Origin: an uncultured Planctomycetota bacterium
GTDB taxonomy: Bacteria > Planctomycetota > Phycisphaerae > Phycisphaerales > UBA5793
DNA: 64,000 bases
Direction: 5' to 3'
NCBI GenBank assembly: GCA_900696685.1
Contig: CAADHA010000157.1
Span: 1-64,000 of the forward strand
Of this stretch, positions 1 to 64,000 are shown piece after piece (positions within the stretch are counted from its first letter, which is position 1; every line of letters begins with the position of its first letter). The notes under the pieces were generated by a model, which was given only the letters and a program-made list of their open reading frames with translations, was not told the origin of the DNA and made no database searches. The position numbers were made by a program, and so were the translations under genes.

Positions 1-220
1 ACCTGGCGGCGAGCGGCGGTGTGCTGCGCTTGCGCTTCATCCCTGTTTGCGCTGCGGGCTTGCGGGGGGGCAAACCTCTCCGCGATCTCGGCGGTCTTTG
101 CGGTGAGTGGACTTGAGCCCGGCCGTGCGGTTCCTTCCCTGACGCTTCGGGCCTGGTTCGGGTGCGGGGGGTTGGGTTCGTTGCAGCCGGCGTTGCCGCT
201 CTTCCGATGTACAGGGGACC
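1..220. other. Leader region upstream of ftsW, no gene recognised
   Basis: The open frames here overlap the start of ftsW and show no family resemblance, so I treat them as chance frames. I see no convincing promoter or RNA. The end of a gene lying outside the window cannot be excluded. Confidence 0.4.
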
Positions 221-1468
221 ATGCCGCGGCCGGGACAGGTGATCGTTCTGTGCGTCATCGCGCTGCTCACGCTGGGGATCGTCATGGTCACCAGCGCCGG
301 GCTGACCATCGACGCGCGGCACGCGGTCTCGCTCAAGGGGATGCTGACGGGCCGGCCGGTCATCTATGCCCTCTGCGCCGTCGCCATGATGTTCCTGGCC
401 TCCTGCGTGCGCATCGAGCGGCTGCGCGGTCCGCTTGACGGCGGCACGGCACGGCGGCTTGTGCTCACGCCCGCGACGTGGATCGCGTGCCTTGCGATCA
501 TCTGTCTCGGCCTGGTCTACGTCGAAGGGTTCGGGCGCGAGGTCAACAACGCGCGGCGGTGGGTCTACCTCGGCCCCGCCTCGCTGCGATTGTCGTTCCA
601 GCCCAGCGAACTGGCCAAGTGGGGGATGGTCCTCATCATCGCGACGTGGATCGTTCATCTCGGGCGGGAACGCATGCGGCGCTTCCTTACCGGCCTGGTT
701 CCCGCACTGGCCGTGACCATGCTCGTGTGCGCACTGATCGTGCTCGAAGATCTCGGCACGGCCGTGCTCATCGGGGCCGTCGCCTTGTATCTGCTCCTCG
801 CGGGCGGGGCGCGATGGTGGCACATCGGTGTCCTGTTTCCTCTGCCCGCGGCAGGGGTCGTGCTGGCCGTGCTGACAAGCGAGTACCGCCGGGCCCGGAT
901 TCTGGCCTTTCTCGACCCCTATGCCGATCCGCAAGGGACCGGCTATCACATGATCCAGTCGATGGTGGCGGTCGCGGAGGGGAAGGTAACGGGGCGCGGC
1001 CTTGGGCACGGCGTGTACAAGTTCGGCTATCTGCCGGAGGACACGACGGACTTTCTCTTCGCAGTGATCTGCGAAGAACTCGGCGTGTTCGGCGCCGCCC
1101 TTGTGATCTTCCTCTATGTCCTGCTTCTCCTCGCGGGGGCGAGCATTGCACGGAGGCAGACTGAGCCGCTGGCCCGGTATGTCGCCCTCGGGATCATTGC
1201 GACGATCGGCACACAGGCGGTGATGAACCTCATGGTGGTGACCGGCCTCGCGCCGACCAAGGGAATCGCCCTGCCCCTGCTCTCGTCGGGTGGAACGGGG
1301 TGGATACTGACGGCCGCATGTCTTGGCCTGCTCGTGGGAATGGACCGGCGCGCGGCGGCGCGGGCGGTCGAGGCGGGCGTTGAGCAGGCGGCGACGGGGA
1401 GCGCCGGGGCGCCGGCGGTTCTCTCGATCGGCGCGCCGCGCGCGCTGGCGGCGCCGGCCGCATCATGA
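221..1468 (+). CDS. ftsW: FtsW/RodA/SpoVE family peptidoglycan polymerase
   Basis: This SEDS-family integral membrane protein (415 aa) would polymerise lipid II into glycan strands at the division site. About ten hydrophobic segments are visible. Family signatures are clear: FQPSELAK near residue 126, ARILAFLDPYADPQGTGYH near 225, LPEDTTDFLFAVICEELG near 271 and the GIALPLLSSGGTG loop near 346. The Ala/Gly-rich C-terminal tail of about 40 residues is not conserved in the family. FtsW rather than RodA is chosen from the mur-gene context and is not proven. The gene runs convergently to the minus-strand mur genes and its end overlaps the next gene by six bases, so it has been separated from the usual murD-ftsW-murG order. 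Confidence 0.88.
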   Translation: MPRPGQVIVLCVIALLTLGIVMVTSAGLTIDARHAVSLKGMLTGRPVIYALCAVAMMFLASCVRIERLRGPLDGGTARRLVLTPATWIACLAIICLGLVYVEGFGREVNNARRWVYLGPASLRLSFQPSELAKWGMVLIIATWIVHLGRERMRRFLTGLVPALAVTMLVCALIVLEDLGTAVLIGAVALYLLLAGGARWWHIGVLFPLPAAGVVLAVLTSEYRRARILAFLDPYADPQGTGYHMIQSMVAVAEGKVTGRGLGHGVYKFGYLPEDTTDFLFAVICEELGVFGAALVIFLYVLLLLAGASIARRQTEPLARYVALGIIATIGTQAVMNLMVVTGLAPTKGIALPLLSSGGTGWILTAACLGLLVGMDRRAAARAVEAGVEQAATGSAGAPAVLSIGAPRALAAPAAS

Positions 1469-2629
1469 GGCGCTGATCGGAGCGCACCACCTCTTCCACG
1501 GCCAGGAATCGAGGCGCGGCGGCTGGATCATCTGCACCAGGCCCGCCTGATCCTCCAGCCGCACATCCCGCGATGCCGACTCGACGGCGATGGAGCACCG
1601 GCTGACGGCGATGGTGCGGCAGGGCGAAGCGTCGGCAAGGCGATTGAGCGAGTGCGAGACGTTCATGCCCCGAGTCTCGCTCGCCCAGGTGAGCGCAAGG
1701 GGATACCCCAGCAGCCACGCGGAACGCTGGAACTCGGCGCGAGGAGTGCGATCGCCCCGGGCGATGCGCGGCACTTCTCCATCGGCAAAGACCATCAGGA
1801 TGGGGGCAAGCTGGATGTACTTGCGGATGATGACGAGTTCGCCGATGGCGGCGCCGGCGGGCCAGAAGGCGCGCGAGAGGAAGAATCGCCGCAGCCCCTC
1901 GCCGATCGGTCCGCTGCCGCGGAAGTGATCGAGCGAGCCGCGCGCCGCGTCGAGGGGCAGGGCGCGGCGCCCGCCCCGGCCGGTCCACTCGATCGTGCCG
2001 TTGACCGAGGCGCTGGGGCACGCGGGCAGCCAGTCGTGCGTTGCGCCGATGGGCGAGTCCGGCAGGAATCGCCGCCAGAATGTCGTGGTGTGGAACCGCG
2101 GCCGGATGAGCAGGTCCGCCGTGACGCGGCTGACTCCGGTGGCCGCGGGGCGAAGCACGTGCCTCCAACTCGTGGTGGTGCACGGCGCATCGATGGCCAG
2201 GCGCCAACCCTCGCCTTCGGCGCTGAGGCTGCTGCGGCCGAGCGTGATCGACCAGGGCCGGCCGGGCGGCGACTCACCGCAGGATCGGACGTCAAGCGCA
2301 ATCTCGCTCCGCGCCGCGAGCCTGCCGTGCAGGAACACGGCGAGGCGGAGCGCGGCGGTCGCGCTCTTTCGTCCGAGCGACGCATCGACGAATCGACCCG
2401 CCCTGATCTGGCGTACGTTCCGCCGATAGGCCGGATCGAACGCGTGTCCGAGGTGGAGCGAGCAGGTCAGTCCGCAGCCGGCGTCGTCGAGCGCATTGAT
2501 CTCCCACCACTCGTAAGCGCCGGCTTCGTCGGTGCGCTGCATGCGGTTGTGCGCGTGAATGTCGCGCGTGTCAAGGGGCCGCAGGCGCAACTCGGGGAAC
2601 TGCTCGATGAGTTCGGCGATCTCGGGCAC
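1463..2629 (-). CDS. CrtC/AttH-like lipocalin-fold protein (tentative)
   Basis: A 388-residue soluble protein starting at a GTG codon 29 bases after mraY. The segment YEWWEINALDDAGCGLTCSL followed by FDPAYRR resembles the opening of hydroxyneurosporene synthase (CrtC) and AttH-type double-lipocalin proteins. A later stretch, DWLPACPSASVNGTIEW, fits the repeated beta-barrel pattern. In carotenoid makers CrtC hydrates a polyene, but no carotenoid genes lie nearby, so no substrate is proposed. It is the last gene of the murE-murF-mraY run and may be co-transcribed with it. The family assignment is from pattern memory only; an unrelated beta-rich protein remains possible. Confidence 0.45.
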   Translation of the reverse strand: MPEIAELIEQFPELRLRPLDTRDIHAHNRMQRTDEAGAYEWWEINALDDAGCGLTCSLHLGHAFDPAYRRNVRQIRAGRFVDASLGRKSATAALRLAVFLHGRLAARSEIALDVRSCGESPPGRPWSITLGRSSLSAEGEGWRLAIDAPCTTTSWRHVLRPAATGVSRVTADLLIRPRFHTTTFWRRFLPDSPIGATHDWLPACPSASVNGTIEWTGRGGRRALPLDAARGSLDHFRGSGPIGEGLRRFFLSRAFWPAGAAIGELVIIRKYIQLAPILMVFADGEVPRIARGDRTPRAEFQRSAWLLGYPLALTWASETRGMNVSHSLNRLADASPCRTIAVSRCSIAVESASRDVRLEDQAGLVQMIQPPRLDSWPWKRWCAPISAS

Positions 2630-2658
2630 GGGTCAAGGATAGGGGGCGGCAGGGAGCG

Positions 2659-3825
2659 TCAGCGAAGGCGAATGGTGGCGAGCGCAATGGCGGCGAGGAT
2701 CGCCGTGATGAGCCAGAAGCGGACGACCACCTGCTGCTCGGTCCATCCGCCGAGGTGGAAGTGGTGGTGGATCGGGGCGCAGCGGAAGATGCGCTTGCCG
2801 CCGGTGAGGCGGAAGTAACCGACCTGGAGGACGACGCTCATGATCTCGAAGAGGAACACGCCGCCGATGAGCAGGAGGAGAAACTCGTGGCGGATGACCA
2901 CGGCGATGAAGGCCATGAGCGCGCCCAGCGCCAGCGAGCCGGTGTCGCCCATGAACACCTGTGCCGGCGAGCAGTTGTACCAGAGGACGCCGAGGCACGC
3001 GCCGGCCATCGCACCCGCAAGCACCGCCAGTTCATGGCTGTATGGGATGTAGGGCATGAGCAGTTTCTTGGCGATCTCCTCCGAGCCGGCGACGGCGCAG
3101 AGGATCATCAGGGAGAACGAGCAGATGGTGGAGATGCCCGCCGCGAGGCCGTCCATGCCGTCCGTGAGGTTCACGGCGTTGGATGAGCCTGCGATCATGA
3201 TCATGGCCATGAGGGTGAACGCCCAGGCGGGCAACTGGAAGAGCATTTCAGGCTCGTCGGTTCGGGGGTTGAAGGCGCGCACGAGCGGCAGCGTCGGGAA
3301 ACTGCGCGTCATCTCCGGGTTGTTGTCGCCATGCTGGTAGATGAAGAAGCCGGCGAGGAAGGCGAACCCGAGTTGAAAGAGGAGCTTCTCCCAGGCATGC
3401 AGACCCTCGCGGGCGCCGTGGCCGCGGCGGGCATTCGTGAGTTTGAGCCAGTCGTCAATCCCGCCGAGCACGCCCATTCCCGCGAGGAGGATCAGTCCGA
3501 GGAGAATGTAGAAGACGCGCAGGTCGGCCAGAAGGAGCGTGGCGACGAGGATCGCGCCGCAGACAAGGACGCCTCCCATCGTGGGCGTGTTGGCCTTCTG
3601 GGCCATGAGGCGGTTGAGGTCGGCGTGGTAGAACTCCGGCGAATCGCCGACCTTCTGCCTCACCAGCCAGCGGATGACCGGACGGCCGAAAACGACCACG
3701 ATCAGAAACGAGATGATAACGGCCGAGATCGCACGGAAGTCGACGCGGTCGAAGATGCGCACGTAGCCGTAGAGTTGATGACTCTCCAGCCAGCCGCGGA
3801 TCAGGTTGAGCAGGGCGACGATCAT
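2659..3825 (-). CDS. mraY: Phospho-N-acetylmuramoyl-pentapeptide transferase
   Basis: MraY transfers phospho-MurNAc-pentapeptide from UDP to undecaprenyl phosphate, forming lipid I at the inner membrane face. The 388-residue product has about ten membrane segments. Family motifs are present: KANTPTMGGVLV near residue 75, GGIDDWLKL near 122 (aspartate pair), NAVNLTDGMDGLAAG near 215, QVFMGDTGSLALGAL near 285 and the APIHHHFHLGGW loop near 350. The start ATGATCGTCGCC lacks an obvious ribosome-binding site. It lies 104 bases downstream of murF in the same direction. Bases 3826-3929 contain no gene. Confidence 0.97.
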   Translation of the reverse strand: MIVALLNLIRGWLESHQLYGYVRIFDRVDFRAISAVIISFLIVVVFGRPVIRWLVRQKVGDSPEFYHADLNRLMAQKANTPTMGGVLVCGAILVATLLLADLRVFYILLGLILLAGMGVLGGIDDWLKLTNARRGHGAREGLHAWEKLLFQLGFAFLAGFFIYQHGDNNPEMTRSFPTLPLVRAFNPRTDEPEMLFQLPAWAFTLMAMIMIAGSSNAVNLTDGMDGLAAGISTICSFSLMILCAVAGSEEIAKKLLMPYIPYSHELAVLAGAMAGACLGVLWYNCSPAQVFMGDTGSLALGALMAFIAVVIRHEFLLLLIGGVFLFEIMSVVLQVGYFRLTGGKRIFRCAPIHHHFHLGGWTEQQVVVRFWLITAILAAIALATIRLR

Positions 3826-3929
3826 CGTGGAGGATCAGGGTTGTGCGGAAGAGCGCGCGGCGATCCTGGGAACGCGAGGGCCGTCGCTGGAGCATTATCG
3901 ACGCGTCCGGGGGCGATGCGTTGGGATTC

Positions 3930-5402
3930 TCAGCATGTGTTCGCCGCCGGCTGAGCAGGCGATCGCCGAGTCGCGTCGAACCGTTCCCGAACCGCGGTTA
4001 CGATCCGCTCCAGCCTCATCCCGCGTGAGCCTTTGACCAGCACGCGATCCGTCTCGCGCAGGAGACGGACGAGGTCGGCGATGGCCGCGTCGTCGAGATC
4101 CTCAGCGTAATGAACGTCGATGCGGGAATCCCCCGCCAGCGCCTCCAGCGCTGAACGCATGAGCGGTCCGACGAGGATCGCGAGCCCCGGCGGAGCGATT
4201 CCGTCCGATTCCTCGAGCAGTTCAGCCGCGATTTCAGCATGCGCTGCTTCGCTCAGGCCGCCCAGTTCGAGCATGTCGCCGAGGATGACGACGGCGCGGC
4301 CGCCTCCATCGGCCGCGAGTTGGCGGAAGGTGCGGATCGACGCCTTCATCGACTCGGGATTGGCGTTGTAGGAGTCGTCGAAGAGTTCGAGGCTCCCGAG
4401 GCGATGGCGGGTGAAGCGCATCTCCGGCGCCTCGACCTTGAGCAGGCCGGCCTGAATCTCGGCATCGGTGAAGCCGCAGCGCCGGCCGACGGCGATGGCC
4501 GCCGCCGCGTTCGAGGCATGATGCTGGCCATAGAGCGGCAGGCGCCACTGTGTGCGGTCGTTGAGCGTGAAGGTCGTGCCCTTGCTCGCCACTGCGCAAT
4601 GACAGATACGCAAGTCGGCGTCCGTGGAGAAGCCGAACGTGATGCCGCGTTCCATCGGCTCGATGTGCGGAAGGATGGCCGGCTCGTCGATCGAGACGGC
4701 CGCCCAGCCGCCGTGCGCCATGGCGCGGAGGATGGCTGTCTTTTCGCTCGCGACACCTTCGATCGAGCCGAGACCCTCGAGATGGACGCGGCCGATGCTC
4801 GTGATGACGGCGATGTCCGGCTGGACGATGGCGGTGAGGTCGGCGATCTCGCCGGGGTGGTTGGTGCCGACCTCGCATATGACGTACTGGTCGCGCGGCC
4901 CGGCGGCGAGGATGGTCAACGGAACGCCGACGTGGTTGTTGAAACTCTTCGGACTTCCCGAGACGCGGAAGCGCTGACCGAGCACCGCCAGGAGCATCTG
5001 CTTGGTCGTCGTCTTGCCGCTGGAACCGGTGACGGCGATGAACTTCGTCAGGCCCAGGTGCCGCCGGTAGGCCGACGCGAGGCGCCCGAGCGCCTTGAGC
5101 GTGTCCTCGACGAGCAGGACATGCAGGCCGGCGGGCCAGTGGTTCATCGCCTCCGGCGCCCGGTGGAGGATGAGCATGGCAGCGCCTCGCCGCACCGCTT
5201 CGTCGAGATGGTCGTGTCCGTCGAACCGCTCGCCGCGCAGCGCCAGGAACACCTGTCGCGGCGCGAGCATTCGAGAGTCGGTGCCCACGCCTTCAGGCTC
5301 AGGCGCCGGCGCGGCACTCTCGACGGGGCGCTTCAGCCAGCGCCCGCCGCCTGCCGCAGCACGCAGCGAGTCAGGATGCCAGAACGAAGCGGCTCCGGTC
5401 AC
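3930..5402 (-). CDS. murF: UDP-MurNAc-tripeptide:D-alanyl-D-alanine ligase
   Basis: MurF adds D-Ala-D-Ala to UDP-MurNAc-tripeptide, finishing the cytoplasmic precursor that MraY uses. The 490-residue protein shows an N-terminal Mur ligase domain (GVGTDSRMLAPRQVFLALRG), the ATP-binding loop AVTGSSGKTTTKQML near residue 124, the central domain with NNHVGVPLT near 155 and EVGTNHPGEI near 177, and the C-terminal ligase domain with DDSYNANPESMKA near 321. It begins with GTG, and its GTGA start overlaps the murE stop by four bases, implying translational coupling. Length fits the family, with a short N-terminal extension. Confidence 0.95.
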   Translation of the reverse strand: MTGAASFWHPDSLRAAAGGGRWLKRPVESAAPAPEPEGVGTDSRMLAPRQVFLALRGERFDGHDHLDEAVRRGAAMLILHRAPEAMNHWPAGLHVLLVEDTLKALGRLASAYRRHLGLTKFIAVTGSSGKTTTKQMLLAVLGQRFRVSGSPKSFNNHVGVPLTILAAGPRDQYVICEVGTNHPGEIADLTAIVQPDIAVITSIGRVHLEGLGSIEGVASEKTAILRAMAHGGWAAVSIDEPAILPHIEPMERGITFGFSTDADLRICHCAVASKGTTFTLNDRTQWRLPLYGQHHASNAAAAIAVGRRCGFTDAEIQAGLLKVEAPEMRFTRHRLGSLELFDDSYNANPESMKASIRTFRQLAADGGGRAVVILGDMLELGGLSEAAHAEIAAELLEESDGIAPPGLAILVGPLMRSALEALAGDSRIDVHYAEDLDDAAIADLVRLLRETDRVLVKGSRGMRLERIVTAVRERFDATRRSPAQPAANTC

Positions 5403-6943
5403 GCGGCACTCACTTGCGGCTCGGGGATGCGCCCGAACCTCGCTTCAAGCGTCGCCTGCGCGATGAGGCGGTCGTTGAAGGGGTACTTTCTGGTCCCGAT
5501 GATCTGGTAGTTCTCGTGTCCCTTTCCGGCGATCACGATGACGTCATTGGCCCGGGCCTCGGCGATGCATTTCACGATCGCCGCCTTGCGATCGACCTCG
5601 GTCGTCACTTCCGCAGTCGTTCCTTCCGGCACGCCGGCGAGTATCTGCTGGACGATCGACTCGGGGTCTTCGGTGCGCGGATTGTCGCTGGTGATGAAGA
5701 CGCGCTGGGCGAGTGTGCAGGCGACGGCGGCCATGCGCGGCCGCTTGGTGCGGTCGCGGTCGCCCCCGCATCCGAAGACGACGGTGAGGCGCCCGCCTTC
5801 GGGTACGACGGGGCCTGCGGCGCGCAGCACGTTGGCCAGCGCATCATCGGTGTGGGCGTAATCGACGAAGACGGCGAAGGGCGCCAGCGGATGATGCACC
5901 GGTTCGAGCCGCCCCGGCGGGGCCGCGCAGCGTGCGAGCGACTCCGCCAGGCCGTCGCATGGAACGCCGCACCAGGCCGCAACGCACGCGGCCTGCAGCG
6001 CGTTGCTCACGTTGTGGCGCCCGATGAGCGGCAGATCCACTTCGAAGACGCCCCACGGCCCCGTGAACTGCGCCGCCGTGGATGTCGGTCCGAGGCGGGT
6101 GATCGCCGCGCTCGCCTCCCCCTGTGCCGGCGTGTGTGCATCGCTGATGCGCGTCAGCCGAATCGGCGCGCGGCACGCGGCTCGCATCACCTCTGCAGAG
6201 GGGTCCTCCGCGTTGATGATCGCAAGCCCGCCCGGCGGGAGTGCGGCGAAGAGACGCGCCTTGGCCGCCGCATAGGCCTGCATTGTGCTGTGGTAATCGA
6301 GGTGGTCGCCGGAGAGATTCGTGAACAGGCCCACGTCGAACTCCAGGCCCTCCGTCCGCCCCTGGTCCAGGGCGTGGCTTGACACCTCCATGACAACCTG
6401 CGAGCAGCCGTTGGCCACCATGCGCGCCAGCGTGCGGCTGAGGTCGATGGCCGAGGGCGTCGTGAGGTCCGAGGGCAGGCGCGACTTGCGGTCGTCAACG
6501 AACACGGTGCCGATCAGTCCGCATGACCAGCCGGCGCCGAGGAGCAGTTGCTGTATGAGGTGGGACGTGGTCGTTTTGCCGTTCGTGCCGGTGATGCCGA
6601 TGAGTGTTACGCTGTTGGAGGGAGAGCCGAAGAACGCTTCAGCCGTCGCAGCCACAACTCGGTGGAAGGGACGTGCTGCGCCGGCCGGGCACAGAAGCGT
6701 TGCGCTACCGGCGTCAACCGTTTCATCTTCCGCGAGAATGGCCGTGGCCCCCCGCGCGATAGCGTCAGCGACGAATTCCCGCCCGTCCATCTTTGAGCCG
6801 CGGCGTGCCACGAAGAGACTCCCCGGTGTGGCCTGCCGGCTGTCCTCCGTGATATCCGTCAGCCTTCGGTCTGCCGCGCCGCTTGCCAGGCGCAGACCCG
6901 CCTCTTCCATCAGACGCCCCAGTTCGACGTTCATGCGCACCAC
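5399..6943 (-). CDS. murE: UDP-MurNAc-L-Ala-D-Glu:meso-diaminopimelate ligase
   Basis: MurE adds the third stem-peptide residue. The 514-residue product has the ATP loop GITGTNGKTTTSHL near residue 114, the carbamylated-lysine region and the C-terminal SDNPRTEDPESI motif near 422. The DNPR motif is the known signature for meso-diaminopimelate rather than lysine, so the organism should make DAP-type peptidoglycan. Two GTG codons (6943, 6940) and an ATG (6934) lie just after an AAGGAGG sequence; the spacing best suits 6940 or 6943. It follows thrS by 91 bases and is coupled to murF. Confidence 0.95.
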   Translation of the reverse strand: MVRMNVELGRLMEEAGLRLASGAADRRLTDITEDSRQATPGSLFVARRGSKMDGREFVADAIARGATAILAEDETVDAGSATLLCPAGAARPFHRVVAATAEAFFGSPSNSVTLIGITGTNGKTTTSHLIQQLLLGAGWSCGLIGTVFVDDRKSRLPSDLTTPSAIDLSRTLARMVANGCSQVVMEVSSHALDQGRTEGLEFDVGLFTNLSGDHLDYHSTMQAYAAAKARLFAALPPGGLAIINAEDPSAEVMRAACRAPIRLTRISDAHTPAQGEASAAITRLGPTSTAAQFTGPWGVFEVDLPLIGRHNVSNALQAACVAAWCGVPCDGLAESLARCAAPPGRLEPVHHPLAPFAVFVDYAHTDDALANVLRAAGPVVPEGGRLTVVFGCGGDRDRTKRPRMAAVACTLAQRVFITSDNPRTEDPESIVQQILAGVPEGTTAEVTTEVDRKAAIVKCIAEARANDVIVIAGKGHENYQIIGTRKYPFNDRLIAQATLEARFGRIPEPQVSAA

Positions 6944-7034
6944 CTGGCCTCCTTGGCGAAGGATATCGTCGAACGCGGGACCGAGGATTCAGAATTGCGG
7001 CCGGCGAAGCAGTGAAGCAAGCGGCCTCGGGTGC

Positions 7035-9116
<2,082 letters not shown>

Positions 9117-9212
9117 GTCCGTTTCCTTCAACGTCGTTCATCCGACCACCCTCAAAGCCCCCGGATTTCCCGGGCCGAGGACGAATCATCCCATCAGGTG
9201 CCAAAACCAACA

Positions 9213-9239
9213 ACGCACGGCTCATAATCGGCCGTGCGT
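9213..9239 (-). terminator. Attenuator terminator hairpin upstream of thrS
   Basis: On the minus strand ACGCACGGC and GCCGTGCGT form a perfect nine-base-pair stem around a nine-base loop, followed by the T-rich stretch TTGTTGGTTTT. It lies 32 bases after the stop of the threonine-rich leader peptide and 96 bases before the thrS ATG. The tail is not an uninterrupted T run, so its strength is uncertain. Confidence 0.7.
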
Positions 9240-9279
9240 CTCTCCTTCCATCGCTGAGCGCACCAACCGATCACGGCCG
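9229..9279 (-). promoter_or_regulatory. Predicted antiterminator pairing for thrS attenuation
   Basis: The last leader-peptide codons contain CGGCCGTG (minus strand, 9279-9272). This is exactly complementary to CACGGCCG (9236-9229), which forms part of the left arm and loop of the terminator hairpin. The two structures exclude each other. If a ribosome stalls at the threonine codons, the leader segment stays free and can pair with the terminator arm, allowing read-through. If the ribosome reaches the stop codon it covers that segment and the terminator forms. The eight-base pairing is seen in the sequence; the mechanism is inferred from classical amino-acid operon attenuation. Confidence 0.6.
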
Positions 9280-9330
9280 CGTGGTCGCGGTCGTCGTCCG
9301 GGTCGTCGTGGCGGTGCGGGTCTGCTGCAT
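9271..9330 (-). CDS. Threonine-rich leader peptide of thrS
   Basis: A 19-residue reading frame, MQQTRTATTTRTTTATTRP, begins at ATG 22 bases after the lspA stop codon and ends with TGA. Ten of 19 codons are threonine (ACC or ACG), in runs of three, three and two. It lies directly upstream of the gene for threonyl-tRNA synthetase and is followed by a terminator-type hairpin, the same layout as the thr operon leader of enteric bacteria. The upstream ribosome-binding site is weak. Because lspA precedes it in the same direction, the attenuator may sit inside a longer transcript and also affect murE, murF and mraY. Chance is a poor explanation for this composition at this site. Confidence 0.82.
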   Translation of the reverse strand: MQQTRTATTTRTTTATTRP

Positions 9331-9352
9331 GCTGAACAAGCCTAGTCGCTCT

Positions 9353-10105
9353 TCACGGCGGGTCAATCGGCCGAACCGCGCCTGCGGTTGAGGCCTGGGC
9401 GGATGCGTCGGGCGCACCGGCCGGCTCTATCCGCCGGTTCATCCGCACCATCAGCAGCCCGATCCCGCTCAGGAGCAGGACATCGGCGACATTGAAGACC
9501 CACGGGAAGACTTCCGAGTTGCCGCCCGGCCAGGTCCAGTTCAGGGGCAGGTGGACATCGGGAAAGATCTTGAGAAAGTCGCGGACCGCCCCGAACATGA
9601 TGCGGTCGAAGAGGTTTCCGAGCGCGCCCGCGAGGATGAAGCCGATCGCCACGTGCGCCAGTCGGTCTCGTGCGCGCGTCCGCGAGGCAAAGACATAGAA
9701 GCCGACGGCCACGGCCGCAACGGTGAACACCACGAAAAAGATCCGCTGCCCGGGACCGATTCCGAACACCGCTCCGCGGTTGAGAACCAGGTGCAGGGCC
9801 AGCACGCCGGGGATGGCGCTGCGGTGCGCATCCGGGGGCGGATGCCAGTTCGTGTTGCCGAGAATCTCTTCGCGGTCAAGCACGACGGGCGCATCGCCGA
9901 TCAGGCGGAAGGCTGCACTCTTCGAGGCGAGATCGATGCACAGGCCGATGAGCAGGACGCTCAGGAGCAGGAGCCAGGACGGCATCGACCTCCCGGCAGG
10001 CTGTGCGGGCCGTTGCTCGAGTTGCGCCTCCACCATTGCGCCGCTGTGATTCATCGGGGTCAATGGTAGGAGCCGCCCGCGCGATGTACCGCATTTGCAC
10101 TCCAC
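9353..10105 (-). CDS. lspA: Lipoprotein signal peptidase (signal peptidase II)
   Basis: LspA cleaves lipoprotein signal peptides after lipidation. The 250-residue product has four membrane segments and the family motifs LNRGAVFGIG near residue 109, GALGNLFDRI near 160 and the FNVADVLLL motif near 207; the two catalytic aspartates would be those of LFDR and NVAD. It is longer than the usual 160-170 residues because of an N-terminal extension of about 40 residues and an Ala-rich tail. A start at an internal ATG (MNHSGAMVEAQ, residue 18) is equally possible. It follows the DksA-like gene and precedes the thrS leader. Confidence 0.93.
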   Translation of the reverse strand: MECKCGTSRGRLLPLTPMNHSGAMVEAQLEQRPAQPAGRSMPSWLLLLSVLLIGLCIDLASKSAAFRLIGDAPVVLDREEILGNTNWHPPPDAHRSAIPGVLALHLVLNRGAVFGIGPGQRIFFVVFTVAAVAVGFYVFASRTRARDRLAHVAIGFILAGALGNLFDRIMFGAVRDFLKIFPDVHLPLNWTWPGGNSEVFPWVFNVADVLLLSGIGLLMVRMNRRIEPAGAPDASAQASTAGAVRPIDPP

Positions 10106-10150
10106 CGGTTCGCGATGCTGTCACTTGATCAAGCGGAGTTGGCGCTGTGC

Positions 10151-11062
10151 TCAGTGCCGGTAGCGGTGGTACCGGTCTCGCTCGCGAGCGACCTCGATGC
10201 ACACCTTGGCCCACGGCTTGGCCTCGAGTCGCGGTAGGCTGATGGGCTTGCCGGTCGTTTCGCAGACGCCGTATGTCCCGTCGCGGATCTTCTCCAGCGC
10301 GGCGTCGATCTCCTGAAGCAGCTGGCGCTCCGTGGCGGCGAGTTGCAGGGCGAACTCCTGGTCGAAGGTGTCCGTACCCGCGTCGGCCATATGCATGGGG
10401 GCGTGGTTTGAGTCGCCCGCACCGCTCCCGCGCAACGCCCCTGATTCCATCGCCTGCACGTCGCCGAGAATCTCCGCACGCCGCTTGAGAAGCAGGTCGC
10501 GGAAGTGATCCAGTTGCTTTCGCGTCAGGCGGGCAGGGGTGCTGCGGGCGAAGGCTGCGTCATTCGGATGAACCGGAGTCGGGTCGAGCATGCCCGCCTT
10601 GCGGACCGGCGGGCCGTGAGAACGACGCCGCCCGGACGCCGCTGCCGCACCCTTGCCGGTCTCGCGGACAGAAGTCGTCGTTGAGTTCGCACCGACTGGG
10701 GCACTGCCGGACGGCTTGCTTGAGATGGTTTCTGTGGCCGGGGCGGACGACTCGCGCTTCTGTTTGGAGGCGCTCGCCCGTCCGCGCGGCGCCGCCTGTC
10801 GGACACGCGATGTGCTGCGCTTCTTTGCCTTTGGTGCGGCCTTCGCTTTGCGATCTCGGGACGGCCGCGATTTGCCGCTCTTGCGGGACAACTTTGAGGA
10901 TCGGGTCTTGCTTCCTTTGCTCGATGCCTTCACCTGGCGCGAAGCGGATGCCCGTCTCGATCGCGCACGCTTTTCCGTCGGCCGGCGCTTCTTCGCGGGT
11001 GGCTTCCTGACGCCGGACCCGGCCCTTTTCCTTGTTGTCCGGCGGCTCTTCCGTTCAGCCAC
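10151..11062 (-). CDS. DksA/TraR-like protein with long basic histone-H1-like N-terminus
   Basis: The C-terminal 120 residues match the DksA/TraR group, which bind RNA polymerase: a helical hairpin (LTRKQLDHFRDLLLKRRAEIL) followed by a zinc-finger-like end (YGVCETTGKPISLPRLEA). Only two of the four zinc-ligand cysteines remain (CETT and CIEV in place of CxxC and CxxC), so zinc binding is doubtful. Residues 1-130 are almost entirely Lys, Arg, Ser, Ala and Pro, like bacterial histone-H1-type tails, and probably bind nucleic acid. The start is GTG with GGGGA ten bases upstream. It sits immediately upstream of lspA, a pairing I recall from other phyla. Confidence 0.8.
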   Translation of the reverse strand: MAERKSRRTTRKRAGSGVRKPPAKKRRPTEKRARSRRASASRQVKASSKGSKTRSSKLSRKSGKSRPSRDRKAKAAPKAKKRSTSRVRQAAPRGRASASKQKRESSAPATETISSKPSGSAPVGANSTTTSVRETGKGAAAASGRRRSHGPPVRKAGMLDPTPVHPNDAAFARSTPARLTRKQLDHFRDLLLKRRAEILGDVQAMESGALRGSGAGDSNHAPMHMADAGTDTFDQEFALQLAATERQLLQEIDAALEKIRDGTYGVCETTGKPISLPRLEAKPWAKVCIEVARERDRYHRYRH

Positions 11063-11205
11063 TTCAACATCCCCGCTTGAGGTCGATAACTCCCGATCCA
11101 GTCAAGAATCCGGTGAAAAACGCCACACTGGCCCCCCATGGGCTGCAAAGAATAGACCGACGTGCAAGGACGGTCAATCGAAGCAGTTGCGTTGAGCAGG
11201 GCCGT

Positions 11206-12189
11206 TCACGAAGGCGCCGCCGCCTCAGCCACCACGCCCATGGCTCTCACTCGCTCGTAACGCCGGCGCACCAGATTCTCTATCTTGAAGCGCTTGAGTT
11301 CGGTAATCTTGTCAATGATCCAGTGCTGGAGGATGTCTGCCGCTTTTTCGTGATCCCGATGGGCGCCTCCGACCGGCTCATCGACGATCTCATCAATTGT
11401 TCCCAGCCGCAGGTTCTGCTCGGCGGTCAGATGAAGCGCCTCGGCGGCGGCCAGATTGGTATCCGGCCGCGCCTGCTTCCAGAGAATGGCCGCACACCCT
11501 TCCGGGCTGATGACCGAGTACCACGAGAAGCGCATCATTCCCACGCGGTCAGCGACCGCAATCCCCAGCGCGCCGCCTGACCCGCCCTCTCCGATGACGA
11601 CGCTTACGATCGGTGTGCGAAGCCGGCTCATCTCCCGCAGGTTGAATGCGATTGCCTCAGCCTGCCCGCGTTCCTCTGCGCCAAGGCCGGGATACGCTCC
11701 TGGCGTATCCACGAGCGTTACTACGGGCAGGCCGAACTTCTCCGCCAGGCGCATGTTCTTGAGGGCTTTGCGATAGCCCTCCGGGTGAGCGCACCCGAAG
11801 TTGCACAACATCCGTTCGCTGGTGTCGCGGCCCTTGCGGTGCGCGACGACCATGACTTTGAACTTGCCGATACGGGCGAAGCCGGTCAGAATCGCGGGGT
11901 CGTCGCCGAAGTGCCTGTCTCCGTGCAGCTGGCAGAAGTCTGAACAGATGCGGCGAAGGTAGTCCGTTGACTGGGGACGCCGCGGATGACGCGCCACGCG
12001 GCTGACGATGTCCCAGGGTGCGAGGGAGGCGTAGATCTCGCCGAGGCGAGCGGCATGGCGGCCCTGGAGTTCCGCCAGGCGGGAATCGTCGTCCTTGCTC
12101 CTGTTCGCGTTCGACAGCAGCAGGTCGATTTCCTTCTCGATTTCGAGCAGAGGCTGCTCAAACGGCGGGCGATTCGTGTCGGCGGCCAT
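11206..12189 (-). CDS. accA: Acetyl-CoA carboxylase carboxyltransferase, alpha subunit
   Basis: AccA with AccD transfers carboxyl from carboxybiotin to acetyl-CoA, the first step of fatty-acid synthesis. The product has the family opening PPFEQPLLEIEKEIDLL, then HPRRPQSTDYLRRI, the LHGDRHFGDDPAILTG segment, GRDTSERMLCNFGCAHPEGY, LVDTPGAYPGLGAEERGQ and GEGGSGGALGIAVADRV, all typical. The frame is open for 21 more codons upstream, but the ATG at 12189 is chosen because E. coli AccA begins at the same point relative to the first helix. The gene is alone in this direction; its neighbours upstream are pseudopilin genes separated by a strong terminator. Confidence 0.95.
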   Translation of the reverse strand: MAADTNRPPFEQPLLEIEKEIDLLLSNANRSKDDDSRLAELQGRHAARLGEIYASLAPWDIVSRVARHPRRPQSTDYLRRICSDFCQLHGDRHFGDDPAILTGFARIGKFKVMVVAHRKGRDTSERMLCNFGCAHPEGYRKALKNMRLAEKFGLPVVTLVDTPGAYPGLGAEERGQAEAIAFNLREMSRLRTPIVSVVIGEGGSGGALGIAVADRVGMMRFSWYSVISPEGCAAILWKQARPDTNLAAAEALHLTAEQNLRLGTIDEIVDEPVGGAHRDHEKAADILQHWIIDKITELKRFKIENLVRRRYERVRAMGVVAEAAAPS

Positions 12190-12317
12190 TCGATCCATCC
12201 GGTTCGGGCAAGGGAGTAAATGACGAAGAATCTTAGGTGTCGAAGAAGACACGGACGCAGTTGGTACGCCGGAGTGAGCAGGGGGCGTCTGCGGTCAGGT
12301 GCGCTGCCCCGAACAGA

Positions 12318-12349
12318 GCAGGCCCGGCGACAAGGGTCGCCGGGCCTGC
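12318..12349 (-). terminator. Strong terminator hairpin after the first pseudopilin gene
   Basis: GCAGGCCCGGCGAC and GTCGCCGGGCCTGC form a perfect 14-base-pair stem around a four-base loop. It lies 56 bases after the stop of the minus-strand pseudopilin gene. The following T content is low (TCTGTTCGG), so it may act as a processing or stalling structure as well as a terminator. Confidence 0.75.
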
Positions 12350-12405
12350 GAGATGAAACTTTCCGCTCCGCGCCGGCGGTCAGCCCGAGCGCGGCAGTAC
12401 GGGGA

Positions 12406-13326
12406 TCAGTTGAGGGGATCCCAGTACTGGGTGGGCGAGGTGGTGTTGTCGGGCGCGGTGCCCCACATGCACAACCAGATATCCTTGCCGCCCGTGGCGC
12501 CCTGGATCACGTCCTGCTGCTTGAACAGGTTGTCCATGAGGTCGCGCTGGACCTGCACGTTGCGGTAGGTCACGCCCGGCGGGCAGAAGGCCTTGTAGGT
12601 CTGATCTTCGGTCTGTCCCGGTGTGCCGGGCTGATCGAGACCCGTCTGCTCCTGGAAGCCCAGGACGTGTCCGTCATTGAAGCCGACGTTGCCGCTCCAC
12701 GTCGTACGGGCGCCGTGGAAGAGATAGGTCGGACTCTTCTTCTCGGGGATGCCGTCGCGCGGGCCGCGGTCCGAGACCACGGCGTAGTTGGCGTTGAGGC
12801 TGTCGGCCCATTCCGCGTTGTAGCGGCTGCCGGCCGGGGCCAGGTGAGCGTAACTGGCATTGGACTTCTGGCCTGCGTCCTGGATGTTGCAGGAGAACTC
12901 AGGGTCCCACATCCAGACCTGGTTCCAGCCCGGATCATCCTGCGTGCCGTAGCGGTAGCGCGTCTTGATCTCAAGGTTGGCGCTGGAGTCGCCCGGGCAG
13001 GTCACGGACTCAGGAGTGCAGTAGGTGTTGAAGATCATGAAGGAGTAGAAGTTGGCCGACGAGTTGCCCGTCTGGTTAAATGTGTTGGCGGCAGCGGTGA
13101 CGCTGCTGATCCGGACGGGCTTGGGATAGGTCCCGCCGAAGTCGGCCGCGAACAGCACCAGACCCTTGTGGACCTGGTTCACCCGCGTCGAGCAGGTGAG
13201 GAACTTGGCATTGTTGCGAGCGCGGGCGAGCGCCGGCAGCAGGATGCCGATGAGCAGAGCGATGATGGCGATGACCACCAGCAGCTCGATGAGGGTGAAC
13301 CCTCGCGAACGGGAAAGACGATGCAT
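12406..13326 (-). CDS. Pseudopilin-type secreted protein (prepilin N-terminal methylation motif)
   Basis: A 306-residue protein that begins with a short basic leader (MHRLSRSR) followed by the prepilin peptidase site and hydrophobic helix GFTLIELLVVIAIIALLIG, then ILLPALARARNNAK. It would be cleaved after Gly, methylated on Phe and handled by a type II secretion or type IV pilus-like machine. The C-terminal domain has the HGARTTWSGNVGFNDGHV segment, a pattern common in planctomycete prepilin-like proteins. The ATG at 13326 is preferred over upstream codons because AAAGGAG lies a few bases before it and the leader has the right length. It is a paralogue of the gene at 13807-14742. Function unknown. 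Confidence 0.88.
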   Translation of the reverse strand: MHRLSRSRGFTLIELLVVIAIIALLIGILLPALARARNNAKFLTCSTRVNQVHKGLVLFAADFGGTYPKPVRISSVTAAANTFNQTGNSSANFYSFMIFNTYCTPESVTCPGDSSANLEIKTRYRYGTQDDPGWNQVWMWDPEFSCNIQDAGQKSNASYAHLAPAGSRYNAEWADSLNANYAVVSDRGPRDGIPEKKSPTYLFHGARTTWSGNVGFNDGHVLGFQEQTGLDQPGTPGQTEDQTYKAFCPPGVTYRNVQVQRDLMDNLFKQQDVIQGATGGKDIWLCMWGTAPDNTTSPTQYWDPLN

Positions 13327-13666
13327 GGCTTGCTCCTTTGAATGATGGAATGGATGAAATCCAAAGCCGATGCCTGAAGCACTCCCCCCGCCGGACCTTC
13401 CGGCGGGAACAGGGTGATTGCCGGTTGCCGAGCAGCGCCGCCGCATCCTGTGCGATCCTCGAGCACCTCTGGAGCCGCGATGTGGCGCGCGCCGATGGTG
13501 CTCTGCGTGCTCAAAGCCTGATTGTCGTATTGTCGCTGGATCGAGTCAGGGAAGGGCGTCTTTCGGACCCTGAGAATAATCAATAATGAATGCGATGGCC
13601 CCGGATCGTCTCAGCATCTCTCAAATGGGCGGACGAGATGGTCCCTCCACCCAGTTCTCTACGTCA

Positions 13667-13694
13667 AATATAGCGTCGCGGTTGCCGGCGTCAA
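13667..13694 (-). promoter_or_regulatory. Candidate sigma-70-type promoter for the first pseudopilin gene
   Basis: On the minus strand TTGACG (13694-13689) and TATATT (13672-13667) are separated by 16 bases, in an otherwise very GC-rich context. Transcription would begin near 13660, giving a leader of about 330 bases before the ATG at 13326. The leader 13327-13660 holds no gene that I recognise. Confidence 0.6.
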
Positions 13695-13740
13695 GGGGAT
13701 TCGCCCCGTTTGGGCCCGGAACCGCCTGATGGGAAAAGCA

Positions 13741-13770
13741 GAACCGGACCGGCGCTGGCCGGTCCGGTTC
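13741..13770 (-). terminator. Intrinsic terminator after the second pseudopilin gene
   Basis: GAACCGGACCGGC and GCCGGTCCGGTTC form a perfect 13-base-pair stem with a four-base loop, followed on the minus strand by TGCTTTTCCC. It lies 36 bases after the pseudopilin stop codon and separates the two paralogous genes. Confidence 0.82.
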
Positions 13771-13806
13771 AAAGGTTCGCCTTCGAAGGCCATCTCGCGC
13801 TCCGGG

Positions 13807-14742
13807 TCAGCGCTGGTCGACCAGCGGATCGTAGATCTGGCGGGCGCGGTAGGCGCCGGAAGTCACACGGTGCTCGATCCAGAACCCGAGTTGAATGTCG
13901 AGATCGTTGAGGGTCTGATCCATCTTGAAGATGTTATCCGGCGTCTGAAGGCCGAAGGGAGGCTGCGCGTCGGGGTTGAAGAAGTAGATGCCGTCGGGCA
14001 CGAAGGCCATGTCCGCCTGACCGTCGATGACCATGTTGTCGTTCTCGAAACGCTCATTGAAGCGGTTGACGCTGTTGTCGTTGTAGGCAATGTTGCCCGT
14101 CCATCGGCGGTTGGTTCCGTGAAGGATGTGGGAGAGAGTCGGCTCGCTGTGACGACCATCGCGGACGCCGCGGTCGCTCAGCACAGCGTACTGCCCGTCA
14201 TGGCTTGAGCTGATCCACTGGGTCTTGAAGCGCTTGCCCGTCAGGAGCATCATCGCGTAGGAGACGTTGGATCCCTTGGGGAAGTCGTTGCTGAAGTTGC
14301 CGGCGAAACGGTTGTCCCAGGCGCCCTGCGTGTAGACGAAGTCGGGCCGGTTCCGATCTGCTTCGTAGCTGTAGGAGGCAATGGCGCGGATGTTCGGGTG
14401 GTTTTCGCCGGGATCGACGGCGAACTTGGGATCGAAGAGTTTCTGGAAGATGAGAACGGACATGATGTTGCCCACCGAGTTCAGGCCGTGTCCGTCGGGG
14501 GCCGTGGACTGCGAGTGGGCCAGGTTGATCTTCTCCGGGAGCGGGTAGGTGTCCTGGTTTGCGTCGCCGTAGAAGACCATCCCCTTGTGGATATCGCGCT
14601 GCTGCGAGGCGCACTGCATCATGCGCGCGGTGCGCCGTGCCCGCGAGAGCGCCGGCAGCAGCAGGCCGATGAGCAGCGCGATGATCGCGATGACCACCAG
14701 CAGTTCGATGAGTGTGAAGCCGAATTTTCGTTGCCTGGTCAT
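13807..14742 (-). CDS. Pseudopilin-type secreted protein (paralogue)
   Basis: A 311-residue protein with leader MTRQRKF, then GFTLIELLVVIAIIALLIG and LLLPALSRARRTARMMQCAS. The start at 14742 is strongly supported by AAGGAGG eight bases upstream. The C-terminal part carries HGTNRRWTGNIAYNDNSVNRF, equivalent to the segment in the neighbouring paralogue, although the DG pair is DN here. Both have SDRG(P/V)RDG near the middle, which suggests a shared fold that arose by duplication. Each gene has its own terminator, so they are probably expressed separately. Role unknown; secreted or pseudopilus-associated. Confidence 0.88.
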   Translation of the reverse strand: MTRQRKFGFTLIELLVVIAIIALLIGLLLPALSRARRTARMMQCASQQRDIHKGMVFYGDANQDTYPLPEKINLAHSQSTAPDGHGLNSVGNIMSVLIFQKLFDPKFAVDPGENHPNIRAIASYSYEADRNRPDFVYTQGAWDNRFAGNFSNDFPKGSNVSYAMMLLTGKRFKTQWISSSHDGQYAVLSDRGVRDGRHSEPTLSHILHGTNRRWTGNIAYNDNSVNRFNERFENDNMVIDGQADMAFVPDGIYFFNPDAQPPFGLQTPDNIFKMDQTLNDLDIQLGFWIEHRVTSGAYRARQIYDPLVDQR

Positions 14743-15132
14743 TGAAGACCTCCTTGGAAATGGGTCCGGGCCAATCCGATCCATCGATCGGGCACGTGCC
14801 TCGCGAACTTGCAGACGGGTCAGGGCCTGCTCGCCCGCCGCCCGGTCTGATCGGGAAGCGCTTGTCCGGTTCGTCGCATCATCCTCCACAGGCCGACGCG
14901 GCCCGCGGATTTGCACGATGGAAAGGCAGGAGCACGCGCCGCGCCCGAAAGCCAGGCGCTTTCCGCAACAGCCAGCGCAATCGCGCGGGATCGCAATGAT
15001 CGCAGCAGGCGGTACTCGGGTCAGATTGTCGGCGGGGCTGGGATCAACCGGGAGGACCCCGGTGAATGATGGCGTGATCGTTGCCTGAATAAATGGCGGA
15101 ATACTCAGCCTGCGCCAGTTCGAATTGTCAGT

Positions 15133-15164
15133 ACAAGGTTAACCGATCGGCTCAACCTTGTCAA
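15133..15164 (-). promoter_or_regulatory. Candidate promoter with an inverted-repeat operator
   Basis: The minus strand has a consensus TTGACA (15164-15159) and, after 17 bases, TAACCT (15141-15136). A perfect eight-base inverted repeat, ACAAGGTT (15133-15140) and AACCTTGT (15154-15161), spans the whole promoter core and would suit a dimeric repressor. It would drive the second pseudopilin gene, leaving a leader of almost 400 bases (14743-15130) with no gene recognised. Confidence 0.5.
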
Positions 15165-15242
15165 GGGAGAGTTCGCATTTCCCGGGCGGCCGGTTGCACT
15201 TTTTTCCACGGGCCCGGAGTGGCCAGGCCACTTCGGCGCAGT

Positions 15243-16433
15243 TCATGCCAAGAAGGCCGACCCTCCGGCCGCCTTCAGAAGCACTCGGGCCGCCGCGTCG
15301 GCGGCATCGGGCGCCTCCCGGCTCCGCAGGCGCTCACGGACGGCCTCGCGGCTCGTTTGGTCTCGCAAGAGGTCCAGGAGTTGGCGGCCCAGTGTTACGA
15401 GGTTCTCCGCCGGGTCTACCAGGTCCTCGCCGAGCCAGCCCAGGCCGGCCTCTACGGCGGGCGCTGCATTGAGGCGCTGGTGCTGGTCGCGGTGCCAGGG
15501 GTAGGGGCTGAAGAGCGTCGGCACTCGATTCGCCAGCGCCTCAGCCACGCTTGAGGCGCCGCACCTCGACAAGGCCAGATCCGCCGCTCCCCATGCCCAA
15601 CCCATCTCGCCGAGGAAAGGGAGGGCGGCGGCTCGAATCCCTGAGGCCGCGTAGGCCTCGCGCACTTCATCGATGTCCGACTCGCCCGTCAGATGCACGA
15701 TCTGCCAGGCGTCGAAACGCCGTGGTTCGCCTTTCACAAGATCGAGTAGAAGGCGGTTGAACGTGCCGGCGCCCTGGCTGGCGCCCGTTACCAGGAGCGT
15801 CAGGCGCTGAGGATCGAGGCCGAGATGCTCTCGACACTCGACCGGCGGTGCGGGTGCGAGGGCGCGGCGGCGAATCGGCATTCCTACGACGCACTCGCTG
15901 AAGCGCGGATGATCGGGACAGGGCACAGCGGACACAATCCGCGAGGCGAAGCGGGCGGCAAGGCGGTTCGCCTTCCCTGGCACGACGTCGAGGTTGACGA
16001 GTACCGACGGCACTCCAATCTTCTGAGTCGCGCGGGCGACGGGTGCGGCCACGAAGCCCCCCATCAGGGCGACCGCGACGCGCCGTCCACCGACGGCACG
16101 GCGCAGGATTTCCGCCCTGGCCTCGCGCACCGCCCGAACCCAGCCTCGCACGAATCGAACCGGGGCCGCAGGGAGCGGGCGCCATGAAAGCGGCTCCGCC
16201 CGCACCGGGACGAACTCAACTCCTTCGCCGGAAAGGATGGTCGAGTCGATCCGCCGCGCCGAGCAGAGAAAGAGGGCATCTGCGCGCGGCTCAAGTTCCC
16301 TGAGTCGCTCAGCGATTGCCAGTCCCGGGAAGAGGTGTCCGCCTGATCCCCCGCCCGCGAAGATGAACAGTGGCTCAGAACAGACCGGGCGTGCGGGACG
16401 AGCCGTGGCTGAAGTCATGGCGCCGCTGTTCAT
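15243..16433 (-). CDS. murG: UDP-GlcNAc:lipid I N-acetylglucosaminyltransferase
   Basis: MurG adds GlcNAc to lipid I to make lipid II on the inner face of the membrane. The 396-residue GT-B protein has the N-terminal loop FAGGGSGGHLFPGLAIAERL near residue 25, the second-domain loop VTGASQGAGTFNRLLL near 220 and the sugar-nucleotide-binding CGASSVAEALANRVPTLFSPYP near 295. Its start overlaps the end of the lyase-like gene by four bases. It lies about 8 kb from murE-murF-mraY, away from its usual cluster neighbours. The first 20 residues are probably a loose extension. Confidence 0.93.
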   Translation of the reverse strand: MNSGAMTSATARPARPVCSEPLFIFAGGGSGGHLFPGLAIAERLRELEPRADALFLCSARRIDSTILSGEGVEFVPVRAEPLSWRPLPAAPVRFVRGWVRAVREARAEILRRAVGGRRVAVALMGGFVAAPVARATQKIGVPSVLVNLDVVPGKANRLAARFASRIVSAVPCPDHPRFSECVVGMPIRRRALAPAPPVECREHLGLDPQRLTLLVTGASQGAGTFNRLLLDLVKGEPRRFDAWQIVHLTGESDIDEVREAYAASGIRAAALPFLGEMGWAWGAADLALSRCGASSVAEALANRVPTLFSPYPWHRDQHQRLNAAPAVEAGLGWLGEDLVDPAENLVTLGRQLLDLLRDQTSREAVRERLRSREAPDAADAAARVLLKAAGGSAFLA

Positions 16434-17338
16434 CGGTTCGGGGACTCGGCCCGGAATACTCGGCCGGGCAGCGGGCGTCCGATCGCCCGTTGGATGATCT
16501 CACCGGCGCCGATGATTCGGCGCAGGTCGATGCCCGTCTCCATTCCCATGCGGTTCAGGCAGTAGACGACGTCTTCCGTGGCAAGGTTGCCCGAGGCGCC
16601 GGGCGCGAAGGGGCAGCCGCCCAGCCCGCCGCTCGACGCGTCGAAGGAGGTCACACCGATTTCGATGGCGCGCAGGAGACAAGCCAGGGCCGTGCCGCGA
16701 GTATCGTGAAGATGCAGCGTCGTCCGCGAAGGCTCAACCACGGCAGAAACCGCCTCGTAGAGACGGTCAATGTCGGTCGGCGCCGCGACACCGATCGTCT
16801 CGCCCAGGTCGATCTCATCCACGCCCAGATCGAGCAGGCGCTGCGCGACGTCGGCCACGGCCGAAGGTTGGATCGGCCCCTCGTAAGGGCAGGCAACCGC
16901 GCAGGAGATGTAGGCGCGGACGGCGATTGCGTGCGCCTTTGCCCTGGAGAGGACGGGGGCGAATCGATCGATCGACTCGGCGATGGTCGCGTTGATGTTG
17001 CGCCGGTTGAAAGTCTCGGACGCGGCAGTGAAGACGGCGATCTTCTCGACGCGGCACGCCAGGGCGCCTTCCAGCCCCTTGAGGTTCGGAACCAGCGCGC
17101 TGTAGACTACGCCGCGCGCACGTGTGAGCCCGGCGAAGACCTCGGACGCATCACCCAACTGCGGCACCTGCCTGGCCGACACGAAGCTCGAGACCTCGAT
17201 TTCGGGCACGCCGCTGAGGGAAAGCGCATTGATGAAGGCGATCTTGTCCGCAGTCGGGACAGTCTGCCTCTCGTTCTGCAATCCGTCGCGCGGGCCGACC
17301 TCGGTGATGCGGATTCTGGACGGAACGGCTGGCGGCAT
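16430..17338 (-). CDS. Hydroxymethylglutaryl-CoA lyase-like protein
   Basis: A 302-residue TIM-barrel enzyme of the HMGL family, which cleaves HMG-CoA to acetyl-CoA and acetoacetate in leucine breakdown. Signatures are EVGPRDGLQNE near residue 13, HLHDTRGTALA near 205 (metal-binding histidines) and the cysteine-containing SSGGLGGCPFAPGASGNLATED near 237. The HMG-CoA-lyase subgroup is favoured over homocitrate or isopropylmalate synthase by length and by the GGCPFAPGA active-site loop. Its stop overlaps murG by four bases, an unusual coupling of catabolism and wall synthesis that may be incidental. Confidence 0.85.
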   Translation of the reverse strand: MPPAVPSRIRITEVGPRDGLQNERQTVPTADKIAFINALSLSGVPEIEVSSFVSARQVPQLGDASEVFAGLTRARGVVYSALVPNLKGLEGALACRVEKIAVFTAASETFNRRNINATIAESIDRFAPVLSRAKAHAIAVRAYISCAVACPYEGPIQPSAVADVAQRLLDLGVDEIDLGETIGVAAPTDIDRLYEAVSAVVEPSRTTLHLHDTRGTALACLLRAIEIGVTSFDASSGGLGGCPFAPGASGNLATEDVVYCLNRMGMETGIDLRRIIGAGEIIQRAIGRPLPGRVFRAESPNR

Positions 17339-17369
17339 CGTGCGGATGATAGTCGCATCGCCTCCGCGT

Positions 17370-18284
17370 TCAGGAAGTGGTCAAGTTGAACCGGCGATGA
17401 AGCAGGACGCAGCCGCCGAGCCAGAGAAGGATCCAGAACGCTGTGAAGCACAGCAGAGTGACCGGCATCGGACCGCTGACGGAGGACATCCGGTTCTGTG
17501 TGACCGAGAAGTGATCCGCGACCGGCGCTCGACTGAGCAGGGAATGAAGAGCCGGCCCCGATCGCTGGCCGTCCGTTGCGGTGTGAATGAAGCCGCACAG
17601 TGCGCCGGCCGCCTTGCTGCGCGCCGGTGACTCTTCGCGCGGCGCCGCGCTGTTCTCCTCGAGGAACTTGAGCATCGCCGCCTCATCGAGTTCAGTGAGC
17701 GGCCGTCGCTTCGGCTGCCTTTCCGTCCACCACTGTCCCGCATCAAAGTCAACGCGAAGGACCGCTCCCGGCGGCGCGAGGAAGCGGCCTGTATGGACGA
17801 TCCGAAAGGCCAGGCGGTCGGCACGGTCTGCCGCCAGCGCTGCATCCGGCCCGCTGCCTTCGCCCAGGGGCCAGACGAGCCGGTCTGAGTTCGCGACCAT
17901 CTCGATCACCTGCGCCGGAGGCGTCAGCAGGCCGAGGTTCCACACGTGCTCGCGCTGAGTGCGAGCGGGCACCACGGTTGACGTGAGCACTCTCGTGATC
18001 ACCAGCGACGGGATCGGCAGCAGGAGCGACCAGAGGATAATGGCCAGCCACGGTCCGAGCGGGCGGCGAATCGCGGGCGTGAGGATGCCCACGGCTCGCA
18101 GATCGGAGCCGCATTCGGGGCAATGGAGCGAGGTCAGACCTTCGACCGGATAGCGGCAGGCGGCGCAGCAGGGGCGTGCGACATCCGGCATCTTGAGGGT
18201 CCGTCCTGTCAAGTAGGCGATGTAGACAAGCGCGCTGATGACCAGCGCGGCGCCGAGGAGGACCAGGGGAATGGCAAGGCTCAT
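17370..18284 (-). CDS. Membrane protein with zinc ribbon, unknown function
   Basis: A 304-residue product with an N-terminal membrane helix (SLAIPLVLLGAALVISALVY), a cytoplasmic zinc ribbon (CCAACRYPVEGLTSLHCPECG, two CxxC knuckles), a second helix around residue 90, a soluble middle of about 150 residues and a C-terminal helix. The ATG at 18284 is chosen because ATGA overlaps the stop of the next gene by four bases. Zinc-ribbon membrane proteins of this form are frequent in planctomycetes, but no function is established. It is the last gene of a run starting with the NADH dehydrogenase fusion. Confidence 0.75.
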   Translation of the reverse strand: MSLAIPLVLLGAALVISALVYIAYLTGRTLKMPDVARPCCAACRYPVEGLTSLHCPECGSDLRAVGILTPAIRRPLGPWLAIILWSLLLPIPSLVITRVLTSTVVPARTQREHVWNLGLLTPPAQVIEMVANSDRLVWPLGEGSGPDAALAADRADRLAFRIVHTGRFLAPPGAVLRVDFDAGQWWTERQPKRRPLTELDEAAMLKFLEENSAAPREESPARSKAAGALCGFIHTATDGQRSGPALHSLLSRAPVADHFSVTQNRMSSVSGPMPVTLLCFTAFWILLWLGGCVLLHRRFNLTTS

Positions 18285-18814
18285 GGACCGCCTGGACTTT
18301 CGAAACGGGGCCTGGGAAAGTGTAGAAGAGTTGGCGCCCCGCACTCCGGGCACACATCCGGAGAGTGGCCGCTGAGGGTGTAGCCGCAGTGACTGCACAC
18401 ATCAGGTCGCAGCAGGAGGTCACTCGGCAGGAGGGCGGTGAGCGGCAGCGCCAGAATCGGGACAAGCAGGCCGAGCGTGACGACCGACCAGATCAGCGCG
18501 CCGGATGAAGCGACGGCCGCGGCTGCGGCGAGGGCTGCGACGTAGATGATGGGCAGCGCCAGGACCTGCTTCTTCCGCGCGATCGTCATGCACAGGACCG
18601 GCGCGTGTGCGCGTCCGAGGATCGTTCCGACCGGGACGGCGAGGAGGGAGGCGACCCACAGGTCGGTCGGACCGCCGCGAAGCACGATCGCCGCCGCGAG
18701 CGACAATGCCAGGCACGCGATCGCGCCGCACGGCGCGATGATCACCAGCCGCCGGCGCCGGCGATCCAGTTCGTGTTGAGCCGACACATCGTCGATTGTT
18801 TCGATCTGGTTCAC
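18281..18814 (-). CDS. Small four-helix membrane protein with C-terminal zinc ribbon
   Basis: A 177-residue product beginning VNQIETIDDVSAQ from a GTG codon directly after the stop of the NADH dehydrogenase gene, with GGGAG eight bases upstream. Hydrophobic stretches suggest four membrane helices, followed by a C-terminal zinc ribbon with CSHCGYTLSGHSPDVCPECG. The frame is open further upstream, but that part lies inside the dehydrogenase gene. It is coupled on both sides (start next to one stop, stop overlapping the next start). Function unknown; the partner downstream has the same zinc ribbon. Confidence 0.7.
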   Translation of the reverse strand: MNQIETIDDVSAQHELDRRRRRLVIIAPCGAIACLALSLAAAIVLRGGPTDLWVASLLAVPVGTILGRAHAPVLCMTIARKKQVLALPIIYVAALAAAAAVASSGALIWSVVTLGLLVPILALPLTALLPSDLLLRPDVCSHCGYTLSGHSPDVCPECGAPTLLHFPRPRFESPGGP

Positions 18815-18815
18815 G

Positions 18816-20480
18816 TCAGTCTCCCGCGCGACCGGTGGCGGGCGGGGATGGAATGTCGCGTTCCGGCGCCGGGCGGTCGCCGCGTTGACGTGCGGTCTGC
18901 TCGAACTGGGTTCGCAGGACATCGAGATTGGCGATGAGGGAGGTGAATTCACCCTTCTGGATGCTCAGCACGTCCATCGCCTCGATGCAGCGGACGGTGG
19001 CGTTGCGCGGCGCACGGTTGAGCAGGGCCATCTCGCCGAAGTACTGTCCCGCGCCCAGATGCGCCACGGTCTGCGCCTCGGCGGAGCCGTCGATGAGCCG
19101 CTCTACGGCGGCCCGTCCTCGAATGACGATGTACACGCGGTCGCCGAGATCGCCCTGCTCGAAGACGGGCTGGCCCGGCTCGAAGTGCTCATGGTTGATC
19201 CCGCTGCTGCGCCCGAGGCGCAGCTGCACGATGTCGGGGGGCAGGACGAGATCGACGATCCACGAGAGGCCGACGCGCAACTTCGCCGCCGCACCGGGAA
19301 GTTTGCTCCAGTAGACTGTGCGCCAGAGGAACCAGGCGGGCAGACCGGCCAGTTTCAGCCCCATCACCTGCGCCACGCCCTTGCGATGGCCCAGGGCGCA
19401 GAGCGAGCCGAGGCCCCTGAACGTGAAGGGCGTCAGCGGTTTTCCCTCATCGGAGGCGAGGATGTTGGAAGCGGCAACGCGCGCCTCGCGTATGGCATGC
19501 TGGGCCGTCGGCGGAGCGAACGCCGATTCATCAGGGCACTTGGCGTGCGGAAGCGGAACGAGGGCGCAATCGCCCAGCGCCCACACGTTCGTCGAGCCCT
19601 GGGCGCGCAGAAATGCGTCCACGACAATGCGCCCGCGGATCCTGGAAAGTGCCAGCGACTCGCAGACCGGGTTCGGATGGCTGGGGACGGTGGCCACGAG
19701 CGTGGCGGTGGGCAGGCGCGTGCCGTCCGAGAGCAAGGCATGATTGGCCGTGGCCGCCTGAAGCCGCGCATTGAGCATGATCTCGATCCCGCGCCGCCTG
19801 AGCAGGCGCTGCGCGTAGAGCGCGAGCGACTCATCGACCTCGGGCAGGATGCGCTCGCGCGAATGCAGAAGGATGAAGCGGCGCTTCTCGCGGCGGAGGC
19901 GCGGGTAACTCCGCGCCGCGCGCCGGACGAAGTCGTGCAGTTCGGCGATCACCTCGACGCCGGAGAACCCGCCGCCGGCCACGACAAACGTGAGCAGGCG
20001 GGCGCGCAGGCCGATGTCGCGCTCGGATTCCGCCTCCTCGAGCACGTGGATGACATGGTTGCGCAGTACGAGGGCGTCGCCGTGCGTCTTGAGGGGCATG
20101 GCGTGCTCAGCCAGCCCGGTCATGCCGCGGAAGTCCGTCACGTTGCCCAGCGCCACGACGAGGTGGTCGAAGGGCAGGACGAGGTGGCGCGGCTGAAAGC
20201 CCGGCGAGCAGATCACCTCCCGCCGCTCAAGGTCCACACTCTCCACGTCGCGCATGTGCAGTTGGGCGCCGGGGACGAAGCGGCGAATGGGAATCGTCGT
20301 GTCGGCGATTCCGATGCTCCCGCTGATGACTTCGGGCAGCATCGGCTGGAAGACGAGGTAGTTCTCACGGTTGACAAGGTGGACGTCGATGCGATCGCGG
20401 CCGCGACGGAGCAGTTCGCGCGCGGTGTAGACGCCCGCGAATCCGCCGCCGAGGATGACAATGCGCCTGCGATCACTCAT
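18816..20480 (-). CDS. Type II NADH:quinone oxidoreductase fused to a cyclic-nucleotide-binding domain
   Basis: Residues 1-400 are a type II NADH dehydrogenase, a single-subunit flavoprotein that passes electrons from NADH to quinone without pumping protons. Visible motifs are the FAD loop VILGGGFAGVYTAREL near residue 8, the NAD loop VVAGGGFSGVEVIAEL near 166 and the ALGDCA FAD site near 300, with PTAQHAIREA near 325. Residues about 433-520 form a cyclic-nucleotide-binding domain with the phosphate-binding cassette FGEMALLNRAPRNATVR, in which the key Glu and Arg are kept. The domain could gate activity by cAMP or a related nucleotide. A short proline-rich tail follows. It is first in a run with two zinc-ribbon genes. 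Confidence 0.92.
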   Translation of the reverse strand: MSDRRRIVILGGGFAGVYTARELLRRGRDRIDVHLVNRENYLVFQPMLPEVISGSIGIADTTIPIRRFVPGAQLHMRDVESVDLERREVICSPGFQPRHLVLPFDHLVVALGNVTDFRGMTGLAEHAMPLKTHGDALVLRNHVIHVLEEAESERDIGLRARLLTFVVAGGGFSGVEVIAELHDFVRRAARSYPRLRREKRRFILLHSRERILPEVDESLALYAQRLLRRRGIEIMLNARLQAATANHALLSDGTRLPTATLVATVPSHPNPVCESLALSRIRGRIVVDAFLRAQGSTNVWALGDCALVPLPHAKCPDESAFAPPTAQHAIREARVAASNILASDEGKPLTPFTFRGLGSLCALGHRKGVAQVMGLKLAGLPAWFLWRTVYWSKLPGAAAKLRVGLSWIVDLVLPPDIVQLRLGRSSGINHEHFEPGQPVFEQGDLGDRVYIVIRGRAAVERLIDGSAEAQTVAHLGAGQYFGEMALLNRAPRNATVRCIEAMDVLSIQKGEFTSLIANLDVLRTQFEQTARQRGDRPAPERDIPSPPATGRAGD

Positions 20481-20522
20481 GTGCGGTGCGTGGCCGGTGT
20501 GCGCGAGCCGGGGCGAGGAAGA

Positions 20523-21734
20523 TCACCGGAGGCATTCGACCATGGCGCGGATGGCGGCGGACCATTCGTCGCCGTCGCCCCCGGCCGCGGCGGTCTCGTA
20601 GGCGGTCCAGAACGCCTCGGGTGCTTCTGCGCCTGCGGCCTTGAATGACGCGTCACACAGGGCCGTCACGCCGAAGGCAATGTTCTTGCGCTGTATTCTG
20701 CCAACGGCCTTGGGGGCGAGCGCGGCGACGTCGGCCGCGGCCGCCTTGCACGCCTCGGCCGACCATGTTCCCTTGAGCAGCCCTTCGGGGGTGTCGGCGC
20801 CGAAGTGCTTTTTTGCAATCGCCGCGCCCTCGCCGTACATCTGCGCCTGGGCTTCGGCGACGGCGGTGTCCCACTTCTTTGCCTTCCACGCCTGGACCTG
20901 CGCCTTGGCCGCGGCCCACGACGCCGCCTGGCCCATCGCCCACAACTTCGCGCCGATCCACGGCACCTTCGAGTCGTCCCAGTGCGTCTCGTAGTCGCCG
21001 TTGTTGTAGAGGTAGTAGAAGTTGTAGGAGTACATCTCGAACTGGAGCGGCGGATGACCTGCGTCAAGCAGGTCCTTGTCGATCTGAAGGTGACACGAGA
21101 CGCACATCGACGCGCGCAGCGACAGGTCCGTCGTGTCGATCAGCCCGTGCGTCGTGCGCAGGCCCGCCGTGCCGTGCTTGCCGCGCTCCTGGGCGGTCCA
21201 TCCGGCGGCGGCGTGGGGATCGAGGTACTTCTCTCCGGGCCCGTGGCAGGATTCGCAACCCACGGCGTTGTCAGCGACGACGAAGTTCGCGTCGCGTTGC
21301 GCCGGCGGGGCGTTGGTCGCGTGGCAGGAGATGCAGCGCTCCGAGGCCGAGGCGCTTTCGATGCTCATCTTCGCCGCGATCGCCCTGGACGTGTCGGAGA
21401 AGAGCGAACCGAAGGCCTCGCGGTGGGGATCGCGCGTGCTCCAGAGATTGTACTCGTCGCCGATCATCTGGCCGGACTGCATCGTGGCCTGCTCCGCGCT
21501 GTGACAGCCGCCGCCCGAACAGCGCGGGTTGCCGAGATACCGGAATCCGGGCACGATCAGGGGATCCCCGGCTTGCGCCGCGGCCACGGCGCAAGCGACC
21601 GTCTCGACGTGGGGCCGAAGGGCGCACGCGGTCGTTCCTTGCAACCCGCTGCTCCATGCCGCAGCGAACGAGCCGGCGAGCAGCAGTGAAGGTGGGAGCA
21701 GTGCGGGCGCCAGCGAGCGAAGGATGCGGGACAT
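20523..21734 (-). CDS. Tetrahaem cytochrome c554-like periplasmic protein
   Basis: A 403-residue secreted protein with a signal peptide (residues 1-27) and four haem c sites: CSGGGCH at 72 (a CX4CH spacing), CISCH at 134, CESCH at 160 and CVSCH at 211. The block DEYNLWSTRDPHREAF and the GCESCHGPGE site resemble the cytochrome c554 family, whose best-known member shuttles electrons from hydroxylamine oxidation in Nitrosomonas. No hydroxylamine oxidoreductase is present here, so the donor is unknown. The C-terminal 170 residues are Ala-rich and helical. The ATG at 21734 follows GGAGG. It diverges from the plus-strand redox operon and sits 42 bases ahead of the NADH dehydrogenase fusion. Confidence 0.82.
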   Translation of the reverse strand: MSRILRSLAPALLPPSLLLAGSFAAAWSSGLQGTTACALRPHVETVACAVAAAQAGDPLIVPGFRYLGNPRCSGGGCHSAEQATMQSGQMIGDEYNLWSTRDPHREAFGSLFSDTSRAIAAKMSIESASASERCISCHATNAPPAQRDANFVVADNAVGCESCHGPGEKYLDPHAAAGWTAQERGKHGTAGLRTTHGLIDTTDLSLRASMCVSCHLQIDKDLLDAGHPPLQFEMYSYNFYYLYNNGDYETHWDDSKVPWIGAKLWAMGQAASWAAAKAQVQAWKAKKWDTAVAEAQAQMYGEGAAIAKKHFGADTPEGLLKGTWSAEACKAAAADVAALAPKAVGRIQRKNIAFGVTALCDASFKAAGAEAPEAFWTAYETAAAGGDGDEWSAAIRAMVECLR

Positions 21735-21937
21735 TGGTGTGGGCCTCCATCCGGAGGGGTGTGAGTCTCTGTGCCAGTCCGGGCCGGCCACAACAGGATA
21801 CGGCCCCAACGCGGGTCAAGCCTGTTCAACGCGCCAGCCGATTAGACTTACCAGTCCCCGGCGCGGTCTTCTCCCGAACCCAGCCTCTTGTCCCCCGCCC
21901 GTCGCAACGGCGCCGCCTCACACAGGAGCATGTCGGC

Positions 21938-23542
21938 ATGGCCAGGCGGATGCCCACCGTGAGACTCACCGGCGCAAGCGCCGTGGCGATGACGGCGGCC
22001 GACCTGGCACACATCGACATCTTCCGCGATCTCGACCGCAAAGTGATCGAGAGGTTTCCGGGCGCTGTGGTGCGGCGCGAGTTTGAGGCGGGTGAGGTCA
22101 TCTGCCGCGAGGGTGAAGGCGGCACGACGGCGTTTTACATCCTCGAAGGCTCGGTGCAGGTCTTCATTGCGCGCCCGTGCGGTTCGAGCGCAGCCCGGCC
22201 CCACGGCTCGTGGCGCGCGATGATCGGGCGCCTGCTGGGACAGAAGTCCGTATCGCCTCCCGTGCACGCGCACGACGATCTCATCCCCATCGACGCCAAC
22301 GTGGACCTGACCTGGGGCCAGCCGCGCGCCGCGCTCGGCGCCGGCGAAGTTTTCGGCGAGATGAGTTGCCTCAATCTCGCGCCCCGGTCCGCGACGGTCG
22401 TCGCCGAGTCCGACTGCACGATGCTGGAAATCCTGCGCAACGTGTACGAGCATCTCCAGAAGGCCCCGACCTTCCGCGAGCGGATGGACGCCAACTACCG
22501 CGCTCGCGCCCTTCAGGGCCATCTTCGCAATGTGCCGGTTTTTCGCGACCTGCCCGATCACGTGCTCAAGGGGCTCGACGAGCGCGCCCAACTGCTGGCG
22601 GTGGACGCGGGATCGACCATCTTCAGCCAGGGTGATGAAGCGGACGGCCTGTACATCATCCGCCTCGGACAGGTGCGCGTGAGCCAGGCGTTCGCGGGCG
22701 GCGAGAGAACACTGGCGTACCTGACTCGCGGCGACTTCTTCGGCGAGACGGGGCTGCTGCGCCACACGAAGCGCAATGCGACCTGCCGGGCCGTCGATCA
22801 TCCGATCGTCGAAGGAGGCCGCCGGCGCCGGCCCGGTCGCGTCGAACTTGTGAAAATCCTCGCGGAAGACTTCGAGCCGGTGATGAAGGAGTTCCCGCGC
22901 ATCAGGGGCCGCCTCGAAGCCATCGTCGGCGCGCGCAACCGCCAGGCCAGCGAGGCGAGAACCTCGATCACTGTTTCAGCGCCGAGCAGGCGCGTCGAGG
23001 ACCTCGGCCTGCTCCAGGGTCAGAACCTCATGCTCATCGATCTCGAGCGCTGCACGCGCTGCGATCAGTGCGTGGACGCGTGCGTGTCGGCGCACGAGGA
23101 TGGCATCAGCCGCCTCTTCCGCACCGGGCCTCGCTACGACAAGTACCTCGTGCCGTCGAGTTGCCGCATGTGCCTCGACCCCGTGTGCATGATCGGCTGC
23201 CCGGTCGGTTCGATCCGGCGGAGCGAAGACCTGAGCATCATCATCGAGGACTGGTGCGTGGGATGCGGCATCTGCGCCAAGCAGTGCCCGTACGAGTCGA
23301 TCGTCATGCACGAACTCGAGGAGTTCGGCCAGGAGGTGAGCGAGAGGCTGCGCCGCGTGGCGGAGAGCGGCGAGGTCGTGGCCGTCACCCGGCGCGCCGC
23401 CGTGTGCGATCAGTGCGAGAGCCTGCCGACGGGCCCGGCGTGCGTCTACGCCTGTCCGCACGACGCGGCTGCGCGCGTCAATGCCGCGGAGTTCCTCAGT
23501 GCCGGCGGGCTGTTTCAGACGGCGGCACGGGAAGGGGGGTAG
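21938..23542 (+). CDS. Twin cyclic-nucleotide-binding domains fused to a four-cluster ferredoxin
   Basis: A 534-residue cytoplasmic-type protein without signal peptide. Residues 22-180 form one cyclic-nucleotide-binding domain (FGEMSCLNLAPRSATV) with an inserted loop of about 50 residues; 195-320 form a second (FFGETGLLRHTKRNATC). Both keep the Glu and Arg of the binding cassette. Residues 365-510 are a DmsB/HybA-like ferredoxin with four cysteine groups: CTRCDQCVDAC, CRMCLDPVCMIGC, CVGCGICAKQC and CDQC...ACVYAC. The ATG at 21938 follows AGGAG by nine bases. It opens an operon of electron carriers and probably accepts or donates electrons for the cytochrome b-like protein downstream. Confidence 0.88.
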   Translation: MARRMPTVRLTGASAVAMTAADLAHIDIFRDLDRKVIERFPGAVVRREFEAGEVICREGEGGTTAFYILEGSVQVFIARPCGSSAARPHGSWRAMIGRLLGQKSVSPPVHAHDDLIPIDANVDLTWGQPRAALGAGEVFGEMSCLNLAPRSATVVAESDCTMLEILRNVYEHLQKAPTFRERMDANYRARALQGHLRNVPVFRDLPDHVLKGLDERAQLLAVDAGSTIFSQGDEADGLYIIRLGQVRVSQAFAGGERTLAYLTRGDFFGETGLLRHTKRNATCRAVDHPIVEGGRRRRPGRVELVKILAEDFEPVMKEFPRIRGRLEAIVGARNRQASEARTSITVSAPSRRVEDLGLLQGQNLMLIDLERCTRCDQCVDACVSAHEDGISRLFRTGPRYDKYLVPSSCRMCLDPVCMIGCPVGSIRRSEDLSIIIEDWCVGCGICAKQCPYESIVMHELEEFGQEVSERLRRVAESGEVVAVTRRAAVCDQCESLPTGPACVYACPHDAAARVNAAEFLSAGGLFQTAAREGG

Positions 23543-23546
23543 GGGC

Positions 23547-23666
23547 ATGAGGCCGCAAGGAATCAATCCACCGTGGGCTCGGGGAGCCGTGGCACGGGAA
23601 GACATCGGATCAGGCGCTGCATGCGAGAACGTCCGCGTCTTCGTCGAAGCGCACAGCATGAACTGA
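23547..23666 (+). CDS. Possible 39-residue protein inside the redox operon
   Basis: An ATG four bases after the preceding stop opens a 39-codon frame (MRPQGINPPWARGAVARED...) whose TGA is directly followed by the ATG of the cytochrome b-like gene. That gene has no ribosome-binding site of its own, so translation through this small frame may be needed to start it. The third-codon GC content is somewhat high, as in real genes here. No family is recognised, and it could be a leader that only serves coupling. Confidence 0.45.
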   Translation: MRPQGINPPWARGAVAREDIGSGAACENVRVFVEAHSMN

Positions 23667-24539
23667 ATGATCATCGATCGATCGCACATCTCGGGGGGGG
23701 TCGGGACGACGATGGCGGCGGCTGGAGCCATCTGGTGGTACCTCGCCGATGCGCCGCGGCACCTCAACGGGCCTTCAGGCTCGACGGTCGTCGGCCTCAC
23801 GCTCGGGTCCATCGCCTTCGGGATCATGCTCTTCTGCGCCGCCCTTTCGGTCAAGCGCAAAGCGCCGCACTGGCGCGTGGGGCGCGCCTCGACGTGGCTT
23901 CGCGGCCACATCTGGCTCGGTCTTCTCACCTGCGTGCTTGTGGGGCTGCACGCGGCCTTTCGACTCGGCGGACCGGCCGCCATTTTGCTGTGGACGCTCC
24001 TCGGCCTCGTGACCATCAGCGGATTGCTCGGGCTGCTTCTCCAGCAGTTCGTCCCGCGCCTGCTTCTGCACAGTGTGCCCGGCGAGACCATTGCCGCGCA
24101 GGTGAATCGGCGCCTGAGCGACCTGGGCGCTCTCGCCGAGAAGATTGTCATCCAGTATGCGGGGGCGCTCGATGCGGCCGCTCCGCCGTGGGAAGGCGCG
24201 GCCGTCGCGGGGGGTCGTCCTCCGGCGGGAGGCGAGCCGATCCGCAGGTTCTTTCTGGACCACCTGCGCGGCTATCTGGCCGGTGCGGCCTCGCCGGACC
24301 TGGCCGATCCCCATAGAGCGGAGAACCTCTTCAGCGCCCTGCGCACCATGACCCCGCCGCATGCCCATGCCGCCATTGACGAGTTGGCCGGCCTGTACCA
24401 CCTGCGGCGCGACCTTCTGCGGCAGAGGCGCCTGATGCGCGTGCTCTTCCTCTGGCTCATCATTCACGTGCCCCTGAGTTGGGGCCTGCTCATTCTGGTC
24501 ATCGCACATGCGGTTGCGGCCCTGCGCTTCTGGACGTGA
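23667..24539 (+). CDS. Di-haem cytochrome b-like membrane protein
   Basis: A 290-residue protein with five predicted membrane helices: four in residues 10-130 and one at 258-289. Two pairs of histidines are spaced exactly 13 residues apart on single helices, H81/H95 and H267/H281, which would sit on opposite membrane faces and could ligate two b haems across helices. A soluble segment of about 120 residues (residues 140-255) splits the helices. It probably carries electrons between the ferredoxin fusion encoded upstream and the periplasmic cytochromes encoded downstream. It is not a recognised b6/bc1 subunit by motif; ferric-reductase-like or NapC-linked alternatives are possible. Confidence 0.7.
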   Translation: MIIDRSHISGGVGTTMAAAGAIWWYLADAPRHLNGPSGSTVVGLTLGSIAFGIMLFCAALSVKRKAPHWRVGRASTWLRGHIWLGLLTCVLVGLHAAFRLGGPAAILLWTLLGLVTISGLLGLLLQQFVPRLLLHSVPGETIAAQVNRRLSDLGALAEKIVIQYAGALDAAAPPWEGAAVAGGRPPAGGEPIRRFFLDHLRGYLAGAASPDLADPHRAENLFSALRTMTPPHAHAAIDELAGLYHLRRDLLRQRRLMRVLFLWLIIHVPLSWGLLILVIAHAVAALRFWT

Positions 24540-24567
24540 AGGGGCCTGACGCCGGCCGGATCAAATC

Positions 24568-25110
24568 ATGCCAGATACCCGACCTCTCGAAGAACGATTC
24601 GACATCACGTACGTGCGGGCCGTGCGCTGGCCCGAACTCGTGAATCGCTGCCTGATGTGGGTGGTGGTGCTCGCGGGCGGCGGAGCCCTGGCCCTACTCT
24701 CCGTGCGCAGGGACCATCGCCTCTACTCCTCGGGCGAACTGAACGTCGTTCACGCGAGTTTCGGGAGCGACTGCGCGCAGTGTCATCAGCCGGCGCCCGG
24801 CGCGGGGACCAACTACTTCATGCCGGTGTCGGACCAGGCGTGCCTGCGCTGCCATGCCGCGGCTGAACACGCAGCGGGACAGTCCGCGTTCAGCGCCGAC
24901 CTCGATGTTCTGATCCCCGGCCACGCCGGGCCGGTGCGGATGGCGGCCCGGTGCGCCGAGTGCCACGTCGAGCATCGTGGCCCGCAATCCAATCTCAATC
25001 TCGTCTCCGACCGCGTGTGCCTCCAGTGCCACTCTGACCTTGGCCTCCGAGGCTATTCCCGGGGAGATGATCGCGCCGGGGCGGCGTCGAACGGGGAGGG
25101 GGCGCCATGA
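24568..25110 (+). CDS. Membrane-anchored tetrahaem cytochrome c
   Basis: A 180-residue protein with a single membrane anchor (residues 28-46) and four CXXCH haem sites in the exported domain: CAQCH at 69, CLRCH at 92, CAECH at 129 and CLQCH at 151. The pattern CHVEHRGPQ after the third site is like class III/cytochrome c7-type folds, where a nearby His is the distal ligand. It could be a quinol-side or shuttle cytochrome, similar in role to NrfH or CymA though not in sequence. Its stop overlaps the start of the octahaem gene by four bases. Confidence 0.82.
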   Translation: MPDTRPLEERFDITYVRAVRWPELVNRCLMWVVVLAGGGALALLSVRRDHRLYSSGELNVVHASFGSDCAQCHQPAPGAGTNYFMPVSDQACLRCHAAAEHAAGQSAFSADLDVLIPGHAGPVRMAARCAECHVEHRGPQSNLNLVSDRVCLQCHSDLGLRGYSRGDDRAGAASNGEGAP

Positions 25111-26429
25111 CTCGCCTGGTCCTGCGCATCGCGGCCATCCTGTGTCTCGCCGCGGCCGCCGCTTCGCTCCTTCCGGCGCAGCCGCGCACGGCCCCGTCCC
25201 TTGAGGCGGGCGTGGTGAACCGGGTGACAAATTTCATCACCGATCATCCCGAGTGGGCTGTCTTGCGCGACGGGCGAGACGACCTGGCGACCATCAACCT
25301 GACGCACCGCACGCACATGAACCCGGCCGCGCACCGGATGCAGCAACTCATCACGGAAGCGGGCGAGGCCATTCCCGCGGTGGCGACGGGGCCCGACGGA
25401 GTTCGCACGCTCACCTGCGCCTCATGCCACGAAGCCGACGACGCCGGACGGTACATGAAGCCGATCCGCTTCGAGCGTCACTGCGCCTCGTGCCACGTTC
25501 CTGACTTTCCGGTGATCGAGGGCCGCCCCGTGCCGCACGGCGACGTGCCGGCGCTCGTGGACCGTGTTCAGCGGGCGGCAGGGTCCGACTACGCGGCGAT
25601 GTCGGCGGCGCATGCGCTGCATCTCAACCCGGATGTATCTCGCATGCAGGACCTGCTTGCGGTGGACCAGGGCGCGGGTCGCATCCCCGGCGTTGCCACC
25701 GACGCCGCAGGGAAGCGCACGCTGACGTGCTCCTCCTGTCACACGGCGAAGAACGATCAGGGCGCAATGAAGTCAGTTTCGTACAAGGCGCACTGCGCCT
25801 CGTGTCATGTGCAGGAGCCGGCTTCGTTCCGCATCTCCGCGACGGCAACCGAGAACGCGGCGGCGTGGTTCGCGTCCGCTTCAATGGAGTCCTGGCCCGG
25901 CGCCGATGTCTGGCAACCCGGCGCGGGGCTGCTGGCTTCTGCTTCGTTCGCCGTGCGCACGGTGCAGCCCCGGCGCGACAAGGTTTACGCCCCCGAGGGG
26001 CACAAGACATTCGTCGGCGCCAACGACTGGATCAACCGCCGGCAAGGCACGGACTTCGCGCGGATCCGCGGGACGTGCGTTCGGTGCCACGCGAAGGAGT
26101 CGATTACCGATCCGTCGCCGGACCGGCCGGGAGAGCCGTTTGACGTGGCGCCGCCGATGATCCCCGACCGATGGCTGGAGCGGTCGATCTTCTCTCACCG
26201 CGCGCACCGTGCCCTGACGTGCGTCGAGTGCCACGAGGGGGCGCAAGGGGGCACTCGGGCGGCCGACATCATGCTGCCGTCGATCGAGTCCTGCCGCAAG
26301 TGCCACACTCCGGCCGTGGGCGTTCGCTCGGACTGCGTTCTGTGCCACGTGTATCACCGGCCGATCAAGCCTGGGCCGCCGGGCACGATCACGATCGAGC
26401 AGTATTCAGGCGCGTCGGCTGAGCCGTGA
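25107..26429 (+). CDS. Periplasmic octahaem cytochrome c
   Basis: A 440-residue protein with a signal peptide (1-24) and eight CXXCH sites at residues 104, 126, 208, 230, 324, 372, 396 and 410. Residues 66-131 and 168-235 are a clear internal duplication: both contain HxxHxNP, VAT, RTLTC(A/S)SCH and HCASCHV. Additional free histidines can serve as distal ligands. It lacks the catalytic lysine haem motif of NrfA (CXXCK) and the Tyr cross-link context of hydroxylamine oxidoreductase is not evident, so an electron-carrier role is favoured over an enzyme role. It closes the operon. Confidence 0.82.
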   Translation: MTRLVLRIAAILCLAAAAASLLPAQPRTAPSLEAGVVNRVTNFITDHPEWAVLRDGRDDLATINLTHRTHMNPAAHRMQQLITEAGEAIPAVATGPDGVRTLTCASCHEADDAGRYMKPIRFERHCASCHVPDFPVIEGRPVPHGDVPALVDRVQRAAGSDYAAMSAAHALHLNPDVSRMQDLLAVDQGAGRIPGVATDAAGKRTLTCSSCHTAKNDQGAMKSVSYKAHCASCHVQEPASFRISATATENAAAWFASASMESWPGADVWQPGAGLLASASFAVRTVQPRRDKVYAPEGHKTFVGANDWINRRQGTDFARIRGTCVRCHAKESITDPSPDRPGEPFDVAPPMIPDRWLERSIFSHRAHRALTCVECHEGAQGGTRAADIMLPSIESCRKCHTPAVGVRSDCVLCHVYHRPIKPGPPGTITIEQYSGASAEP

Positions 26430-26445
26430 TCGCGTGCCACCCGGG

Positions 26446-27597
26446 TCAGCGCCGCAGTCCGCGCAGCCGCTCAATCGCCGCGTGCAGGGTTTCGAGGCGC
26501 TTGCAGAAGGCGAAGCGGACGAGGCGCCGGCCGTGCTCCACGTTGTCATAGAAGGGAGTCGGCGGGATCGCCGCCACGCCGATTCTGTCCACGAGGTGCA
26601 TGCAGAACGCACGGTCGTCCGGGAAGCCGAAGGGCGTGTGGTCGGCCAGAACGAAGTACGTTCCTGCCGGTCGATACACGACGAATCCGATTTCTTCGAG
26701 AGCGTCGCAGAGCAGATCGCGCCTCCTGCGGTAGTCGCGGAGAAACCCGTCGAGGTATTCCTGACCGGCGCTCACGGCCTCGGCCGCACCGTGCTGGAGC
26801 GGCGTCGCCACCGAGTAACTCAGGAACTGCCGACCCGAGCGCACGCAGCGGCTCAGGTCCGGCGAGGCGATGGCCCAGCCGATCTTCCAGCCGGTCAGCG
26901 AGAATGTCTTGCCGACGGAGGAGAGCGTGATCGTGCGGTCCTTCATGCCCGGCAGCGTCGCCAGGCGCACGTGCTCGCCCTCGAAGACGAGGTGCTCGTA
27001 GACTTCATCGGTGATCGCAACGAGATCATTCCTGTTGCACAGTTCAGCGATGAACGTGAGTTCGTCGCGGCTGAACACCTTGCCGGTCGGGTTGTGGGGC
27101 GTGTTGACGAGGATCGCGCGGGTGCGCGAGGTGACGGCCCGCTGCAGCGCCGCATGGTCGAGGGCGAACTCCGGTGCGGCGAGCGTGAGAACGATCGCCT
27201 TGGCGCCGCACATCTCGATGCAGGGCTTGTAGGAGTCGTAGTACGGCTCAAAGATGATGACCTCGTCTCCCTCATTGAGCAGGCCCAGGCATGTCGCCGC
27301 AATTCCCTCGGTGCATCCGTTGGTCACGCTCACCTGCGTATCCGGATCGATGATCTGCCCCGTGAGGCGCCGCCACCGCTGCGCGAGGGCCTGGTTGAGC
27401 GGGGGCACGCCCGACATCCGCGCGTACTGGTTGTGGCCCGCGTTGATCGCATCGATGGCGGCGCTGCGCACGAACGCCGGACCGTTGAAGTCGGGGAAGC
27501 CCTGCGAGAGGTTGATCGCGCCCTTCTCGTTGGCCAGGCGGGTCATCTCCGTGAAGATCGACGTGCCGTAGGACGCGAGACGGTGGGAGACGGTCAT
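26446..27597 (-). CDS. PLP-dependent class I/II aminotransferase
   Basis: A 383-residue fold-type I aminotransferase. Motifs are NLSQGFPDFNGP near residue 29, NTPHNPTGKV near 166, ITDEVYEHLVFEG near 194 and the PLP-lysine motif SSVGKTFSLTGWKIGW near 227. The opening and PLP region resemble the kynurenine/methionine aminotransferase group (YbdL, KYAT), so a broad methionine/aromatic amino-acid substrate range is likely, but no residue fixes it. It is convergent with the octahaem gene 16 bases away and divergent from the methyltransferase gene. Confidence 0.88.
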   Translation of the reverse strand: MTVSHRLASYGTSIFTEMTRLANEKGAINLSQGFPDFNGPAFVRSAAIDAINAGHNQYARMSGVPPLNQALAQRWRRLTGQIIDPDTQVSVTNGCTEGIAATCLGLLNEGDEVIIFEPYYDSYKPCIEMCGAKAIVLTLAAPEFALDHAALQRAVTSRTRAILVNTPHNPTGKVFSRDELTFIAELCNRNDLVAITDEVYEHLVFEGEHVRLATLPGMKDRTITLSSVGKTFSLTGWKIGWAIASPDLSRCVRSGRQFLSYSVATPLQHGAAEAVSAGQEYLDGFLRDYRRRRDLLCDALEEIGFVVYRPAGTYFVLADHTPFGFPDDRAFCMHLVDRIGVAAIPPTPFYDNVEHGRRLVRFAFCKRLETLHAAIERLRGLRR

Positions 27598-27650
27598 GCC
27601 GGGTCCGATCGAGAGTCGTGAACAGCGGGCGGTTGTGTCGATGAACGGGA

Positions 27651-29366
27651 ATGATGATAGCGAAGAGGAGTCGCCGTCGAAGACTGGGCATCTACTACAC
27701 GCCGCCCGCTCTGATCGGCCCGATTCTCGATGCGGCGCTCGATCCGATCCTGGCGGAAATGGGCGACGAGGCGTCGTGCGCGGCGCGCCTGGCGACGCTG
27801 CGCATCATTGATCCTGCGTGCGGCAGCGGTCGTTTTCTCATCGCGGCATGGAGGCGACTGGCGCGATGGATTGAGGGCGCGGCGCGCCCTGCGAACCGGG
27901 TCGACCTGCTCCGAGCGGCCGCCGCGTCGCTGCACGGCATCGACATCGACCCGCAGGCGGGTCTTCGCGGTGCGCGCCTGCTGCGCGCCGAGTGCGGTCG
28001 CGGCCCGCTGGCGCCGCGCGACTTTTCCAACTGGTTCGTGCTCGGCGACGCGCTGCTCGACGAGTGTGCGGGCGAGGCTTGTTTCGACCTCGTGCTCGGC
28101 AATCCTCCTTTCGTTGACTCCGAATCAATGTGCGAGGCGGATCGCGGCCGCCGCCCTCGACTCGCCGCGCGCTACGAGACCGCTCGGGGCAACTGGGACC
28201 TCGCCGCCCTTTTCGTCGAGCGCGCCGTACAACTGGTGCAGCCCGGCGGACGCATCGGCCTTGTGCTGCCCCGCCGCCTGTTCGCATCCGATCATGCGCG
28301 GCGCGTGCATCGGCTCATGGAGAGGCAGACGATCGAGTCGATCCGGCTCAATGCTGCCGACGCGTTCGAGGATGCGGCCGTCAAGACCGTCAGCGTCGTC
28401 ATGCGGCGCGTTGTGCCATGCGCCGATCATGCAATCTGCATCATGGATGCAGATGCCTGCTCGTGGAGCGCACTGCAGCGGGGTCTGCGACTGCTCCCGC
28501 CGGGCCACTGGTCGGCGATCCTGTCTCGCCCGCCCGTGCGTGATCGACGCCGTTGGGCAGAGCGAGAGTCCATGCCGGTGCTCTTCGCCTCCGATGTGAC
28601 GGCGGCGCTTCGCGGCCGCCCGCGCCTGCGCGACATGGCCTTCGTCGGCGACGGCGCGACGACGGCCGAAGCCTACGTCATCCGCGACGCGATCATCGAG
28701 GCGGGCGAGTGCGGCGCACCCGCGGCGCCTCTGATCAACACGGGGACAATCGATCCGTTCGTGAAGCGGTGGGGGAGCCGGCCGACGCGCTACCTGCGGC
28801 GAGCCTGGATTCGGCCCGTGGTTCCGCTCGAATGGCTGGATGAACATCTGCCCCGGCGTGCGGCACAGTCGCGGTCGCCGAAGGTGCTCGTCGCAGGTCT
28901 CGCGGGGCGCATCGAAGCGGTCGTCGATGAAGTCGGCGCCCTGTGCGGCAAGTCGGCGGTGCAGATCATCCCGCGCGACCCCGCCGTGACCCACGCCCTG
29001 TGCGCGTGGCTGAACTCGACGCCGGTCAACGCGCTCTATCGATTGCTCTTCGAATCGCGAGGTTTCGGGGCGAGGTCGATGCACCTGGGTCCGCGACAGA
29101 TCGAGCAACTTCCCCTCTGGCCTCCCTTCGAACCGAACGGCGCCGAAGCGATCGAGGAACTGGCCGCACTCAGCCGGCGCATGCACAGTCTTGCAGCCGG
29201 CGATGCGCCGCAGTCCGGCGCGAACCTTCAACCCGAGGCGATGCGCGCGGCCCTCGACCGCATCGACGAGATTGCCGCGGCGCTGCTGCGTGCCGGGAGC
29301 GAACTGCCGCCTGCGCTCAGCGCGACGGATCGACGGGAATCGCGGGCGCGGGATCGAGTTCCATGA
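27651..29366 (+). CDS. Orphan N6-adenine-type DNA methyltransferase
   Basis: A 571-residue protein with the gamma-class order: GIYYTPPALIGPIL near residue 13, motif I DPACGSGRFL near 54, GIDID near 95 and catalytic motif IV LVLGNPPFV near 147. These match Eco57I/TaqI-like methyltransferases that modify adenine. The C-terminal half (residues 300-560) has a TaqI-like specificity-domain pattern (LINTGTIDPF, then KVLVAGLAGRIEA). No restriction nuclease, specificity subunit or BREX gene is adjacent, so it may be a solitary regulatory or protective methylase. The ATG ATG start at 27651 has a weak ribosome-binding site. Its end overlaps the convergent gene by 50 bases. Confidence 0.78.
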   Translation: MMIAKRSRRRRLGIYYTPPALIGPILDAALDPILAEMGDEASCAARLATLRIIDPACGSGRFLIAAWRRLARWIEGAARPANRVDLLRAAAASLHGIDIDPQAGLRGARLLRAECGRGPLAPRDFSNWFVLGDALLDECAGEACFDLVLGNPPFVDSESMCEADRGRRPRLAARYETARGNWDLAALFVERAVQLVQPGGRIGLVLPRRLFASDHARRVHRLMERQTIESIRLNAADAFEDAAVKTVSVVMRRVVPCADHAICIMDADACSWSALQRGLRLLPPGHWSAILSRPPVRDRRRWAERESMPVLFASDVTAALRGRPRLRDMAFVGDGATTAEAYVIRDAIIEAGECGAPAAPLINTGTIDPFVKRWGSRPTRYLRRAWIRPVVPLEWLDEHLPRRAAQSRSPKVLVAGLAGRIEAVVDEVGALCGKSAVQIIPRDPAVTHALCAWLNSTPVNALYRLLFESRGFGARSMHLGPRQIEQLPLWPPFEPNGAEAIEELAALSRRMHSLAAGDAPQSGANLQPEAMRAALDRIDEIAAALLRAGSELPPALSATDRRESRARDRVP

Positions 29367-30606
29367 CGAACCGCGCGGCCCAGAGCTGGCTTTCGCCGGT
29401 GCTGCGCGGATCCATCGAGCGCTTGCTCGTCCACATCATGTACCGGCCGTCGGAGTTGAAGACCGGCAGGCCGTCGAAGCCCGGCGCATGGGTCACGCGC
29501 CGCGTCTGAAGACCGTAGCGGATGCTGCCGTTCGAGCCGGGCAGGTCTCCGGGATCGGCCGTGGTGATGAAGACCTCATAGTTGTGGTGGCTCACGGCGC
29601 TGGAGGCGAAGACGAGGTGCCGCCCGCCGGGATGCCAGAAGGGGCACCAGTTCACGTCGGCGCCATCCGTGAGTTGGAACTCCTGCGTCAGGCCGGCCGG
29701 CACACCGTGCTCATCAAACTTCAGGTGCCCGATGAAGAGTTGCAGGTAGTTGTTGCCCTGGCGGTCGGAGCGGTAGGTGATGCGCTTGCCGTCCGGGCTG
29801 AAGAAGGGGCCGCCGTCGTAGCCCTCGGCTGTCACGATCCGATTCGTGCGCCCGGACCTGACATCCATGACGTAGAGGTCGGCGAACGCAGGAGCGGCAT
29901 CGACGTGCGTGTAGAGCAGGAACCGGCCGGAAGGGTCGAGCGAGCCTTCCGCGTCATAAGTGTCATTGCGAGTGATCTTCCGCAGGTCGCATACTTCGGG
30001 AGGGGGGAGCGGCGCACCTGGATGAATTGCGGCGAAGATCTCCGGCACGATCATCGTCACGATCTCCGTCTCCGGCGGGAACATCCACTTGTACTTGGAA
30101 CTGTCGCGCTGGAAGCCGGGGGCTTCGCTCGCCGTCGGCGGCTGTACCGTTGAGCCGAAGTAGATGCGAGAGGGATCGTGCGGATCGAACCACCCGCAGG
30201 TGTTGGCCGATCCGGGCGGGCTGACCTGGATCGGATCGCCCGCGCCGACGAGCCGGCTGCTCTCGAATCGAAGAGGAGCGACGTACATCGCGTAGAACGG
30301 ATCGGGCGCCTGCCCGTCAAGGGGCTTCGGGACCGCCTGGAAGATGATCCACTGATCGTCGGGGCTGAAGTACGCCTCGCCCGCCTTGTGGAAGTCAGCG
30401 TCGAAGGTGAGCTGGACGTGATCTTCGAGAATGCCCTTCTCGGCAACGCGCCAGTTGAGCGGCGCGGGCGCGACGTCGCCCGAGGGCGGTCCGCCGACGT
30501 TCTGTGCCGTCGCCCATGAGGCCATTGCCGCCACGCCCAGGCCACAAATCCCGCAGAGAATGCGGCGGCCGTACGTGGTCGATTCGCAGCGTCCATATCC
30601 GGTCAT
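29317..30606 (-). CDS. Secreted TolB-like beta-propeller protein
   Basis: A 429-residue protein with a signal-type helix (residues 13-34, ending ATAQ) and several PD40/TolB repeats, e.g. FSPDDQWIIFQ, LDPSGRFLLYT, FSPDGKRITYRSDRQG, WHPGGRHLVFAS and FNSDGRYMMWTS. It would form a periplasmic propeller that binds protein or carbohydrate. No Tol-Pal genes are nearby, so a Tol role is not claimed. The ATG at 30606 follows AAGGGG; the longer open frame upstream is not used. The C-terminus overlaps the methyltransferase on the other strand. Confidence 0.8.
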   Translation of the reverse strand: MTGYGRCESTTYGRRILCGICGLGVAAMASWATAQNVGGPPSGDVAPAPLNWRVAEKGILEDHVQLTFDADFHKAGEAYFSPDDQWIIFQAVPKPLDGQAPDPFYAMYVAPLRFESSRLVGAGDPIQVSPPGSANTCGWFDPHDPSRIYFGSTVQPPTASEAPGFQRDSSKYKWMFPPETEIVTMIVPEIFAAIHPGAPLPPPEVCDLRKITRNDTYDAEGSLDPSGRFLLYTHVDAAPAFADLYVMDVRSGRTNRIVTAEGYDGGPFFSPDGKRITYRSDRQGNNYLQLFIGHLKFDEHGVPAGLTQEFQLTDGADVNWCPFWHPGGRHLVFASSAVSHHNYEVFITTADPGDLPGSNGSIRYGLQTRRVTHAPGFDGLPVFNSDGRYMMWTSKRSMDPRSTGESQLWAARFVMELDPAPAIPVDPSR

Positions 30607-30759
30607 CGAAGCACCCCTTTCGCGGCGCGCGTCATTGAGGCAGTATAGTCTCGGCGCAATCGGGGCTGTAGATTGCGTCAAGCGCCGCGGCCTGATCAGG
30701 GCGGTTTCCCCGGTTGCGGCTGGAACGGTGCAACACAAGTGGTCCGTCTGGGAGAGGTT

Positions 30760-31389
30760 ATGGATGAGTTGGCCCTGGTCTTCGCGGACGCTCATCTCGC
30801 CTGCGTGGACAAGCCCGCGGGCCTGCTGAGCGTGCCGGGTCGGGGAGAGGCGAAGCGCGACTGCGTAATCGCGCGTCTCATCGCGCGCTTCGGCTGGGCG
30901 CGCGAAGCCCACCGCCTTGACATGGACACCAGCGGCCTCATGATCGCGGCTCTCAGTCCCGACGTGCATCGGGAACTCTGCCGGCTCTTTCGCCTGCGAA
31001 GAGTTGAGAAGGAGTATGAAGCCGTCGTCTCAGGGCGTCCCGCGGGTGACTGCGGAGAGATCAGCCTGCCGATGCGAGCCGACATCTCCCGCCGGCCGCG
31101 CCAGGTCATCGACTTCGAGGCGGGCAAGGCGGCGGTGACCCGCTGGGAAGTGATCGAGTGCCGCGCCGACGGCTGCGCCCGCCTTCGTTTGACGCCCTTG
31201 ACAGGCCGGTCGCACCAGTTGCGCCTTCACCTCGCCTCGGTGGGACACCCGATTCTGGGCGACGACCTCTATGCGCCTCCCGGCGTTCTCGCGATGGCGC
31301 CGCGTCTGCTCCTGCACGCGACGGGCCTTGCGCTTGTCCACCCGATGACGGGCGAGCGTATCGAGTTGGTCTCGCCCTGCCCCTTCTGA
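30760..31389 (+). CDS. RluA-family RNA pseudouridine synthase
   Basis: A 209-residue enzyme converting uridine to pseudouridine in rRNA or tRNA. The catalytic motif HRLDMDTSGLM (Asp is the nucleophile) is near residue 48, with KPAGLLSVPGRG near 17, LTGRSHQLRLHLASVGHPILGDDLY near 145 and a final LLLHATGLALVHP strand. It is short and lacks an S4 domain, as in RluA rather than RluC/RluD. The ATG at 30760 follows GGAGAGG. The RNA target is not determined. Confidence 0.9.
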   Translation: MDELALVFADAHLACVDKPAGLLSVPGRGEAKRDCVIARLIARFGWAREAHRLDMDTSGLMIAALSPDVHRELCRLFRLRRVEKEYEAVVSGRPAGDCGEISLPMRADISRRPRQVIDFEAGKAAVTRWEVIECRADGCARLRLTPLTGRSHQLRLHLASVGHPILGDDLYAPPGVLAMAPRLLLHATGLALVHPMTGERIELVSPCPF

Positions 31390-31470
31390 TCAATCCCCGC
31401 CGAACCATCGAGGGGGCAAAGGACCGGTCGCCGCGTACTCTTGACGGTTGTTTTTCTTCCCGATCAAGGC

Positions 31471-33084
31471 ATGCGCCCCGTCCGTGAGGAACTGGCCCCA
31501 GTGACCACACCGGCAACCGATCAGAGCAGCGCAGCACTGGTGGAGGTGCCCGCGATCGATGGCGGAGCGGGCGGCGCGGGGGCCTTGAATCCTGTCGTTG
31601 CGTCCGTTGTTGATGAAGTCGATTCACCCGAAGAGTCGACGCCGCCGGAGGCGGATGCACCGCGCGTCGGATCGATCCGCACGGGGCGGCTTGCCGGTCT
31701 CTCGCTGGGCGCGGCGATCTGGGTGATCTCGTGGCCGATCATGGCCCAGTCTTTCCTGGATGCGCTCCTGGGCACAGTGGACACGGCGATCGCGGCGCGG
31801 CTCGGCGTCGAGGAGACCGACGCCGTCGGCCTGTCCACCTACATCATGTGGTTCACCGGCGTGATCACGATGTCGGTGGCGATCGGCGCCACGGCCCTCA
31901 TCAGCCGCGCTGTCGGCCGAGGACACAGGAGCCTGGCGAACGACGTGCTCGGTCAGTCCATCATGCTGGCGGCGATCATCGGCGTGGCGACTGGAGTGCT
32001 GATGGCCCTGGCGGCGCCCTCTATCGGCGGCCCCGTCGGCCTCGATCCCGTCGCGGCCCGCCTCATGGCCGACTATCTCTGGCCGATTGCGGCGTCGATG
32101 CCGGCGATGGTCATCACCAACGTGGGCGTGGCGTGCCTGCGCGGCGCCGGCGAGTCGCGAAGTTCGCTGTGGATCATGCTCGTCGAGAACATCATCAACC
32201 TCCCCCTCAACATCATCCTCTCCGGAGTGGTGCTGCACTTCACGGTGCTCGGGCGCGAAGTGAACTGGTCGGGCGTGCCGTCGCTTTCGCTGGGCATCGC
32301 GGGCATCGGCATCGCCACATGCGTGGCGCGCTGCGTCGGCGCGGTGATCGTCCTCGTTCTCCTGGCGCGAGGCGATGACACGATGCGGCTGCATTGGCAC
32401 CGGATGAAGCCGCGCTGGACTTCGATGAAGCGCCTGATCAACGTCGGCCTGCCGAACCTGTGGGAGTCGCTGGGCATGTGGTCGGGCAACTTCATCATCA
32501 TTCTGGTGATCGGACAGGTGCTCGCCGCGGCCGCGGGCGCGACGGGCCTGATCGGCGCGCACCAGATCACGATCCGGCTCGAGTCCTTCAGTTTCCTGCC
32601 GGGCTTTGCGATGGGCACGGCCGCGGCGACGCTGATGGGCCAGTATCTCGGCGCGGGCAACGCGAAGATGGCGGCGCGGGCGGCGCTGGTCTGCTCCGCC
32701 GTCGCCGCGGCCGTGATGTCAATCTTCAGTTATGTCTTCATCGTCCATCCGGATGCAATGCTGGCCCTGATGTCCGATCAGCCCCAGCACCGGGAGATCG
32801 TGCCGGACCTGCTGCGCCTGGCGGGCTACGTCCAGATTCCCTTCGCCATTCTCCTGGTGCTGCGCGGCGGCCTGCGCGGCGCGGGCGACACGCGCATGGC
32901 GATGATCCTCACGAGCATCGGCATCTTCGCCCTGCGCGTGCCGGGCTGTATTGCCGTCGCGCTGCTGTGGCCGGATCGCGGTCTCTACGCGATCTGGCTC
33001 GTCATGTGCGCGGAGCTCACCATCCGCGCCGTGCTTTTCGCCGCCCGGTTCATGCATGGCGGGTGGATGCGTCTCAAGGTCTGA
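31471..33084 (+). CDS. MATE-family multidrug/sodium exporter
   Basis: A 537-residue membrane protein with about 12 helices and the MATE pattern: WPIMAQSFLDALLGTVDTAIAARLG, the VSVAIGATALISRAVG region and internal pseudo-symmetry between the two halves (SLWIMLVENIINLPLNI, LRGGLRGAGDTRMAMIL). It exports drugs or metabolites by sodium or proton exchange. The N-terminal 70 residues before the first helix are Pro/Ala/Asp-rich and unusual for the family. The ATG at 31471 is preferred over a TTG ten codons upstream. The substrate is unknown. Confidence 0.88.
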   Translation: MRPVREELAPVTTPATDQSSAALVEVPAIDGGAGGAGALNPVVASVVDEVDSPEESTPPEADAPRVGSIRTGRLAGLSLGAAIWVISWPIMAQSFLDALLGTVDTAIAARLGVEETDAVGLSTYIMWFTGVITMSVAIGATALISRAVGRGHRSLANDVLGQSIMLAAIIGVATGVLMALAAPSIGGPVGLDPVAARLMADYLWPIAASMPAMVITNVGVACLRGAGESRSSLWIMLVENIINLPLNIILSGVVLHFTVLGREVNWSGVPSLSLGIAGIGIATCVARCVGAVIVLVLLARGDDTMRLHWHRMKPRWTSMKRLINVGLPNLWESLGMWSGNFIIILVIGQVLAAAAGATGLIGAHQITIRLESFSFLPGFAMGTAAATLMGQYLGAGNAKMAARAALVCSAVAAAVMSIFSYVFIVHPDAMLALMSDQPQHREIVPDLLRLAGYVQIPFAILLVLRGGLRGAGDTRMAMILTSIGIFALRVPGCIAVALLWPDRGLYAIWLVMCAELTIRAVLFAARFMHGGWMRLKV

Positions 33085-33274
33085 CGCCGCATCCCAGGCC
33101 GCGCGGGGCGCCTTGCCGGCGTCACGCGCGCCGGTTTCCCTGTTGCTTTGCGCGGGTGTGAGTGGGTACCATCGAATCGGCCGGAGTCGAGGAAGGCGGG
33201 GCTTGCGACGCTCAGCCGCGGGTCGCCGACTTCGCCTCCCGCCCCTGGGGCGCAGCGCGCCGGGAGGTGGTCTG

Positions 33275-34393
33275 GTGGGCGGTCCTCACACGATCCAGCG
33301 GCTCCTTCTTGGAATGAAGCAGTACGACGCCTCGGACCTGCACATCAAGGCAGGATTGCCGCCGACGTTCCGCGTCGGCGGCCTCCTGCGGGCGGTTGAC
33401 GGCCCGCCCCTCTCCGGCGACGATTGCGATCACTTCCTCGATCCGATCATTCCTGTGCGCCTTCGACCGCGCTTCGAGGAGTCGGGCGACCTCGACTTCG
33501 CCACGTTCAACGAGATCGGCGACCGCTTCCGCGTGAACCTGTTCCGCGCCGGCGGACACATGAACGCCGCCATCCGCCGCGTGAAGGGCGAGATTCCCAC
33601 CTACAAGTCCCTCCACCTTCCCCCGGTCTACGACCGGCTTGTGACGGAAACCAACGAGGGGCTGATCCTCGTCGTGGGCGTGACGGGCAGCGGCAAATCC
33701 AGCACGCTGGCCGCGATGATCGAGCACATCAACCACATCCGCGCCGAGCACGTCATCACCATCGAGGATCCGGTCGAGTACCAGTTCAAGCCCAAGCTGT
33801 CAATCATCTCGCAGCGGGAGATCGGCATCGACGTACCCGACTACAAGGCCGCACTCCGCTACCTCGTGCGGCAGGACCCGGACGTGGTTTTCATCGGCGA
33901 GATGCGCGACCACGATACGGTGCTTGCGGCGATCCAGGCGGCGGAGACGGGCCACCTGGTCTTCGGCTCCATGCACACCGCCGACACCATGCAGTCCATG
34001 AGCCGCATCCTCGAGTTCTTCCCGCAGGATGAGCACGGCTTCATCCGCAGCGCGCTGGCCAACACGCTCAAGGCGGTCTGCGCCCAGCGCCTCCTGCCCG
34101 CGATGGAGGGGTTCGAATCTTCGGCCGTCCCCGCCACCGAAGTCCTCCTGAGCAGCCCGATCATGAAGGAGAAGATCCGCGACGGCCAGGAGGAAGACCT
34201 CCCCGCGATCATCAACCAGAGCACCGAAGAGGGCATGCGCTCCTTCACCCAGTCTCTCACCGAACTCGTGGAGAAGGAATGGGTCCGCAAGGCGGTGGCG
34301 ATGGACTACGCGCCCAACCGCAACGCGCTTGAGAGTTCGCTCAAGGGAGTGGAAGTGCGCACGCAGACTCTCGTCAACCGCATCCGGGGTTGA
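33275..34393 (+). CDS. pilT: PilT-type pilus retraction ATPase
   Basis: A 372-residue hexameric ATPase of the PilT/PilU group, which powers pilus retraction and twitching or DNA uptake. Walker A is VVGVTGSGKSSTL near residue 132, the Asp box ITIEDPVEY near 160 and Walker B VVFIGEMRDHDT near 199 with HTADTMQSMSRILEFFP after it. The GTG start at 33275 follows GGGAGGTG and gives the PilT-like opening QRLLLGMKQYDASDLHIK. Other type IV pilus genes are not adjacent, so the full machine must lie elsewhere. It could serve the pseudopilins encoded earlier in the window. Confidence 0.88.
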   Translation: MGGPHTIQRLLLGMKQYDASDLHIKAGLPPTFRVGGLLRAVDGPPLSGDDCDHFLDPIIPVRLRPRFEESGDLDFATFNEIGDRFRVNLFRAGGHMNAAIRRVKGEIPTYKSLHLPPVYDRLVTETNEGLILVVGVTGSGKSSTLAAMIEHINHIRAEHVITIEDPVEYQFKPKLSIISQREIGIDVPDYKAALRYLVRQDPDVVFIGEMRDHDTVLAAIQAAETGHLVFGSMHTADTMQSMSRILEFFPQDEHGFIRSALANTLKAVCAQRLLPAMEGFESSAVPATEVLLSSPIMKEKIRDGQEEDLPAIINQSTEEGMRSFTQSLTELVEKEWVRKAVAMDYAPNRNALESSLKGVEVRTQTLVNRIRG

Positions 34394-34462
34394 GGGCGTT
34401 GGCAGGCGAGCCGGACGATGTCAGTCCGTCCCGCCGCATTGACGCCGCGGCAGATTCACCCT

Positions 34463-37400
34463 CTACCGCTTGAAGGTCGCGTCGGCGCGGACGGCCTTGC
34501 CGGCCTCGACGGTGACATTCTGCGTGCTCTCGCCGAGTATCGGATGGTGGAAGACGACCTCGTACTGCCCCGGCGGCAGGCCGGCGATGCGGTACACGCC
34601 GCGACCGTCCGACACGGCGTGATACGAATGGTCGAAGACGTAGATGAGTGCGTTCATCCAGGCGTGAACTTCGCACTTGAGGCGCATTCCCATTTCCGGC
34701 GCATTGAACACCTGCCGATGGACCATGCCCATGACCGGCTGGGCGACGTTGAAGCCCGCATTCTTCTCGGCGGTGAGTTTGAGGTTGTGGTTCAGCGGAT
34801 CACTGTTGCGCATCTCGAGCGGCTGGCCCGTGGTGACGGTGCTGACATGAGGCTCGTAGATGCAGCCGTTCTGGTTGATCACCTTGCCGCCGTCAAGCGG
34901 GTTTCTGCCGGCAGGCGCGCTGCGGATGAACACCACAACGTCGGCGAGCGAGCCGTTGTCGTTGATGACGACATCGGCGGTCAGCGGGGTCGGCAGGCCA
35001 CGCTCGCGCGAGACCGCTTGGCAGGCCGCATCGAGGCGGACCCGCGTCCGGCGAGGCGCCGGCCCCTCGAAGGCGATCAGGCCGGCGATCGAGCCCGTCG
35101 CGGGGTCGGCGTTGTTCAGCACCGAGGCGACGGCGGCTTCGCGGTCTTCCGCTTTCTGCTCGGGAGTGAGTTCCGGCCGTTGCGCCGGTGTCGGAGTCGG
35201 CGCCGGTTCGGCGCCGCCGTTCTTCTCGCCCGGGTCGGCTTCGGCCTGGGCGGGCGCCTGGGCCGGCGGAGCCTCGCCGCGCGCCTCAGCCTCGCGACGC
35301 CGCTGCTCGGCGAACGCCTCGAGGTCGATGGCGGCGGTCGGCGACTTCTCGTCCCTGAGCAGGTGCTCACCCACGGTGTATCGCCGCTTGCCCGCGGCAT
35401 AGAGCCAGCGCACGATCAGGTCAATCTGTCCCTCGGGATCGGAGCCATAAAGCGCCTCGAACTTCCGTCGAGTCTCCTCGGGATAGCCTGCGGCAGCGCT
35501 GACGGCGCCCGTGTCGCCGAAGAGCGACGGCATTTTGGTGCCCGGCATGATCGAGTTCGGCTGGCGGAGCCAGTTCCTGACGTAGTCCTCCTGGAGGCGG
35601 ACGTAGGTCAGCGCAAGGTTGGGCGCGCTGATCTTGTCATAGAGCGACGGCGCCTGCTCCTGCGCGGGCTCGTCAGAGCCGTAGGGATCCTGTTCGTCTT
35701 CCCCGTAGCCGCCGCCTTCTTCCTCTTCTCCTTCGCCGCTGCCGTACGGATCAGGCTCCTCGTCCGCAGCGGGGAGCGGCTCGTTCTGCATCTCAAAGAT
35801 GCGTTCGAGTTTGTCCCATTGCCCCAGCGCGTGGCAGGCGAAGCAGCCCAGGTCGGTGACGATTTTCTCGCCAAGGGCGAACTCCTCGGGAGTCATGTTG
35901 TCAATGGGCGGCGCCTGGAAGGGGAAGTCGACGCCCTCGTAGACGCCGCGCAGGAACCGCAGGTCATGCCAGATCTGGCCGTGCTTGCGTGCGAACTCTT
36001 CGGGCGAGTCGGAACGCGAAGGGAAGAGATTGGGGGCATAAAGCCCATGCGCCCGCGCGGTCTGCACGATCGCGTCGCGCGTTCTCTCGAACGGTTCGGG
36101 CAGGAGCATTCGGCCGACGGCTTCCTGGGCGGCGGCGCGTGCAAGTTCATCAGCGGTCTTGGCCGTGCTGCCCGAGGCGACGACCTCCTTGAACCGGTCT
36201 CGATACGCCCGGTCATACTCGCTGGTGAGGGCGGCGTCCACCGGCTGCAGGTGTTTCGCGATCAGCCGCGCATCCATCGTCGTCTGTCCGGCGACGTACT
36301 CGACGAGCCACTGCGTCTCCTGCGGCGTGAGGTTGAAACTCGGCATGCGGATTTCGAGCCACGGCCGGAGCATCTCGACGTTGTTGAGGAATGAATAGAA
36401 CCAGGCATGCTGGGTCTTGGCGCCGTTGCCGACGATGCGCGGCGGGGCGTTGGGCAGATTCTCCTGCGTCTGGGCGTAGTTGACGCTCCCGTCACGGCCG
36501 CGGATTTCGAAGTACTGCCTGACGTTGGGGACGTTGTTCTCAATGTCGTGGCATCCGAAGCAGTTGAGCGCCTCGGCCATGAGGCGGCCGCGGGCGCGCA
36601 TCGTGGCGGGATCGTCGGCCGCGTTGCGCAGCGAGCCGCGCACCAGCGGCGGCTTGAGGCTCGTCACGTACGCGACCAGCGCCCGCGCCTCCGAATCGCG
36701 CATGAAGAAGCGCGGCATGCGCAACTTGAGGTAGGGCTCGCCCACCGAGCGGATCTCGACGTCGGCGTCGCCCAGGCCCGAGTCCTTCCCTGTCGCCAGG
36801 TCGACGTAGCGACCCTCCCGTCTGACCAGCCGGCGAGTTCCGTCGCGCCGGGCGGCGTAGATGATCTCGCCCTCGGGCGTCATCTCGCCCTCGACGTTGA
36901 GTTTGCTGCGATCGAAGATGCGGCTGTTGTGCAGTTTCGCGTGGAGATAGCCGCGGCGGTCGTTGGGCACGTGCTCCCACGCCAGCGTGCGCTTCGACAC
37001 CAGCGGGTCATGCGCGTCGCCGCTGATCTTCACCGCGTCCTCGGTCAAACCTTCGCGCTGCACGAACCAGACGTCGGTCTGTGGCGGCCTCTGGTGATCG
37101 AAGATGTGTTCGAAGAAACCGAAGTCGAGTTTGTGCGGGTCCTTGCGCCCGTAGGTGCTGAGGTTGGCGGACACGGCGAGTGCGGAGTCAAACCCGCTGA
37201 TCTGGTGGCAGCCGAAGCAGCCGTAATGCTGGATCATGCGGGAGCCGAGGTCGAACTGCTTTTCTTCGAGCGACATGGAGGCAAGCCGGTCACGTGCCGC
37301 CCGGTCGGAGATCGCATTGCGCTGGAGGTTGATGAGCAGGGCGTCGATCATCTGCTCGTCGGCCTCGAAGTGCTGAGGTTCGTAGGCCGGGTGCTTCTGC

Positions 37401-40300
37401 TCGAGCAGGTACGCCGCCAGGTCGAGCGCTTCCTGCTCGGAAAGGCGGAACCGGGGCATGATGGTGTAGTCGGAGTAGTGTGCGGGGTTGCGCAGCCAGT
37501 CGTAGAGCCAGGCGCGGGCCTGGTCGCGGCTGCGGTTGTGGAGGAGTTTCGTGCCCACGGCCGAGAGTTCCGGCGCGACCTTGCTGTAGCGCTGCGGCTC
37601 GTGGGTCATCAGGTGCCAGTGCAGGCGCGTGTACTGGGCGGGCTTGATGCGAGCGGTGGGCCGGCCCGAGGCGTCAAGCGTGAAGAATCCAACGTTGTCT
37701 TCGCTCGTTTCCGCGCCGCTGAGGCCCTCGTTGGCCTCCGCGTCGGCCGCGATTCGCCGCAGCGCGCCTTCGCGGTCCAGGCCGAATCGCTCCTGGAGGT
37801 CGAACGTTACCCAGTCCAGACCCGACTCGTTCACGTTGGAATGGCAGGCAAGGCAGCCGACAGCCTTGAAGATCGCGCGGCCCGCCTCGGCGTTGCCGGC
37901 GGTATTCAGGCCCGGCGCGTCGGGCGCCGGCAGCGGTTCCGGCGCGTACCGCGGCCTGGTCGGGTCTTCTCCGGCACGAACAAGGTAGTGCGCCATCGCT
38001 GCGACTTCCGCGCGCGTTCGCCGGATGTCCAGGGGCGAGGAGTTGTTCTCGGTCAGGAAAAAGTGGGGCATGCGCGTGTTGGGGCGGAACGCCTTGGGCG
38101 CCCAGGTCCACGACGCGATCATGTCCTCGCTCAGCTTCTCCTTCACGTGCACCAGACTTGGGCCGATCTGCCGCACGTCGGGCAGGCCCGGCTGGCTTCT
38201 CAGCGTGCTCCCCAGCGAATCCACCACGTGGCAGTTGGCGCAGCCCAGTTCGGTGAACAGCAGCCGACCCTGCGTCAGCATCGGCGCGGTGCGGTCGAGT
38301 TGCAGTTCATCAGTGTGGCAGCGGTTGCACGAGGACTCGACGTACTGGAGTTCGTGCATCGGCCGCTCCCAGTAGTGAAACTGGATGGGATGCCAGCCGT
38401 AGCGCTTCTCCCAGAGGCGCTGCTGCTTGACGGCTCGAGCGAGTTCGCCGCCTCGGGCGTCGAGGTACGCCGCGGCCGTCACGCCATGCGCCTCGTTGGG
38501 AAAGCCGTGGGGATCGTCATACTTCTCCGCGTCCGCGTACCAGTGCGCGTCGTGGAACATCTCCGAGGCGCCGTGCGCATCGGCCTCGCTGTCTTCGCCG
38601 GCGGCGTGGGTGGAGGGCTCGGTCTCGGTCAGCGAGGCGAGCACGATCGTGGGCGCCGCGTCAGTCGCAGGCCCCGCCTTCACCGTGCGCGAGTTGCGCA
38701 TCGGCGAGCGCAACAGCCGCGTGATGTCCGCGTCGCTTCCGACCGATCGCACGAGGAAGTCGGGGATGAGCATGCCGGTGCGCTCGTCCACCCACACGTT
38801 CTGCGGCGTGTGAGCGGTGTGGACGAACTGAGTTTCTTCTCCCGAGCCTTCGTGGCAGCTGGTGCAGCCCATGCGCGCGATGGGGTGCTTGGAATCGGGG
38901 TCGGCATAGAGGTCCAGTTGCGGATGAGCAAGGAAGAGGCGGCTGGGATTGAGCCTCGCGCGCCCGTTGGCGGCGGATCGCTGGTTGTACTCGGCGACCA
39001 GCGCGTGGCGGTAGGCGTCGAGGAAGGCGCGGCGCTGCGCCTTGCTGAGCCGCGACTCGACGATTTCGCCGAGCCGAATGCGGTACTCGACGAGCGGCTC
39101 GTACCAGTTGCGCCATGAGGCGGGCCAGCGCCCCAGTACGGCATCGGCGACCGATCGCACATCGTCCATCGTGGAGATCGTCGCTCCGCCGCCCGATGCG
39201 GGCGTCCAGCCGGACCGGACGGGATCGTCAGCGGGCGAGGAGTCATGGATTGAGGCCCAGGCGCTGATCAGGGCGCTCTGCGCCGCGGCCAGTTCGCGTT
39301 TCGGGCCGCCGTCGTCGCTGGGCAGGGCTTCGATGGCCCGTTCCCAGAAGGGCAGGAGAGATACCGGCGGCAGGTTCGCCTTCACGACCTCGAGGACGTC
39401 GTCCTGCCGCGCGCGAGGGAGACGGTCTCGCAGCACCTGGAACTCGAGGAATCGCAGCAGCGCATCCTCCGCGAAGAAGGGGTTGTCAATCGTGACGTGG
39501 CAGGTCATGCACCTGTCGATCGTGGGCACCTGCGCGAGGTTGACGTCCGTAAGGACATCATCCACCTTCTGCTGGCGGACCTTGATGCCGGGGTTGAAGG
39601 CGTCGAGCAGGGGCTGGTTGCGAAGCCAGTTGCCGATGGAGCCGGCGAGGCCCGGCTCGAGTTGCTCGAGACGGCCGATCGCCTTGTCAAGGTCGGTGTT
39701 GATTGCCTTGATCTGTGCCTGCAGGTCGGTGATCTCGCGCTCCATTTCGCGGCGTGCGGCCTTGAGTTCCTCCATCCGCGCTTCCCACGCCTTGACTTCA
39801 TCGTCTCCCTCGCGCTTCTGCGCGCGCAGGGATTCCAGGGCGGCCTCTTCGCGCCGAAGTTCCGCCTGGTGGTCCGGCGTGCCTTCGTTGGCCTGGATGA
39901 GCGCCTTGAGGCGCTCGACGCGCTGCTCCTTGGGCGAGATGTTGCCGTCCACGAACAACTGGAGATGCTTGTTGCGTTGATCCCGCTTCGTTGCGAGGTC
40001 GGCGATCTCTTCGCCGGCGCGGATGTAATCGGGATTGCTCCGCACGACCTGCTCGACCGAGGCGAGCCGCTCCTTGAGCGCCTCGACGTTGGCCAGCCGC
40101 GCATGAAGGTCGGAGACGGACTTCTTCCATCGCGTCATCTCCGTCTCCCAGCGCACGACTTCGACCTGCGGCTGGCGGTACTCGTTGTGCCAGTCCTCGA
40201 AGACGGCGACGAGCACGGTCAGCGCCAGCATGACCGAAGACGCCGCGAAGATGATGTGAAGTCGGTTCTGGTCCCGGAACGTCTTGGTGGTGACAGGCAC
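34463..40300 (-). CDS. Giant octahaem protein ending in a cupredoxin-like domain
   Basis: A 1945-residue protein. After an N-terminal membrane anchor (residues 11-28) there is a coiled coil (40-225), then eight haem c sites: CMTCH near 263, CTSCH 477, CNRCH 657, CANCH 686, CLACH 816, CFGCH 1026 and 1246, and CFACH 1484. Acidic and Ala/Gln/Pro linkers (1500-1730) lead to a C-terminal domain whose NHNLKL and CEVHAWM motifs give a Type 1 copper ligand set (His, Cys, His, Met), followed by a Cna-B/carboxypeptidase-like beta fold. It is a large envelope electron carrier or platform. The GTG start follows GGAGGAG. Similar giants are known in planctomycetes, but this arrangement is not one I can name. 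Confidence 0.8.
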   Translation of the reverse strand: MPVTTKTFRDQNRLHIIFAASSVMLALTVLVAVFEDWHNEYRQPQVEVVRWETEMTRWKKSVSDLHARLANVEALKERLASVEQVVRSNPDYIRAGEEIADLATKRDQRNKHLQLFVDGNISPKEQRVERLKALIQANEGTPDHQAELRREEAALESLRAQKREGDDEVKAWEARMEELKAARREMEREITDLQAQIKAINTDLDKAIGRLEQLEPGLAGSIGNWLRNQPLLDAFNPGIKVRQQKVDDVLTDVNLAQVPTIDRCMTCHVTIDNPFFAEDALLRFLEFQVLRDRLPRARQDDVLEVVKANLPPVSLLPFWERAIEALPSDDGGPKRELAAAQSALISAWASIHDSSPADDPVRSGWTPASGGGATISTMDDVRSVADAVLGRWPASWRNWYEPLVEYRIRLGEIVESRLSKAQRRAFLDAYRHALVAEYNQRSAANGRARLNPSRLFLAHPQLDLYADPDSKHPIARMGCTSCHEGSGEETQFVHTAHTPQNVWVDERTGMLIPDFLVRSVGSDADITRLLRSPMRNSRTVKAGPATDAAPTIVLASLTETEPSTHAAGEDSEADAHGASEMFHDAHWYADAEKYDDPHGFPNEAHGVTAAAYLDARGGELARAVKQQRLWEKRYGWHPIQFHYWERPMHELQYVESSCNRCHTDELQLDRTAPMLTQGRLLFTELGCANCHVVDSLGSTLRSQPGLPDVRQIGPSLVHVKEKLSEDMIASWTWAPKAFRPNTRMPHFFLTENNSSPLDIRRTRAEVAAMAHYLVRAGEDPTRPRYAPEPLPAPDAPGLNTAGNAEAGRAIFKAVGCLACHSNVNESGLDWVTFDLQERFGLDREGALRRIAADAEANEGLSGAETSEDNVGFFTLDASGRPTARIKPAQYTRLHWHLMTHEPQRYSKVAPELSAVGTKLLHNRSRDQARAWLYDWLRNPAHYSDYTIMPRFRLSEQEALDLAAYLLEQKHPAYEPQHFEADEQMIDALLINLQRNAISDRAARDRLASMSLEEKQFDLGSRMIQHYGCFGCHQISGFDSALAVSANLSTYGRKDPHKLDFGFFEHIFDHQRPPQTDVWFVQREGLTEDAVKISGDAHDPLVSKRTLAWEHVPNDRRGYLHAKLHNSRIFDRSKLNVEGEMTPEGEIIYAARRDGTRRLVRREGRYVDLATGKDSGLGDADVEIRSVGEPYLKLRMPRFFMRDSEARALVAYVTSLKPPLVRGSLRNAADDPATMRARGRLMAEALNCFGCHDIENNVPNVRQYFEIRGRDGSVNYAQTQENLPNAPPRIVGNGAKTQHAWFYSFLNNVEMLRPWLEIRMPSFNLTPQETQWLVEYVAGQTTMDARLIAKHLQPVDAALTSEYDRAYRDRFKEVVASGSTAKTADELARAAAQEAVGRMLLPEPFERTRDAIVQTARAHGLYAPNLFPSRSDSPEEFARKHGQIWHDLRFLRGVYEGVDFPFQAPPIDNMTPEEFALGEKIVTDLGCFACHALGQWDKLERIFEMQNEPLPAADEEPDPYGSGEGEEEEGGGYGEDEQDPYGSDEPAQEQAPSLYDKISAPNLALTYVRLQEDYVRNWLRQPNSIMPGTKMPSLFGDTGAVSAAAGYPEETRRKFEALYGSDPEGQIDLIVRWLYAAGKRRYTVGEHLLRDEKSPTAAIDLEAFAEQRRREAEARGEAPPAQAPAQAEADPGEKNGGAEPAPTPTPAQRPELTPEQKAEDREAAVASVLNNADPATGSIAGLIAFEGPAPRRTRVRLDAACQAVSRERGLPTPLTADVVINDNGSLADVVVFIRSAPAGRNPLDGGKVINQNGCIYEPHVSTVTTGQPLEMRNSDPLNHNLKLTAEKNAGFNVAQPVMGMVHRQVFNAPEMGMRLKCEVHAWMNALIYVFDHSYHAVSDGRGVYRIAGLPPGQYEVVFHHPILGESTQNVTVEAGKAVRADATFKR

Positions 40301-40517
40301 GAGGAGGCTCCTCCAGACTCAGCAGCCGCGCATCGACCCCGGCGGGGGCAGCCTGTCCACGCTGGCGGCCCGATTCGGGCGGGCGCAAGTGGAGAACAGG
40401 CGCCGGGGGCGGCAAGTATATTGACGGCCTTCCCTTACTCCAAAGGGGTGAAGCCTGAAATCGTGAAAAAACGTACGAGCGATCCGATCCCGTCACGCCT
40501 TCCGCAGGAGCCCCTCC

Positions 40518-41183
40518 ATGACCCGACCCGTTTCGCCGCCGATGATCCCGTATGTTCCCTCTCGGCAGCATATCGACGCCATCGACGCCTCGCGCTCGTT
40601 TCTGGAGGTGATGGCACAGAGGCGATCGGTCCGCGCCTTCAGCGATCGTCCGGTCCCGCGCGAGGTGATCGAGAATCTCATTGCCGTCGCGGGCACTGCC
40701 CCGAGCGGGGCGAACAAGCAGCCGTGGCGCTTCGTGGCTGTCAATGATCCGGCGCTCAAGCATGAGATCCGTCTCGCGGCCGAGGCAGAGGAGCGCGAGT
40801 TCTACACGCGGCGGGCGTCGCGCCGCTGGCTCGACGACCTTCACGCCCTGGGCACGGACGAGCACAAGGAGTTCCTCGATACCGCTCCCTGGCTCGTGGC
40901 CATCTTCAAACTCGTTCACACAGACGATGGGGGTCAGGTGTACTACGTCGAGGAATCCGTCGGCATTGCGGCCGGGGTCTTCATCACGGCCGTGCATCTC
41001 GCCGGGCTGGTTACACTCACTCACACGCCCAGCCCGATGAAGTTCCTCGCGCAGATTCTGCATCGGCCCGCAAACGAGCGGCCGTTTCTGCTGCTACCCA
41101 TCGGCTATCCGGCGCCGGAATGCAAAGTGCCGGACATCACGCGCAAGCGCCTTGGCGAGATCATGGTCGTCAATCGGAGCTGA
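40518..41183 (+). CDS. Nitroreductase-family flavoprotein
   Basis: A 221-residue FMN enzyme. RRSVRAFSDRPVPREVIENLI near residue 35 and the FMN-binding APSGANKQPWRFVAV near 61 are typical, with VGIAAGVFITAVHLAGL near 147 and the dimer segment PFLLLPIGYPAPEC near 187. The motif and the long middle loop look closest to the iodotyrosine-deiodinase/BluB-like branch, so dehalogenation or nitro-group reduction is possible; the substrate is not determined. It diverges from the giant cytochrome gene across 217 gene-free bases. A weak hairpin (TCAGGT/ACCTGA, 41230-41245) follows it. Confidence 0.87.
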   Translation: MTRPVSPPMIPYVPSRQHIDAIDASRSFLEVMAQRRSVRAFSDRPVPREVIENLIAVAGTAPSGANKQPWRFVAVNDPALKHEIRLAAEAEEREFYTRRASRRWLDDLHALGTDEHKEFLDTAPWLVAIFKLVHTDDGGQVYYVEESVGIAAGVFITAVHLAGLVTLTHTPSPMKFLAQILHRPANERPFLLLPIGYPAPECKVPDITRKRLGEIMVVNRS

Positions 41184-41821
41184 TCGGAAGACGTCGATGG
41201 ACAGCGCGATCGCGCGCGGATCGCTTACATCAGGTCAATACCTGATTCGGTGTTTCTGTGCAGCCAAAGCGGTTGGGCAAGTGACTGAGGCGCTGCCGCT
41301 TCGGCGTTGACTGGGGCTTTGCAGAGATGCCTGGGCCCAAAAACGGAAGGAACCCGATCCGTGGCAAATCGGGTTCGCGTCCCGTACCGTGTCTCTTTCC
41401 CCGCCGCGCTGTCCGGCGATGCTCGTGGGTAACACCCCCGGACAGTGTCCCGTGCGGCGGGAACGGCTTTTCGGCGTCGGCGCTGCGTGTGGCTGCCCTC
41501 AGGGGAAGGGGGATGGCAGCGCCTGATCGCCAGCGGAATGTTCGCACAAGGGCGGCGAGCGGTTCCTCGCGTTTTCTCTTTTCCGGCGGCGGCGCGCAGC
41601 GGCGGTGATTCGGGCCGTCGGCCGTTCGTTCCCGCGCCCGCAGCGAGGTATACTCCCTAGATAGAAGTTGCGGCTGGTCCTTGTGGCAGGACCATGAAGC
41701 GATCACGCTCTGCAGCGGGGCGCTTGGGCCCAGAGACAATCCGGTGCGTCACGTCTGCTCGCCGACTGGCTGCTGCCCACTGCTCTCCGGGATGATCACC
41801 CGGTGACGGGAGGACTCGACC
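41184..41821. other. Gene-poor segment with strong stem-loops, possible small RNA
   Basis: No convincing coding frame lies in these 638 bases. Two structures stand out. At 41401-41460, CCGCCGC/GCGGCGG (outer) and CTGTCCGG/CCGGACAG (inner) form a two-part stem. At 41350-41376, GAACCCGAT/ATCGGGTTC forms a nine-base stem followed on the minus strand by CTTCCGTTTTT. Near the plus-strand gene is TATACT (41649-41654), a possible -10 box, followed by a small GGTCCT/AGGACC hairpin. I could not match this to tmRNA, RNase P, SRP RNA or 6S RNA. Confidence 0.4.
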
Positions 41822-42550
41822 ATGCGGGAAAAGCGCAACGCTCTTCTTGTTCTCTTCGTCTTCATTTTCTTCGGATGGGCCTTCTGGGCTTGGTTCATGG
41901 CAGGGCCGGAGACCGCGGGCCGCACCGAGCAGCGCCTTGCGGCGACGGTTCTTTTTCTCGCGGTCAGCGCCATCCTCTGCTGGGCCTTGTGCTTCGAGGA
42001 CAAGCTCCCGGACACGCTCGGCAAGTATGCCGGAGGACTCTACTACGAACAGAACGGTCTCTGCTTCATCCCCGTCATGCGCAAAGAAGGCGAGCAGGCC
42101 TTCATCCACATCTACTTCGAGAACCGCTTCGAGAACGACTGCAACGCGATCATTCACATGCGCCCTCCGCCTGAATCGATCCAGCACCGGCCCGACGCGG
42201 CGGACATTCACTTCTCCTTCTCCTGCCCCGGCGGCGGAGTGGGAGTGATCCAGCAGCCCGTGGCGGTGCATCCCCGCCTGCAAGGCTCGGTCGTGGACGT
42301 GCTGCTTGCGGCCGCGGTCAACTATCCGCACAGCCAGGGCGAGCAACTTCGTTCGCAGAAGGGACTGCCCTGCGGGACGTTCCACGTGGATTGGGGCGAG
42401 ACCTTCCGGACGGGATCGCACGAACTTTCCGGCGAGATCGACCTGGTCGATCCCGTGATGATCCATCTGCCCGTTCCGCGCAACGTGACCAATCGCATCC
42501 GCCGGGGCCAGCAGTGGCGGCACCAGATCTTCTCACGTTACGAGAAGTAA
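41822..42550 (+). CDS. Membrane protein of unknown function
   Basis: A 242-residue protein with two N-terminal membrane helices (residues 7-27 and 38-58) and a soluble C-terminal domain. No motif links it to a known family. The soluble part has regular beta-strand-like alternation (FIHIYFENRFENDC, VDVLLAAAVNYPHS). GGGAGGA precedes the ATG. The candidate -10 TATACT lies about 170 bases upstream. Function unknown. Confidence 0.65.
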   Translation: MREKRNALLVLFVFIFFGWAFWAWFMAGPETAGRTEQRLAATVLFLAVSAILCWALCFEDKLPDTLGKYAGGLYYEQNGLCFIPVMRKEGEQAFIHIYFENRFENDCNAIIHMRPPPESIQHRPDAADIHFSFSCPGGGVGVIQQPVAVHPRLQGSVVDVLLAAAVNYPHSQGEQLRSQKGLPCGTFHVDWGETFRTGSHELSGEIDLVDPVMIHLPVPRNVTNRIRRGQQWRHQIFSRYEK

Positions 42551-42588
42551 GGGTGCGACTTGCCATCGGCCGACGGGCGGCCGACACT

Positions 42589-44322
42589 ATGCCCATGAAC
42601 TGGGCAACTCCTTCCTCTCGTCGTGGCCTGGCGCGCCTGATGGCCCTTGCCGCCGTGCTGACCGTGGCCTCGTGCCGGCAGGGGGTGCTGCCGCCCCTGG
42701 CGGACGATGCGGAGGTGCGCGGCGCCTCTCCGGGTCAGGCGCCGGCGATCATCGACGCGGCGCCGCGCCGCGTCGAGGCAAGGACGATCACCATCGACGG
42801 CCGGTTCGAAGACTGGTCCGGCCTTCCGGCCGTCGGGCGCGGGCGCTCCATCTACAACGAGAGCACGATCCTGAGCCTGGGCCGCGTCTGGGCGACGTTC
42901 AACGATCGGTGGGTCTACCTGCGCGTTGAACTCGGCCGGCCGGTGAACGTGCAGGGACTGACGGGCACGCTTACGCTCCAGATCGACGCGGATGGCAACC
43001 CGCTCACGGGCGATGTGCGCGTCGCCGGTGAGGGTGAGAGCGCTCTTGGCGGAGTGGATTTCGAGGTGCATTTCTCGCCGCGGCGGTCCGACGGGGGCTT
43101 TGGCGGAGTGGCGGCCGAGGTCGTGGAGGCGGGTCTGCCGGTCGTCCCGGCCAATCCCTACTGGTTCGGCGCCTCCTTCGCGCCGACCTTCGCGCACAGC
43201 GAGATCGAGATGCGCCTCAGCCGCGGCGTGCTGATCCCCGGCGCGACGGTGATGCCGTTCGTGGGGTCCCATTTTGCGGCGCGCCTGGTTTTCAGCGATG
43301 AGACCGGCTCGATCATCGACCGCACCGGACCATTCGCGATCGCCCTGGCGCCGATGCCGCCCGTGCACACGGTTCCGGAACATACGGGCGCGCCGCGTGA
43401 CGCAGGGCCGGCCGCCGAGGGAGAGCCAGAGCCGCAGGCGCACTTGGCGGCCGGCGAAGCAGAGGAGACGGACGCGGCGCCACAGCCCGAGGCCGCGCCC
43501 CCCCGGGCAGGGAGGATTGCGCGCCGCGACGGGCGCGACATCCGCGCCGTCTCGTGGAATGCCTTCGACGGCGCGATCTTCACTGGGGGGGGGGCTGCCG
43601 AGCGGATTCTGCGGGCGCTCGATCCCGACGTGGTCTGCTTCCAGGAACTCGGGGCCGACGCGAGCGCGGCCTCGCTCAAGGCGTGGCTGGAAGAGCACGT
43701 GCCTTCGGCGTACGGATGGGAAGCGGTGGTCGTGCCGGAACACCGGGTGGGCGTGGCGTCGCGCCTCAGCGCCGTCGCGGCTCGTACGCCGGCCGACGAC
43801 CCTTCGGCGGAGCGCCCGCTGCGTGCGGCCAGCCTGCTCGTGGCCGCGGCCAATCGGCGCGTGCTCGTCACCAGCGTGCATCTCAAGTGCTGCGGGCGCC
43901 TCGGCGATGCCAGCGATCAGCGGCGCATCGAGGAAGCCGAGGCGCTGCGGCGCCTGCTCCGCGCCGGCCAGTTCGATTTCTCCCCGTCGGGACTGCTCAT
44001 CATGGGCGACCTGAATCTTGTCGGCTCGCACGAGCCGCTCGACATCATTCGATTCCAGAACGACCTCAACGCGACCGACCTTCTCGTCGTCGAGCCGATG
44101 GTCCTGGGCGACGAGACGAACATCACGTGGCGCAATCCCGCACTCCCGTTCCTTCCCGGCCGACTGGACTACGTTCTGATCTCCGACGCCGTGCTCACGG
44201 TCTCCCAGTGCTTCATCCTCGACACGGAGCATCTTGACAGGGAAACGCTGGGCGGCCTCGGGTTGGAGCGTGAAGACTCGCGCGTGTCGGACCACCTTCC
44301 CGTCGTGGTAGACTACCGCTGA
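42589..44322 (+). CDS. Lipoprotein with DOMON/CBM9-like domain fused to an endonuclease/exonuclease/phosphatase domain
   Basis: A 577-residue product with a lipobox VASC at residue 26-29, so it is likely a lipoprotein. Residues 60-290 resemble the CBM9/DOMON beta-sandwich (TITIDGRFEDW, NDRWVYLRVELG, LTLQIDADGN), usually a binding domain. After a Pro/Glu/Ala linker, residues 320-577 are an EEP-family hydrolase (DNase I/sphingomyelinase-like) with SWNAF, CFQELG, MGDLNLVG, LDYVLIS and SDHLPVVVDY. The substrate could be nucleic acid or phospholipid. A run of ten Gs (43585-43594) sits in the hydrolase domain. Confidence 0.75.
   Translation: MPMNWATPSSRRGLARLMALAAVLTVASCRQGVLPPLADDAEVRGASPGQAPAIIDAAPRRVEARTITIDGRFEDWSGLPAVGRGRSIYNESTILSLGRVWATFNDRWVYLRVELGRPVNVQGLTGTLTLQIDADGNPLTGDVRVAGEGESALGGVDFEVHFSPRRSDGGFGGVAAEVVEAGLPVVPANPYWFGASFAPTFAHSEIEMRLSRGVLIPGATVMPFVGSHFAARLVFSDETGSIIDRTGPFAIALAPMPPVHTVPEHTGAPRDAGPAAEGEPEPQAHLAAGEAEETDAAPQPEAAPPRAGRIARRDGRDIRAVSWNAFDGAIFTGGGAAERILRALDPDVVCFQELGADASAASLKAWLEEHVPSAYGWEAVVVPEHRVGVASRLSAVAARTPADDPSAERPLRAASLLVAAANRRVLVTSVHLKCCGRLGDASDQRRIEEAEALRRLLRAGQFDFSPSGLLIMGDLNLVGSHEPLDIIRFQNDLNATDLLVVEPMVLGDETNITWRNPALPFLPGRLDYVLISDAVLTVSQCFILDTEHLDRETLGGLGLEREDSRVSDHLPVVVDYR
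43585..43594 (+). repeat. Ten-G homopolymer inside a coding region
   Basis: Ten consecutive G residues encode a Gly run in the EEP hydrolase domain. Long G runs can slip in replication and change frame. Nothing else shows phase variation here. Confidence 0.9.
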
Positions 44323-44375
44323 TGATCAGCGGCACGAGACCGGGGGCCTGATGCGTGCGGCAAGAGAAAAGAGGA

Positions 44376-44400
44376 GCCGCCGGCCATGGAGACCGGCGGC
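44376..44400. terminator. Bidirectional terminator between convergent genes
   Basis: GCCGCCGG and CCGGCGGC form an eight-base-pair stem with a nine-base loop. It lies between the convergent EEP lipoprotein gene and the thioredoxin-like gene. On the minus strand CTCCTCTTTTCTC follows; on the plus strand TTTGAGA follows. Confidence 0.7.
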
Positions 44401-44430
44401 TTTGAGATGATTCATGATGCGGCCGGCGGA

Positions 44431-45492
44431 TCAGCGCTCGCTGATCTTCTTCATGAACTCCGCGTCGGCCTCGTAGGCGGCGATGAGGGCAGCGGCCTCC
44501 TTCGCCGCCGCGGTCCCCGGGAAGTCCTTGACGATTGCCGTGAGGCGTTTGTAGGCCATGACGTGCTCACCCTCCGCGGCCTGGACCTTGGCTCGCTTGA
44601 GCATGTTGTCGGCGCGGGCTTCGATGGTCTCATTGCGCTTGGAGGCGAGCACTTCCGGATCGGCCTCGAGGCGGCGGAGTTCCGCGGCCGCCCTGTCTGC
44701 GATGGGCAGGCCCTTGAACTCCGTCGAGACGCGCGTGAGCGCGGCGATCGCGTCGCCGTAGTTCTTCGCGCGGGCCGCGGCCATGGCGCGGTCAAAGTCA
44801 GCCTGGGCGAGAGGAGTGAGACGGTTCACGATCCCGTCGTAGCGGGCGCGGTGTCCTTCGCGCGCGTCGAGAGACTTGAGATCGACGCGGCGCAGTTGCT
44901 TGACGGCTCCCTGGTTGTCGCCCTTGAGCAGAGACGCCTCGATGCCGGCGAAGACCTTCTCGTTGTGGTCCGGTCCGCCGCCGAGCATGCGCGTGGGGGG
45001 ATTGCTGGCGATGAGTTTCTCGAGTTCGCGGTCCAGGCCGTTGCGGGGGTGACCGATCCAGCGGACGGTCCCGGTCGGATCGATGAGAACGGAGTGGGGA
45101 ATCCCCTGCACGCCGTAGGCCTGCTGCGTCTCCTTGCCGCCCGCGGCGACGAGGTACTTCATGCCGCGCTGCTTGACGACGGGGGCGACGACGCTTTCGG
45201 GCTCGTCGCTGATGCCGACGAGGAGGACGCCCTTGTCCTTGTACTTCTCGTGAATTTCGTTGAGGTGCGGAATGCTGGCGATGCACGGCCCGCACCACGT
45301 CGCCCAGAACTCGGCGATCACGATGTGCCCCTCGAGGTTGTCGAGTTCGACCTCGAACTCGTTGTTGAACAGTTTGGCGACCTTGAGCGGCTTCATCTTC
45401 TCGCCGACGTTGACCTGCGCGAGAGCCGGGGAGGCCAGTGCGGCCGCGAGGCTCAAAGCGACGAATCCGGATACCAGTCGTTTCATGTTCAT
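44431..45492 (-). CDS. Secreted TlpA-like thioredoxin with C-terminal helical repeat region
   Basis: A 353-residue exported protein: signal peptide (1-25, ending ALA), a TlpA/ResA thioredoxin domain (26-165) with the redox motif WATWCGPC and cis-proline motif GIPHSVLIDP, then about 180 mostly helical residues with TPR-like regularity. Such proteins reduce apocytochrome cysteines before haem attachment, which would fit the many haem proteins in this window, but a CcmG-type Glu is not obvious. The ATG at 45492 follows AAGGAG. A terminator lies just downstream. Confidence 0.82.
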   Translation of the reverse strand: MNMKRLVSGFVALSLAAALASPALAQVNVGEKMKPLKVAKLFNNEFEVELDNLEGHIVIAEFWATWCGPCIASIPHLNEIHEKYKDKGVLLVGISDEPESVVAPVVKQRGMKYLVAAGGKETQQAYGVQGIPHSVLIDPTGTVRWIGHPRNGLDRELEKLIASNPPTRMLGGGPDHNEKVFAGIEASLLKGDNQGAVKQLRRVDLKSLDAREGHRARYDGIVNRLTPLAQADFDRAMAAARAKNYGDAIAALTRVSTEFKGLPIADRAAAELRRLEADPEVLASKRNETIEARADNMLKRAKVQAAEGEHVMAYKRLTAIVKDFPGTAAAKEAAALIAAYEADAEFMKKISER

Positions 45493-45633
45493 CTCCTTGG
45501 ACGTGAGTGGGACGGGATGCGGCCGAGGGCCCGGCGGCTCAACCCGCCCGGCACATACATGAGTATACTGACGAAACCCCTTCGGGTTGGACTGATTCCC
45601 GAAAGTCTTCCGCCGATTAATGGGAATAGTACC

Positions 45634-46530
45634 ATGAACGCGCCGCAGACACAACCCCTGATATCGGTCCGGAGCCTCGCCAAGGGGTTTGACGGGCGGA
45701 CCGTCCTCGACGGGATCAATCTCGATGTGATGCCGGGGGAAATCATGGTCATCATGGGGGGGTCGGGAAGCGGCAAGTCAACCCTCCTGCGCCACATGAT
45801 CGGGGCGCTGGCGCCCGACGAGGGGTCGGTTACCCTCTTCGGGCAGAATCTTGCGGACCTCGACGATGAAGGGCTGAACCGCATTCGCAAGAAGTTCGGT
45901 ATTCTGTTCCAGTCCGGGGCACTTTTTCAGTCCATGACCATCGCCGAGAACGTCGCCCTGCCCCTTCAGGAGCATACAACCCTCGACCAGAACATCATCA
46001 ACATCCAGGTCAAGATCAAACTGGAACTGGTGGGACTGCGTGAGCACGCGGACAAGTATCCGGCGCAGATCTCAGGCGGGATGAAGAAGCGTGCGGGGCT
46101 GGCGCGGGCCCTGGCCCTCGACCCGAGGATTCTCTTCTACGATGAGCCCTCCGCCGGCCTTGACCCCGTCACTTCGGCTGGAATCGACCGCCTGATCATT
46201 GATCTCACGAAGAAGCTGGGCGTGACGAGCGTGGTCGTCACGCACGAGATGGATTCGGCCTTCGCCATCGCCGACCGCATGGCGATGCTCGACAAGGGCC
46301 GGATGATTGTCGTCGCCGACCGCTCGTGGTTCGAGGAGCTGCGCGGCCACGACGTCGGCGACCTGACGGAGGAGCAGGCGCTCGTGCGGCAATTCATCCG
46401 CGGCGACGCCGACGGACCGATCACCCGCCGCCGCGCCGCGACCAACTACGAGGATGATCTCCTCGGCGCGCCGGACGTGCCGAGACTCGCGCCCGGACCG
46501 AGCATTGAATCGACGCGCATCGTGAAATGA
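45634..46530 (+). CDS. mlaF: ABC transporter ATP-binding protein, MlaF type
   Basis: A 298-residue ATPase of the MlaFEDB lipid-transport family. Walker A is GGSGSGKSTLLRHM near residue 37, the signature ISGGMKKRAGLARAL near 145 and Walker B ILFYDEPSAGLDPV near 168; the H-loop is VTHEMDSAFAIADRM. GGMKKR and the adjoining MlaD gene identify the Mla/Ttg2 type. The ATG at 45634 is chosen; an ATG 25 codons earlier is less likely. No membrane permease (MlaE) gene is adjacent in this window. Confidence 0.9.
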   Translation: MNAPQTQPLISVRSLAKGFDGRTVLDGINLDVMPGEIMVIMGGSGSGKSTLLRHMIGALAPDEGSVTLFGQNLADLDDEGLNRIRKKFGILFQSGALFQSMTIAENVALPLQEHTTLDQNIINIQVKIKLELVGLREHADKYPAQISGGMKKRAGLARALALDPRILFYDEPSAGLDPVTSAGIDRLIIDLTKKLGVTSVVVTHEMDSAFAIADRMAMLDKGRMIVVADRSWFEELRGHDVGDLTEEQALVRQFIRGDADGPITRRRAATNYEDDLLGAPDVPRLAPGPSIESTRIVK

Positions 46531-46570
46531 GTCCCAACCTGCACGACCGGATGGATGGACCGTCCCCAAC

Positions 46571-47893
46571 ATGAGCACCAGCCGCACGCGCCAGCGCAAC
46601 AACACGATTGCCGGGTTCTTCGTTCTCATCGCCATCGGGGGTTTCGTGGCGATGATCGTGGTCCTCTCGGACGTGGCGGCGCTCGCCCGCAACAGGCAGG
46701 TGGTGCGCATCGCCTTTCCGCTCGAAGTCGGGGTGCCGGGCGTGAAGGTCGGCTCCGACGTGATGATCGGGGGCATGAGCGTTGGAAAGGTGTCCGGGAT
46801 GAGGGCCGAACTCGACCGGCCCGGCGATCCTCGCTTTGTGGTCACCGTAACCATTCCAACGGATTACCAAATCCGCGCAGACGCTTTCGCGGGAATGGTC
46901 GTGCCGCTCATCGGCGGCACGACGGCAATCGACATCGGGCCGCTCGGCTCGACCGGCCCGCCCCTCGATTCCGCGTACTTCAGGTCCGGAGGGACGATCC
47001 AGGGCGGCTTCGCCCCTTCCGTCCTGCTCAAGTCGGCCGGCATCGGCCCCGAAGACCTGCGCAAGGTCAAGGAGATCATCAGCAAGGCGGATGCGATCGC
47101 GGCCAACGTCGAGGAAGTAACCGCATTCGTGCGCGAGACGGTCAATGCCGACGGCCCGCGCATCGTCGAGAGCATCCGCTCCGCGATCGAGGACGCGAAG
47201 GCGATCGTGGCGAGCGCCCGGGAGAACTGGCCGCAGTGGTCGCAGCGCTTCAGCGAGATCATCGAGCATGTGCAGGCGACGACGGCGCGCGGCCCGGAAC
47301 TGGCCGACAAGGCCGCCGGCCTCATGGACAACGCCGACGACGGCATCACCGACGTGCGCACGCTCGTGGCGGACGTTTCGCCGGACGTGAAGTCCACGGC
47401 TGCGGACGTGGCCGAGGTCGCCCGCTGGGCGCGGGAGGAGGGCCTGGCCCGCATCAATTCCGTAATCGACGATGCTCAGGGGGCGCTGGCCGTCGCAACC
47501 GAGACCTTCACGACCATCAACGGCAACCTGACCACGGAGATGCCCCAGGTCTCCCGGATACTCGGCAATCTGCGCCTCGCCTCGGACAATCTCAAACTCG
47601 CCTCCCTTGAAATCCGATCGCAGCCCTGGCGCGTTCTCTACACTCCGGGCAAGGAGGAGGGCAAGCAGTCCCTTCTGCACGACGCAGTGCGAACCTATGC
47701 TTCGGCGGTGTCCGACCTCGAAGCGTCGGTGGTGAGCCTCAAGGCGCTGCACGAGCGATACGGAGCGAACCTCGACCCCGAGAACGAGTTCGTGCAGCGG
47801 GCGCTGGCGGAGTTCGAGTCGAGATTTGACCGGTACCGCAGGGAAGAGAAGCGCTGGGGTGAGATTCTTTTCGGTACCGGAATCAAGCCGTAA
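46571..47893 (+). CDS. mlaD: MlaD-like MCE-domain lipid transport protein
   Basis: A 440-residue protein with an N-terminal membrane anchor (residues 12-33), one MCE domain (38-150; VGVPGVKVGSDVMIGGMSVGKV and MVVPLIGGTTAIDIG) and a long helical C-terminal tail with coiled-coil periodicity. MlaD proteins bind phospholipid and pass it between membranes. The tail is much longer than in E. coli MlaD and resembles mammalian-type or YebT-like extended MCE proteins, perhaps spanning the periplasm. It follows mlaF by 40 bases. Confidence 0.85.
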   Translation: MSTSRTRQRNNTIAGFFVLIAIGGFVAMIVVLSDVAALARNRQVVRIAFPLEVGVPGVKVGSDVMIGGMSVGKVSGMRAELDRPGDPRFVVTVTIPTDYQIRADAFAGMVVPLIGGTTAIDIGPLGSTGPPLDSAYFRSGGTIQGGFAPSVLLKSAGIGPEDLRKVKEIISKADAIAANVEEVTAFVRETVNADGPRIVESIRSAIEDAKAIVASARENWPQWSQRFSEIIEHVQATTARGPELADKAAGLMDNADDGITDVRTLVADVSPDVKSTAADVAEVARWAREEGLARINSVIDDAQGALAVATETFTTINGNLTTEMPQVSRILGNLRLASDNLKLASLEIRSQPWRVLYTPGKEEGKQSLLHDAVRTYASAVSDLEASVVSLKALHERYGANLDPENEFVQRALAEFESRFDRYRREEKRWGEILFGTGIKP

Positions 47894-47939
47894 CCGGGAC
47901 TGAAACCAGCGGCGCGCGGTTGCGAGTAAAGTGGAAGAC

Positions 47940-49298
47940 ATGAGACCTCGACTGGTCATCCTGCTGATCGCATACGTTGCGGTGCTGACGCGGGCGGATG
48001 CGCTGCTGGGCCGGCCGCAGAACGCGGAGGCGGAGCGTCCTGCCGCACCGGAGACGGTGATTCGCCTTTCGATCCCGCTCCAGGACGGGCAACTCAACCT
48101 CGGCACGCTGCTGGGCCGCCTTGCCGCCGAAATCGGCATGGACGGCGAGAAGATCGCCGCCGCCTGCGACGAGTCCATCCCCGTCCGCTCGGCTCTGGGG
48201 GGCAGCACGATCCGCCTCATCAACTCGCTCACGAATGATGTTCTCACCCTGAGCGTCGGGGCGGATGAAGTTGCGATCACGATTGACCGCGTGAGCTGGC
48301 GGCAGGAGAAGGCGGTCTTCCACAAGGCGATTCAGCGGCTCATCGAGTACTTCGCGCCCGAGGCGGCCGCCCTCGCAAGGGCGTCCTTTGGCGTCGTGGT
48401 TCATCGTCCAGGCGAACCGCCGGCGGCCCTCTCGCCCGAGAATGCGCCGCGTCAGGCGGTCGTGCTCATTCACGGCCTCGACGACGCCGGCCGGCTCTGG
48501 CGCGTGCTGATCCCCGCCCTGCACAAGGAGGGATACTCGGTCCTTGAAGTGACCTATCCCGACGACCAGGCGATCGCGGACTCGACGAAGTTCGTGGCCG
48601 GCCTGCTCGAGGAAGCGCGCCGCGCGGGCGTGGAGCGCATCTCGATCGTCGCCCACAGCATGGGCGCACTCATCAGCCGCGACCTGCTCACGGGCGAGGG
48701 TTCCTACGCCGGCGCGGTCGAAGGCGGAGACCGCTTTCCGCGCGTGCAGCGCTTCATCATGCTCGGCCCGCCCAACCACGGCTCGAAGATGGCGCTCTTC
48801 CGGCTCGGATCCGAGGCGCGCGACCAGGTCGTGCGGGCGCTGAGCGGAGACGGCCTGCTTGTCGGCGGGTTCTTCGACGGGGCCGGCGAGGCGCAGGACG
48901 ACCTCGCGCCCGGCAGCGCGTTCCTCACGGCCCTGAACGCGCGGCCGCTTCCCTCCGGCCTGCCCGTCACGATCATCGCCGGCCCGACCAGCCCCTTCAC
49001 AGGGGGCGACGTTGCGTCTCTTGTCGAGCGCGTGGACAAACTCGTTGTGACCAAGTACGGCAAGATGTTCGACGGCGCCGAAGTTGAGAAGGCCATGAGC
49101 GACCTGGTCGCCGGGGTCGGCGACGGGTGCGTCTCGATCGAATCGACGCGCCTTGAGGGCGTCGAGGACCATGTGATCGTCCGCGCGAATCACCTGAGCA
49201 TGATCCGTCCTTTCGGAGCATCGGCCGGCACGGAGGTTCCCCCGGCGATTCCCATCATTCTCGACCGCCTGTCGCAGGATCGGCCGGCGCGGCCGTGA
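47940..49298 (+). CDS. Alpha/beta hydrolase, lipase-like
   Basis: A 452-residue exported protein (signal-like helix 1-20). Residues 160-420 are an alpha/beta hydrolase: the oxyanion strand [15 protein letters not shown], the nucleophile elbow [12 protein letters not shown], and the [10 protein letters not shown] segment typical of lipases/acylglycerol esterases; the catalytic His is probably in ANHLSMIR. Residues 20-150 are an unassigned N-terminal region. It lies 46 bases after mlaD, so a lipid-related role is plausible but inferred. The ATG at 47940 is preferred over a GTG three codons upstream. Confidence 0.82.
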
Positions 49299-49437
49299 AG
49301 TCGCGTGGCGGCGGCAGGAGTCCGAGTATCCGCCCCATTCTGCCTCTTGGGCCGGGGAAAGGGATGGATCGGACCGCCGTGATGGCCGATCATCAGTGAC
49401 GGCCGCGTGCGGCGGCCGCCTGGGAGTACGCACGCAG

Positions 49438-50490
49438 ATGCGGGTGCTGGTTACGGGCAGCAGCGGACTGATCGGTTCCGAAGCAGTGGTCTCATTCGAC
49501 CGCATGGGCTTCGAGGTGACCGGCGTGGACAACAACATGCGGGCCGATTTCTTCGGCCCGAAAGGCGACACGACCTGGAACCGCCGGCGCCTGGAATCGA
49601 CGTGCCGCCGCTTCACCCACCGCGAGCTGGACATCCGCGACCGCGGCGGCGTGGCGCAACTCCTCAAGACCAACACGTTTGATCTGATCGTCCACGCGGC
49701 GGCGCAGCCAAGCCATGACCTCGCGGCGTCGCGGCCCTACGACGACTTCGACGTCAACGCGGTGGGCACGCTCAATCTCCTCGAAGCCTGCCGGCGGCAC
49801 TGCCCCGATGCAGTCTTCATCCACATGAGCACGAACAAGGTCTACGGCGACGGGCCGAACCGCATTCCCCTGCGCGAACTCGAAACGCGCTGGGACTACG
49901 CCGATGAGCGCTACGCCCACGGCATCGCCGAGGACTTTCCCATCGACCACTGCCTGCACTCGCTCTTCGGCGCCTCCAAGGTCGCGGGCGACGTGCTGGC
50001 GCAGGAGTATGGGCGTTACTTCGGCCTCAAGACCGGCATTTTCCGCGGCGGCTGCCTCACCGGCCCACAGCACAGCGGCGTCGAACTGCACGGCTTTCTC
50101 AACTACCTCGTCCTCGTCGCGCTCCGCGAAGAGCCTTACACGATCTTCGGCTACAAGGGCAAGCAGGTGCGCGATCAGATTCACAGTTGCGACGTCGTGA
50201 GCGCCTTCTGGCAGTTCGCGCAGAACCCCCGGCCCGGCGAGGTCTACAACCTCGGCGGCGGCAAGGCCAACGCCGCCAGCCTTCTCGAGTGCGTCGAGAT
50301 GATCCACCAGGCGACGGGGAAGAAGCCGAGACTGGCCTACAGCGAGACCAACCGCATCGGCGACCACATCTGCTATTACTCCGACCTGCGCAAACTCCAG
50401 TCGCACTACCCCGAGTGGAAACTCACGCGCAGCCTCGAGCAGATCATCGAGGAGATGGTCCGGGTCATCTCGGATCAGCAACGGGCGTAA
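49438..50490 (+). CDS. NAD-dependent epimerase/dehydratase (CDP-paratose epimerase-like)
   Basis: A 350-residue extended SDR enzyme. The NAD-binding loop is [14 protein letters not shown] near residue 5, followed by [18 protein letters not shown] and [39 protein letters not shown]. The usual catalytic Tyr of YxxxK is Phe here (FGASK), which I recall as normal for this subgroup, known from CDP-paratose 2-epimerase-like proteins, so a different acid/base residue may act. The start ATG at 49438 gives the canonical [10 protein letters not shown] opening. It is the first gene of a surface-polysaccharide cluster. Confidence 0.85.
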
Positions 50491-50529
50491 GGTCAGGGCC
50501 AGCGAGCAGGAGACCCGGAGCCCCGGCCG

Positions 50530-51774
50530 ATGCGCATCACGATCATCAACCAGTTCTACACGCCGGACATCAGCCCGACGGCGCATCTGGCGGCGTCGCT
50601 GGCCGAGCACCGCGTCAGAAAGCCTCACAAGGACGAACTGCGCATCATTTCCAGCGCGGGCGGCTATGTGCCGCAGTCGGGTGCGGTGGAGGAGTCGATG
50701 TTCGACAATCCTCGCATTCACCGGCTGTGGACGCCGAACCTGGGCAAGTCCAGCACCTTGAAACGGTGCATCGACTACGGCGTGTTCTATTTCTCGGCCG
50801 CGATGACGTCGCTGACGATGCCGCGCCAGGACGTGATCATTTCTCTCACGACCCCGCCGTTCATCGCGTGGACGGCGGTGCTGCACCAGTTCCTTCACCC
50901 GTGGACGCGCCTGATCCTGTGGAACATGGACTGCTATCCCGAGCTGGCCGAGCGTTCGGGCAAGCTCGACGAGAACGGCTGGGCCGCCCGAATCATGCGC
51001 AGGATGAACCGCATGCTGTTTCGGCGGATGGAGCGCATCGTGTGCCTCGACCAGGCGATGGCGAACCTGCTCAACGAGCACTACGCCTCGCCGGACAAGC
51101 CGCTGCCGACGACGATCATTCCCAACTGGGAGGCGGCGGCGTTCTTTCCGAGAGCGTCCCTGAAGCCGAATCCGAAGCGGGAGGCGTGGAGCGGCGTCGA
51201 AGAGCACCGGCTCGCCGGGCGCTTCGTCGTGCTCTACCTCGGCAACGCCGGTTACGGGCACGAGTTTGACACGGCGCTGGCCGCCGCGGCAATGCTCAAC
51301 AATGAGCCGGTCACGTTTCTCTTCGTCGGGGGCGGATCGCGATGGGAGGAGATCGAGCGAGGCGTCGAGGAGCGCGGCCTCAAGAACGTCGTCCTGCACG
51401 GATACGTGCCCAAGGACATGACCCGCCTCGTCATGCAGAGCGCGGACTGCGCGCTGATCACGCTGCGCGACCGCATTCTCGGGGTGATGAGCCCGAGCAA
51501 ACTGCACTCGAATCTGGCGATGGGATTGCCGATCGTCTACATCGGCCCCGAGACGAGCAACGTCGATGAGGCCATCCGGACGTATGACTGCGGCATCAGT
51601 GTGCGCCATGGCCAGGCCGCCGAGGCTGCCGCCTACATTCGCAGCCTGATGAACGACGAGACGAAGAAGGCGGCGGCCAGGGAGAAGGCCCGCGCCGCTT
51701 TTGATGCGGCGTTCTGCGACACCGTGACGCTGAAGAAGTTCGACGACGTCATCGCCGGCAAGATCGACGCATGA
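50530..51774 (+). CDS. GT4-family glycosyltransferase
   Basis: A 414-residue GT-B enzyme of the WbuB/WbaZ-like group that adds a sugar to a growing polysaccharide. The N-terminal MRITIINQFYTPDISPTAHL and the ISLTTPPFIAWTAVL segment are typical, as are IIPNWEAAAFFP, VVLYLGNAGYGHEFDT and the C-terminal donor site LGVMSPSKLHSNLAMGLPIVYIG. Its stop overlaps the formyltransferase start by four bases. The sugar is not determined. Confidence 0.87.
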   Translation: MRITIINQFYTPDISPTAHLAASLAEHRVRKPHKDELRIISSAGGYVPQSGAVEESMFDNPRIHRLWTPNLGKSSTLKRCIDYGVFYFSAAMTSLTMPRQDVIISLTTPPFIAWTAVLHQFLHPWTRLILWNMDCYPELAERSGKLDENGWAARIMRRMNRMLFRRMERIVCLDQAMANLLNEHYASPDKPLPTTIIPNWEAAAFFPRASLKPNPKREAWSGVEEHRLAGRFVVLYLGNAGYGHEFDTALAAAAMLNNEPVTFLFVGGGSRWEEIERGVEERGLKNVVLHGYVPKDMTRLVMQSADCALITLRDRILGVMSPSKLHSNLAMGLPIVYIGPETSNVDEAIRTYDCGISVRHGQAAEAAAYIRSLMNDETKKAAAREKARAAFDAAFCDTVTLKKFDDVIAGKIDA

Positions 51775-52568
51775 AGCAACTGACCAAGTACATCTTCGTT
51801 CAGAACGACCCCTTCTACCTGCCGAAGGTCCTCGACAAGGTCCTGCGCGAGTTCGCCGACAGCACCGCGGGCGTCAACATCCAGAGCGTGGCGCAGGGCA
51901 GGCGAACGGTTTTTCAGACCGCGGCGGACCTCTACCGCCTTTACGGCTTCAACTACTTCCAGTGGAAACTGCGGCGCTACGCCTGGCGGAAACTCTGCGC
52001 CAAGGTGATCAACGGCTGGCTCGGCTCGACGCGAACCTGTTACAGTGTGAAGGCCGTGGCGCGCAAGTACGGCGTCGAAGCGACCGAAGCCGTCGACGTC
52101 AACTCCGAAGCTTTTCGCACTCACCTGCGCGAGCGCGGCGTGGAACTGATCGTCTCCATCTCGGGCACGCAGTTCTACGGGAAGAAGTTGCGCGAGCAGA
52201 CGCCCGCGGGGATCATCAACTGCCACGGGGCGCTCCTGCCGAGGTACCGCGGGCTGATGCCGAGTTTCTGGACGCTGGCCAACGGTGAGAGCATCGGGGG
52301 CGTGACCGTCCACTTCGTGGACGCAAAGCTCGACAACGGGCCTATTCTCGTGCAGGAGACCTACCGCATTCACCCGCGCGACAGTCTCGAGGACATCATG
52401 GCCCGTTCCAAGGACCTCGCGGCGGAGGCGATCATCCGCAGCGTGCGCCTCATCGAGGCCGGCGATCCGCCCCTGCTGCCCAATGATGAAGCGCTGGCGA
52501 CGCACTTCTCCATGCCGACGCGCGAGGATGTGCTTCGCTTCCGGCGATCAGGACATCGGTTTGTGTGA
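51771..52568 (+). CDS. Formyltransferase-family protein in a polysaccharide cluster
   Basis: A 265-residue protein with the formyltransferase fold. The catalytic triad pattern is present: INCHGALLPRYRGLMPSFW (Asn, His) near residue 145 and VDAKLDNGPIL (Asp) near 183. In this context it probably transfers formyl from 10-formyl-tetrahydrofolate to an amino sugar rather than to Met-tRNA, for which the length and the lack of the C-terminal OB domain are unsuitable. It overlaps the preceding glycosyltransferase by four bases and is followed by a G-run and short repeats. Confidence 0.8.
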   Translation: MKQLTKYIFVQNDPFYLPKVLDKVLREFADSTAGVNIQSVAQGRRTVFQTAADLYRLYGFNYFQWKLRRYAWRKLCAKVINGWLGSTRTCYSVKAVARKYGVEATEAVDVNSEAFRTHLRERGVELIVSISGTQFYGKKLREQTPAGIINCHGALLPRYRGLMPSFWTLANGESIGGVTVHFVDAKLDNGPILVQETYRIHPRDSLEDIMARSKDLAAEAIIRSVRLIEAGDPPLLPNDEALATHFSMPTREDVLRFRRSGHRFV

Positions 52569-52569
52569 A

Positions 52570-52580
52570 GGGGGGGGGGG
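52570..52580 (+). repeat. Eleven-G homopolymer after the formyltransferase stop
   Basis: Eleven consecutive Gs begin two bases after the stop codon. It lies outside genes, between formyltransferase and deacetylase. Confidence 0.9.
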
Positions 52581-52600
52581 ATTGAGGCACAAGGCACCAG

Positions 52601-52627
52601 GCACTGGGCACTGGGCACTGGGCACTC
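52601..52627 (+). repeat. GCACTGG tandem repeat
   Basis: Three perfect copies of the seven-base unit GCACTGG plus a partial fourth (GCACTC) lie between two genes; a related GCACCAG precedes them. Confidence 0.85.
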
Positions 52628-52702
52628 GGGAAGGGATCGAGGCATCGTGGTATGGCGGGCAAAGTCCCGGCACTCCTGTGCAGGGGAGGGCAGGAGCCCT
52701 GA

Positions 52703-53578
52703 ATGATGAGCGACGATCGAGTGGTCAATGCGCTTTCCTTCGACATCGAGGACTGGTTCCACATGGTGGAGATTCCGGCGGTCGCCGATCCCGCGCGCTG
52801 GGATGATCTTCCCTCGCTTGTCGTCGAGCAGACGCGCTGGATCGTCGAAGCGATCGGCGCCGCCTCCACGCGTGCGACCTTCTTCATCCTCGGCTGGGTC
52901 GCCGACCGGCATCCGCACCTCGCGAAGATGATCGCGGCCGCGGGGCACGAGGTCGCCACGCACTCCTACTGGCACCGCAAGGTCTACGAACTGACGCCTG
53001 AGTCGTTCCGCGACGACCTGAAGCGTTCGATCGACGTCCTGTCGGACCAGACGGGGCGGCGGATCAGGGGGTTTCGCGCGCCGTCGTTCTCGATCACGCC
53101 GGGCACGGAGTGGGCCTTTGACGTGATGCACGACCTGGGGATCGAGTATGACGCGAGTCTCTTCCCCGCGAGCCGGGGGCACGGGGGATATCCGTGCGCG
53201 CCCGGGCCGCACTCGTTCACGGCCGCGCCGTCGGGGCGGGCGATGCCGGAACTGCCCATGAGCGTGATGCGCCTCGGGCCGGCCGGTCTGTGCTTCAGCG
53301 GCGGGGGGTACCTGCGCCTCCTGCCTCTGTGGGCGATCCGGCGCGGCTTCGCGCAGTTCAACGCCGCGGGCCGTCCCGTGGTCATCTACCTCCATCCGCG
53401 CGATTTTGCTCCCGACTGCCCGCGCGTGCCGATGCCCTTGACGAGGCGGTTCAAGTGCTACGTCGGACTCCGATCGACGAGGGGCAAACTCGAGGCGCTG
53501 CTGAGGTCCTACCGCTTCGACGCGTGCGAATCGGTGCTGGGTCTCGATGGCGCCGCCACGGCGGGAGCGGTCGCATGA
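52703..53578 (+). CDS. Polysaccharide deacetylase (XrtA/PEP-CTERM-type)
   Basis: A 291-residue NodB-homology deacetylase: the metal/catalytic motif LSFDIEDWFHMVEI near residue 9, THSYWHRKV near 85 (His-x-x-x-His metal ligands), GFRAPSFSI near 121 and the C-terminal VIYLHPRDF near 225. The opening and the DUF3473-like end match the deacetylases found with exosortase and exopolysaccharide clusters. No exosortase gene lies in the window. Its stop overlaps the start of the GT2 gene. The upstream 130 bases hold the G-run and tandem repeat. Confidence 0.86.
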   Translation: MMSDDRVVNALSFDIEDWFHMVEIPAVADPARWDDLPSLVVEQTRWIVEAIGAASTRATFFILGWVADRHPHLAKMIAAAGHEVATHSYWHRKVYELTPESFRDDLKRSIDVLSDQTGRRIRGFRAPSFSITPGTEWAFDVMHDLGIEYDASLFPASRGHGGYPCAPGPHSFTAAPSGRAMPELPMSVMRLGPAGLCFSGGGYLRLLPLWAIRRGFAQFNAAGRPVVIYLHPRDFAPDCPRVPMPLTRRFKCYVGLRSTRGKLEALLRSYRFDACESVLGLDGAATAGAVA

Positions 53579-54606
53579 TGGTCGTCAACTCCGGCACGTC
53601 GGTTCCAGCGGCGGCGGCGCCGGCGCGGCATGCGCGGCCCGTCGAGCGTGACGGGCGAGCCGATGCGCTTGGGGCGCAGGTTTCGGCGGATCGGCTCCCC
53701 GAGGGGGCCTGGCCCGGTGCTGCAACCGTGCCCGTGAGCGTTCTCATTCCAGTGAAGAATGAGCAGAGGAACATCGTCGAGTGCATCCGCCGCCTGCGCT
53801 GGGCGCGGCAGATCGCCGTGATCGACTCGCACTCGACGGATGAGACGGTCCCGCTGGCGCAGGCGATGGGGGCGGAGGTGTACCAGTTCGACTACGGTCC
53901 GGAGGGCTGGCCCAAGAAGAAGAACTGGGCGCTCGAGCACGTGCCCTGGCGCCATGAATGGGTTCTGATCATGGACGCGGACGAACACATGACGCCGGAA
54001 CTCGCCGAGGAAATCCGCCGGGTCGTAACGGACCAGGGGGCTTCTGGACGGCCGTTCGACGCGTGGTGGATCAACCGGCGCTTCATTTTCATGGGCCGCT
54101 GGATCAGGCGCTGCGGCTACTACCCCTCGTGGAACATCCGTCTCTTCCGCCACGCGCTGGGGCGCTACGAACGGATCGGCGACCTCGGCGACACCGGCTC
54201 GGGCGACAACGAAGTGCATGAGCACATCGTCCTGTCATCGGGCCAGGCGGGGTACCTGAAGAACGACTTCCTGCACTACGCCTACCCCGACATCGCGACG
54301 TGGGTGGAGAAGCACAACCGCTATTCGACGTGGGAGGCGCACGCGGCGGCGGCGGGGGACGCAGGCGGACTCGAGCCGTCGCTCTTCGGCGGACCGATCG
54401 CGCGGCGGCGCTGGCTCAAGGCCCGCTCGCGCCGTCTGCCCCTGCGCCCGACGCTGCGGTTTCTCTACGCCTACGTTCTCAAGAGAGGATTCCTCGACGG
54501 GTACCCCGGCTTCGTCTTCTGCCGTCTCCTGGCGATCTACGAGTTTCTCTCCGTCGCCAAGCATCATGAGATGCAGGCGCAGCGCCGCGTGAAGGATGCA
54601 CCGTGA
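53575..54606 (+). CDS. GT2-family glycosyltransferase
   Basis: A 343-residue enzyme with VSVLIPVKNEQRNIVECI near residue 55, IDSHSTDETV near 83, MDADEHMTPELA near 130 (DxD metal site) and a helical C-terminus. It resembles glycosyltransferases of the LPS core (WaaE/KdtX) type. The first 50 residues are low-complexity. The ATG ATG start overlaps the deacetylase stop. It is followed by an acetyltransferase whose GTG start overlaps its stop codon. Confidence 0.86.
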   Translation: MMVVNSGTSVPAAAAPARHARPVERDGRADALGAQVSADRLPEGAWPGAATVPVSVLIPVKNEQRNIVECIRRLRWARQIAVIDSHSTDETVPLAQAMGAEVYQFDYGPEGWPKKKNWALEHVPWRHEWVLIMDADEHMTPELAEEIRRVVTDQGASGRPFDAWWINRRFIFMGRWIRRCGYYPSWNIRLFRHALGRYERIGDLGDTGSGDNEVHEHIVLSSGQAGYLKNDFLHYAYPDIATWVEKHNRYSTWEAHAAAAGDAGGLEPSLFGGPIARRRWLKARSRRLPLRPTLRFLYAYVLKRGFLDGYPGFVFCRLLAIYEFLSVAKHHEMQAQRRVKDAP

Positions 54607-55202
54607 ACCGCAGTCCCGGACATGACGATGCCTCACCGGTGGCGCCGGTCGGTCGGGCCGCAGAAGACCGCCACCTCTCCACGTGGACGATGCGCGAGAA
54701 GGTCGGCCGCGTCCTCTGGTACGCCGTCGAGGCAATCTTCTTTCGCCTCAGTCCCCGGCCGATGTACGGCTGGCGGGCGTGGCTGCTGCGCCGCTTCGGC
54801 GCCGACGTGCATCGCACTGCGCGGCTGCGATCGACGGTGCGCATCGAAGTCCCGTGGCATCTGGCCATTGGAGCGGGTTCGTCCGTCGGGGACTTTGCGA
54901 TTCTCTACTGCCTCGGGCCGATCCGCATCGGCCGGGGCGTCACCATCAGCCAGTACGCGCACCTCTGCGCGGGGACGCACGACTTCACGCGCCGCGACAT
55001 GCCGCTGCTGCGGCTGCCGATCGTGATTGAAGATGAAGCGTGGATCGCGGCGGATGTCTTCGTGGGGCCGGGCGTGACGGTCGGCGAAGGCTGCGTGGTC
55101 GGCGCGCGGTCGAGCGTCTTCGGCGACCTGCGGCCGTGGACGGTCTGCATGGGCAACCCGGCGAGAGCGGTGAAGGAGCGGCCGCGATTCGATCAGCGTT
55201 GA
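54603..55202 (+). CDS. WcaF-like hexapeptide acetyltransferase
   Basis: A 199-residue protein of the left-handed beta-helix acyltransferase family. The region IRIGRGVTISQYAHLCAGTHDFTRRDMPLL with IVIEDEAWIAADVFVGPGVTVGEGCVVGARSSV is typical of colanic acid-type WcaF acetyltransferases. GTG start overlaps the GT2 stop by four bases. It is the last gene of the cluster and would O-acetylate a sugar of the polymer. Confidence 0.87.
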   Translation: MNRSPGHDDASPVAPVGRAAEDRHLSTWTMREKVGRVLWYAVEAIFFRLSPRPMYGWRAWLLRRFGADVHRTARLRSTVRIEVPWHLAIGAGSSVGDFAILYCLGPIRIGRGVTISQYAHLCAGTHDFTRRDMPLLRLPIVIEDEAWIAADVFVGPGVTVGEGCVVGARSSVFGDLRPWTVCMGNPARAVKERPRFDQR

Positions 55203-55339
55203 ACGCCGGGGAGGACGCAACGGACCGAGGAACGAGGGGGCAGGCGGCTTCGTGTCCATCAGTCAGTTGACCTCCCGAACTCCTGTTCCCTCGATTCGCT
55301 GTTCCCCTGACTGCTCAGCCCCTCCTATGCTCCCGTGAC

Positions 55340-56002
55340 ATGGCGCAGCGCCGATTCCACTACGAGCAGGCTTTTGAACACTACCTGCGGTGCCATCGCG
55401 TGCCTTATGTCGCCGTCGATGAGGCGCGCAAGGCGCTGACGCGGCCGGAGAACCATCCCGGCCCCGTCGCCGGCGATGCGCTCAAGTCATTCGACTTCGT
55501 GGTGTACAGTCCGGACGGCAATCTTCTTCTGGACGTCAAGGGGCGCAAGTGTGCCTCGCAGTGGGGGCGGCGGGCCAAGTCGCCCAAGCGCCTCTCGGGA
55601 ACACGCCTCGCCATCGGGCGCACGGGCCGGCTTGAATCCTGGGTGACGGACGAGGACGTCGAGTCGCTCGGCGCGTGGTCCCATCTCTTCGGTTCGTCCT
55701 TCCGCGCCCTGTTTCTGTTCATGTACTGGTGCGAGAGTCAGCCGCCTGATTCGCTCTTTCAGGAGGTTTTCGAGTTCGGCGGGCGGTGGTATGTGCTGAG
55801 GTGCGTCGATCTCTGCGATTACCGCCGGTGCATGGTGCGGCGCAGCGAGCGCTGGGGGACGTGGTGCGTGCCCGCGGAGGAGTTCCGGGCCATCAGCCGC
55901 CCCTTCGCCGTGCATCGCCTGATGGGTGAAGGCGCGCCGTCGCCGGGTGATCTAGTATCTCACGGCAGCCGGGCCGGGCGGCCGACCGCAATTGGCTCTT
56001 GA
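55340..56002 (+). CDS. HYExAFE-type conserved protein, possible nuclease fold
   Basis: A 220-residue protein with RFHYEQAFEHYLR at the start, the motif after which this planctomycete family is known. FDFVVYSPDGNLLLDVKGRK resembles a PD-(D/E)XK nuclease core (Asp, Asp-x-Lys), but catalytic activity is not shown. No partner gene points to a role. It stands alone after a 137-base gap, which holds no gene. Confidence 0.7.
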   Translation: MAQRRFHYEQAFEHYLRCHRVPYVAVDEARKALTRPENHPGPVAGDALKSFDFVVYSPDGNLLLDVKGRKCASQWGRRAKSPKRLSGTRLAIGRTGRLESWVTDEDVESLGAWSHLFGSSFRALFLFMYWCESQPPDSLFQEVFEFGGRWYVLRCVDLCDYRRCMVRRSERWGTWCVPAEEFRAISRPFAVHRLMGEGAPSPGDLVSHGSRAGRPTAIGS

Positions 56003-56055
56003 ACCTGACCGCGCGCCGGCCGCGCGGCATCCGGTGACACAAGGAGGTCCTGACC

Positions 56056-56355
56056 ATGAGACGACCACGACCCACGCTCGGAGCGCTGCTGGCGCTGAAC
56101 GTTCTTCTCGTCGCCGTGCTGGCGCTGGTGTCCTTCGCGCCCTCCGTGCAGGCAGGAGGACTCCGCCAGAACGCGGGCGACTACATCATGGTCGGCGGAA
56201 GCATCAACGGCTCCACGAGCAACGCCGTCTACGTCCTCGACCAGCGCAGCGGGACACTGCTCAGTTTCCTGTACGACCGCTCGTCGCGCAAACTCCGGGG
56301 CCTTTCCGTGCGCAGCGTCTCCAGTGACGCCCGGCGTTTCAGCCCCTCGCGCTGA
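56056..56355 (+). CDS. Small exported protein of unknown function
   Basis: A 99-residue product with a signal peptide (residues 1-33, ending VQA) and a mature domain with GDYIMVGGSINGSTSNAVYV and LDQRSGTLLSFLYD. AAGGAGG precedes the ATG. The pattern VYVLDQRSGTLLSF resembles LYVLEKRAGRIFVY in the next gene, so the two are probably related. Role unknown. Confidence 0.6.
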   Translation: MRRPRPTLGALLALNVLLVAVLALVSFAPSVQAGGLRQNAGDYIMVGGSINGSTSNAVYVLDQRSGTLLSFLYDRSSRKLRGLSVRSVSSDARRFSPSR

Positions 56356-56422
56356 TGCGCGGCCGCGCCGTGAACGCATCCTCACGCCTGCACACCCAGA
56401 ACCCGACATGGGAAGACCGACC

Positions 56423-56746
56423 ATGAACACCCGCACCGACCGCACTTCGTCGCTCGCCGCCTCGGCCGCCCTCTGGGCCTCCGCCTTTGTGGTGGCCGCG
56501 ATGATCCTCACCCAGGCCGGCCGCCTCGCCGGCAACCAGGCCCGCGCCGAGATGGCGGCCGACGGCAGCGAATACGGCCTCGTCACGACCAAGGGCGGCA
56601 ACGAGGAACTTCTCTACGTCCTCGAGAAGCGAGCCGGCCGCATCTTCGTCTACGAGGCCCGGCAGAATGACGGCCTTGTCCTGCTGGACTTTGCCGACGT
56701 CGGCGAAGTCGTTACCCGGCTCTCAGGCAAGGGCGAAGGGAAGTAG
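56423..56746 (+). CDS. Small membrane-anchored protein, relative of the previous one
   Basis: A 107-residue product with an N-terminal membrane helix (residues 10-32) and an exported domain with EELLYVLEKRAGRIFVYEA and LLDFADVGEVVTRL. The ATG at 56423 follows GGAAG. It shares an LYVLxxRxGxI pattern with the previous gene, suggesting a small beta-rich family. A probable terminator follows. Confidence 0.6.
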   Translation: MNTRTDRTSSLAASAALWASAFVVAAMILTQAGRLAGNQARAEMAADGSEYGLVTTKGGNEELLYVLEKRAGRIFVYEARQNDGLVLLDFADVGEVVTRLSGKGEGK

Positions 56747-56748
56747 AC

Positions 56749-56805
56749 CGCCGGCCTGCCCGAGGCGTGATCCGTTCCACCCACGGCCGGCGCCGACGGC
56801 TTTTT
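56749..56805 (+). terminator. Probable terminator after the small-protein genes
   Basis: CGCCGGCC (56749-56756) and GGCCGGCG (56785-56792) can form an eight-base stem with a long loop, and TTTTT occurs at 56801-56805. A shorter hairpin GCCG/CGGC lies directly before the T run. The fit is moderate. Confidence 0.4.
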
Positions 56806-56971
56806 CTGCGATTTTGTCCTCCGAGCAGCAGGGGGCGCCCTGCATCAGGGTCGTTTCCCTGATTGTCTGTCAGTCAACGAGCGCCATCGATTGGCGGGAA
56901 TACGCGCGGCCGCGCCGCCGATTCGCTCTAAGAGACCGTGCTGCGCTCACGCCGGACGGAGGAAGGCCATC

Positions 56972-58807
56972 ATGTGTGACTCTCATCGCTGCCGCTTTGC
57001 AGGTGGGCCGTCACTGCGACTCATTCTTATCGCCGCGACGTTCGCCGCCGCCGCCGCCGCGCCGGCGCAGCATCCCTATCCTGATGATCCCGACTGGATC
57101 TCGAGCGACCTGCGCTACTCGACGGGCGGCGCCCTTGCCGACATCAACGGCGACGGCCTGCTTGATCTGATCGTCGCCAACGGCAACGACATGCGCCGCG
57201 AGCGCGTCGCCGTCTACCACAACCGCGGCAACGGGGTCTTCCCACTCACGCCCGACTGGGAATCGAGCGACGTCGAGTACAACGGCCACCTCGACATCGC
57301 GGATGTCAACGGCGACGGCTGGCCGGACGTGGCCGTCGCAGTCCTGCTGCCGGGCATCGCCAGCGCCAAGGTCTACCTCAACAACGCGGGAACGCTTTCC
57401 AGCCTGCCCGACTGGTTCTCGAACGAGGCGGACGCGACCTTCGGCTGCGCCTTCGGCGACATGAACGGCGACGGCCGGCCCGACCTCGCCCTCGCCTCAG
57501 GCTGGATGTATGGACGCAATCCCTTTCCTGTGCGCGTCTACCTCAACGTCAACGGCGTGCTCTCGCGGACTCCCGCGTGGTCCTCACGCCTCGCGTACAT
57601 TCACAACGGCTGCACATGGGAGGACGCCGACCGCGACGGATGGCTCGATCTTGTACAGGTCGGCTCGTTCAGCGAGACCGTGATCTTCCGCAACGAGGGC
57701 GGCATGCTCGGCGTCGATCCCGCCTGGTCCACGAGCGACAGCCCGGACCAGGATTCGATCATGGCCGTCGCGGGCGACGTCAACGGCGACGGCTGGGCGG
57801 ACCTCTTCACCACGGACAACACGCAGTTGAGCGGCTCGGGGCGCTTCCGCCAGTATAACGGCCTCGAAACGGGCTACTACACGCGCAGCGCCACGTGGAG
57901 TTACTTCGACGGGTACGGCTCTGCGGTGGCGCTGGCCGATGTGAACCTCGACGGGCGGATCGATCTCGCCACGGGCGCGTGGTGGGACAACACGCGCCTC
58001 TTCTACAACCACGGCGCGGGCCTGCCGGCGCTGCCCTCGTGGTCGAGCCGGCGAACCTCGGTCATTGAGAAGATCGTCTTCGGCGACGTCAATCCGCACT
58101 GCGGCGTCGAGCAGCGCCACACCGAGCGATTCGAGGCGCCGCAGGGCCGGCCGCGGCAGTTCACGCTCGCGCGGCGTCAGATCAGCACGGTGTTGGAGGT
58201 CCGCCTCGACGGCTCGCCCTTGCCGCGCACGGCGTACACCTTCAATCGCGAGCGCGCGTGGATCAGCGTGGATCTCAATCTCCCCGGACGCGTTCTCGAA
58301 GTCGACTACGCCTGGTCGCCGGAGATCGACATGGCGATCACCAACTGGGACGCGGGTCTGGGCAACTTCATGTATCTCAACCGTCTCTTCGTGGACTGCA
58401 ACGGCAACCGGCAGCCGGACGGCTGCGACGTCTTCAACGGCGCGTCGGAGGACCGCAACGGCAACGGCATTCCGGACGAGTGCGAGGGGCCGCGCCTCGC
58501 CGTGGATGCCGCGTGTCCGGGGGGCGGGGCCATCCGCGTCGAGTGGAGCGGCGCGACGCCGGGGGGACAGGCGGCGCTGATCTATGCGCTCAATCGGGGC
58601 TCGTTCGCGGTGCCGCCGCAGTATCCCTGCGCCGGGACGCGGCTGGGGCTGGGTGCGAGCCGGATTCGCGTGGTGTGGCAGGGCGGGGCGGGGGTCAATG
58701 GCGGCCGCGTGCTGACCGGCACGGCCCCGCGCAGCGTCTGCGGCGGCTTCATTCAGTTGCTCGACATCGCCACATGCGGCCCGAGCAACGTGGCGGTCGT
58801 GGAGTAG
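56972..58807 (+). CDS. Secreted FG-GAP/VCBS repeat protein with a dockerin-like calcium-loop end
   Basis: A 611-residue exported protein (signal peptide to about residue 30, ending AAPAQ). Residues 35-400 contain six or more FG-GAP/VCBS repeats, each with a calcium-binding loop such as DINGDGLLDLIVA, DVNGDGWPDVAVA, DMNGDGRPDLALA and DVNLDGRIDLATG, building a beta-propeller. The C-terminal segment has DCNGNRQPDGCDVFNG and EDRNGNGIPDECEG, paired calcium loops typical of planctomycete surface proteins and similar to dockerin. The ATG at 56972 follows AGGAAGG. Likely a cell-surface adhesion or carbohydrate-binding protein. Confidence 0.82.
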   Translation: MCDSHRCRFAGGPSLRLILIAATFAAAAAAPAQHPYPDDPDWISSDLRYSTGGALADINGDGLLDLIVANGNDMRRERVAVYHNRGNGVFPLTPDWESSDVEYNGHLDIADVNGDGWPDVAVAVLLPGIASAKVYLNNAGTLSSLPDWFSNEADATFGCAFGDMNGDGRPDLALASGWMYGRNPFPVRVYLNVNGVLSRTPAWSSRLAYIHNGCTWEDADRDGWLDLVQVGSFSETVIFRNEGGMLGVDPAWSTSDSPDQDSIMAVAGDVNGDGWADLFTTDNTQLSGSGRFRQYNGLETGYYTRSATWSYFDGYGSAVALADVNLDGRIDLATGAWWDNTRLFYNHGAGLPALPSWSSRRTSVIEKIVFGDVNPHCGVEQRHTERFEAPQGRPRQFTLARRQISTVLEVRLDGSPLPRTAYTFNRERAWISVDLNLPGRVLEVDYAWSPEIDMAITNWDAGLGNFMYLNRLFVDCNGNRQPDGCDVFNGASEDRNGNGIPDECEGPRLAVDAACPGGGAIRVEWSGATPGGQAALIYALNRGSFAVPPQYPCAGTRLGLGASRIRVVWQGGAGVNGGRVLTGTAPRSVCGGFIQLLDIATCGPSNVAVVE

Positions 58808-58904
58808 ATGCAGCGCCGTGAGAGCCATGAAGGGGTCGCGTCGATCCCGCGGTCGAGCGTGAATCCGCCTAGAATCGTCATTCGGTCTCTCGTGGAGATG
58901 CGCC

Positions 58905-59924
58905 TTGACGACTTCGGCCCGGACCGCGCTTCAGCCTGAAACTCCCAGCGCCGATGAACGCGCGTTCATCGCCGAGGTGCTGCGCGCTGAGAGCGCGGCG
59001 ATCGAGCGCGTCGTCGAGAATCTCGGCGACGAGTTGCACGCGGCGGCGGACCTGCTCGACCGATGCACCGGGCACGTGGCCGTCACCGGCATGGGCAAGA
59101 GCGGCCTGATCGCGCAGAAGATCAGCGCGACGCTTTCGAGCCTCGGCCTGCCGAGCCACTTCATTCACCCGGCCGAGGCACTGCACGGCGACCTCGGCCG
59201 CGTGCGCGAGGGCGACGTGGTCTGGGCGCTGAGTTACTCCGGCAACACCGACGAAGTGGTGCAACTCGGGCACGTGATCCGCGACGAGGGGCTGCCGATT
59301 CTCGCCGTGAGTTCCAATCCGGCCAGTCGCCTGGCGCGGCTGGCGACGGTGCACCTGTCGATTGGCCACGTTGATGAGGCGTGCCCGCATAATCTCGCGC
59401 CGACGGCTTCGACGACCGCGATGCTCGCGCTGGGCGATGCCCTGGCTCTGGCCGTGAGCAGGCGGCGGCGCTTCTCGCCCGAAGACTTCCGCAGGCGGCA
59501 TCCAGGCGGGACGCTCGGCGTGCTCCTTCAGCGGATCACCGACGTGCTGCGCTTCCGCGTGGGCGAAAACCTCCCGCTGATCCGCGTTGACGCGACGGTC
59601 CGTGAAGCGCTGAAACAGGCGGACGTCGGACGGCGCCCCGGCGCCATGCTGATGATCGACGAGCAGGGCGCGCTGGCGGGCGTCTTCACCGACGGCGACT
59701 TGCGCCGACTTGTGCTCAGGGACGCCGGCGCCCTTGACCGGCCCATCGCGTCGGTAATGACCCGCCGGCCTCGGGTACTCCGGGCCGATCAGATCGTCCG
59801 CGACGCCGTGGCCCTCGTGCAGGAGTTCCGCCCCGACGAGATTCCTGTGGTTGATGAGGCGGGAAGGCCGATCGGTCTTGTAGACGTGCAGGACCTCATC
59901 GCATTGCGGATCATCCAGGAATAG
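58905..59924 (+). CDS. kdsD: D-arabinose 5-phosphate isomerase
   Basis: KdsD (KpsF/GutQ family) turns ribulose 5-phosphate into arabinose 5-phosphate for Kdo synthesis. The SIS domain (residues 20-200) has VTGMGKSGLIAQKISATLSS, HPAEALHGDLG and SYSGNTDEV, with ASTTAMLALGDALA later; residues 210-339 are two CBS domains. It starts at a TTG codon with GGAG nine bases upstream, since the neighbouring ATG is out of frame. It precedes kdsC in the classical kdsD-kdsC-lpt order. Confidence 0.92.
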   Translation: MTTSARTALQPETPSADERAFIAEVLRAESAAIERVVENLGDELHAAADLLDRCTGHVAVTGMGKSGLIAQKISATLSSLGLPSHFIHPAEALHGDLGRVREGDVVWALSYSGNTDEVVQLGHVIRDEGLPILAVSSNPASRLARLATVHLSIGHVDEACPHNLAPTASTTAMLALGDALALAVSRRRRFSPEDFRRRHPGGTLGVLLQRITDVLRFRVGENLPLIRVDATVREALKQADVGRRPGAMLMIDEQGALAGVFTDGDLRRLVLRDAGALDRPIASVMTRRPRVLRADQIVRDAVALVQEFRPDEIPVVDEAGRPIGLVDVQDLIALRIIQE

Positions 59925-59931
59925 TTCTGCC

Positions 59932-60471
59932 GTGAGCGAGCCGCATGACGCCGCGAACATCCGCCTGCTCGTCCTCGACGTGGACGGCGTGATGACCGAC
60001 GGCGGGATCATCATCGACGACGACGGGCGCGAGAGCAAGGTCTTTCACGTGCGCGACGGGTTCGGAATCCGCCTGTGGCAGCGGCTCGGAGGCGAGGCGG
60101 CGATCATCACGGGGCGGTCCAGCCGCGTCGTGACGCACCGTGCCGCAGAACTGCACATCCGCGAGATCATGCAGGGCGTGCGCGACAAGGGCGAAGCGCT
60201 GGCCGCCCTTCTGGCGCGGACGGGGCGCACGGCCGGGGAGACGGCCGCGATCGGAGATGATCTCAACGACCTGGCGCTGCTGGCGGGCGTCGGCTATCCT
60301 ATGGCAGTGGCGGATGCGGCTCCGCAGGTGCGCCGGGCCGCCCGGTTCGTGACCGAGGCCCCCGGAGGCCGCGGGGCGGTGCGCGAGGCGATCGAGCACC
60401 TGCTTGCCGAGCAGGGGCGGTGGAACCAAGCGGCCGCCCTCTTCGCGCCAACCGCGCACAAGGAGGCCTGA
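59932..60471 (+). CDS. kdsC: 3-deoxy-D-manno-octulosonate 8-phosphate phosphatase
   Basis: KdsC removes phosphate from Kdo 8-phosphate. The 179-residue HAD-family protein has motif I VLDVDGVMTDGG near residue 14, motif II ITGRSS near 61, Lys of DKGEAL near 86 and motif III GDDLNDLALL near 108. As in KdsC, the cap is minimal. It begins with GTG seven bases after kdsD ends. The following gene begins five bases after its stop. Confidence 0.93.
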   Translation: MSEPHDAANIRLLVLDVDGVMTDGGIIIDDDGRESKVFHVRDGFGIRLWQRLGGEAAIITGRSSRVVTHRAAELHIREIMQGVRDKGEALAALLARTGRTAGETAAIGDDLNDLALLAGVGYPMAVADAAPQVRRAARFVTEAPGGRGAVREAIEHLLAEQGRWNQAAALFAPTAHKEA

Positions 60472-60475
60472 TCTC

Positions 60476-63400
60476 ATGCGTCCACGACGGGCCGCGATCG
60501 CCGATCGTCACATGCTCCTGGTCGGCCTGGCGGGGCTGCTGGGGGCGATTGTGCTGCTCATGCTGGTTGTCTTCGGCTCGCGCGGGCGCGTCTCCGAATC
60601 CCGCAGCACGCCGGCGATCTCGCGCGAACTGCTCGACGCCGACGTCAGCGAGCGTGATCCCTCCAAGCGCGTGCTCATCGGCGAGTCGCAGAAGGCCAGC
60701 GGCGATCCGCTCGGCGCCCTCCAGACGGGGCGCGGCGAACTGGAGTTCACTAACGACCAGGGCCTGCTCGCACTGCGCTACCGCTGGGACAAGTCCGATC
60801 CGCTCGAAACCGGGTGGAACCGCTTCACCAATCCGCAAGCGTGGATCTACCGGACCGAGAATCAGTTGATCTACATCCGCGCCGAAGAGGGGCAGTTTCT
60901 CCTCGCGGACAACCGCCAGCCGCAGGTGGGCGTGCTCGCGGGCAACGTCGTCGTGTCGCTCTTCGAGTCCGCGGGGCGGCGCGGAGTGTATTCGATCGAC
61001 GTCGGCCGCGACGTGCCGGTCGCCGAGTTTTCGACGAGTTCGTTCAGTTTCGACGCCGTGAGGCTCAGCGGCCGCACCGAAGACCGCGTCGTGGTGCGCA
61101 CGGCCGACGTGATCCTGCTCGGCACGGGCCTGAACCTGCTCTTCAACGAGCGCCTCGGGCGCATCGAGGAACTCGACATCGCGCAGCGCGAGTTGATCGT
61201 CTACCGCCGCGACGGCGCGGCGGATTCGGGCGCGGCGGCGTCCATTCGTCCGCGGGGCGCGGAAGGCGGCGCCGCGTCCGCGCCGCCATCGGCAGCCTCG
61301 GCAGGCGGCGGGCGGGGCGAGCCGCGGTCCGCGGAACTGCTCTGGCGCGACGTGACTCCCTATCGACTCACGCTCACGGACGAAGTGATCATCACTCAGG
61401 GCGAGGGGAAGGACCAGCTGCGCGTCGTGGGGCGCGACCTCGCGGCGGACTTCGCCGTGCGGCGCGGTGAAGGGGGGGGGCAGCTGACGGGGGCGCCGTC
61501 GTCGAGACGGCTTGACGGCGGCGAGGGCGGCGGCGACCGCCCGCTCGCGCCCGCGCCGGGGCCGGACCCGCGGGTTGCGTCCATTCCCATGCTGCTCGCG
61601 TCGATGCGCCTGGCGGCCGTGCCGATCCTCCCGACATTCCTCGGAAGCGACCGCGGGCCGGCCGCCGGCGACATCCACATCACCGGAGGCGGCTCGCTCA
61701 ATCTCATTCCCCTCGACGGCACGCCTCGGCAACTCCACGATCCCGACGACCTGCACGCAACGCTCCACGGCGATCCCGTGCGGGTCGACTTCGGATCCTT
61801 CTACGCCATCGGCACGGAACTCGTCTACTCGCGAGCCGAGGCGGTGGCAAGGCTGCTGTGCACGCGCGATCAGCCGCTTGAAGCGGGTGTTCCGGGTGAG
61901 GCGCGGCTGACGTCCGTCTTTCCGTTCGAGTACCAGTTCGATCCGCTCGCATCGACGGGGGCCACACGGGGCGTGCTCCAGGGCGCCGGGACGATCGTCG
62001 GCCTGGCTCCACGCGAGCCGGCGCCGCCGTGGCTTGAGCCGCAGGCTGATCGGGAGAACCCGATGCGAGGTCTGCCTGTGGGGTTCTCCGTCAACTGGCT
62101 CGACGACTTCACGATCGAGTTCAAGGGCGTGCCGGAGGGCGGCGGGCTGGGGCGCATCGCCGCGGCCGTGTTCAACGGAACCGTTCACGTCGACGATCCG
62201 GAGGGATACTCGCTCGACTCACAGCAACTTCGCATCGACTTCAAGGACCGCTCCGGCACGCGCGAGCAGATCGTGGATTCCATCACCGCAAGCGGCGACG
62301 CGAGCCTGCGCTCGGCGGAGGGGAACGTCAGCGGCGACGAGTTGTTCGTCCTCTTCCGCGAGAACGCGCGAGGCTCATCCTCGCCTTCGCAGATGACGGT
62401 GACGGGAAGCGGGCGCGTGGCCGACGCGGACGGCTCGCTTGAGGCGCAGTACATCCAGGCGGACCTCGTGGAGGAATCGCTGGCGCAGCAGGAAGCGCTG
62501 CCGCGCGGCTTCGGCGGGTCGGCCGCCTTCGCCGTGAGCAACCTCCTGGCGCAGGGCGCGGTCGTTCTCTCGTTCGCGGACGGCGTCAGGGCGCTCGCGG
62601 ACCGCCTCGTGGCGGACGCCCGCACCGACAAGGCCGTCCTCACCGGCGAACAGGTGATCGTCAGCGACCCGACGCTCAACGTCATCGGCCGCCATGCCGA
62701 GATCACCAATGTTTCAACCAAGGATGGGGAGCGCACCGCGCGCTTCATCGGCGCCGGCACGCTGACCTACTTCGAAGAAGCCCGCAAAGACGCGAAAGAG
62801 GCGCCGGCGCGCGACGAGGCGCGGCCGATGCTGACGCCCGAGGAAATGCGCGAGGAACTGCGCCGCCGTCTCGAAGGCGGGAGCAGGGACGACGCGCCCG
62901 CGCCGCCCACGGGAGACGCGTCACCGGCCGCAGCCGATCCGGGCGGGCCGGCGCGCAACGAATCCATTGGAACCGTGACCGTCGAGTGGGCGGACCATCT
63001 CACTTTCGAGGAAGGACCCGGGCGCATCACGTTCGAGGGCGACGTTGAGGCCGTCTCCGAGCCGTCGCCGCAGGAGATCGACCGGATCGCGGGTCAGTGG
63101 ATGCGGATCGAGTTGACCGAGCCGATGAAGCCGGCCGGTGATCCGCAGGGCAGGCCGGTGCGCCGCATGCGCAAGATCACCGTTCTCGGCCGCGGCGATG
63201 AGCCTGCACAGGTCGAGGCCCAGCGCTTTGCCGACGGCGCTCGAACGCAGCGCGAGATGCTGCTTGCGATCGCCAGCGAGATCATTGAGTACACCGACGC
63301 GACGGAACTCTTCGAGGCGATCGGGGATGGCTGGATGCTCATCGTCGATTCGGGACAGGGAAGCAGCGAGGGATCGAGGAATGAGGGCGCCCAAGGGGGG

Positions 63401-63943
63401 GGCACGACGACTGACGCTACGGCGCCGACTGCTCAAGTCGCCGCGGAGCGCGATCCTTCGGCGGCCGCGGTGAAGTTCTCCGGGCCGGGTGAAACGGACT
63501 TCTCGTGGACCGGGCGGCTCTCCCTTCAGGGCGGATCGGGCCTCATGGTGATCTCGGACGACGTGCTGATGCGCCATCGGCCGCTCAACGAACCGGTCAT
63601 CCGCGTCGACTCCAACCGCATGACGGCCGTGCTGCGCTCCGCCGACGCCCTCGGCGCGCTCGACCTGTCGCGGCGCGAAGGCATGGACCTCACGCACGCG
63701 GTGGCGGAGGGCGACGTCTTCATCCGGCGCCTCGATCGCAGCATCTGGGCCGACCGCCTGTCCTATGACCGCAAGTCGCTTCTCGCCACGATCGAGTGCT
63801 TCGACAACAACTACGTCCTGCTCGAGAGCGCCTCGACGGGCGGAGCCGTGCAGGCCCGCCGCGTCCTCTGGGACTTTTTCACGAACAGCATCACGGTCGA
63901 AGGCACGCGCGTCGATGCGCCGATGCCGGCGATCCGCGAATAG
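60476..63943 (+). CDS. Giant LptC/LptA-like LPS transport protein
   Basis: A 1155-residue protein with an N-terminal membrane anchor (residues 14-37) and a long exported part rich in beta strands with OstA/LptA-like repeats (GNVVVSLFES, ITASGDASLRSAEGNVSGDELFV, DVEAVSEPS, then a last OstA-like pair near the end). It occupies the position of lptC and lptA after kdsC, so it probably is a single-chain bridge for LPS from inner to outer membrane. It is far longer than E. coli LptA (185) or LptC (191); the inserts contain Ala/Gly/Glu-rich linkers. AAGGAGG precedes the ATG at 60476. G runs lie at 61472 and 63395. Confidence 0.65.
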   Translation: MRPRRAAIADRHMLLVGLAGLLGAIVLLMLVVFGSRGRVSESRSTPAISRELLDADVSERDPSKRVLIGESQKASGDPLGALQTGRGELEFTNDQGLLALRYRWDKSDPLETGWNRFTNPQAWIYRTENQLIYIRAEEGQFLLADNRQPQVGVLAGNVVVSLFESAGRRGVYSIDVGRDVPVAEFSTSSFSFDAVRLSGRTEDRVVVRTADVILLGTGLNLLFNERLGRIEELDIAQRELIVYRRDGAADSGAAASIRPRGAEGGAASAPPSAASAGGGRGEPRSAELLWRDVTPYRLTLTDEVIITQGEGKDQLRVVGRDLAADFAVRRGEGGGQLTGAPSSRRLDGGEGGGDRPLAPAPGPDPRVASIPMLLASMRLAAVPILPTFLGSDRGPAAGDIHITGGGSLNLIPLDGTPRQLHDPDDLHATLHGDPVRVDFGSFYAIGTELVYSRAEAVARLLCTRDQPLEAGVPGEARLTSVFPFEYQFDPLASTGATRGVLQGAGTIVGLAPREPAPPWLEPQADRENPMRGLPVGFSVNWLDDFTIEFKGVPEGGGLGRIAAAVFNGTVHVDDPEGYSLDSQQLRIDFKDRSGTREQIVDSITASGDASLRSAEGNVSGDELFVLFRENARGSSSPSQMTVTGSGRVADADGSLEAQYIQADLVEESLAQQEALPRGFGGSAAFAVSNLLAQGAVVLSFADGVRALADRLVADARTDKAVLTGEQVIVSDPTLNVIGRHAEITNVSTKDGERTARFIGAGTLTYFEEARKDAKEAPARDEARPMLTPEEMREELRRRLEGGSRDDAPAPPTGDASPAAADPGGPARNESIGTVTVEWADHLTFEEGPGRITFEGDVEAVSEPSPQEIDRIAGQWMRIELTEPMKPAGDPQGRPVRRMRKITVLGRGDEPAQVEAQRFADGARTQREMLLAIASEIIEYTDATELFEAIGDGWMLIVDSGQGSSEGSRNEGAQGGGTTTDATAPTAQVAAERDPSAAAVKFSGPGETDFSWTGRLSLQGGSGLMVISDDVLMRHRPLNEPVIRVDSNRMTAVLRSADALGALDLSRREGMDLTHAVAEGDVFIRRLDRSIWADRLSYDRKSLLATIECFDNNYVLLESASTGGAVQARRVLWDFFTNSITVEGTRVDAPMPAIRE
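61472..61480 (+). repeat. Nine-G homopolymer inside the LptC/LptA-like gene
   Basis: Nine consecutive Gs encode a Gly run in a linker; a slip would shift the frame in the first third of the protein. Confidence 0.85.
63395..63402 (+). repeat. Eight-G homopolymer inside the LptC/LptA-like gene
   Basis: Eight consecutive Gs lie within a linker coding for Gly, Ala and Thr. A second G run (61472-61480) lies earlier in the same gene. Confidence 0.85.
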
Positions 63944-63966
63944 CGATCCGAGGCCTGGCGGCGCAC

Positions 63967-64000
63967 ATGGCGATGCCGCGCCCTCTTCAACGATCAGGCA
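63967..64000 (+). CDS. Start of a next gene cut by the window, possibly lptB
   Basis: An ATG 24 bases after the preceding stop opens a frame reading MAMPRPLQRSG to the window end. In the classical order kdsD-kdsC-lptC-lptA-lptB the next gene is the ABC ATPase lptB, but these 11 residues cannot show it. Confidence 0.3.
   Translation, partial: MAMPRPLQRSG

Follow-up and report, generated by a model that had tools for sequence, protein, structure and literature searches.

The stretch of DNA directly upstream of thrS, the gene for threonyl-tRNA synthetase, in the window (the whole 64,000-nt piece of planctomycete DNA that was analysed) can be read with high confidence, on comparative sequence evidence, as a ribosome-mediated (leader-peptide) transcription attenuator of that gene. 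Ribosome-driven switches of this kind have long been known from the amino-acid operons of E. coli, and planctomycetes that carry the leader very likely sense threonine starvation by a switch of the same kind. The computed support consists of a conserved open reading frame, its threonine content and its position, two mutually exclusive covarying helices, and a folding switch in the window and about half of its relatives. The architecture of ribosome-mediated attenuation had already been proposed in a first-pass annotation; the recurring threonine frame, the covarying helices and the folding switch in the window now support it.

On the minus strand, the gene order is an lspA-like gene (presumably so, named from its sequence) ending at 9353, the leader ORF after a gap of 22 nt, a hairpin, a T-rich tail, and thrS with its ATG at 9116 (Table 1). 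That a threonyl-tRNA synthetase gene lies directly downstream of the leader, as first annotated, is confirmed by its TIGR00418 match, and translation of 9330-9271 likewise returns the annotated frame of 19 residues with 10 threonine codons. The window contains 454 ATG-initiated ORFs of 6-45 aa with distinct stops, 234 on the plus strand and 220 on the minus strand; by threonine score (5.26; runner-up, 2.45) the leader frame ranks first among them. The motif ACN ACN ACN NNN ACN ACN ACN has five copies genome-wide, the leader included; the stop-to-stop stretch in the threonine frame spans 51 residues at the leader and 93-422 residues at the other four copies.

Table 1. The thrS leader, its predicted signals and the adjoining genes (window positions)
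Feature	Position	Strand	Basis and remarks
-35-like box TTGACC, within the final codons of lspA-like gene	9361..9366	-	sequence
-10-like box TAGGCT, 8 nt before leader ATG	9339..9344	-	sequence
Leader ORF MQQTRTATTTRTTTATTRP (then stop), 10/19 residues Thr	9271..9330	-	translation; one of 44 kept leaders from 146 regions
Element 1, CGCACC (partner GGTGCG at 9264-9259)	9313..9318	-	pairing p 0.29 in the window's genome alone; class tested as a group
Element 2, candidate antiterminator upstream strand: leader end and post-stop TCGGTTGGTGCG	9259..9279	-	pairing, folding, covariation
Element 3, putative terminator 5' arm and loop start, also antiterminator downstream strand	9228..9240	-	pairing, covariation
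Element 4, putative terminator 3' arm GCCGTGCGTT	9212..9221	-	sequence, covariation
T-rich tail GTTGGTTTTGG, interrupted	9201..9211	-	sequence
thrS, threonyl-tRNA synthetase, putative regulated gene	7035..9116	-	TIGR00418 629 bits, above cut-off; translation
murE-like gene, 91-nt gap after thrS, co-regulation doubtful	5399..6943	-	sequence and place

The frame recurs among relatives. A thrS search of 301 genomes of the order matched 289, and 146 upstream regions were examined, all from the best-scoring part of those matches, a choice that favours thrS genes closest to the window's; matches near a contig edge (G155, G192, G262, G272) were left out. A short threonine-rich ORF lies upstream of thrS in 45 of these 146 regions, as the first-pass annotation had anticipated for related genomes. 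In the first 129 regions (17 more were added to make up the 146) the counts of such ORFs are 42 for the forward strand, 2 for the reverse and 1-6 across 20 dinucleotide shuffles; tightening the filter (ATG start, at least 5 threonines, a run of at least 3) brings them to 34, 0 and 0-1, respectively. Dropping G280, which has a TTG start and no fitting terminator, yields 44 kept leaders in 24 genera: 5/6 regions in the window's family, f1, 28/51 in f2, 9/84 in f3, 1/1 in f4, 0/2 in f5 and 1/2 in f6. Examples are MNRTATTTWTTTATTTRP, MARTTTTTTTTQTASCG, MNQNITTTTTTTTTATSPD and MNLRTTATTTTTTTTRRG, and most of the leaders lie 100-220 nt before the gene. Together they hold 340 threonines among 798 codons (156 ACC, 131 ACG, 36 ACT and 17 ACA). 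Neighbouring threonine codons are identical at a frequency of 0.37, exactly as under independent choice (0.37); thus it is the amino acid that appears to be selected, and not a DNA or trinucleotide repeat.

Relatives that lack the frame or the hairpin, which the annotation had named as evidence against its own reading, do exist: they account for 101 of the 146 regions, about half of which have thrS in another context. Of the 102 regions that yielded no kept leader, 52 have a C-terminal motif resembling that of NrdR upstream on the same strand (the name, given from this motif, is our assumption), whereas the 44 with a leader have none; such a gene end is seen in many f3 genomes. No leader was detected in G001, the sole genome of the other genus in f1. 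In two genomes of genus g63, G091 (locus L306) and G279, a hairpin without a threonine frame is located upstream of thrS, with a promoter-like CATAGGAT directly 3' of it; this hairpin looks like a relic of an attenuator.

The leaders also share a promoter-like arrangement. In the window's genus, the best -35/-10 pairs of the five genomes with a leader all have a spacer of 16 nt, and 14 of the 15 leaders in f1, f3 and f4 combine their -10 box with TTGAC- at that spacing. Over the whole set, 37/44 leaders have their best -10 box ending 5-10 nt upstream of the ATG; among 767 random positions, 13% have a -10 box at such a distance and 0.8% have one at that distance with a like score. A general promoter scan of 6800-9500, which applies a stricter rule, called no promoter. 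Placement of the -10 box 5-10 nt before the ATG predicts that the leader mRNA starts at or beside the AUG, and it is thus probably almost leaderless.

The hairpin in the window, GACGCACGGC-loop-GCCGTGCGTT at 9240-9212, comprises 10 pairs, one of them G-U. It had been described as a perfect terminator-like hairpin; the hairpin stands, the perfection does not, for the T-run of the tail is interrupted. In 6800-9500 a simple scan called no terminator, and the automatic first-pass finder chose a different hairpin in the window's genome, one of three (with G221 and G295) in which the terminator arms were set by hand for this reason. Folded in its entirety, the leader region is no more stable than shuffled sequence (z = -1.03); the signal lies in comparison and not in stability. 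The 44 leaders were selected by ORF and not by structure, apart from the dropping of G280, and in all of them the terminator stem starts 26-37 nt past the leader stop. Automatic terminator scores of at least 30 are reached in 35 of 45 leader regions, in 0-2 of 45 in each of ten shuffles, and in 2 of 100 regions that lack the ORF; a good T-run at the hairpin is seen in many relatives.

Complementarity to the 5' arm of the terminator is greatest for the 13-nt segment that starts where the stop codon ends (-14.4 kcal/mol); it falls to about -5 to -6 kcal/mol further up the leader and to -3 to -5 kcal/mol downstream (from 9 nt on). This placement modifies the original proposal, in which the last codons of the leader supplied the pairing. 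The 8 nt then identified, CGGCCGTG (9279-9272), are indeed exactly complementary to CACGGCCG (9236-9229), but this is not a conserved pairing: of the five genomes of the genus with a leader, two, G004 and G005, end theirs in CGGCGGTAA, which breaks it. The antiterminator helix that is kept in all five joins the post-stop UCGGYUG to CGGCCGA; the CGCACC/GGTGCG pair of elements 1 and 2 is also present in all five.

Taken one genome at a time, helix 2:3 reaches p < 0.05 in 14 and helix 1:2 in 6 of the 44 leaders; the p-values are weak because GC content is high. Since they are too weak to decide, grouped tests with partner swapping were used, with one leader per genus (24). Helix 2:3 then averages -15.1; mononucleotide shuffles give -10.7 (sd 0.58) and partners exchanged among genera -12.9 (sd 0.47), with 0/300 in each case. 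The exchange control shows that elements 2 and 3 have changed in step from one genus to another. Helix 1:2, which pairs the start of the leader with the post-stop region, gives -14.8 against -11.7 for shuffles and -11.6 for swapped partners (0/300 each), and helix 3:4 gives -19.0 against -12.3 for swapped partners (0/300). Covariation was counted on a plain MAFFT alignment. For 2:3, 76.6% of cells are paired, with a score of 0.239; six slid versions of the helix yield 24.4-50.4% and 0.039-0.105. Three of the five measures (paired cells, cells with changes on both sides, score) exceed column shuffles (0/500); the other two, a count of 5 pairs with two-sided changes (75/500) and one of 14 further pair types (139/500), do not. 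For 3:4, 92.1% of cells are paired, two-sided changes occur in 9 of 10 pairs, and all five covariation measures lie above all 500 column shuffles. Both of the mutually exclusive predicted helices, 2:3 and 3:4, covary by this count, and with 1:2 surpassing its controls as a group, the candidate elements have the textbook attenuator layout; the covarying alternative hairpins that the first-pass annotation called for are thus in evidence.

The switch itself was modelled by equilibrium folding in which the nucleotides under a ribosome are kept unpaired. In the window, the terminator has a probability of 0.00 when the first or middle threonine codon is occupied, 0.98 with the ribosome at the last and 0.96 at the stop, which predicts read-through at early threonine codons and termination at the stop. 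Without a ribosome it is 0.23, the antiterminator being preferred (the relatives' mean is 0.77), so that the 1:2 protector looks weak in the window. Mean probabilities for the 44 leaders are 0.47 at the first threonine codon, 0.46 at the middle one, 0.74 at the last, 0.95 at the stop and 0.77 without a ribosome. With the ribosome at the middle threonine codon the terminator falls below 0.5 in 23/44 leaders (1-4/44 in ten spacer shuffles) and, counted per genus, in 9/24 (0-3 with shuffled spacer); with the ribosome at the stop it does so in 0/44. The terminator is kept (at least 0.5) at the middle codon in the other 21 of 44, and this lack of an equilibrium switch in about half of the set is the main weakness of the folding evidence. 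When the RNA is folded only as far as the terminator loop, the state during transcription before arm 4 has been made, arm 3 is mostly paired upstream in 43/44 leaders with a stalled ribosome and in 9/44 with the ribosome at the stop. From the masked and partial folds, the early threonine codons of the leader should be the sensors.

These features can be assembled into a sequence of events, in which translation of the leader, termination in vivo and the response to charged Thr-tRNA are steps that we infer. Transcription would start on the leader ATG or only a few bases from it, as the -10 box suggests, and a ribosome would translate the threonine run. With charged Thr-tRNA at hand, it would proceed to the stop codon and cover the post-stop element, allowing arms 3 and 4 to form the terminator and turning thrS off. 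When charged Thr-tRNA is short, it would stall on the early threonine codons and leave element 2 free to pair with arm 3 once the latter is made; no terminator would form and thrS would be transcribed. Helix 1:2, between the start of the leader and element 2, would favour termination when no ribosome is present.

A leader peptide might also act through its translation in some other way, by Rho-dependent polarity or by an effect on mRNA stability, with the hairpin secondary. The interrupted T-run in the window's own genome and the leaders that do not switch in the equilibrium fold lean in this direction; against it, the covarying 2:3 helix would then have no role, and many relatives possess good T-runs. 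Such a mode of action is very unlikely. Slightly less probable still is coincidence, a terminator of the upstream lspA-like gene lying next to a chance ORF in GC-rich DNA, for which the short distance from the end of that gene to the leader and the GC-limited complementarity within single genomes would speak. It is largely refuted by the comparative result: among 110 loci an lspA match is nearby only in f1, the leader-hairpin pair extends through 24 genera, and neither the reverse strand nor shuffles nor swapped partners reproduce it.

T-box elements and the ThrRS-binding operator of E. coli are known modes of thrS control, and that one of them governs this gene, with the ORF incidental, is the least probable reading: an Rfam search of the window returned no family at gathering score, the T-box covariance model matched neither there nor at 9050-9400 up to E = 10, where only Thr_leader appears, and the conserved signal consists of threonine codons and a terminator, mostly 100-220 nt before the gene.

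The E. coli-type threonine leader shares a short threonine-rich leader peptide, a terminator and an alternative antiterminator with the window's element. Unlike that leader, which belongs to threonine biosynthesis genes, the window's element adjoins thrS and is probably almost leaderless; its leader also holds no isoleucine codons. The model of the threonine operon leader (Thr_leader, RF00506) aligns over its full length to the window's region, with 20.1 bits (E 0.16). This is below its gathering score of 55 bits, and the window's element is for that reason not filed as a member of the family, though it would work like one.

A further parallel is in Streptomyces lividans, for which a thrL-thrS attenuator has been reported from RNA-seq (PMC8079986). 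The first-pass annotation, which gave mRNA binding in E. coli and T-box elements as the other controls of thrS, was correct as far as it went and incomplete in this respect. Compared by description, the two elements have in common a leader ORF before thrS and a leaderless transcript; thrL differs in having only 2 threonines in 18 residues and one hairpin with no U-rich stretch, termination being called "not clear" (PMC8079986). Other aminoacyl-tRNA synthetase genes of Streptomyces, leuS and trpS, are described as subject to classical attenuation, for other amino acids and in another phylum, in a paper which states that no conserved RNA regulatory structure is seen upstream of threonine operons in Actinobacteria (PMC1262725). 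A histidine-rich leader upstream of hisS paralogues in bacilli is, as the window's element would be, a case of synthetase attenuation outside Proteobacteria and Actinobacteria, concerning histidine and Firmicutes; that 2010 paper has it that no such system was known outside those two phyla before its own case (PMC2965389). For Planctomycetes, short leader genes have been counted by distance from the gene, in a main text that is without thrS (PMC4833913), and the passages of PMC2330054 on this subject show no thrS leader. No report of a planctomycete thrS attenuator was found among openly licensed PMC papers, in agreement with the annotation's view that it was undescribed; within that literature, the putative threonine leader family is well supported by comparison in a phylum without a reported case.

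Beyond the window's order the evidence becomes more varied. A survey of the class took in 75 of 80 genomes, 64 of them from families outside the order and 11 from f5 and f6, two families of the order that had been under-sampled; left out were G394 (no match) and G306, G403, G430 and G531 (no usable thrS start). A short threonine-rich ORF lies upstream of thrS in 17/75 (reverse strand, 3/75), and two of these matches, in G406 and G451, look like chance. In G009 (f5), G022, G030 and G045 (f6) and G408 (f11), a hairpin with a T-run follows 28-35 nt past the stop. Very short threonine leaders such as MNTTTTTTTTC and MLTTTATTTFA (each ending at a stop codon) precede thrS in f15 (7/8 genomes), f17 and f25; their downstream fold differs and is less clear, and the same 2:3 architecture is not claimed for them. 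The loci are L372, L373, L374, L366, L376, L323 and L325 in f15, where the last residue is Cys or Ala in all seven, L346 and L344 in f17, and L371 in f25. R1, a covariance model built on the stretch from the stop codon to the terminator, proved unspecific when searched against 298 genomes of the class, of which 216 match at E 0.05, and was rejected as a counting tool. Of the 30 loci it returned, the 17 away from known leaders were examined: 15 resemble ordinary gene-end terminators or chance, the one in G030 is the threonine leader before thrS, and the one in G091 is the frameless hairpin before thrS.

Simple codon filters for leaders of other synthetases found none for pheS (9 genomes), hisS (9) or trpS (13) and leucine-rich leaders before leuS in 3 of 16 genomes, all in f3. 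These lie about 190-260 nt upstream of the leuS match at L404 (G174), L411 (G264) and L257 (G274), with the frame MCHKVIVISPLLLLLLSG once and LRPLLLGPTTG twice, each ended by a stop and then followed by a GC hairpin and a T-rich tail; they are a possible second synthetase attenuator in the order. Two further upstream regions were noted. About 100-200 nt before the hisS match in five genomes of the window's genus (L268-L272), a AATAATGTACCTGATTT-like block is common to all, with no histidine-rich frame. At L300 (G046), a terminator-like hairpin stands about 150 nt before a gene that we take from its sequence to be ileS; it may be a gene-end terminator.

A link between wall synthesis and threonine supply had also been suggested, because mur genes follow thrS in the window. 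The suggestion has weakened. The gene after thrS, which from its sequence and place is presumably murE, occupies that position in the six genomes of f1 and in none of the other loci tested (110 loci, of which 58 exceed 7 kb), and co-regulation of mur genes as a general feature was rejected on this ground. The thrS-murE gap (6944-7034) contains the promoter-like GATATCCTT, also present in three relatives (L006-L008), which looks like a promoter for murE; the G001 locus differs at this gap. A threonine-wall link is possible in f1 and is not supported as a function.

The more general proposition is that threonine leader attenuation of thrS is an old, class-wide planctomycete mode of control, with near-leaderless ORFs, downstream folds rebuilt family by family and a sister system at leuS; the balance tips slightly in its favour. 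If it is true, leader-peptide attenuation extends to a phylum for which no report was found among openly licensed PMC papers, and Planctomycetota would join the phyla with comparative support for it. RNA polymerase would then start at the ATG, and 70S ribosomes would initiate right at the emerging 5' end of the transcript, a leader mRNA seemingly with almost no 5' UTR. The 44 leaders are natural variants with clear covariation, and the element is a possible in vivo reporter of Thr-tRNA charging. The cell plan of planctomycetes has long been debated; because attenuation by a stalled ribosome needs coupling of transcription with translation, a working case would be direct evidence of such coupling in Planctomycetota.
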